From NCBI GenBank assembly GCA_946482045.1, contig CAMLPZ010000020.1, positions 1 to 27,586 on the forward strand: DNA of 27,586 nt, given 5' to 3'. Source of the DNA: an uncultured Asticcacaulis sp. Lineage in GTDB: Bacteria > Pseudomonadota > Alphaproteobacteria > Caulobacterales > Caulobacteraceae. A program made the translations under genes and the position numbers. Positions within the stretch are counted from its first letter, which is position 1. Every line of letters starts with the position of its first letter. The notes beneath the pieces were generated by a model that saw only the letters and a list, made by a program, of their open reading frames with translations, made no database searches and was not told the DNA's origin. Shown here one piece after another: positions 1 through 27,586 of this stretch.

Positions 1-1076
1 ACGCGCTTGCCCTTGAACAGCGGGCCATCGCAGTGCGGGCAGTAGGCCACGCCCTTGTTACGGTATTCGGCTTCACCCGGCACACCCATCTGACGCCAGC
101 GGGCGCCGGTCGAAAGCACGACGGTGCGCGCCTTGACCGAAGCGCCGCTTTCAAGCTTGACCTCGGTCAGACCGTCGGGCGTCGTGGCAGGGATCAGCTG
201 CACGGCCTTTTGCAGGTTCATGATATCGACTTCGTAGTCCTTGACGTGCTGCTCGAGAGCCGTGGCCAGCTTCGGACCTTCGGTGTGCTTGACCGAGATG
301 AAGTTCTCGATGTCCATCGTATCAAGCACCTGGCCGCCGAAGCGTTCGGCAACCACACCCGTGCGGATACCCTTACGCGCGGCGTAGATGGCAGCCGAGG
401 CGCCGGCAGGACCACCGCCGACGATCAGGACGTCGAACTCCGACTTGGCGCTGATCTTGGCGGCTTCGCGGGCCTGTGCACCGGTATCGATCTTGGCCAG
501 GATTTCTTCCACGCCCATACGGCCCTGCGCAAAGACTTCACCATTGAGCAGGACGGTCGGCACAGCCATAACTTGACGCTTTTCGACCTCGTCCTTGAAC
601 AGGGCACCATCGATGGCGACGTGCTTGATCTTGGGGTTCAGCACACTCATCAGGTTCAGCGCCTGGACGACGTCCGGACAGTTCTGGCACGACAGCGAGA
701 AGTAGGTCTCGAACCGCAGTTCACCGTCGATTTCCAGCGCCTTGACCTGTTCGATGACGTCGGCTTCGACACGCGGCGGATGACCGCCGACCTGCAAAAG
801 CGCCAGGACCAACGAAGTGAACTCATGGCCCATCGGCAGACCGGCGAAGGTCACCGAAATATCCGTGCCCGGACGCAAAATGGCGAAGGACGGCTTGCGC
901 GCATCCGTCCCGTCGGTCTTCAGCGATACCTTGCCTGAGGCTTCGACGATGTCGTTGAGCAGTTCGACCAGTTCGCGCGACTTGGGGCTGTCGTCAACCG
1001 ATGCCACCAGTTCGATCGGCGTGCGCAGATTTTCCAGGTACGCCTTCAGTTGCGTCTTCATACCCGCGTCAAGCAT
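1..1076 (-). CDS. ahpF: Alkyl hydroperoxide reductase subunit F (partial, C-terminus off the left edge)
   Basis: AhpF is the flavin disulfide reductase that passes electrons from NAD(P)H to the peroxidase AhpC in the cytoplasm. The start [17 protein letters not shown] and the stretch [17 protein letters not shown] match E. coli AhpF almost word for word. Two thioredoxin-like folds come first (about residues 1-200), with the redox pair C-QN-C at residues 130 and 133. The FAD-binding motif [10 protein letters not shown] follows, and the window ends just after the second redox pair C-PH-C at residues 346 and 349 (bases 30-41). These positions are within one residue of the E. coli ones. The ATG at 1076 is preceded by AAGGAG. 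It lies 122 bases downstream of ahpC on the same strand, so the two are probably one operon. About a third of the protein (the NAD(P)H domain and the second half of the FAD domain) is missing only because the window ends. Confidence 0.97.
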
Positions 1077-1165
1077 GGCTGTACTCCTTCAAAATTCAGG
1101 GGAAATCATTGTCCATATTCAGGCTCCGCGAAGCCCGGATAAGGAGAATGAACTCAAGGGGGGTA

Positions 1166-1191
1166 CATGGGGGGAGCTTGCTCCCCCCATG
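1166..1191 (-). promoter_or_regulatory. Intercistronic hairpin between ahpC and ahpF
   Basis: Two perfect 12-base arms (CATGGGGGGAGC and its complement) separated by only TT lie 8 bases after the ahpC stop codon. There is no T run on the ahpF side, so it is not a classic intrinsic terminator. A strong hairpin here would be expected to protect the ahpC message from 3' decay and lower read-through into ahpF, giving more AhpC than AhpF. The role is inference; the palindrome is read directly. Confidence 0.7.
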
Positions 1192-1198
1192 ACTACAA

Positions 1199-1762
1199 TT
1201 AGATCTTGCCAACCAGATCCAGTGACGGGGCCAGGGTCTTTTCACCCTCTTCCCACTTGGCCGGGCAGACTTCGCCGGGATGCGAAGCGACGTACTGAGC
1301 CGCCTTCACCTTGCGCAGCAATTCGGCGGCGTTACGGCCGATGCCTTCGGCGGTGACTTCGCAGAACTGGATGACGCCATCCGGATCGACCAGGAAGGTG
1401 CCGCGGTCGGCCAGGCCGATGCCTTCGCGCATGACGTCGAAGTTGTTGGTGATCACGCCCGACGGATCGCCCAGCATGGTGTACTTGATCTTGCCTATGG
1501 CCGGCGACGTGTCGTGCCACGCCTTGTGCGAGAAGTGCGTGTCGGTCGAGACGCTGTAGATTTCGACGCCCATCTTCTGGAAGGTGTCGTAGTTGTCGGC
1601 GAGGTCTTCCAGTTCGGTCGGGCAGACGAAGGTGAAGTCGGCCGGATAGAAGAAGAAGATCGACCACTTGCCCTTCAGGTCCGCGTCCGAAACGTCGACA
1701 AACTTGCCTTCCTTGAAGCCCGTGGCTTTGAACGGCTTGATGGTGGTGTTGATGAGGCCCAT
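1199..1762 (-). CDS. ahpC: Alkyl hydroperoxide reductase subunit C (peroxiredoxin)
   Basis: This typical 2-Cys peroxiredoxin reduces hydrogen peroxide, organic peroxides and peroxynitrite in the cytoplasm. The 187-residue length equals that of E. coli AhpC. The peroxidatic cysteine is C47 in the motif [13 protein letters not shown], and the resolving cysteine lies in [10 protein letters not shown] near the C-terminus, which ends SLDLVGKI as in enterobacteria. The ATG at 1762 ([12 protein letters not shown]) has AAGGAG seven bases upstream. A longer reading frame upstream exists but has no homology, so I reject it. It sits between ahpD and ahpF, all on the minus strand. The 107-base gap to ahpD is AT-rich and probably holds its own promoter. 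Confidence 0.98.
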
Positions 1763-1835
1763 AAAATATCTCCTTGCAAGTTTGAGGGTCGGTATCCGAC
1801 GCGGCGGACATTCGCCTAAGACGCGCAATAAGGCA

Positions 1836-1873
1836 AATCTATTTTATTTTATTTTATCATAAATTTTTCTTAT
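1836..1873 (-). promoter_or_regulatory. AT-rich putative ahpC promoter / OxyR region with a pentanucleotide tract
   Basis: The gap between ahpD and ahpC holds an AT island unlike the GC-rich surroundings. On the plus strand it contains TATTT repeated three times plus a partial copy (1840-1857). At 1859-1873 there is an ATAA-N7-TTAT dyad, which has the 15-base geometry of one OxyR dimer site; it runs into the ahpD stop codon. A TATGAT hexamer reads on the minus strand at 1861-1856. No convincing -35 was found, so the promoter assignment is tentative. Confidence 0.4.
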
Positions 1874-2406
1874 CGCGCAGCCAGTGCATTTTCGGCGCGG
1901 ATGATGGCCGAAACGGCATTGACCGTCGCTGCTATACGTAAGGCTGTCTGGACCTGGACATCCGAAATGCCGTGATCGCGCAACACCTTTTCGTGACTGT
2001 CCATGCACACGGCGCAGCCATTGACGGCAGATACGGCCAGTGACCACAGCTCGAAGTCCAGTTTATCAACGCCAGGATTGGTCAGCAGGTTCATGCGCAG
2101 GCCCGAACGCAGGGTCTGATATTCGCGATTCTCCATCAGGTGCAGGGCGCGATAATAGACATTGTTCATCGCCATGATGGCCGACGCGGTCTTGGCGGCA
2201 TTGACCGCTTCGGGGGACAGGACGCCTGATGCCGCTGCCTCCAAATTCCGCACTACCTGCGGCACGCCGACTGCATAGGCCGATGCCAGGAAGGTGCCCC
2301 ACTTCTGCTGCGGGCTTAAGTGCGTCTCGGCCAGCAGGACCGTCAGGTTGCGCGACAGGTCCTGGCCGTAGGCGGGGATGAGCGATTGCAGGGCATCGAT
2401 CGACAT
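1870..2406 (-). CDS. ahpD: Alkylhydroperoxidase AhpD-type protein
   Basis: AhpD is a small helical disulfide reductase with weak peroxidase activity. In mycobacteria it re-reduces AhpC using lipoamide. The 178-residue product starts MSIDALQSLIPAYGQDL and has the active site C131-AV-C134 with H138 and E119, in the context VSAVNGCAVCMDSHEKVL, matching M. tuberculosis AhpD in order and spacing. The ATG at 2406 is preceded by TTTGGAG; a longer frame back to 2481 would run through the oxyR control region and is rejected. It is the first gene of the ahpD-ahpC-ahpF set and is divergent from oxyR. Having both AhpD and AhpF is unusual, since either can serve as AhpC reductant. Confidence 0.95.
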   Translation of the reverse strand: MSIDALQSLIPAYGQDLSRNLTVLLAETHLSPQQKWGTFLASAYAVGVPQVVRNLEAAASGVLSPEAVNAAKTASAIMAMNNVYYRALHLMENREYQTLRSGLRMNLLTNPGVDKLDFELWSLAVSAVNGCAVCMDSHEKVLRDHGISDVQVQTALRIAATVNAVSAIIRAENALAAR

Positions 2407-2425
2407 GCGGACTCCAAAGCTGATT

Positions 2426-2460
2426 TGATGCATCAGGCGAAATTGATAAATTGAATTTAT
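2426..2460. promoter_or_regulatory. Putative OxyR operator in the ahpD-oxyR divergent promoter
   Basis: Two palindromes lie in the 78-base gap. One is TGATGCATCA (2426-2435). The other is a perfect 15-base dyad of ATAAATT and AATTTAT around a central G (2446-2460), which also fits the LysR-type T-N11-A rule. Their centres are about 22 bases apart, the spacing between the two dimer sites of an OxyR tetramer (ATAG-N7-CTAT twice). The second dyad covers the apparent -35 of oxyR. Binding by OxyR is inferred, not shown. Confidence 0.6.
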
Positions 2461-2478
2461 GTAGCACCGGCTTATATT
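2451..2478 (+). promoter_or_regulatory. Putative oxyR promoter (possible leaderless start)
   Basis: TTGAAT (2451-2456), a 16-base spacer and TATATT (2473-2478) resemble a sigma-70 type promoter. The hexamer ends six bases before the oxyR ATG at 2485, so transcription could start at or very near the start codon. There is no Shine-Dalgarno sequence before that ATG, which fits a leaderless message. The -35 lies inside the dyad at 2446-2460, which would allow autorepression. Confidence 0.4.
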
Positions 2479-2484
2479 CAAGCC

Positions 2485-3417
2485 ATGCTGCCGACCCTAC
2501 GCCAACTGCAATACCTAAAACTGCTCGCCGAACATAAGAGCTTCATGGCCGCGGCCGAAAAGGCCTTCGTGTCGCAACCGGCCCTGTCCTCGGGCATAGC
2601 CGAACTGGAAAAGACGCTAGGCGCACGGCTGGTGGACCGGTCGCGCGGCCAGGTTATCCTGACGGCGGTCGGCGAAGAAACGCTGAAGCGCGCCGAAGAC
2701 ATTCTAGCACGAACCGAGGACCTGGTCGAAGCGGCGCGCGGCGCCAACCGCCCCCTAACGGGCCGTTTCCGCCTGGGCGTCATTCCGACCGTTGCGCCCT
2801 TCCTGCTGCCCAAGGCGCTGCTGAAGATCCGCGAGGCCTTCCCGGAGTTGCGGCTATTCCTGCGCGAAGACCAGACGGCACGGCTAATCGCGGCACTGAA
2901 ATCGGGCGGGCTGGATGCCGCCGTCATCGCCCTGCCCTATGACCTGCAAGGGCTTGACTGCGCATTTATCTGCAAGGACGAGATCGTCGCAGCCACGCCG
3001 CTTAATCACCCGCTGGCGCACGAAGAGCGGATCGCACCGGAAGACCTGAAGAACGAAGAGCTTATCCTGCTCGAAGACGGCCACTGCCTGCGCGAACATG
3101 CCCTGGCCGCCTGTACCTGGAACAATCCCACCGGCGGCATCGAGACGCTAGGGTCGCAGAATGGCGGATTTGCCGCCACGTCGCTGAATACCCTGGTGCA
3201 GATGGTCGGATCGGGCTTGGGCGTCTCGCTTCTGCCGGCCATGGCGGTCGAGGCCGGCCTGGCGCGCAGCGACGAAATTTCGGTGCGGCCTTTGAAGTCC
3301 GACCACGCCTGGCGCGACATCGTCGTCGTCTGGCGCGCCGGCTCCAGCCGCGCCGCCGAAGCGCGCCTGTTGGCGCAACATCTCAAGAAAGCCGAACCGG
3401 AAGAGGCCGCCGCATGA
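2485..3417 (+). CDS. oxyR: Peroxide-sensing LysR-family regulator OxyR
   Basis: The 310-residue protein is a LysR-type activator. The winged HTH occupies about residues 1-65 (AAAEKAFVSQPALSSGIAEL), followed by the linker helix and a periplasmic-binding-like sensor domain. The decisive feature is the pair of cysteines C201 and C210 in LEDGHCLREHALAAC. They are nine residues apart in the same sequence context as C199 and C208 of E. coli OxyR, which form the peroxide-sensing disulfide. The position next to and divergent from ahpD-ahpC-ahpF fits. The start at 2485 gives MLPTLRQLQYLKLLAEH, a normal LysR N-terminus. The product is DNA-binding and cytoplasmic. Its stop codon overlaps the start of the next gene (ATGA), so the two are probably translated from one message. 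Confidence 0.95.
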   Translation: MLPTLRQLQYLKLLAEHKSFMAAAEKAFVSQPALSSGIAELEKTLGARLVDRSRGQVILTAVGEETLKRAEDILARTEDLVEAARGANRPLTGRFRLGVIPTVAPFLLPKALLKIREAFPELRLFLREDQTARLIAALKSGGLDAAVIALPYDLQGLDCAFICKDEIVAATPLNHPLAHEERIAPEDLKNEELILLEDGHCLREHALAACTWNNPTGGIETLGSQNGGFAATSLNTLVQMVGSGLGVSLLPAMAVEAGLARSDEISVRPLKSDHAWRDIVVVWRAGSSRAAEARLLAQHLKKAEPEEAAA

Positions 3418-3824
3418 AACGTTTTGCTCTCGTCGTAATGCTTATGCTGGCCGACTGTTCGAAACCCGAAGATACCGCCGCGCCCGAACCCTCAGCCGTC
3501 GCCCCACCTCCGGTTCAGGACACTTGGCCCGGCAAATATTCCGGCGACCTGATCGTCCGTATCGATGCCTCGCACAAGGTAACGCTGATCGAGGCCGCCC
3601 CGGACGGTTGCACCGGGGATCTCGGCGTCGTGGAAGGCGGGCTGATGAGCAATGCGCTGTCGGACAATGAGCTACAACTGATCCTGCATCCGGAACCGCA
3701 GCTGACCTGCACGATCAACATCCGCAAGTCGGGTGACACCCTGACCGTCGTCGAAGCCGGCGATTGCGGCGCCTATCATGGCGTAACGTGCAGCTTCAAC
3801 GGTACCGTTACGCGCAGCCAATAG
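3414..3824 (+). CDS. Small hypothetical lipoprotein
   Basis: This 136-residue protein begins MKRFALVVMLMLADCSKP, a short basic and hydrophobic signal with a lipobox-like L-A-D-C (cysteine 15). The residue before the cysteine is Asp (codon GAC), whereas Gly, Ala or Ser is normal; one base change would give the usual Gly. A Pro/Ala-rich linker (about residues 20-36) leads to a compact domain with four further cysteines, likely disulfide-bonded beta structure in the periplasm. It opens WPGKYSGDLIVRID and contains GCTGDLG and TCTINIRK. I do not recognise a named family. The ATG overlaps the oxyR stop by four bases, so it may be co-expressed with oxyR, but a role in peroxide defence is only suggested by position. 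Confidence 0.75.
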   Translation: MKRFALVVMLMLADCSKPEDTAAPEPSAVAPPPVQDTWPGKYSGDLIVRIDASHKVTLIEAAPDGCTGDLGVVEGGLMSNALSDNELQLILHPEPQLTCTINIRKSGDTLTVVEAGDCGAYHGVTCSFNGTVTRSQ

Positions 3825-3833
3825 CCGCTTTTT

Positions 3834-3883
3834 CTGGGTTATTCCCAGTAGGACCGGCAGCCATACCCTGGCCATACCGGTCC
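3834..3883. repeat. Hairpins in the convergent gap between the lipoprotein gene and nadE
   Basis: The 151-base gap between two converging genes holds CTGGG-N5-CCCAG (3834-3848) and the arms GGACCGG and CCGGTCC (3851-3857, 3877-3883). Between and into the second pair lies a direct repeat of GCCATACC (3860-3867 and 3871-3878, 11 bases apart). A T run (3829-3833) flanks the first hairpin on the side that would follow it for nadE transcripts read on the opposite strand as A. These may act in transcription termination; neither is a textbook terminator. Confidence 0.35.
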
Positions 3884-3975
3884 AGTCGAAGTCAGTCAAG
3901 CTAAGGGAAATGCGGGTACGACCGACTTTTTTCTAATGAAATCATAACACTGTGAGGTAAATCATCACTTAACGG

Positions 3976-6018
3976 CTACTCGCCGTCAGGTACATTGGCA
4001 CGCAACTCATCCAGCCACAGCTTGGCGCTGGCGTCGGATGGCATCCGCCAGTCGCCACGCGGCGACAGGGCGCCACCGGAAATCAGTTTTGGACCATTGG
4101 GTACGGCCGACCGTTTGAATTGCGACACCGAGAAAAAGCGCCAGACGAAGACCTCAAGCCACTTTTTGACTTCTGCCAAATCATAGGCGCGGCGCTTGTG
4201 CGCAGGGAAATCGGCCGGCCAGTCGCCCGCCGCCGCATCGCGCCACGCCTGCCAGGCCAGAAAAGCCACTTTGGACGGCCGCAGGCCATAGCGGGTGATG
4301 TAATAGAGCGAGAAGTCCTGCAGTTCGTACGGGCCCACCTTGTCCTCGGTCTTCTGCAGCTTGCCGTCTTCGACCGGGATCAGTTCGGGCGAAATCTCGC
4401 GGTCCAGGACCGACTGGAGAATCCGACCGGTCTTTGGGTCGAACTCCTTGACCGCCGCCCAACGGATCAGGTGCTGGATCAACGTCTTGGGCGCACCGCA
4501 ATTGACATTGTAATGACTCATATGATCGCCGACGCCGTAGGTACACCAGCCCAGCGCCAGTTCAGACAGGTCGCCCGTGCCAACGACGAAGCCCTTCCTT
4601 TCGCCGGCCAGTCGGAAGAGGAAGTCGGTGCGCAGCCCCGCCTGCACATTCTCGAAATTGACGTCGTAGACCTTCTCACCGCGCGCAAATGGGTGTCCGA
4701 TATCCATCAGCATGCGTTTGGCGGCCGGGCGGATGTCGATCGTCTCTGCACTTATCCCCAGGGCCTTCATCAGCCGCAGCGCGTCGTTCTTAGACCCCGT
4801 CGTCGTGCCGAAACCCGGCATGGTATAGCCGTGGATATTGGCGCGCGGGATACCCAGACGGTCAAACGCCTTGCAGGCGACAATCACGGCATGGGTCGAA
4901 TCCAGCCCGCCCGAGATGCCGATGACCACGTCCTTGGTGCCGGTGCTTTCCAGCCGCTGCATCAGGCCATGCACCTGGATGTTGAAGGCCTCGTAGCAGT
5001 CCTCGTCCAGCCGGTCGGCTTCGACTGGAACGAACGGAAAACGTGGCACCTTGCGATGGAAATCCGTCAGGCCGTGCGGCTCGCAGGCGAACAACAGCGG
5101 ATGCGGCACGACATCCTGCCCCTTGCGCGCATCATTGAAAGTCCCCGTCCTCAGGCGCTCGGAAGCAATCCGTTCGACATCGACATCGGCCAGCGTGAGC
5201 GTACCGGAGTGAAAGCGCTCGCCCTCGGCCAGCAAATCCCCCATCTCATAGATCAGCGACTGGCCATCCCAGGCCAGGTCCGTCGTCGACTCGCCTGGCC
5301 CTGCTGCCGTAAACGCGTAGGCGCACATCAGCCGCTCTGAAATCGCCGCGCAGATCCTCTTGCGCGTCCGCGACTTCCCGACCGTCACCGGTGAGGCTGA
5401 CAGGTTGACGATCAGGTGCGCGCCCGACAGTGCCAACCGCGTCGATGGCGTCACCGGCGCCCACATGTCTTCGCAGATTTCGACGCCGAACCGGAAAGCT
5501 TCAAAGCCCGTCGCCTGGAAGACGAGATCGACACCGACCGCCGTTGCCTGCTGGTTCAGGGTGACAAAATTGGTCTTGAGATCGAAAGCCGTCGCGAACC
5601 AGCGCTTCTCGTAAAACTCCCGATAGTTGGGCAGGAAGGACTTCGGCACCACGCCCAGCGCCCGGCCGCGGTGGATGACGATGGCGCAGTTGTAAACGGC
5701 TTCCAAAATGCGCAGTGGCGCGCCGACCACCATGACCGTACGGATATGGGTGGATTCCCGGATCAGTTCGTCGAGCGCCTTTTTGGCAGCATCGATCACC
5801 AGTTCCTGCATGAACAGGTCATCGAGCGTATAGCCCGTCAGGCTCAGCTCCGGAAACACAACCAGATCCGCGCCGGCGGCTTCACTACGCCGCGCCAGAT
5901 CGAGATGTTCCGCCAGATTGGCCGCCGGATCGGCGATATGCACCTTCGGCGTCACGCAGGCGATACGCACAAAGCCATGCGAAGCAGGTGAGGCGAAATT
6001 TTGAGCGGAATCCGGCAT
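3976..6018 (-). CDS. nadE: Glutamine-dependent NAD+ synthetase
   Basis: The enzyme makes NAD+ from nicotinate adenine dinucleotide, ATP and glutamine in the cytoplasm. The N-terminal nitrilase-type glutaminase domain (about residues 15-290) has the catalytic triad E57 (VVFPELSLTGY), K126 (GVVPKSFLPNY) and C182 (FGVEICEDMW). The C-terminal synthetase domain begins near residue 345 and carries the ATP pyrophosphatase P-loop SGGLDS at about 369-374. I chose the ATG at 6018 (MPDSAQNFASPASHGFVRIACVTP), giving 680 residues, the normal size for the two-domain type. The frame is open to 6120 but its translation is a hydrophobic stretch from an AT-rich region with no family similarity. A weak GAAAG precedes the chosen ATG. 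The gene is divergent from ilvA. Confidence 0.95.
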   Translation of the reverse strand: MPDSAQNFASPASHGFVRIACVTPKVHIADPAANLAEHLDLARRSEAAGADLVVFPELSLTGYTLDDLFMQELVIDAAKKALDELIRESTHIRTVMVVGAPLRILEAVYNCAIVIHRGRALGVVPKSFLPNYREFYEKRWFATAFDLKTNFVTLNQQATAVGVDLVFQATGFEAFRFGVEICEDMWAPVTPSTRLALSGAHLIVNLSASPVTVGKSRTRKRICAAISERLMCAYAFTAAGPGESTTDLAWDGQSLIYEMGDLLAEGERFHSGTLTLADVDVERIASERLRTGTFNDARKGQDVVPHPLLFACEPHGLTDFHRKVPRFPFVPVEADRLDEDCYEAFNIQVHGLMQRLESTGTKDVVIGISGGLDSTHAVIVACKAFDRLGIPRANIHGYTMPGFGTTTGSKNDALRLMKALGISAETIDIRPAAKRMLMDIGHPFARGEKVYDVNFENVQAGLRTDFLFRLAGERKGFVVGTGDLSELALGWCTYGVGDHMSHYNVNCGAPKTLIQHLIRWAAVKEFDPKTGRILQSVLDREISPELIPVEDGKLQKTEDKVGPYELQDFSLYYITRYGLRPSKVAFLAWQAWRDAAAGDWPADFPAHKRRAYDLAEVKKWLEVFVWRFFSVSQFKRSAVPNGPKLISGGALSPRGDWRMPSDASAKLWLDELRANVPDGE

Positions 6019-6239
6019 GAAGGCAGCTTTCAAAAGTCCATTTCTCATATTTCTAGACAAAAATAGCCAATCAATCGCGTAAAAAATCGAAAAATAAGCG
6101 ATAAAAACTGAGAAGAGCAAAAAAGTAGAGACAAAGTCAGAAAATACGTTTCAAAAGAAATTATATGCTGGAGGCACGGCCTCCTGCACCTCATAACTTA
6201 TTCTTTTTTAGACCCCTCACCTCTGTTAAGCAGGCCCTC
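6019..6239. promoter_or_regulatory. Divergent promoter region of nadE and ilvA, with a hairpin
   Basis: This 221-base gap is strongly AT-rich from about 6040 to 6165, as expected for promoters of both genes. At 6167-6187 there is an inverted repeat with arms GGAGGC and GCCTCC around ACG, extended by two more pairs after one mismatch. It lies 52 bases before the ilvA start and has no immediate T run, so it may be part of the ilvA leader rather than a terminator. I see no leader peptide rich in Ile, Val or Thr codons and no clear promoter hexamers. Confidence 0.45.
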
Positions 6240-7442
6240 ATGAGCGTTACCCTTGCCGATATCCAGGCGGCCGCCAGCCGCATCGCTGGCCACGTCGTCC
6301 GCACCCCGTGTACCTTTTCGCAGCGGCTGACCGACGCGACGGGCGTCGACCTCTGGCTCAAGGGTGAAAACCAGCAATACACCTCGACCTTCAAGGAACG
6401 CGGCGCGCTCAACAAGCTGTTGCAGCTCAGCGACGCGGAACGTGCGCGTGGTGTATTCGCGGCCTCAGCCGGTAACCACGCGCAAGGGCTGGCCTACCAT
6501 GCCAAGCGCCTCGGTATCCCGGCAACCATTGTCATGCCCAAGGGCACGCCTTTCGTCAAAATGCAGAAGACGCAGGGTTTTGGCGCCTGCGTCATCATCG
6601 AGGGCCAGACCTACGATGAGGCCTCCGCCCACGCCATCGGCCTGTGTGAAAAGACCGGCGGCGTCTATGTCCACCCGTTCGACGACCGGGACGTTCTCAT
6701 CGGCCAGGGCACCATCGCCATCGAAATGCTCGAAGCCGCGCCCGAAATCGACACTCTGGTCGTGCCGATCGGCGGCGGCGGACTGATTGCCGGCATTGCG
6801 GTCGCTGCCAAGACCATCAAGCCGTCGATCGAGATCATTGGCGTCGAAGCCGCCATGTTCCCGTCCTTCCACGCCCGCCGCTATGGACTTAGCCTGCCCA
6901 CCGGCGGATCGACCATCGCCGAAGGTATCGCGGTCAAGGGCGTAGGTGACATCCCCTTCGAAATCGCCAACCCCTTGGTTGACGACGTGCTGATCATCGA
7001 CGAAGCCGATTTCGAACGCGCCGTCGCCGCCTTCATCAATATCGAAAAAACCGTCACCGAAGGCGCCGGCGCCGCGGGTCTGGCCGCTATCATGCGCTTC
7101 CCCGACCGCTTCCATGGCCGCAAGGCCGGCCTGGTACTCTGCGGCGGCAATATCGACCTGCGCCTGCTGGCCAGCGTACTGCAACGCGAGCTGGTCCGCG
7201 AAAAACGGCTTGTCACCTACCGCATCCTGGGCGACGATCGTCCCGGCATGCTGTCGCTGATGGCCGCCGCCATCGCCAGCAAGGGAGGGAATATCGTCGA
7301 TGTCGCGCACAACCGTCTGGTTCTCGACGTGCCCGCCAAGGGCGCCGAGTTCGACATCATGGTCGAAACCCAAGGCCCCGCCCACGCCTTTGAAATTGCA
7401 GAAGCCCTCAGGAGCACAGGTTATGCGGTCCGCATGGATTAA
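6240..7442 (+). CDS. ilvA: Threonine ammonia-lyase with C-terminal ACT domain
   Basis: The enzyme converts threonine to 2-oxobutanoate and ammonia, the first step toward isoleucine. The fold type II PLP domain has the PLP lysine K52 in TFKERGAL, the SAGNHAQG substrate motif and the phosphate-binding glycine loop GGGGLIAG. The last 75 residues form one ACT domain (LVTYRILGDDRPGMLSLMAA), the usual site of amino acid feedback control. The 400-residue length fits the single-ACT medium form. The ATG at 6240 gives MSVTLADIQAAASRIAGHVVRTP, matching the family start; the in-frame ATG at 6165 is inside a hairpin and adds unrelated sequence. The 3' end overlaps the next gene by 20 bases, indicating co-transcription with the FKBP pair. 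Confidence 0.95.
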   Translation: MSVTLADIQAAASRIAGHVVRTPCTFSQRLTDATGVDLWLKGENQQYTSTFKERGALNKLLQLSDAERARGVFAASAGNHAQGLAYHAKRLGIPATIVMPKGTPFVKMQKTQGFGACVIIEGQTYDEASAHAIGLCEKTGGVYVHPFDDRDVLIGQGTIAIEMLEAAPEIDTLVVPIGGGGLIAGIAVAAKTIKPSIEIIGVEAAMFPSFHARRYGLSLPTGGSTIAEGIAVKGVGDIPFEIANPLVDDVLIIDEADFERAVAAFINIEKTVTEGAGAAGLAAIMRFPDRFHGRKAGLVLCGGNIDLRLLASVLQRELVREKRLVTYRILGDDRPGMLSLMAAAIASKGGNIVDVAHNRLVLDVPAKGAEFDIMVETQGPAHAFEIAEALRSTGYAVRMD

Positions 7443-7899
7443 AGTATTGAGTTTGTCTTTGGCCCTTGCCGCGCCCGCCGCCATGGCCCAAACGGCCGAA
7501 GACAATCTGAAAACCGGCCAGGATTTCCTGGCCAAGGTCGAGAAGCAGCCGGGCGTCGTCAAGCTGCCGTCGGGCGTCATGTATCGCGTCATTTCGCGGT
7601 CCAAGACCCCAGGCGCCCAACCGACCGTTCGGGACGTTGTGACCCTTCATTACGAAGGCAAGCTGATCAACGGCAGCGTCTTCGACTCGTCCTATGCCCG
7701 CAACGAGCCGGCCACCTTCCCGCTTGGCCGTCTGGTCCCGGCCTGGCAGCAGGCCATCCCGCAAATGCACGTCGGCGACGAGATCATTCTCTACACGCCG
7801 CCGTCCGAAGCCTATGGCGAACGCGACCTCAGCCCGGACATTCCGCCCAACTCGACGCTGATCTTCCGCGTCCGTCTCTTCAGCATCGGTCAACAGTAA
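7423..7899 (+). CDS. Secreted FKBP-type peptidyl-prolyl isomerase
   Basis: This prolyl cis-trans isomerase is probably periplasmic. The 158-residue product has a Sec signal peptide (MRSAWIKVLSLSLALAAPAAMA, cut before QTAEDN), a short helical segment with a repeated FLAKVEKQPGV unit, and one FKBP domain (about residues 45-155). That domain holds VTLHYEGKLINGSVFDSS, the PLGRLVPAWQQAIPQM segment and the ending IPPNSTLIFRVRL. I chose the ATG at 7423 because AGGAG lies eight bases upstream inside the end of ilvA and because it yields a clean signal peptide. It is followed after a single base by a second FKBP gene with a near-identical core, so the two are a tandem duplication. Confidence 0.93.
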   Translation: MRSAWIKVLSLSLALAAPAAMAQTAEDNLKTGQDFLAKVEKQPGVVKLPSGVMYRVISRSKTPGAQPTVRDVVTLHYEGKLINGSVFDSSYARNEPATFPLGRLVPAWQQAIPQMHVGDEIILYTPPSEAYGERDLSPDIPPNSTLIFRVRLFSIGQQ

Positions 7900-7900
7900 C

Positions 7901-8422
7901 ATGGCTTCCAAACGTTTCTTCGTATCCGCCGCCGCGATGCTCGCCCTCACCGGCTGCGGCGAGTCGATGGACAAGATCGAGCAGGAAATGGCCGCGCGCG
8001 AAGCCTCCCAGTCATCGATCGCCGCCGCCAACCTGGCCGAAGGTGAAAAGTTCCTGGCCGAACGCGCCAAGGAACCCGGCATGATCGTCCTGCCCTCCGG
8101 CGTGATGTACAAGGTCGTGTCGCGCGCCTCGACACCTGGCCCACAGCCCACGGTCAGCGACACGGTGACGATCAACTACGAAGGCAAGCTTTTGAACGGC
8201 AATGTCTTCGACTCGTCCTATGCCCGCAACGAGCCGGCGACCTTCCCGCTCGGCCGTCTGGTCCCTGCGTGGCAGGAGGTTATCCCGCTGCTCAAGACAG
8301 GCGACGAGATCATCATGTATACCCCGCCCAGCCAGGCCTATGGCGAACGCGATGCCGGCGATATACCGCCGAACTCGACGCTGATTTTCCGCATCCAGCT
8401 CTTAGGCGTCCAGGGCAAATAA
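7901..8422 (+). CDS. FKBP-type peptidyl-prolyl isomerase, lipoprotein
   Basis: This second FKBP is 173 residues long. Its N-terminus MASKRFFVSAAAMLALTGC carries a lipobox (L-T-G-C, cysteine 19), so it is likely anchored in a membrane on the periplasmic side. A charged, probably helical linker (about 20-60) precedes one FKBP domain with YEGKLLNGNVFDSS and IPPNSTLIFRIQL. It starts one base after the stop of the preceding isomerase. A 24-residue stretch beginning VFDSSYARNEPATFPLGR is identical in both proteins and the matching 72 bases differ at four positions. One paralog is soluble and the other membrane-anchored, which suggests different client locations. Confidence 0.93.
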   Translation: MASKRFFVSAAAMLALTGCGESMDKIEQEMAAREASQSSIAAANLAEGEKFLAERAKEPGMIVLPSGVMYKVVSRASTPGPQPTVSDTVTINYEGKLLNGNVFDSSYARNEPATFPLGRLVPAWQEVIPLLKTGDEIIMYTPPSQAYGERDAGDIPPNSTLIFRIQLLGVQGK

Positions 8423-8427
8423 GATGA

Positions 8428-8462
8428 CATATCCTATAAGATATGATATCTTATAGGATATG
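8428..8462. promoter_or_regulatory. 35-bp perfect palindrome: toxin-antitoxin operator/promoter
   Basis: Two perfect 17-base arms (CATATCCTATAAGATAT and its complement) flank a central G at 8445. The sequence is AT-rich in a GC-rich genome and contains TATGAT (8442-8447) and TATAAG, which resemble -10 hexamers. It begins six bases after the stop of the second FKBP gene, and its last three bases are the ATG of the toxin gene. Ribbon-helix-helix antitoxins bind such dyads to autoregulate their operon, so this is very probably the operator. Confidence 0.85.
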
Positions 8463-8885
8463 CTTCGCGTCGTTATGGACACGTCTGTAGTCGTTGCCGC
8501 CCTGAGAAGTCGGGATGGCGCGAGTAATGCCTTATTGCGGGAAGTCGCGACGGGCAGACTGCGCCCCTTGGCAACGACAGCTTTGTTCCTTGAATATGAA
8601 GCTGTCCTGAAGCGTCCTGAACACCGGCTTGTACACGGTTTCACGTCGGCTGAAGTGGATGCTTTCCTCGCGGCCTTTGCCAGCGCATGCGAAGGCGTGG
8701 ATGTCAATTTCCTCTGGCGGCCGCAACTGAGCGATCCGAATGATGAAATGGTCCTCGAAGCAGCGATTAATGGACGGGCAACAGTGCTCGTCACGCACAA
8801 TATCAAAGACTTCATAGGCGTTGCGAACAGATTTGGTCTTCGCGTGCTGACGCCGGGTGACTTGCTCAAGGAGTTGCGGACATGA
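8460..8885 (+). CDS. PIN-domain toxin of a toxin-antitoxin pair
   Basis: The 141-residue protein starts MLRVVMDTSVVVAALRSRDG, the hallmark first strand of PIN-domain ribonucleases with catalytic Asp 7. It also has a conserved Glu in ALFLEYEAVLKR and the SDPNDEMVLEAA motif with further acidic residues. VLVTHNIKDF follows, where one of the usual acids is Asn, as in the 'putative toxin, PIN family' group. PIN toxins cut RNA, often tRNA or mRNA; the actual target is unknown. The ATG is the last codon of the 35-bp palindrome. AGGA sits only one base before it, too close for normal initiation, so the message may be leaderless. The toxin comes first and overlaps the antitoxin by ATGA. Confidence 0.88.
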   Translation: MLRVVMDTSVVVAALRSRDGASNALLREVATGRLRPLATTALFLEYEAVLKRPEHRLVHGFTSAEVDAFLAAFASACEGVDVNFLWRPQLSDPNDEMVLEAAINGRATVLVTHNIKDFIGVANRFGLRVLTPGDLLKELRT

Positions 8886-9127
8886 CGAAATCTTCCTATC
8901 CGCTGAAATTGCCGCAATCGGTCAAGGCGGCAGCCCAGCGCCTCGCTAAGGATGACGGGGTTTCGCTGAACCAGTGGATCGCCGTCGCGGTTGCAGAGAA
9001 AATTGGTGCAGTAGAAACGGCGTCAGCTTTTCTGCAAGCGAAGGCCGGAACTGCCGTTCCTGCCGAAATGCTATCGTTTCTTGATCGGGCAGGTCGTGAA
9101 GCGCCTCAGCCAAGCGACAAACTTTAA
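8882..9127 (+). CDS. Ribbon-helix-helix antitoxin
   Basis: The 81-residue protein opens with YPLKLPQSVKAAAQRLAK, followed by DGVSLNQWIAVAVAEKIG. This is the strand-helix-helix pattern of Arc/HicB-type DNA-binding antitoxins. The rest (about residues 46-81) is low in hydrophobic residues and is probably the flexible tail that wraps the toxin. The start codon overlaps the toxin stop (ATGA), giving coupled translation. The order toxin-antitoxin is the reverse of most VapBC loci. It should neutralise the PIN toxin and bind the palindrome at 8428-8462. Its 3' end overlaps the convergent molybdoenzyme gene by four bases. Confidence 0.82.
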   Translation: MTKSSYPLKLPQSVKAAAQRLAKDDGVSLNQWIAVAVAEKIGAVETASAFLQAKAGTAVPAEMLSFLDRAGREAPQPSDKL

Positions 9128-11298
9128 GCCCTTATCCGCACCGGCGTTGCCTTGAAAGCCGGTGTTTTGCTGCGCGGATCGACGCTGGTGCCGGTGAGCA
9201 CATTGGCTTCCGGGAAGTAGGCCAGAACACCGCCGCGCGCCACGTCGAAGGCGTGTACCTTCACATATTCCATCACGCCATGATCGGATTCGACCGTCAC
9301 CACGTCGCCATCGCTAATCCCGCGCACCAGCATGTCCTCGGCGTTCATCATGATGCTCCAGCGGCCGATCCTGCCGCGATAGCTGTCCGTGCGCTCATAG
9401 ATGATGGTGTTGAACTGGCCTTCCGAACGGATCGTGGTGAGGATAAGTTCCGCATCGGCGCGCGGCGGTAGCGGCCGGACAACAAAGTGCGCCTTGCCCG
9501 ACGGTGTATGGAAATCCGGAGTGTGAAGCAGGCGGCCGCGCACGTGAAACTCCTTTCGCGCCACGTCAATATCGGCCAGGTCTTCCATGCCGGGCACGAT
9601 CCGGGCAATCGCTTCACGGATGGTACGATGCTGTTTGAAGGCCTGGAAGTCGATCGGCGTGTCGAGCATCCGCGTCGCCAGGTCGCACAGGATATCGCTT
9701 TCCGGCCGCACCGTGCCCAGCCGGCGGATGCCGCCATCCGACAGGCGGACGAAGTTGAACATCGATTCCTGCGTCGTCGGCTGCCATTCCTCATCGCGCG
9801 CCGTCACCGGCAGGATCAGCACCTCGCCATCGCCCAGGCTGTTGACGTGGCCGCGATTGAGCGTCGTCGTGAGATAGAGCTTGAAGCCAATGCGTGCGAA
9901 GGCTTCACCGGCGAACCGGCTGTCAGGATTGGCCTCGTAAAGATTGCCTCCCATCATCATCGCCGCGTCGATCCGGCCGTCGTGCGCCGCCTGCATGCAC
10001 GACATGGTGTCCATGCCGCCGCCCTTGGGCAGGGTGATAGAAAACGCCTCCTCCATGCGCTTCAGCACTTCAGCGGCCAGCACCGGCTTGACCCCGATTG
10101 TGCCGATACCCTGGACGTTGGAATGTCCGCGCAAGGGCAAAAGCCCGGCGCCCGGCCGGCCGATCTGACCGCGCACCAGAGCCAGGTTGGCGATATATTC
10201 GACATTGTCGCTGCCGTTCAGGTGATGGGTAATGCCCATCCCCCAGGCGATGACAGCCTTCTTGGCCCCAGCGTAAAGTGTCGCCACGCGAGCGATATCG
10301 GCCTGCATCAACCCTGTTCGCGCCTCGATTTCCTGCCACGGCAATGCTGCGATATCGTCGCGGAAGGCTTCAAATTCCAACGTATGCGCGGCGATAAAGC
10401 CGTCATCCTGGGCGCCGGCTTCCAGCACGGCCTTGGCCAGTCCTTTCAGCAGCGCCAGGTCGGAGCCGATACGTGGTTGCAGGTAGTCCGAAGCGATATA
10501 ATCGCCGCCCTTCAACATCGATTTCGGGCTTTTCGGGATGGCGAAGCGGATTAGCCCCGGCTCCTTGGCCGGGTTGAGAATGACGACCTCGCCGCCCCGG
10601 TCGCGCACGCCCTTCAGCTTATGGATAAAGCGTGGATGGTTGGACGACGGATTGGCACCGATCACCATCACGAAGTCGCAGCGGTCGAGATCTTCCAGCT
10701 CGACCGTCGAGGTGCCCGTGCCAATGGTGGTGCCGAGGCCCACCCCCGTCGCCTGGTGGCAGTAATAGGAGCAGTTATTGACATTGTTGGTGCCGTAAAC
10801 GCGCGCCAGCAATTGCAGCACGAAGCCCGCCTCGTTCGACGACCGGCCGGACGAATAGAAAAAGCTGCGATCCGGCGGCGTCGCCTTGAACCGTGCCGCC
10901 GCCAGATCGAGCGCGGCGTCCCAATCGATGGCTTCGAACCGGTCGGCGCCCGCAGACTTATAGATGGGAAAGGCAAGGCGTCCGAGATGTTCCAGCTCGT
11001 GACCATCCAGTTCCTGAAGGTCGGTCAGCGGATGGGTCAGAACTTCAAGCGGAATGCCCGGCTGGATATCGGTCGACTGCGCCTGGATCGACTTGTTGCA
11101 CACCGACGGGAAATCGCCGGATTCGTTGGTCATTCCCCCCTTTTGACCGCCCATGCCAAGCCCGCACGCCTTACAGGTGTTTTTCGCCGTCAACGCCTTG
11201 GCGGTGTTGTCGAGTCCGATGCGCGTCGCGGTTTGAAGAGCATAAAGCACTTTCTTGGCACCGCCGCCGACCGTAGGTTTTGCAGGATGTCCGGACAC
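9124..11298 (-). CDS. FdhF/YdeP-family molybdopterin oxidoreductase
   Basis: This is a large cytoplasmic molybdoenzyme of about 724 residues, related to formate dehydrogenase alpha subunits and to E. coli YdeP, a protein linked to acid resistance but without a firmly known substrate. Near the N-terminus are CKACGLGMGGQKGGM and SVCNKS (Cys 42, 45 and 67 from the chosen start), consistent with an iron-sulfur site. These are followed by the cofactor motifs FFYSSGRSSNEAGF and NNCSYYCHQATGVGLG. A molydopterin dinucleotide-binding domain closes the protein (NTIIYERTDSYRGRIGRW). I chose the GTG at 11298, with AGGCGAG upstream, over a TTG at 11349 that has no site and adds unrelated residues. No electron-transfer partner or fdhD is adjacent. 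Confidence 0.88.
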   Translation of the reverse strand: MSGHPAKPTVGGGAKKVLYALQTATRIGLDNTAKALTAKNTCKACGLGMGGQKGGMTNESGDFPSVCNKSIQAQSTDIQPGIPLEVLTHPLTDLQELDGHELEHLGRLAFPIYKSAGADRFEAIDWDAALDLAAARFKATPPDRSFFYSSGRSSNEAGFVLQLLARVYGTNNVNNCSYYCHQATGVGLGTTIGTGTSTVELEDLDRCDFVMVIGANPSSNHPRFIHKLKGVRDRGGEVVILNPAKEPGLIRFAIPKSPKSMLKGGDYIASDYLQPRIGSDLALLKGLAKAVLEAGAQDDGFIAAHTLEFEAFRDDIAALPWQEIEARTGLMQADIARVATLYAGAKKAVIAWGMGITHHLNGSDNVEYIANLALVRGQIGRPGAGLLPLRGHSNVQGIGTIGVKPVLAAEVLKRMEEAFSITLPKGGGMDTMSCMQAAHDGRIDAAMMMGGNLYEANPDSRFAGEAFARIGFKLYLTTTLNRGHVNSLGDGEVLILPVTARDEEWQPTTQESMFNFVRLSDGGIRRLGTVRPESDILCDLATRMLDTPIDFQAFKQHRTIREAIARIVPGMEDLADIDVARKEFHVRGRLLHTPDFHTPSGKAHFVVRPLPPRADAELILTTIRSEGQFNTIIYERTDSYRGRIGRWSIMMNAEDMLVRGISDGDVVTVESDHGVMEYVKVHAFDVARGGVLAYFPEANVLTGTSVDPRSKTPAFKATPVRIRA

Positions 11299-11355
11299 GT
11301 TACTCGCCTGTCTTTTTGGTATTAAACGGCGGATAGCGCGCCCGGTCAATGCAGG

Positions 11356-12780
11356 TTACTTCAGCCCTGCCGCCGCAGCGCCGGCAATAACCTTGGCAAC
11401 AGCCAATTGCGTCGGTGGCGCCGCATCGTTGGCACAGGCTGCGGCCACAATCCCCGTCTTCGAGTTGAACAGCGCTTCGCCGTACCATGCGGTGTTTGAT
11501 CCATTGTGCCACAGTGTACCGTCGCTCTTAGCGATCCAACCCAGCGCATAGTCGCCACCGAACGGCGGTGTGTGCAGCTTCGCCCAGCTTTCGGCCTTCA
11601 GGAAGGTTTCCGGCTGATCGCGATGCGATGCCAGATAGGTCAGCATGTCGCCGACCGACATATGCACGCGCCCGGCAGGCCCAAGCGCCGTCGGATTGTC
11701 GTTCAACGCACCCGGTCCGACCTTGGCAGGCACGCGCCGCTCGCCTTGCAGGCTGTGACCCAGCGGCTGATCGATCTGACCCTTGGTTCCCGGCGCCCCG
11801 AAACCGGCCGTTTTCAGACCCAGAGGCCCAAACAGTTCTGCCTGGATCAGCGTTTCCCACGGCTTGCCGGTGACGGTTTCCAGCATGGCGCCAGCAACGA
11901 TGAAGCCGTTGTTGCTGTAAATCATCTGTTCGCCCATCGGCGCGGCCGGCTTCTGGTCGAGCGCCGCCAAGGCATAACGCAGACGTTCCGCGCGCGCGTC
12001 GGGAAGGGGATCGCGGGTATAAAGCAGCATGGCCGCTATATCGAGATTCGGTTGAAGGCCGCCGCGATGGCTTAGCAGGTGCAGCAGGGTAACTGATTTG
12101 TATTCGTCACGAATCTTGCCCTTGGTCCCCAGCGCCTCGCCGACCGTGCTCGTCCATGTGATCTTGCCGTCTTCGACCAGGCGAGCTGCCACGGTCGCGG
12201 TCATCGACTTGGTGATCGAGCCCCAGTGCCAGCGATCGCCAGCCGTCACCGGGATAGTGGATTCGGCCGAGCGTTCGCCGTCGCACAGGATGACTTGCGC
12301 CCCACCGCGCATTTGCCAGCCGGCGATCATGGCAGGTGCACGCGCATTGCGACGGGCATTGTTGAGGATCGCCTGGGTCAGGGGCTCCGCCGGGGGCGCA
12401 TCGCCCGTGTCTTCCCCGCGCTTCATGGTGATCGGGACCGGCGCACCTTGCGTGAACACGCCTTCAATTGTGTCCCGGTCCTTAAGCTTGCCTTCGAACT
12501 TGCCGCCGATCGATTTGAATTCCAGCACGATTGCCGTGCCGCTGATCTCGACCTTGGTGGCCGGAATCTCGGCATTGCCCTGATCGAGGCTGATAACCCG
12601 AGCGGTTTTGGCATCGGTAATGATCAGCCGCAGACGCAGCGACACAGCGCCGATATTCAGCCGTCCCGACCAGGTGCCTATGGCGTCCGGTGACGGTGGC
12701 TCGGCGGCCCTTAGCGGAAAACCAAACAGGCTGGCGGCCAGGATCAGACCCCCGGCGGTCGTGCGGCGCGTCATTGCCAT
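11356..12780 (-). CDS. Exported serine hydrolase, beta-lactamase / penicillin-binding protein fold
   Basis: The 474-residue protein has an N-terminal signal with twin arginines (MAMTRRTTAGGLILAASLFG, likely cut after LRAA). Next comes a beta-rich domain of about 100 residues (IGTWSGRLNIGAVSLRLRL) and then a class C beta-lactamase-like domain from about residue 135. The three active-site elements are present: S188-ITK191, Y288-SN290 and H425-NG427. The last replaces the KTG box, as in esterase-type and D-aminopeptidase-like members. Hydrolysis of a peptide or ester in the periplasm is likely; antibiotic hydrolysis cannot be claimed. The ATG at 12780 directly follows a strong hairpin whose 3' arm contains the ribosome-binding site. 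It is downstream of pgi on the same strand. Confidence 0.9.
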   Translation of the reverse strand: MAMTRRTTAGGLILAASLFGFPLRAAEPPSPDAIGTWSGRLNIGAVSLRLRLIITDAKTARVISLDQGNAEIPATKVEISGTAIVLEFKSIGGKFEGKLKDRDTIEGVFTQGAPVPITMKRGEDTGDAPPAEPLTQAILNNARRNARAPAMIAGWQMRGGAQVILCDGERSAESTIPVTAGDRWHWGSITKSMTATVAARLVEDGKITWTSTVGEALGTKGKIRDEYKSVTLLHLLSHRGGLQPNLDIAAMLLYTRDPLPDARAERLRYALAALDQKPAAPMGEQMIYSNNGFIVAGAMLETVTGKPWETLIQAELFGPLGLKTAGFGAPGTKGQIDQPLGHSLQGERRVPAKVGPGALNDNPTALGPAGRVHMSVGDMLTYLASHRDQPETFLKAESWAKLHTPPFGGDYALGWIAKSDGTLWHNGSNTAWYGEALFNSKTGIVAAACANDAAPPTQLAVAKVIAGAAAAGLK

Positions 12781-12826
12781 GGCGTCTCTCCCTCTCGGTG
12801 CAACAGTAGCGAGAGATCGAGACGCC
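12781..12826 (-). promoter_or_regulatory. Two-tier hairpin covering the ribosome-binding site of the serine hydrolase
   Basis: Outer arms GGCGTCTC and GAGACGCC (8 bases) and inner arms CTCTCG and CGAGAG (6 bases) are separated by symmetric 3-base internal loops and close on a 12-base loop. Read on the minus strand the 3' side is GAGAGGGAGAGACGCC followed at once by the ATG at 12780. The purine-rich ribosome-binding site is thus inside the paired arm. There is no U run, so termination of pgi is less likely than translational control. Confidence 0.65.
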
Positions 12827-12850
12827 TTACAAGTGAACTTTAGATAATGT

Positions 12851-14464
12851 TCAGCCCTTCACGCGCTTGATCAGGGCGGCGGTCGACGGATCGTGCTCGG
12901 CGGGCTCAGCGGCGGCGAAGTCCTTCAGAACGGCGTTGGCCAGGGTCTTGCCCAACTCCACGCCCCACTGGTCGAAGCTGTTCAGGCCCATGACGATGCC
13001 TTCCGCGAAGGTCTTGTGCTCATAGAGCGCCAGCAAGGCGCCGAGCGTTTCGGGGGTCAGGGCGTCGAGCAGGACCAGGGTCGACGGCTTGTTGCCGGGG
13101 CAGACCTTCTGCGGCGCGATCTGGGCGGTCTTGGCGTCGTCAAAGCCCAGGGAACGGCATTCGGCTTCCGAGGTTTCCATCGACTTGCCGACCATGAAGG
13201 CCTCGCCCTGGGCGATGACGTTCGACAGCAGCTTCTTCTGCATGTCGTCGGAGGCTTCCGGGTTCGACTGGACGGCGATGAATTCCAGCGGCACGACGTC
13301 CTCGGACTGGTGCAGCATCTGGAAGAAGGCGTGCTGGGCATTGGTGCCTTCGTCACCGAAAACGACCGGGCAGGTCTTCATGTCGAGCAGGTCGCCGTAC
13401 GGCGAGGTGCGCTTGCCGTTCGATTCCATCTCCAGCTGCTGCAGGAAGGCCGCCAGGCGGCGCAGACGGTGGACGTAGGGGATGACCGCACGGCTGGGGC
13501 GGTCGAGGCCGATGCGGTTATAAACCTGCGCGGCCGCCAAAAGAATAGGTGCGTTTTTTGCAAACGGCGCGGTCAGGAAGTGCTGGTCCATCTGGCGCGC
13601 GCCCGCCAGCAGGCGCTCATAGACATCATAGCCCAGCGCGATGATGACCGACAGCGAGACGGCCGACCACAGCGAATAGCGGCCGCCGACCCAGTCCTTG
13701 AAACCGAAGACGCGGTCGGGCGCGATGCCGTAGGCGCCGGTCTTGTCGGGTGCGGCCGAAACCGCGGCCAGGTGCTTTTTTGCGCCCTCTTCGCCAAGGC
13801 CCTTCACCAGCCATTCGCGGGCAGCGAGGAAGTTGGCGAGCGTTTCCTGCGTCGTGAAGGTCTTGGAAACTGCGATTACCAGGGTCTCGGTCGGGTCGAG
13901 GCCGGCCAGGGCCAGAGCCAGTTCCGAGCCGTCGACATTGGCGACGAAACGGATGTCGATCTGCGGATTCAGCGGCATCAAGCCCTGGAAGACGAGGCGT
14001 GGGCCGAGGTCGGAACCGCCGATGCCGATGTGAATGATGGTCTTGAAAGGCTTGCCTGTGCTGCCTGTGATCGTGCCCGAACGGATAGCGCCGGCATAGT
14101 CGCGCATGGCGTCGCGCGCCGACTTGACGTCGTGGGCGATCTCGTCGCCGCGCAGGCGCTTGTTTTCGGCGTCATTGTCGCGCAGGGCGACGTGCAGCAC
14201 GGCGCGGTTTTCGGAGACGTTGATGGCCTTGCCGGTCCACATCTTCTCGCGGGCCTCAACCAGGCCCGCCTTTTCGAACAGCTCGATGGCGCGGTCAAAA
14301 CCCGACTTCGACCAGCTCTGCTTGGAGACGTCGATATAGAGGCCGCAGATGTCGAGGCTCATGCGCGACAGGCGGTCCGGGTCGGTGCGGAACTGATCGA
14401 CGATGCGGGCGTTGTTATCGACAAAGGCCTGGGTCTTGAGGGCGTCGAGGGCAGTGCTGGTCAT
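12851..14464 (-). CDS. pgi: Glucose-6-phosphate isomerase
   Basis: The cytoplasmic enzyme interconverts glucose 6-phosphate and fructose 6-phosphate. The 537-residue protein has the sugar-isomerase core with IIHIGIGGSDLGPRL at 143-157 and the family signature DWVGGRYSLWSAVSLS near 257-272. It also has the catalytic-glutamate segment QLEMESNGK (E347) and the histidine in GTNAQHAF (H378). CPGNKPS follows near the C-terminus. The ATG at 14464 (MTSTALDALKTQAFVDNN) has TAGGAG five bases upstream. It lies between a glycosyltransferase gene upstream and the serine hydrolase downstream, all on the minus strand. Confidence 0.97.
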   Translation of the reverse strand: MTSTALDALKTQAFVDNNARIVDQFRTDPDRLSRMSLDICGLYIDVSKQSWSKSGFDRAIELFEKAGLVEAREKMWTGKAINVSENRAVLHVALRDNDAENKRLRGDEIAHDVKSARDAMRDYAGAIRSGTITGSTGKPFKTIIHIGIGGSDLGPRLVFQGLMPLNPQIDIRFVANVDGSELALALAGLDPTETLVIAVSKTFTTQETLANFLAAREWLVKGLGEEGAKKHLAAVSAAPDKTGAYGIAPDRVFGFKDWVGGRYSLWSAVSLSVIIALGYDVYERLLAGARQMDQHFLTAPFAKNAPILLAAAQVYNRIGLDRPSRAVIPYVHRLRRLAAFLQQLEMESNGKRTSPYGDLLDMKTCPVVFGDEGTNAQHAFFQMLHQSEDVVPLEFIAVQSNPEASDDMQKKLLSNVIAQGEAFMVGKSMETSEAECRSLGFDDAKTAQIAPQKVCPGNKPSTLVLLDALTPETLGALLALYEHKTFAEGIVMGLNSFDQWGVELGKTLANAVLKDFAAAEPAEHDPSTAALIKRVKG

Positions 14465-14498
14465 GGCAGCTCCTAATAATTTTCAAAACGCCCGATCA

Positions 14499-15473
14499 CT
14501 AGCCACGCCGGGCAATCGTCATCGGGTTCCATGTCAAAACTTTCGCCAGCCGTAAAGCGCCGATTCGCCGCGACGTCTGAATTTTTTTGCGGTCGCGAAG
14601 AATTGGTCCCATGCCGGCAAAGGCGTCATTTATGGCCTTCCACACCAGGCCACCCTTGCCTTTCAGCGTGTCCTTGACAGCCCCCAGGCATGTGACCACG
14701 GCATGAACCGGCAGGGTCAGGATGAGCAGGCCGAGTGGCATGTTCTTGGCATAGAGCCAGATACGATTACGATAGCCATGATAGAGCGCGAAGTCGGAAC
14801 GCACGCCTGAGGCCGCCGATCCGATGTGGCGAATGCGCGCTTCGGGCACCAGGCGGCAGGCGTGCCCAAGCAGCCGGGCGCGAAAACCGAGGTCGGCGTC
14901 TTCGCAATAACAGAAGAAGCGCTCGTCAAAGCCGCCAAGTTCTCGGTAAAGATCGGCGCGGATGACAAAGGCCGCGCCGCACGGGGAAAAGGTCTCGCGC
15001 GCGTCCACCTGCGCCGGCAGGGTCTGGCCAAAACCTGAACGATAGGGAAAGCCGAAAAAGGTCAGGCTATCGCCAAGCCCATCGAGCCGCGACGGGTTAT
15101 TGTCCTCTATCTGTAAAGCCGTGAACATAGCGGTGTCGGGGTGGTTCTGGATCGCCACACGCATGGCCTCAAGCCAGCCGGGCTCGGCAAAGGCATCGGG
15201 ATTGATAAAACCCAGCCAGTCGCCGGTTGCCTGAGCCGCGGCGCGGTTATTGCCTTCGGCAAAGCCGAGATTGCCGCCGTTGTCGATGATCTTGACCGTT
15301 GGGTATCTCGTCCGCAACGCGTCGAGGTCCATATCATTCGAGCCGTTGTCGGCAAGAATGACCTCGTCGGCGCCCAATTTGGTCGCAGCATCCAGACAGC
15401 GTTCGATATAGGCACTGCTGTTGTAGCTCAGGATGATCAGGCTGAAGCGTGGTATCTGTTTCTCTGACGGCAT
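14499..15473 (-). CDS. Family 2 glycosyltransferase
   Basis: This enzyme transfers a sugar from a nucleotide donor, probably onto a cell-surface polysaccharide or lipid-linked glycan at the inner membrane. The 324-residue product has the GT-A fold markers in order: SLIILSYNS (11-19), LADNGSNDMD (40-49), GNLGFAEGNN (67-76) and GFINPDAF (88-95, metal-binding position). SPCGAAFVIR and FCYCEDADLGFR (187-198, catalytic acid region) follow. A hydrophobic stretch near residues 245-265 may bring it to the membrane. The rhamnosyltransferase-like subgroup is possible but the acceptor is unknown. The ATG at 15473 lies immediately beside a palindromic repeat; the frame stays open through that repeat to 15536, but that part encodes repeat-derived peptide and I exclude it. 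Confidence 0.9.
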   Translation of the reverse strand: MPSEKQIPRFSLIILSYNSSAYIERCLDAATKLGADEVILADNGSNDMDLDALRTRYPTVKIIDNGGNLGFAEGNNRAAAQATGDWLGFINPDAFAEPGWLEAMRVAIQNHPDTAMFTALQIEDNNPSRLDGLGDSLTFFGFPYRSGFGQTLPAQVDARETFSPCGAAFVIRADLYRELGGFDERFFCYCEDADLGFRARLLGHACRLVPEARIRHIGSAASGVRSDFALYHGYRNRIWLYAKNMPLGLLILTLPVHAVVTCLGAVKDTLKGKGGLVWKAINDAFAGMGPILRDRKKIQTSRRIGALRLAKVLTWNPMTIARRG

Positions 15474-15513
15474 GCCCCTCACCCTAGCCCTCTCCCCGCA
15501 AGCGGGGAGAGGG
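15474..15513. repeat. REP-like palindromic element, copy 1
   Basis: A 40-base element directly abuts the glycosyltransferase ATG. Its core has 12-base arms CCCTCTCCCCGC and GCGGGGAGAGGG around AA. The flank GCCCCTCACCCTAG supplies, on the minus strand, AGGG eight bases before the start codon, so the gene's ribosome-binding site comes from the repeat. This type of element is scattered through many alphaproteobacterial genomes. Confidence 0.85.
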
Positions 15514-15545
15514 AATTTAAAAGCGCACTCGCCCAATCTTTAACC

Positions 15546-15585
15546 CCCTCTCCCCGCTTGCGGGGAGAGGGCTGGGGTGAGGGGC
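15546..15585. repeat. REP-like palindromic element, copy 2 (inverted)
   Basis: This copy is the reverse complement of copy 1 with a single mismatch in 40 bases. The two are separated by 32 bases. Together they can form one long stem or two small hairpins. It lies 11 bases beyond the end of queG. Confidence 0.85.
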
Positions 15586-15596
15586 AAACGGACAGT

Positions 15597-16868
15597 TCAG
15601 CGAGCACAGTTGCCGGCCCATTCCGCATTAACAACATCATCAGTCTCATGGCCGATGTGTCTGGCGCGCAGCTCTACAAATTTCTCACGTGGCAACACCT
15701 GCTTCAGTCCCCACACCGCAGACCCGCGCACCACAGCACTTTCATCGGCCAAACCTCGCAGTAGAGCCACTTCGATTTCCGGATCTTGCGAAGTTTTACC
15801 GGCATTACCAAGCGCGTAATTCACATTCCTCAGGAAGGATTCCCGACCGATCCGCTTGATCGCCGATTTGCTGAACAGCGCGCGAAACTCAGCATCACTT
15901 AGCCGGGTCAGTTCCGTCAGTTTGAGGTCGGTAAACCCCTCACGGGCCTGAAGCTTCAGATCCTGCGCGGCACTGGCAAATTTGTTCCACGGACAGGCCG
16001 CCAGACAGTCATCGCAGCCATAGATGCGATTGCCCATCTGATGCCGGAACGGCTCGGGCCACGGCCCACGCAGTTCGATCGTCAGATAGGACAGGCACTT
16101 GCGCGCATCGAGCTGATAGGGCCCGACAAAGGCGTCGGTCGGACACGCATTGAGACACGCCTGACACGACCCGCAGTGATCTCGCTCAGCGCCGTCGTCG
16201 CCAAGTACCCGGTCAAACAGGATAACCCCTAAAAAGAACCACGAGCCCAGCTCGCGCGACACCAGGTTGGTATGCTTGCCCTGCCAGCCCAAGCCTGCCA
16301 ATTGCGCTAGTGGTTTTTCCATCAAGGGCGCCGTATCAACAAAGACCTTCAGCTCGCAGCCCGTCTGCGCCACGATCCAAGTCGCCAGGGCTTTCAGCTT
16401 CTTCTTGATCAGCTCGTGGTAATCGTCACCGCGCGCATAGACGCTCAGGTTCGCGGTCTCAGGCCGCGCCAGCCCTTCACGCGGGTCGCTGTCGGGGCCA
16501 TAGTTATAGGCCAGGACCAGCGCGCCTTTGGCATCGCTCCACATATTGCGCGGATGACGGCGGCGCTCATGCGTCTCCTCCATCCATTGCATCTCGCCGT
16601 GGAAACCCGCTTCTATAAATGCGGTCAGCCGGTCGGCCGCGTCCCATACCTCAGGCAAGGCAGCAAAGCGCGCAGCCGAAAAGCCGAGCGCCGAGGCCTC
16701 ATGGCGAATAGCATCAGCCAGACTCCTCTCCTCCCCTGCGGTAGCGGGGGAGGGGGACCACGAAGTGGTGGAGGGGGCCTGACCAGCGGAAGCCCCGCCC
16801 ACCGCCTGACGGCGGTCCCCCCTCCCCATATTGCCTGCCGGCGAGGCTGGGGAGGGCGAGTCCGTCAT
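15597..16868 (-). CDS. queG: Epoxyqueuosine reductase QueG, with a repeat-derived N-terminal extension
   Basis: QueG performs the last step of queuosine synthesis, reducing epoxyqueuosine in tRNA with a cobalamin cofactor and two [4Fe-4S] clusters. The 423-residue frame has the active-site Asp in VFVDTAPLMEK (D178). It has eight cluster cysteines: C232, C235, C238, C242 (HCGSCQACLNACP), C258, and C285, C288, C292 (GCDDCLAACPW). A HEAT-like tail (ADESAVVRGSAVWGLKQV) ends the protein. Homology begins only at about residue 50 (LADAIRHEASALGF). Residues 1-48 are encoded by a pair of GC-rich palindromic repeats. The ATG at 16868 is the first usable start; no ATG, GTG or TTG with a good site was found between the repeats and residue 50. 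It follows the fzlA-like gene by 18 bases. Confidence 0.93.
   Translation of the reverse strand: MTDSPSPASPAGNMGRGDRRQAVGGASAGQAPSTTSWSPSPATAGEERSLADAIRHEASALGFSAARFAALPEVWDAADRLTAFIEAGFHGEMQWMEETHERRRHPRNMWSDAKGALVLAYNYGPDSDPREGLARPETANLSVYARGDDYHELIKKKLKALATWIVAQTGCELKVFVDTAPLMEKPLAQLAGLGWQGKHTNLVSRELGSWFFLGVILFDRVLGDDGAERDHCGSCQACLNACPTDAFVGPYQLDARKCLSYLTIELRGPWPEPFRHQMGNRIYGCDDCLAACPWNKFASAAQDLKLQAREGFTDLKLTELTRLSDAEFRALFSKSAIKRIGRESFLRNVNYALGNAGKTSQDPEIEVALLRGLADESAVVRGSAVWGLKQVLPREKFVELRARHIGHETDDVVNAEWAGNCAR
16730..16855. repeat. Inverted pair of GC-rich palindromic elements inside the 5' end of queG
   Basis: The region contains four stems: 10-base arms at 16730-16739 and 16744-16753 (one wobble, loop GGTA); CCAC/GTGG at 16758-16768; ACCGCC/GGCGGT at 16801-16816; and CCTCCCC/GGGGAGG at 16821-16855 with an inner GCCT/AGGC stem. 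The left and right halves share the pattern of a GGGGAGG stem followed by a ggACC-stem-GGt-GGagGGGG block in opposite orientation, so it is two copies of one element, inverted. This is a different family from the pair at 15474-15585. Confidence 0.75.
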
Positions 16869-16886
16869 GTCCGGGCCTGCGTCATT

Positions 16887-17588
16887 CTAAAAATCCAGCT
16901 CCCGGTAATGCGCCGAGGCCGGCACACCCGGCATCTTGTCATTCAGCAGCGGCCGGAAGCAGGGCCGCGACTTGATGACCATGTACCACGTCTTGAGCGC
17001 CGGGTAACGCGACCAGTTGATCTCATCGAGATAGTCGAGCACGCTTAGCTGACCCGCCGCGGCGAAGTCGGCATAGGACAATGAATGCCCCGCCAGCCAG
17101 TTACGCACCTGGAGCAGGCTTTCGAAATAACGCAAATGGTCCTTCAGCGCTTCGCGGCCAGCGCGCATCGAAGCGATATCCGGAGCGCCGCGCCCCATCA
17201 GCCGCTTCTCCATCTTTTCGTGCAGCAGCAGCGCATTGACCTCGTAATCGAACTTGCGGTCAAACCAACCGACCAGCCGGCGCGCCTCGGCGCGTTCGTT
17301 GACATTGGACGGCCACAGCGCCGGCTCCTTGTAGCATTCTTCGAGGTGCTCGAGGATGGCGCGGTCTTCGCACACCTTATGCGTCTGACCGATCGAGCCC
17401 GGCTCGGGCGTTTCAACCAGAATCGGCAGGAGGCCCGACGGGTTGAGACGCAGGATGGTGTCATCCGGCTCCCAGTAACGGACATTGGTTTCCTCGAACG
17501 CCAGCTTCTTTTCGCCAAGCGCCAGTCGGACGGCGCGGGAATGGGGATCGAAGGCGAAATGGTAGAGCTGGCGCGAATAGGCGGTCAT
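16887..17588 (-). CDS. fzlA: Glutathione-transferase-fold protein, probable FtsZ-binding FzlA
   Basis: The 233-residue protein has an N-terminal thioredoxin-like domain (QLYHFAFDPHSRAVRLALGE to about 85, with the cis-Pro segment SGLLPILVE) and a helical C-terminal domain (GHSLSYADFAAAGQLSVLDYL). The usual GST catalytic Ser/Tyr/Cys is not obvious near the start. It ends with PGVPASAHYRELDF; a conserved acidic-aromatic C-terminal tail is a feature of FzlA, the GST homolog that binds FtsZ filaments in Caulobacter and relatives. Position beside queG, and near uppP and an NDUFA9-like epimerase, agrees with the alphaproteobacterial fzlA neighbourhood as I recall it. The ATG at 17588 is preceded by AAGGGACC. 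The GST fold is certain; the FzlA name is likely but not proven. Confidence 0.75.
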   Translation of the reverse strand: MTAYSRQLYHFAFDPHSRAVRLALGEKKLAFEETNVRYWEPDDTILRLNPSGLLPILVETPEPGSIGQTHKVCEDRAILEHLEECYKEPALWPSNVNERAEARRLVGWFDRKFDYEVNALLLHEKMEKRLMGRGAPDIASMRAGREALKDHLRYFESLLQVRNWLAGHSLSYADFAAAGQLSVLDYLDEINWSRYPALKTWYMVIKSRPCFRPLLNDKMPGVPASAHYRELDF

Positions 17589-17605
17589 CCAAGGTCCCTT
17601 TGGTG

Positions 17606-18565
17606 TTATCCCTGCGCCTGTTCCGAAGGCGGACTATCCTGAAACACGCTCACGTGCGGTTCGGCAAGTCCCCTCGGATCAGGATGGATGATTATATCGG
17701 CATTCGGGTAGACCTCAATGAGCCTGTTTTCCGCCGCGATGATGATCCTGTGGGCAGCGTCGAGCGTGAGTGTCGGATCAAGCTCGACATGCATCTGGAT
17801 GAGGACGTACGGCCCAGCCTGGCGGGTACGCAGGTCGTGGACACCAAGAACCTGCGGATCTTCAAGCGTCAACCTGCGGATCGCCTCAACGTCCTTGTCG
17901 TCAAGAGCCTTATCCATAAGATGACCTGACGCCTCACGCAGGACGCCGACGGCGCCCCAGACGAACCACGCGGCCATCAATACGCCGGCAATGGCGTCGA
18001 ACACATATAGGCCCAGCGCCGCCAGGCCGACACCGATGATCGCAACGATATTGGATACGAAATCAGTCACGTAGTGCATCCGGTCACCGTGCACCGCCAC
18101 GGAAGCTTCGGCACGCAGGGCCCGGTTCTGGAACCAGACCAGGATGGCCGTAAGAAGGATCGACAGCACGAGTACGCCCAAGGACAGGCCCGATGCGCGT
18201 GCCGGGTGCGGGTTGGCGAAGTCGCGGACGCATTCCTGCAGGATGATGGCCGCCGAAGCAAAGACCAGCGCCGCCTGGAAAAGGGCGCTGAAGGCTTCGG
18301 CCTTGCCGTGGCCGAAGGGATGCTCCTTGTCCGGCGGCGTACGGGCATAGCGGACGGCGAACAGGGTCGCGACCGAGGCCAGCAGGTCAAGGCCTGAATC
18401 GGTCAGCGACGCCAGGATCGACGGCGATCCGGACAGATAAAGCACACCAGTCTTCGCAACCGTCAGGACACTTGCGACGCCCACGGAGAGGATCGACGCC
18501 AGCATGACCGGCGAAATTGTCCGTGAATGTTGGCTCCGTGGTGCGTTCATGTCCTTGTGTAACAT
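17606..18565 (-). CDS. Cation diffusion facilitator (FieF-type divalent metal efflux)
   Basis: This inner-membrane proton antiporter exports Zn2+, Fe2+ or similar metals. The product of about 319 residues has six membrane segments. The metal site residues are D56 and D60 in SLTDSGLDLLAS (segment 2) and H164 and D168 in HYVTDFVSN (segment 5), the same DD-HD set as E. coli FieF. The loop motif HPFGHGKAEAFSAL is present. The cytoplasmic domain (from about residue 215) contains QMHVELDPTLTLDAAHRI. The ATG at 18565 has GGAAAAG upstream; another ATG at 18550 is possible, while a TTG at 18583 seems unlikely. It lies 17 bases upstream of the fzlA-like gene on the same strand. Confidence 0.92.
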   Translation of the reverse strand: MLHKDMNAPRSQHSRTISPVMLASILSVGVASVLTVAKTGVLYLSGSPSILASLTDSGLDLLASVATLFAVRYARTPPDKEHPFGHGKAEAFSALFQAALVFASAAIILQECVRDFANPHPARASGLSLGVLVLSILLTAILVWFQNRALRAEASVAVHGDRMHYVTDFVSNIVAIIGVGLAALGLYVFDAIAGVLMAAWFVWGAVGVLREASGHLMDKALDDKDVEAIRRLTLEDPQVLGVHDLRTRQAGPYVLIQMHVELDPTLTLDAAHRIIIAAENRLIEVYPNADIIIHPDPRGLAEPHVSVFQDSPPSEQAQG

Positions 18566-18753
18566 GGCTTTTCCAGCAGGCAAACAGCTTCAGTTTGCAC
18601 TGCAAAATGAGGCGCCGTCGAAACTGTTAATAAAAGGTAAATAGCGCGTGTCAAACCTGGTCAAATCGGCATAGGGTGCAACGCAGAATCAATCTTGACA
18701 ATAAACCGCCGTATTCGCGGAGTCTTGTCATGGTGAACATCGAAGGTGTGCCC
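18566..18753. promoter_or_regulatory. Divergent promoter region with a 13-bp palindrome
   Basis: This 188-base gap separates the metal efflux gene from the citrate-synthase-like gene. TTTGCA-C-TGCAAA (18594-18606) is a perfect dyad 29 bases upstream of the efflux gene start and is a candidate operator. TTGACA at 18695-18700 matches a -35 for the plus-strand gene, but no good -10 follows at 16-18 bases. No match to a known metal-regulator box was recognised. Confidence 0.45.
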
Positions 18754-19992
18754 ATGTCTCGTATCTGGATCAGCCGCACGGAGGCGCTCCAACGTCTCGA
18801 AGTCAAGCCGCAGACGCTCTATGCCTATGTGAGCCGTCAGCGCATCGCCGCCAAGAGCGACCCCAGCCATCCGCGCAAGAGCCTTTACGCGCTGGACGAT
18901 GTCGAGCGGCTGTCGCGCCGCGCCCCCGGCCGCATGCCGGGGCAGCGTGCCGGCCAACCCATGCTACCGGCGGTGCCAGCGCTCAGTGGCGGGACCATTA
19001 CACGTGGCGAAGCGGCGATCGACACCGAGATATCGCTGACCCTCAACGGGCGTCACTATTACCGCGGCCGCGACTGCGTCGCCTTGGCCGACAGTGAGAA
19101 TTTCGAAGCCGTCGCCGCCCTGCTGTGGCAAAGCGCCAGCCACAACCCGTTCGGCCCCCTGAAACCGCGTCCGGACGTCAACTTCCCAGGTGGACCGCGC
19201 CTGCGCGTCTTTTCGGTCCTGAGCCGCCGCATCGAGGAGGACGCCCAGCCGGACATCAATCCGGACCGCGACCTGAATCTTGAAGCCGCCAGCCTGATCA
19301 ATGAAATGGTCGACTCGGTCACCAATGGCGGACCGCGCCTGTTTTTCCATCAGCGCCTGGCGCGCGTGTGGAAGGTCTATGAAAACCGCGACGTCGACCT
19401 GCTGCGCCGTGCCCTGGTCCTGTCGGCCGATGTAGGTCTTGACGAATCGACCCTGGCCGTGCGCAGCGCCGCCGCTTCGATGGGGCCGCTGGCCGTGCCG
19501 CTCATGGCTGGCTTCGCGACCGTCATGGGTCCACGTCTCGGCGCCCGCATCTCGCGCGCCGAACTGTATGTCACCCAGGTCCGCCGCTCAGGCAATCCGC
19601 AACTGGTCGCCCGCACTTTGCTCAACCAGGGCCTTGAGCTGCCGGGCTTTGAAAAGGACCCGGCGCCATCGGAATATTTACGCGCGCGCAATCTGATCGA
19701 TGCTGCACCGCACATGGGCGAAGACCTGAAAACCATACTGAAGGTCGGCGAGGACATGACGGGTCAACCGGTTGGTATGTCGCTTGCGCTCGCCCTAATT
19801 GGCCGCCACCTCGACCTGCCGCGCGAGGCCCCCGTGACACTTTATGGCCTTGGCCGCAGCGCCGGCTGGCTGGCCCACGCCATCGAGCAGGTTCACACCG
19901 GCGCCGCGCCCAAGGCCCGCCTGCGCTATATCGGTGTCGCCCCCGCCCTGCCCGATCCCGAGTTCGACGAAAATATTGCAGTTGCTAATTAA
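18754..19992 (+). CDS. Citrate-synthase-like protein with N-terminal HTH domain, catalytic residues lost
   Basis: Residues 1-55 form a MerR-like or excisionase-like helix-turn-helix (WISRTEALQRLEVKPQTLYAYVSR, then LYALDDVERLSRR). From about residue 83 to the end is a citrate synthase fold, with the CoA-side motif LGRSAGWLAHAIEQ intact at 366-379. The active site is not. The HGGAN histidine is L262 (GPRLGARIS), the GFGH histidine is K301 (LPGFEKDPAPSEYLRAR), the NVDF aspartate is G341 (QPVGMSLAL), and the ADH histidine is V227 (SADVGLDES). It therefore cannot work as a normal citrate synthase and may be a CoA-ester sensor or regulator. The ATG at 18754 has GAAGG upstream and fits the family start; the ATG at 18730 with GGAG is an alternative. 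uppP follows after 52 bases. Confidence 0.85.
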   Translation: MSRIWISRTEALQRLEVKPQTLYAYVSRQRIAAKSDPSHPRKSLYALDDVERLSRRAPGRMPGQRAGQPMLPAVPALSGGTITRGEAAIDTEISLTLNGRHYYRGRDCVALADSENFEAVAALLWQSASHNPFGPLKPRPDVNFPGGPRLRVFSVLSRRIEEDAQPDINPDRDLNLEAASLINEMVDSVTNGGPRLFFHQRLARVWKVYENRDVDLLRRALVLSADVGLDESTLAVRSAAASMGPLAVPLMAGFATVMGPRLGARISRAELYVTQVRRSGNPQLVARTLLNQGLELPGFEKDPAPSEYLRARNLIDAAPHMGEDLKTILKVGEDMTGQPVGMSLALALIGRHLDLPREAPVTLYGLGRSAGWLAHAIEQVHTGAAPKARLRYIGVAPALPDPEFDENIAVAN

Positions 19993-20044
19993 CATCGGGC
20001 CGGTTCTGCGCTAAGACCCTGAGTGTATAATTGAAGGGGTCGGC

Positions 20045-20842
20045 ATGGACTATCTGATTGCGGCGTTTTTAGGCTTCGTCGAAGGCATGACCGAGTTCCT
20101 GCCGGTGTCCTCGACGGGCCACCTGCTCCTGCTCACCCACTTCCTCAAATTCGGAACGACGGGCAAGACCTTCGAAGTCCTGATCCAGTTGGGCGCCGTC
20201 CTGGCCCTGCTGAGCCTTTATTTTAACCGCCTCTGGAACGTCGTCATCACCCTGCCGGCCGAACCGAAATCCCGGGGCTTCGTGATTTCGGTTCTCGTCG
20301 CCTTTCTGCCGGCCATGGTTCTGGGTGTGCTGCTGCACGACTTCATCAAGGGCGTGCTGTTCGAAACGCCGCAGGTCATCTGTATTAGCCTGATCGTCGG
20401 CGGCATCCTGTTGTGGGCGGTCGACAAGTACGCGCCGACGCCGACCAAGGACGACGCGATGCGCCTCGACTGGAAGACGGCCCTGACCATCGGCCTGTTC
20501 CAGTGCCTGGCCATGATCCCCGGGATGTCGCGCTCGGGCTCGACCCTGATCGGCGCCATGCTCTGCAAGGTCGACAAGAAGGCGGCCGCGGAGTTTTCGT
20601 TCTTCCTGGCCATGCCGACCATGGCCGGCGCCTTTGCCTATGACGTCTTCAAAACCTACAAGCAGATGGATTTCACCGATATTGGCCTGGTGGCCGTCGG
20701 CTTCATCGCCGCGTTCGTGACGGCCTTGCTGGTCGTCAAGGCGCTGCTCGATTTTGTCTCGAAGCACGGTTATGGCATCTTTGCGGTGTGGCGCGTGGCG
20801 GTCGGCGTGATCGGCCTGGTGCTGTTGCAGCTCGGGTTTTAA
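20045..20842 (+). CDS. uppP: Undecaprenyl-diphosphatase UppP (BacA)
   Basis: This inner-membrane enzyme removes a phosphate from undecaprenyl diphosphate, recycling the lipid carrier for peptidoglycan and surface glycans. It also confers bacitracin tolerance. The 265-residue protein has the two family signatures: FVEGMTEFLPVSSTGH (E13, E17, S22, S23, H26) and IPGMSRSGSTLIGA (S162, R163, S164). Several hydrophobic segments fit the known eight-helix fold. The ATG at 20045 is preceded by AAGGGG five bases upstream. It lies close after the citrate-synthase-like gene and converges on the NDUFA9-like epimerase, with a strong terminator between. Confidence 0.97.
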   Translation: MDYLIAAFLGFVEGMTEFLPVSSTGHLLLLTHFLKFGTTGKTFEVLIQLGAVLALLSLYFNRLWNVVITLPAEPKSRGFVISVLVAFLPAMVLGVLLHDFIKGVLFETPQVICISLIVGGILLWAVDKYAPTPTKDDAMRLDWKTALTIGLFQCLAMIPGMSRSGSTLIGAMLCKVDKKAAAEFSFFLAMPTMAGAFAYDVFKTYKQMDFTDIGLVAVGFIAAFVTALLVVKALLDFVSKHGYGIFAVWRVAVGVIGLVLLQLGF

Positions 20843-20853
20843 GCTTACGGGGT

Positions 20854-20872
20854 CTGGGGCCTGAGGCCCCAG
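20854..20872. terminator. Small hairpin after uppP
   Basis: Perfect 8-base arms CTGGGGCC and GGCCCCAG with loop TGA lie just after the uppP stop. No T run follows directly, so it is probably a 3'-end stabiliser ahead of the main terminator. Confidence 0.5.
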
Positions 20873-20881
20873 GGCTTTCCA

Positions 20882-20931
20882 ATGTCTAAAGAAAAAGCCC
20901 AGCCTTTAGGCCGGGCTTTTTCTTTAGACAT
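20882..20931. terminator. Bidirectional intrinsic terminator between uppP and the epimerase
   Basis: Arms of 19 bases (20882-20900 and 20913-20931) are perfectly complementary. They enclose a loop that itself pairs GCC with GGC around TTTA. Each arm combines a GC-rich top (AAAGCCC / GGGCTTT) with an A or T run (CTTTTTCTTT on the plus strand and on the minus strand), so it would stop transcription arriving from either side, as suits converging genes. Confidence 0.9.
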
Positions 20932-20981
20932 CAGAAGGTGCGGGGTCCCAAAAACGTTCTTTGGCCCCGCGCACCCGACAC

Positions 20982-21938
20982 TTAAGCCGGAACGGCGAAC
21001 TGGCCGTTCTTGCGGAAACGCCACAGATAGGTCGGCACGATCGATTCCACCGCGGTCGGCGCGATGTCGAGATCGCGGAAGCCCTTGGCACCCTTGGACA
21101 CCGTGTTATCGGCCTGCAGCATCAGCACCTGGTCCGAGGTCAGGAATGGCGTGAGCGGCGTGATCGCACCAAGGATATCGCCACCGACGCCGATCAGGCT
21201 GGCGACGAAGCCCGGAAGATAGACCAGCGGGCGCGGGTTCATCACCTCATTGCCGACATAGCGCAGCAGGTCCTTGAAGGCGAAGACTTCGGGGCCGCCC
21301 AGCTCATAGGTCTGGCCGTAGGCCTTTTCGTTGCCGAGCGTACGCGCGACAGCGGCCGCGACATCAGCGACGTAGACGGGTTGGAATTTCGTGTTGGCGC
21401 CATCGATCGCCGGCAAGACTGGGAACATTTTCACCTGATGCGCCAGCATGGTGAAGAAGCTATCGCCATTGCCGAAGATCACCGACGGACGAAGCACCAC
21501 AGCCGTAGGGACGTGACGGCGCACGGCCTCTTCGCCACGCCCCTTGCTGGCATAATAGCTCGACGACGAGTCAGGCTTGGCCCCCAGCGCCGACATTTGC
21601 ACAAGGTTGCGAATGCCGCGCGCCGCGCAGGCCGAGGCGATATTGCTGGCGGCGTGGCGGTGAATGGCGTCAAAGCTCTGACCACCCTTCTGGTACATGA
21701 CGCCGACCAGGTTGACGCAGGCATCGGCGCCTTCCAGCGCCCTGGCAATATCCGATTCCTTGCGGATGTCGCAGCGCATGACCTGAATCTGGCCGACATC
21801 GCCCGCCGGCTTAAGATCATAGGCCTCCACGGCGCGGCGCACAGCCACGCGAATCCGCCAACCCTGCTTGGCAAGCGCCCGCACGACCTGTTTGCCGACA
21901 AAGCCCGAACCGCCAAAAACCGTGACCAACTGCACCAT
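20982..21938 (-). CDS. NAD(P)-binding epimerase-like protein, complex I NDUFA9 subunit family
   Basis: The 318-residue extended short-chain dehydrogenase fold begins VQLVTVFGGSGFVGKQVV, a Rossmann dinucleotide site (G-x-x-G-x-x-G at 9-15). It has the YYASKG segment where family enzymes carry the Tyr-Lys pair, and later RPSVIFGNGDSFF and YVADVAAAVART. These features match the alphaproteobacterial relatives of mitochondrial NDUFA9, an accessory subunit that binds NADPH structurally in respiratory complex I. Whether it is in complex I here cannot be seen. The ATG at 21938 gives a start at the Rossmann strand. It converges on uppP. Confidence 0.9.
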   Translation of the reverse strand: MVQLVTVFGGSGFVGKQVVRALAKQGWRIRVAVRRAVEAYDLKPAGDVGQIQVMRCDIRKESDIARALEGADACVNLVGVMYQKGGQSFDAIHRHAASNIASACAARGIRNLVQMSALGAKPDSSSSYYASKGRGEEAVRRHVPTAVVLRPSVIFGNGDSFFTMLAHQVKMFPVLPAIDGANTKFQPVYVADVAAAVARTLGNEKAYGQTYELGGPEVFAFKDLLRYVGNEVMNPRPLVYLPGFVASLIGVGGDILGAITPLTPFLTSDQVLMLQADNTVSKGAKGFRDLDIAPTAVESIVPTYLWRFRKNGQFAVPA

Positions 21939-21976
21939 GACCGCTTTCCTGAATCTGCGTCACACGCCTAAAACGC

Positions 21977-21993
21977 GTTATCGTCTCGATAAC
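21977..21993. promoter_or_regulatory. Inverted repeat upstream of the epimerase gene
   Basis: Perfect 7-base arms GTTATCG and CGATAAC around TCT lie 39 bases upstream of the epimerase start, in the 133-base gap after the GH43 gene. It could be an operator or a weak terminator for GH43; no T run supports the latter. Confidence 0.4.
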
Positions 21994-22071
21994 CCAAGGT
22001 ATCCGGCTTCGCAACAGGATGTGTCGAAAACCCATCGACGATTGCGGTCTTACAGGGCCTTTCGTGCGCAC

Positions 22072-24105
22072 CTACTTCCAGACAAACCGGACACCGTCCT
22101 TGCCATCGGACTGCGGTCCCGGGCTGTCAGCTTTTACTGCGCCTGTGGCCGGATCAATGCGCAGAAAGCGATTGGTCACAAGCGACATGAGCACCAGTTC
22201 GCCGTAGGGCGTCTCGATCCACTGGAAGCTCTGGGCCGCGCCGGGCTTACCGGCGGACAGGCTGACACTGGCATCCGCTCCGACCGTAATGTACTTGTCC
22301 CCGGCTTTCAGCGCCACCCGGCCTAATCCCATATCCTCGATCGCAAAGCGGCCCGGCACGCCCTTGTCGCCAAGCGCCGACAAACCGGTTTGGGCGCCGT
22401 AGGAGGTCAGGGTAATCGTCTTGCCCACCGGGATGGGCCGCATCAGTCCGTTCGGATGCGGTTCATGGACCGTAACGGCGTCGAAATCGGCGTAACCCCC
22501 GGCTGCGCCCAAAGTGTTGTAGGCAAAGAGGCTGTAGCGCACGCCCTGGAAGGTCTTGAGCTGGAAGGCCATGGTGAACTCCGGCCCCATTGGCGTGAAG
22601 GTCTTGCCGTCGGCCGACCACGACAGTCGCGCCTTTTCGGTCAGGAAATCAGCGTCGGCACGCAGCCAGACGCGTTTGGCTTTCACGGGTACACTGACGG
22701 TCGTGCCGCTAGGTTGGTCGAACTGGGTGATGGCCAGTCCTTTGGCCGTCTTCTCGACGCCGATCCAGGTGTAGGGTCGGTTCAAAAGCGCCAGGCCTGC
22801 GACGTCGCCATCTTTGAGGCCGGATGCATCGAGCACCACAGTCGGTTGCGACTGCGGCCCGATGGCGCGCTGTGTCAGGGTGTTGCGCGCCTGCCAGAAG
22901 CTATCTGATGGCAAGGTGTTCAGCCGCAGATAGCCCGGCCGCGCCGACAGCGACCACTGGCCGTCGACCGGCACATGGTTCCATTGCCATACCGCCTTCA
23001 GGCTGCTGCCTGAAAAGTCGTCGCTGCGTTCATAGGGCGCGTGCGGCGCCTGCGGTGTTTTCGATGCCGGCTTGACCCAGGTGCGCGGGGTCCGCCCCAG
23101 ATTGCCGGGCAAGCCGAAATAAGGCCAGCCGTCCTGCCAGGTGATCGGCGACAGACCCGTCAGACGCCCAACGGAGTTGTAGTCCATCATCGAAAAGCCC
23201 CACCATTCGCCGTTTTCGCCCTGGACGATGCCGCCCTGGTGCAGCGACATGCGTCCATCGGGCGCCGGATTGGGTGGGTTAAGTTTAAATGGACCCGTAT
23301 CACTGCGGCCCCAGATGTCGGCCAGGCGATAGCCTTGCATCAGCCCGAAATCCTCGTCGATGCTGATGGCTTTGTTGACCTCATAAGGTCCATTGATGTT
23401 GTCGGCGCGCGCCGCGGGCATGCGCATCCGCCCTTCGTACCAGGCCGAGGTGATGAAATACTTGCCATTAAACTTGTAGAAATGGACACCCTCACCCATG
23501 CCGGCGCCGGCCGGGATAATCTCGCGCTCGGTGCCGGGCACCGCGTCCAGCAGGTCGTCTGTTAGTTGCACCATCCGGATACCCTGATAGCCCCAGATGG
23601 CGTAGGCCTTGCCGTCGTCGTCGAACAGCACCGACAGGTCGTGGAAGGACTGCTTCATTTCTTGCCGCGTCCACGGCCCTTTCGGGTCCTTGGCGGTAAA
23701 CAGCTGCGTCTTCTGGCCGTTGACATTGCTGAAGATGTAGAAGGTGCCGTTGTGATAGCGCAAGCACGGCGCCCATATGCCCTGGCCGTAGATCGACTTG
23801 CCGTCTTCCAGCCGAAACTGCGGGCCCAGGTCCAGCTTGTCGAGCGCGTAGCTCAGGAAGGTCCAGTTGACCAGGTCCTTCGAATGCAGGACCGGCACGC
23901 CCGGCATGGCGTGCATGGTCGTGCCGGTCATATAGTAGTCGTCGCCGACTCGGATGATGTCGGGATCGGAAAATTCGTCGTAAAACAACGGATTGGTGAA
24001 GGTGCCGTTGCCGTTGTCGGCTGTCCATGTCTTGCCCGGCTCGGCCGCCATCGCCGCTCCCGCCAGCATCAATCCCGCCATCACAGCCGTAAGTGTGGTC
24101 CGCAT
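22072..24105 (-). CDS. Secreted family 43 glycoside hydrolase with C-terminal beta domains
   Basis: GH43 enzymes remove xylose or arabinose from plant polysaccharides with inversion. The 677-residue protein has a Sec signal peptide (MRTTLTAVMAGLMLAGAAMA). A five-bladed propeller (about 35-345) follows with the general base D47 in EFSDPDIIRVGD, the pKa-setting D156 in SFHDLSVLFDDDGK and the general acid E205 in GAGMGEGVHFY. Next is a beta-sandwich of the GH43 accessory type (about 355-545, starting near SDDFSGSSLKAVWQWNHV). The last 115 residues look like a beta-trefoil of fascin or ricin type (ITLTSYGAQTGLSAL, VTNRFLRIDPATG) that could bind sugars. Substrate is not resolvable from sequence alone. 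It is divergent from an alpha/beta hydrolase gene and has a GntR-like palindrome upstream. Confidence 0.93.
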   Translation of the reverse strand: MRTTLTAVMAGLMLAGAAMAAEPGKTWTADNGNGTFTNPLFYDEFSDPDIIRVGDDYYMTGTTMHAMPGVPVLHSKDLVNWTFLSYALDKLDLGPQFRLEDGKSIYGQGIWAPCLRYHNGTFYIFSNVNGQKTQLFTAKDPKGPWTRQEMKQSFHDLSVLFDDDGKAYAIWGYQGIRMVQLTDDLLDAVPGTEREIIPAGAGMGEGVHFYKFNGKYFITSAWYEGRMRMPAARADNINGPYEVNKAISIDEDFGLMQGYRLADIWGRSDTGPFKLNPPNPAPDGRMSLHQGGIVQGENGEWWGFSMMDYNSVGRLTGLSPITWQDGWPYFGLPGNLGRTPRTWVKPASKTPQAPHAPYERSDDFSGSSLKAVWQWNHVPVDGQWSLSARPGYLRLNTLPSDSFWQARNTLTQRAIGPQSQPTVVLDASGLKDGDVAGLALLNRPYTWIGVEKTAKGLAITQFDQPSGTTVSVPVKAKRVWLRADADFLTEKARLSWSADGKTFTPMGPEFTMAFQLKTFQGVRYSLFAYNTLGAAGGYADFDAVTVHEPHPNGLMRPIPVGKTITLTSYGAQTGLSALGDKGVPGRFAIEDMGLGRVALKAGDKYITVGADASVSLSAGKPGAAQSFQWIETPYGELVLMSLVTNRFLRIDPATGAVKADSPGPQSDGKDGVRFVWK

Positions 24106-24163
24106 CTCTCGTCTCCCTGTTTTTCCGGGAGATTAGGCCAGATAGCCGAATACCTCAATCCCT

Positions 24164-24176
24164 ATTGTCGGACAAT
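24164..24176. promoter_or_regulatory. Putative GntR-family operator upstream of the GH43 gene
   Basis: ATTGTC-G-GACAAT is a perfect 13-base dyad 58 bases upstream of the GH43 start, in the 146-base divergent gap. It fits the FadR-subfamily GntR pattern TNGT-N3-ACNA. Sugar-acid and pentose genes are often controlled by such regulators; no regulator gene lies in this window. The adjoining AATTAATATGAGCAATAATTAA is AT-rich and may carry promoters. Confidence 0.45.
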
Positions 24177-24251
24177 TAATATGAGCAATAATTAACTTGC
24201 CCCACCTGTGTCTTTCCCATTGTCTGGCGCTCCGATAACGAGGATAGCCGG

Positions 24252-25637
24252 ATGAAAGCCTTTCTGTTCATATGCGCATTGCTGGCCGTCAGTCTTCCCG
24301 GCGTAGCCCGGGCGGAAGAAGCCGCCGGCGACTGGGTCGGCTTTATGGACAGCGGCTTTAAGGTCATCGTCCATGTCGATAAGCTCTCATCCGGCGCCTA
24401 TTCGGGGACTTTACGCACCCCCAATGGTAATGTGACGCCGCTCGACACCCTAACCTCTGATGGACAACATCTGCGTTTTGCTATTGCGCGCCTTGAGCTC
24501 AGCTATGCCGGGGACTGGGACGCAACCCAAAAGGCCTGGGCGGGCAAACTGACACTCGGGCAAACCTTTCCTCTGGCCTTATGCCGTGCCAAGCCTGAAG
24601 ACCTAGCCACAAAGGTGCGCAAACGGCCCCAGGAAGAGGCCATCAACGCCGGTCCCCGCCCCTATACGGAGCGCGAGGTCATCATTCCGTCAAGCGGAAA
24701 TGTCAGTCTTGCCGGAACCTACAGCGTTCCTGACGGCAAGGGCCCCTTTCCGGCGGTCGTCCTTGTTTCCGGCACCGGCCCTAATACCCGTGACGAGGAT
24801 GTCGAGGCTCACAAGGTGTTTCAGGTGCTGGCCGACGCCCTTAATCGTCAGGGCGTGGCTGTCGTTCGCTACGACAAGCGCGGCGCGGGCAAGTCAACCG
24901 GCGATTACGGCATGGCGACCACAGCCGACTTCACCGATGACGCCGAAGCGGCTTTGAACTGGCTGTCACAACAGGCCGAAGTGAAGGCCGGATCGATCGG
25001 CATTGTCGGCCATTCCGAAGGCGGGGTCGCCGCACCGGCTGTGGCAATCCGTAACCCTAAGGCGGCCTTTGTCGTCATGATTGCCGGTCCGGGCCTGCGC
25101 GGCGACAGGCTGTTCCTGCTGCAATCGGGATTGGTCTCCGCCGCCTACGGTGCGCCGAAGGACTATATCGCCAAACGCCAGGCCTTCGATGAAAAGCTTT
25201 ATGCCGCTGCCCTGTCTTCGCCCGATCCCGCCATCGCCCGCACACGGGTCCAGGCGGTTGTGGATCAGGGTCTGAAGGACAAAGTCATCGACGCCGGAGA
25301 GGCCAAAAGCCTGCCGCGATCGACCACGACGCCGTGGATGCGTTACTTCCTGGTTTACGATCCGGCGATTGCATTGGCCAAGTTGCGCCCGCCCATTCTG
25401 GTGCTCAACGGCTCACTGGACCTGCAAGTTCCGGCCAGAGACAACCTCACTGTTATCCGCGAAGCGCTCAAAAATAATCCCCGCACCGATATCCGCGAAC
25501 TGCCGGGCCTGAACCACCTTTTGCAAACGGCAAAGACCGGCTCACCGGCTGAATACGGTGAAATCGACGAAACCATGTCACCGCAAGCGATTGAGCAGAT
25601 TACCGCCTGGGTAAAGCTGACTTCCGAACAACGATAG
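24252..25637 (+). CDS. Secreted alpha/beta hydrolase
   Basis: The 461-residue protein has a signal peptide (MKAFLFICALLAVSLPGVARA). An N-terminal beta domain of about 100 residues (GDWVGFMDSGFKVIVHVDKL, LRTPNGNVTPLDTL) is followed by an alpha/beta hydrolase domain from about residue 140. The triad is S255 in IVGHSEGG, D390 in LVLNGSLDLQVP and H422 in GLNHLLQ. VRYDKRGAGKST supplies the usual loop before the nucleophile. It resembles dienelactone-hydrolase-like or CocE-like esterases that hydrolyse esters in the periplasm; the substrate is not known. The divergent position next to GH43 would fit removal of acyl groups from the same polysaccharide, but that is inference. The ATG at 24252 is preceded by GAGGAT. 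Confidence 0.9.
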   Translation: MKAFLFICALLAVSLPGVARAEEAAGDWVGFMDSGFKVIVHVDKLSSGAYSGTLRTPNGNVTPLDTLTSDGQHLRFAIARLELSYAGDWDATQKAWAGKLTLGQTFPLALCRAKPEDLATKVRKRPQEEAINAGPRPYTEREVIIPSSGNVSLAGTYSVPDGKGPFPAVVLVSGTGPNTRDEDVEAHKVFQVLADALNRQGVAVVRYDKRGAGKSTGDYGMATTADFTDDAEAALNWLSQQAEVKAGSIGIVGHSEGGVAAPAVAIRNPKAAFVVMIAGPGLRGDRLFLLQSGLVSAAYGAPKDYIAKRQAFDEKLYAAALSSPDPAIARTRVQAVVDQGLKDKVIDAGEAKSLPRSTTTPWMRYFLVYDPAIALAKLRPPILVLNGSLDLQVPARDNLTVIREALKNNPRTDIRELPGLNHLLQTAKTGSPAEYGEIDETMSPQAIEQITAWVKLTSEQR

Positions 25638-25653
25638 TTACAGTCGCAAATTG

Positions 25654-25670
25654 GCCCTTTACACGAGGGC
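25654..25670 (+). terminator. Short inverted repeat after the hydrolase gene
   Basis: GCCCT-N7-AGGGC lies 17 bases after the hydrolase stop, followed by GAATATTCTTATAT. The stem is only five bases and the T content that follows is modest, so it is a weak terminator candidate. The rest of the 133-base gap to the next gene must hold the decarboxylase promoter; no clear hexamers were seen. Confidence 0.35.
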
Positions 25671-25770
25671 GAATATTCTTATATGTGGCCTTCTTCCGGC
25701 GGACCCCTAGAGTTCATCGCAACGCTGCTAACGCCGGTCTGGGTTTAACACTATCAATCGGGGTACCGAA

Positions 25771-27042
25771 GTGGATCAATACACTTCCGCCCTGGACCTG
25801 GTCCGCAAGCAGCCTCCGGAACGTCCCGTCGCCCTCGTGCGTCGTGCGCCCGTAACTGTTGCGGCGCAATGGTTCCAGGCCAATTTCAAAGGCGATGTCT
25901 TTTATGCCGTTAAGGCAAACCCGTCGCCGTGGGTGCTGGAAACCCTGTGGGCAGCCGGTGTACGCTCCTTCGACGTCGCGTCGCTCAACGAAGTCCAGCT
26001 GGTCCGTTCGACCCTGCCGTCCGCGCGCCTTGCCTTCATGCACCCGGTCAAGAGCCGGGCCTCGATCGCCAGCGCCTATTTCGATTACGGCGTGCGCACC
26101 TTCAGCCTCGATACCCATGAAGAGCTGGCCAAGATCCTCCAGGCCACCGGCAATGCCCGCGACCTGAATCTGATCGTTCGCTTGGCGACGTCGGGCGAAG
26201 GCTCAAACCTGCCGCTCACCAACAAGTTCGGCGCCCAGAGCCACGAAGCCCCGTCGCTGCTGATGGCGACGCGCCAGGCGACGTCAGGCCTGATGGGGGT
26301 GTCCTTCCACGTCGGTTCTCAATGCATGCGCCCGACGGCCTATGCCGCGGCCATGGCGTCGGCCTCGCGCTCGCTCGTCCGCGCCGGCGTCTTCGCCGAC
26401 GTCGTCGATGTCGGCGGCGGATTCCCATCGGTCTATCCGGGCATGGTGCCGCCGGCCCTGTCGGAATACATGGACGTCATCAACCGCGCCTTCGACGAAA
26501 TGAAGGTGCATGAGGAAACCCAGCTGTGGGCCGAACCCGGCCGCGCGCTGGTAGCGGAATCGACGTCGGTCCTGACCAAGGTCGAGCTGCGCAAGGGCGA
26601 CGCGCTCTACCTCAATGACGGCTCCTACGGCAACCTGTTCGACGCCACCCACGCCAAGTGGCCCTTCCCCGTGCGCCTGCACCGCCAGGACGACGCCGAG
26701 TCGGAGACGCTGAAGCCATTCCGCTTCTATGGTCCGACCTGCGATTCGATCGACTCGATGCCCGGTCCGTTCTGGCTGCCGTCCGATGTCGAAGAAGGCG
26801 ATTACGTCGAAATCGGCATGCTCGGCGCCTATGGCGTCACCATGGGTACGCGCTTCAACGGCTATGGCGAGACGGAAACCGTCTTTCTGGACGACGCGCC
26901 GATGGCCTCGCTGTTCGGCCTCGGCCCGCGCTCGATCAACAATCCGCGCGGCCTCATGGAAGCCGACGACAACAAGGTCGTGCGCCTGAACCGCCCCAAG
27001 GGCGGCAAGCGCGGCAAGAAGCGGGTCAAGGCCAAGGCGTAA
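25771..27042 (+). CDS. Ornithine/lysine-type decarboxylase (PLP, alanine racemase fold)
   Basis: The enzyme removes CO2 from ornithine (giving putrescine) or lysine (giving cadaverine) in the cytoplasm. The 423-residue protein has the PLP lysine K48 in VFYAVKANPSPW, the phosphate loop DVGGGFPSVY (213-222), WAEPGRALVAES (253-264) and the catalytic GPTCDSIDSM (C324, D325). Together these are the fold III eukaryotic-type ODC signature rather than the large bacterial acid-inducible type. The start is GTG at 25771 with GGGG seven bases upstream; no ATG fits, since the next in-frame Met is inside the barrel. The last 15 residues are very basic (PKGGKRGKKRVKAKA), an uncommon tail. It lies upstream of a DHS-like gene, pointing to polyamine synthesis. 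Ornithine versus lysine preference is not decidable by eye. Confidence 0.93.
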   Translation: MDQYTSALDLVRKQPPERPVALVRRAPVTVAAQWFQANFKGDVFYAVKANPSPWVLETLWAAGVRSFDVASLNEVQLVRSTLPSARLAFMHPVKSRASIASAYFDYGVRTFSLDTHEELAKILQATGNARDLNLIVRLATSGEGSNLPLTNKFGAQSHEAPSLLMATRQATSGLMGVSFHVGSQCMRPTAYAAAMASASRSLVRAGVFADVVDVGGGFPSVYPGMVPPALSEYMDVINRAFDEMKVHEETQLWAEPGRALVAESTSVLTKVELRKGDALYLNDGSYGNLFDATHAKWPFPVRLHRQDDAESETLKPFRFYGPTCDSIDSMPGPFWLPSDVEEGDYVEIGMLGAYGVTMGTRFNGYGETETVFLDDAPMASLFGLGPRSINNPRGLMEADDNKVVRLNRPKGGKRGKKRVKAKA

Positions 27043-27268
27043 CCGCGCCAAGCCATGCCGAAAAAGTGCGCTGCGGTTTTTCGATAGGCATTACGGCAAG
27101 CAAGACTTTACAAAAGCTTTGTTTGCCAAGGCGGCCCCTATCCGCTATAGGGGCCGCGCTTCCGGAGGCATAGCTTCCGGACACACTATACCCTCCCCAT
27201 CGCACCGTCTGGGGGGTCAAGGGGAAATGACGGGCGTCCACCTTTTCCTCTTCTCAAAGGATCAAGAG
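27043..27268 (+). promoter_or_regulatory. Structured region between the decarboxylase and the DHS-like gene
   Basis: This 226-base gap holds three hairpins in a row. CGAAAAA/TTTTTCG (27059-27083) may end the decarboxylase transcript. A 15-base stem with loop ACA (27095-27127) has 14 of 15 positions paired including two G-U. A perfect 11-base stem GCGGCCCCTAT/ATAGGGGCCGC with loop CCGCT (27131-27157) starts three bases later. A direct repeat GCTTCCGGA follows (27158-27166 and 27173-27181). The DHS-like gene starts 111 bases beyond the last stem. Either terminators plus a promoter or a regulatory leader would explain this. Confidence 0.6.
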
Positions 27269-27586
27269 ATGAACGCTGAAACCAAGCCGCAATCCAATAT
27301 GAAAGCCAGCCTGCTCGCTGAAACCGTCGAGCACGTTGACATCACCTCGTACGACGCCCGTCCGATCATCGATTCGATGCGCAAGATGTCGTTCTCGTCG
27401 CGCGACACTGCCCGCGCCGCCGACATCTTCAACATGGCGCTGGAAGACAAGTCGTGCTCACCGTGGCTTATCCTGGCCGGTTCGACCTCGGCCGGTGGCT
27501 GCATGCACGTCTATCGCGACATGGTGAAGTTCGGCATGATCGACGCCGTCGTCGCCACCGGCGCCTCGATCGTCGACATGGACTTC
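27269..27586 (+). CDS. Deoxyhypusine-synthase-like protein (partial, C-terminus off the right edge)
   Basis: Only the first 106 codons are in the window. The pattern VDITSYDARPIIDSMRKMSF, then SSRDTARAADIFNMAL, then PWLILAGSTSAGGCMHVYRDMV and VVATGASIVDMDF follows the N-terminal half of deoxyhypusine synthase. That enzyme uses NAD and transfers the aminobutyl group of spermidine. Bacteria have no eIF5A, so a role on a protein lysine is unlikely. Related enzymes make homospermidine from putrescine and spermidine, which would suit the adjacent decarboxylase. The ATG at 27269 has AAAGGA seven bases upstream. The catalytic lysine region lies beyond the window. Confidence 0.85.
   Translation, partial: MNAETKPQSNMKASLLAETVEHVDITSYDARPIIDSMRKMSFSSRDTARAADIFNMALEDKSCSPWLILAGSTSAGGCMHVYRDMVKFGMIDAVVATGASIVDMDF

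Follow-up and report, generated by a model that had tools for sequence, protein, structure and literature searches.

Organization of the HTH-CS locus

The window, a stretch of 27,586 bp from an uncultured Asticcacaulis sp., harbors a gene in which a predicted winged helix-turn-helix (HTH) domain precedes a predicted citrate synthase (CS) fold (Table 1). The protein falls within Pfam family PF00285 and, with its N-terminal HTH, CS fold, and full-length similarity, within a family of HTH-citrate synthase (CitC-like) proteins, here called HTH-CS. The QTLYAYVSR sequence was near-invariant across 31 of 31 aligned HTH domains, and HTH_17 was matched in 50 of 62 relatives. An HTH profile gave no match to PDB sequences up to an E value of 0.1, and Foldseek with the HTH alone as the query gave none at an E value of ≤0.001. 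The names QueG, FzlA, CDF, and UppP were checked by family models, which also bear out the original prediction that uppP and fzlA adjoin the gene.

Table 1. Features of the HTH-CS locus in the window
Feature	Position	Strand	Remark
Cation efflux (CDF) gene	17606..18583	-	Divergent, beyond the candidate operator; possible second target
Candidate operator ATCAATCTTGAC	18688..18699	+	Starts 66 bp before the ATG
HTH-CS fusion gene, 412 aa	18754..19992	+	HTH-CS ORF of the window
Predicted winged HTH, residues 5-56	18766..18921	+	QTLYAYVSR in the second helix
Citrate synthase fold, residues 93-397	19030..19944	+	
Val227 codon	19432..19434	+	Aligned with GltA His229
Leu262 codon	19537..19539	+	Aligned with catalytic GltA His264
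Lys301 codon	19654..19656	+	Aligned with catalytic GltA His305
Arg310 codon	19681..19683	+	Aligned with GltA Arg314; retained
Ser343 codon	19780..19782	+	Aligned with catalytic GltA Asp362
Arg368 codon	19855..19857	+	Aligned with GltA Arg387; retained
uppP, undecaprenyl-diphosphate phosphatase	20045..20842	+	52 bp downstream; possibly a co-transcribed target

Loss of the catalytic triad and retention of the substrate arginines

Residue equivalences were read from an alignment with Escherichia coli GltA. In place of the catalytic His, His, and Asp of a citrate synthase enzyme, the window protein has Leu262, Lys301, and Ser343; in agreement with the original prediction, it cannot be an ordinary citrate synthase. 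The original prediction named Leu262, Lys301, and Val227 correctly but took Gly341 for the Asp position, which is that of Ser343. Two residues that we take to be substrate arginines, the counterparts of GltA Arg314 and Arg387, are present in 56 of 56 HTH-CS proteins with eroded triads, and the window protein also retains the GRSAGWLAHAIEQ motif. With Arg310 and Arg368 retained, ligand sensing by the eroded CS domain is plausible from the sequence, although both arginines may instead be structural. The two arginines and the motif would also fit an enzyme (e.g., a lyase) that has altered its mechanism or its substrate and continues to use the pockets for CoA and dicarboxylate, but the triad positions vary freely among the eroded relatives (Leu/Met/Ala/Pro, Ala/Lys/Asp/Ser, and Ser/Thr/Ala/Gly), unlike those of a new active site, and we regard such an enzyme as very unlikely.

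Selection on the HTH-CS gene

Between the window gene and its homolog in Asticcacaulis solisilvae, dN was 0.013, dS 0.549, and omega 0.023, with zero amino acid changes in the HTH. Omega was 0.008 to 0.093 in 23 pairs of Asticcacaulis-type loci (24 loci, so labeled by kinship with named loci) with an overall dS of <0.6; it reached 0.34 in more distant pairs, in which dS was nearly saturated. Purifying selection in the close pairs rules out a decaying pseudogene, a reading to which the missing catalytic residues might point and which we consider hardly credible, the genomic place and the upstream site being conserved as well.

In the eroded clade, conservation is higher in the HTH than in the CS domain. 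Mean identity in the HTH (residues 5 to 52) and in the CS domain (residues 93 to 397), respectively, was 0.885 and 0.736 in the 24 Asticcacaulis-type loci, 0.745 and 0.515 in 30 other eroded loci, and 0.70 and 0.66 in 84 proteins encoded beside a citB-like gene. Columns conserved in all or all but one of 56 eroded proteins (L166, which has a shifted C terminus, was left out of this count and is included among the 57 eroded loci below) made up 34 of 305 in the CS domain and 18 of 57 in the HTH; they include Arg310 and Arg368 and none of the triad positions. Stronger conservation of the HTH together with the retained arginines is the pattern expected of a DNA-binding protein with a relaxed catalytic site and a retained anion-binding site.

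Distribution of HTH-CS proteins

HTH-CS proteins span the alpha- and betaproteobacteria. Among the best 80 of 539 relatives, they occur in Rhizobium, Bosea, Devosia, Hyphomonas, Caulobacter, Brevundimonas, Duganella, and other genera, and among the matches listed in 87 plasmid records (<60% identity) in Agrobacterium, Roseomonas, Burkholderia, Ensifer, and others; the names given to the matches listed are citrate synthase, citrate/2-methylcitrate synthase, and citrate synthase family protein. Of 199 sampled Caulobacteraceae genomes, 166 had a match at an E value of ≤1e-10, a count that may include ordinary citrate synthases. Our Caulobacteraceae set consists of all 150 matches listed from that sample, weaker unlisted ones being left out, and overlaps in part with a set of 80 named loci. 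The triad is kept in 92 of the 150. The original description of the window protein as an HTH-fused citrate synthase without its catalytic residues is confirmed, but the protein is not an isolated case; it belongs to a large family with many intact members.

Correlation of triad loss with absence of a citB neighbor

The commonest layout in the family is an intact HTH-CS gene divergent from an adjacent, catalytic CS gene (citB-like). This neighbor is common without being universal, and is absent from the window and from the Asticcacaulis-type loci. It lies upstream of HTH-CS in 84 of the 150 Caulobacteraceae loci, and in 83 of these the His/His/Asp triad is intact, the remaining one having Gln for one His. 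Among the 66 loci without citB, 57 have lost at least one triad residue, 45 all three, and 9 are intact. Three of these nine (L213, L236, and L288) end <300 bp upstream, too near the contig edge for citB to be judged, so that 57 of 63 assessable loci, mostly from one clade, are eroded. In the 80 named loci, 43 of 44 citB-paired proteins are intact and 28 of 36 without citB are eroded; since the other eight, including four from Duganella, stay intact, absence of citB alone does not imply erosion. In Ensifer, the citB-like partner (L002, 3839-4927) has NVEF where GltA has NVDF, that is, Glu at the catalytic Asp position.

In a quick IQ-TREE phylogeny of 85 rows, built without bootstrapping, the loci without citB form one 47-row clade (SH-aLRT, 95), save four strays, of which three are contig-edge loci. 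His262 is lacking throughout a nested 35-row clade (SH-aLRT, 100), in which L164, L165, and L167 still have His301 and Asp343. The triad was therefore lost stepwise, and the final losses probably took place independently in two lines, Asticcacaulis and Brevundimonas-like, whose fork the tree does not settle. In two Caulobacteraceae MAGs (L048 and L053), the gene order is the same, and queG-fzlA-CDF exporter and a downstream SDR-type gene flank citB and an intact HTH-CS gene, which is consistent with in situ loss of citB. Two listed HTH-CS copies are present in each of three genomes (L196/L205 in G030, L199/L236 in G077, and L264/L283 in G105), so that an old duplication followed by differential loss may instead be the cause. 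One of the copies in G105 (L283) has an intact triad, no citB neighbor, and no exact upstream site.

A near-palindrome upstream of HTH-CS genes

Side-by-side reading of the upstream regions revealed a near-palindrome, ATCAATCTTGAT. The window has the corresponding ATCAATCTTGAY site inside the stretch that had been proposed for DNA binding, with a less symmetric right arm (TTGAC). The core TCAATCTTGA was found, in either orientation, in 109 of the 150 Caulobacteraceae upstream regions (approximately 43.5 kb) versus 3 copies in the remaining 797 kb of the loci; for the 80 named loci, 60 had the core (62 copies in 23 kb versus 2 in 1.27 Mb). It lies between HTH-CS and the divergent citB in 81 of 84 citB-paired loci; in 46 of the 81, it starts 26 or 28 bp upstream of HTH-CS, and a further ATCAA half-site follows. 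One palindrome of greater length is present in 22 of 24 Asticcacaulis-type loci (consensus, aataaTCAATCTTGATtatc). In L279, the site lies 33 bp before the HTH-CS match; no site was found in L252, whose predicted length is the same and whose start may likewise be set too far upstream.

The 12-mer was present at HTH-CS in 10 of 10 citB-paired genomes tested, with 2 other copies across all ten. Other results weigh against specificity. In 20 genomes without a detected HTH-CS, there were 14 copies versus 3 for a reversed-pattern control, and none of the 12 inspected had a citrate synthase alongside. For the window alone, 11 of 100 shuffles matched equally well at one mismatch, and the exact site is missing in 30 eroded loci outside Asticcacaulis, which keep the HTH. 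The evidence therefore lies in the position of the site rather than in the word itself. Five of the 30 loci (L156, L164, L167, L168, and L169), all partly eroded, have the site with one mismatch, as intermediates would. No palindrome shared by the 30 was found as a changed operator. A GCGACAA-type stretch occurs in 16 of them (the largest count in 10 shuffles was 11); L022, L024, L029, L030, and L057 from Brevundimonas, and similar loci, keep the HTH and uppP and have this stretch instead of the site at their own promoter.

Eight Asticcacaulis genomes contain 2 to 6 copies of ATCAATCTTGAY each (32 in total versus 0 for the reversed-pattern control); in two of the eight (G003 and G011), the HTH-CS site begins with G and so escapes this pattern. 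Of 30 copies inspected, 6 were at HTH-CS, 19 within a long ORF, and 5 at or near gene ends (L109, L112, L122, L126, and L130). On these counts, we reject a wide regulon in Asticcacaulis. In two Asticcacaulis species (L122 and L126, position 1501), the 12-mer is found ahead of the same short gene, the product of which begins with MPELSLP; in three (L115, L118, and L129), it is internal to a gene of one kind that by eye looks photolyase-like.

These results bear on two other explanations. The palindrome could belong to the promoter or be recognized by a different regulator, with the HTH-CS protein serving some other role: it overlaps the likely promoter region, the HTH persists in the 30 eroded loci that have no exact site, and the 12-mer occurs in genomes without a detected HTH-CS. 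We think this rather improbable, in that the site is nearly confined by position to HTH-CS loci across a range that extends from Duganella through Rhizobium to Asticcacaulis, and citB-paired genomes have few copies away from the locus. The protein could also exert metabolic control through protein contacts, as an inactive CS subunit paired with GltA or a different CS, its HTH being a protein-binding module. Citrate synthases are dimers, and a catalytically complete paralog, for which the original prediction had suggested a search, exists in the nearest relative: of the three PF00285 genes in the A. solisilvae genome, one codes for an intact GltA, one is a further gene of the CS type, and one is HTH-CS (the A. 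machinosus genome has only the GltA-type gene and HTH-CS). Such a subunit would leave both the upstream palindrome and the very high conservation of the HTH unexplained, and we consider it unlikely.

Conservation of uppP downstream of eroded HTH-CS genes

A same-strand uppP gene lies within 400 bp downstream in 47 of 56 assessable eroded loci, versus 7 of 82 citB-paired loci and 0 of 9 intact loci without citB, and in 46 of 57 eroded loci a CDF exporter gene lies upstream in divergent orientation. Between HTH-CS and uppP in the window, no sigma-70-like promoter or terminator was found by a scan that is weak in this group; it placed one of each, a chance level, inside the HTH-CS gene. Given its conserved same-strand position and a 52-bp gap in which no terminator was found, uppP is the likeliest candidate for co-regulation. 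For FzlA, we found no tie to the HTH-CS protein beyond neighborhood.

DISCUSSION

Our results firmly establish the loss of the triad, the upstream motif, and the gene order that accompanies triad loss. On these grounds, we think it reasonably probable that the window protein is a local, self-regulating transcription factor whose once-catalytic CS domain senses an oxaloacetate/citrate- or CoA-type ligand. The original prediction of a metabolite-sensing regulator is in this respect partly supported by the loss of the catalytic triad, the conserved HTH, and the candidate site; its cell-cycle component found no support. In the excerpted text of PMC7083601, the catalysis-independent cell-cycle role of a Caulobacter CS paralog is that of CitA and is called unique to CitA relative to CitB and GltA, so the parallel originally drawn was mistaken and cell-cycle moonlighting through proximity to FzlA has no support. 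A literature search with fzlA returned nothing on the HTH-CS gene, as judged by titles and the beginnings of abstracts.

We propose that this transcription factor evolved from a citrate synthase by fusion of the fold to a MerR/excisionase-like winged HTH. Like citrate synthases, it is most likely active as a dimer, and it would bind ATCAA-TC-TTGAY, the near-palindrome ahead of the HTH-CS gene, thereby regulating, in whichever direction, mainly itself. In citB-paired relatives, the same site would allow control of the divergent catalytic CS gene in response to oxaloacetate/citrate or acetyl-CoA/CoA. In the lineage of the window, which lacks citB, the active site would have decayed while the HTH, the site, and the two substrate arginines stayed, leaving a ligand-binding, non-catalytic sensor; in Asticcacaulis, its influence may extend to the adjacent downstream gene uppP and perhaps to the divergent gene for the cation exporter.

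This raises a broader possibility, which we offer tentatively and hold at somewhat below even chances: that the HTH-CS proteins constitute a widespread and apparently undescribed transcription factor family with a CS sensor, controlling entry into the tricarboxylic acid (TCA) cycle via essentially one operator per genome, the sensor being descended from the enzyme that it controls. In the Asticcacaulis/Brevundimonas lineage, the regulator would have outlived its target enzyme, lost catalysis stepwise, and perhaps been rewired so that a signal from a central metabolite reaches the cell wall lipid carrier gene uppP. In the open-access literature, judged by titles and the beginnings of abstracts, we found no description of an HTH-citrate synthase regulator or its site; subscription papers lay outside the search. 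If the regulatory reading is correct, citrate synthase joins the enzyme folds that have turned into transcription factors and provides a graded natural series, from an intact to a fully dead active site, under an HTH with a near-constant second helix, together with a concrete candidate operator. Genes annotated as citrate/2-methylcitrate synthase could then be regulators, which matters for metabolic models, and a possible connection between the metabolites of central carbon metabolism and the recycling of undecaprenyl phosphate could be tested directly.

Catalytic citrate and 2-methylcitrate synthases (GltA, CitA, and PrpC) differ from the window protein, which lacks the triad and has an added N-terminal HTH. 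Closer to it is CitC of Caulobacter crescentus (CCNA_03758), likewise a CS-like paralog, which adjoins the functional CS gene citB (CCNA_03757) and which, judging from gene order and from the citB-paired Caulobacteraceae loci, is probably its ortholog; those loci keep the triad, unlike the window protein. The excerpted text of PMC7083601 gives citB and citC these consecutive tags, reports that E. coli gltA is complemented by CitB and not by CitC, and, where searched, does not contain "helix-turn-helix"; in that of PMC11475020, the promoter of CCNA_03757 is used as the negative control in a test of IscR binding. A regulatory role would offer a possible reason for the failure of CitC as a citrate synthase.

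With respect to architecture, the window protein resembles two groups of known regulators. BirA, PutA, the ROK repressors, and MocR are enzyme-derived transcription factors in which a DNA-binding head is likewise joined to a metabolite-binding fold that is, or once was, catalytic; to our knowledge, none of them uses that of citrate synthase. The MerR/excisionase-type winged HTH proteins (Xis, BldC, SoxR, CarH, and GlnR) probably resemble it in the shape of the HTH and differ in the sensor, which in the window protein is a citrate synthase fold.
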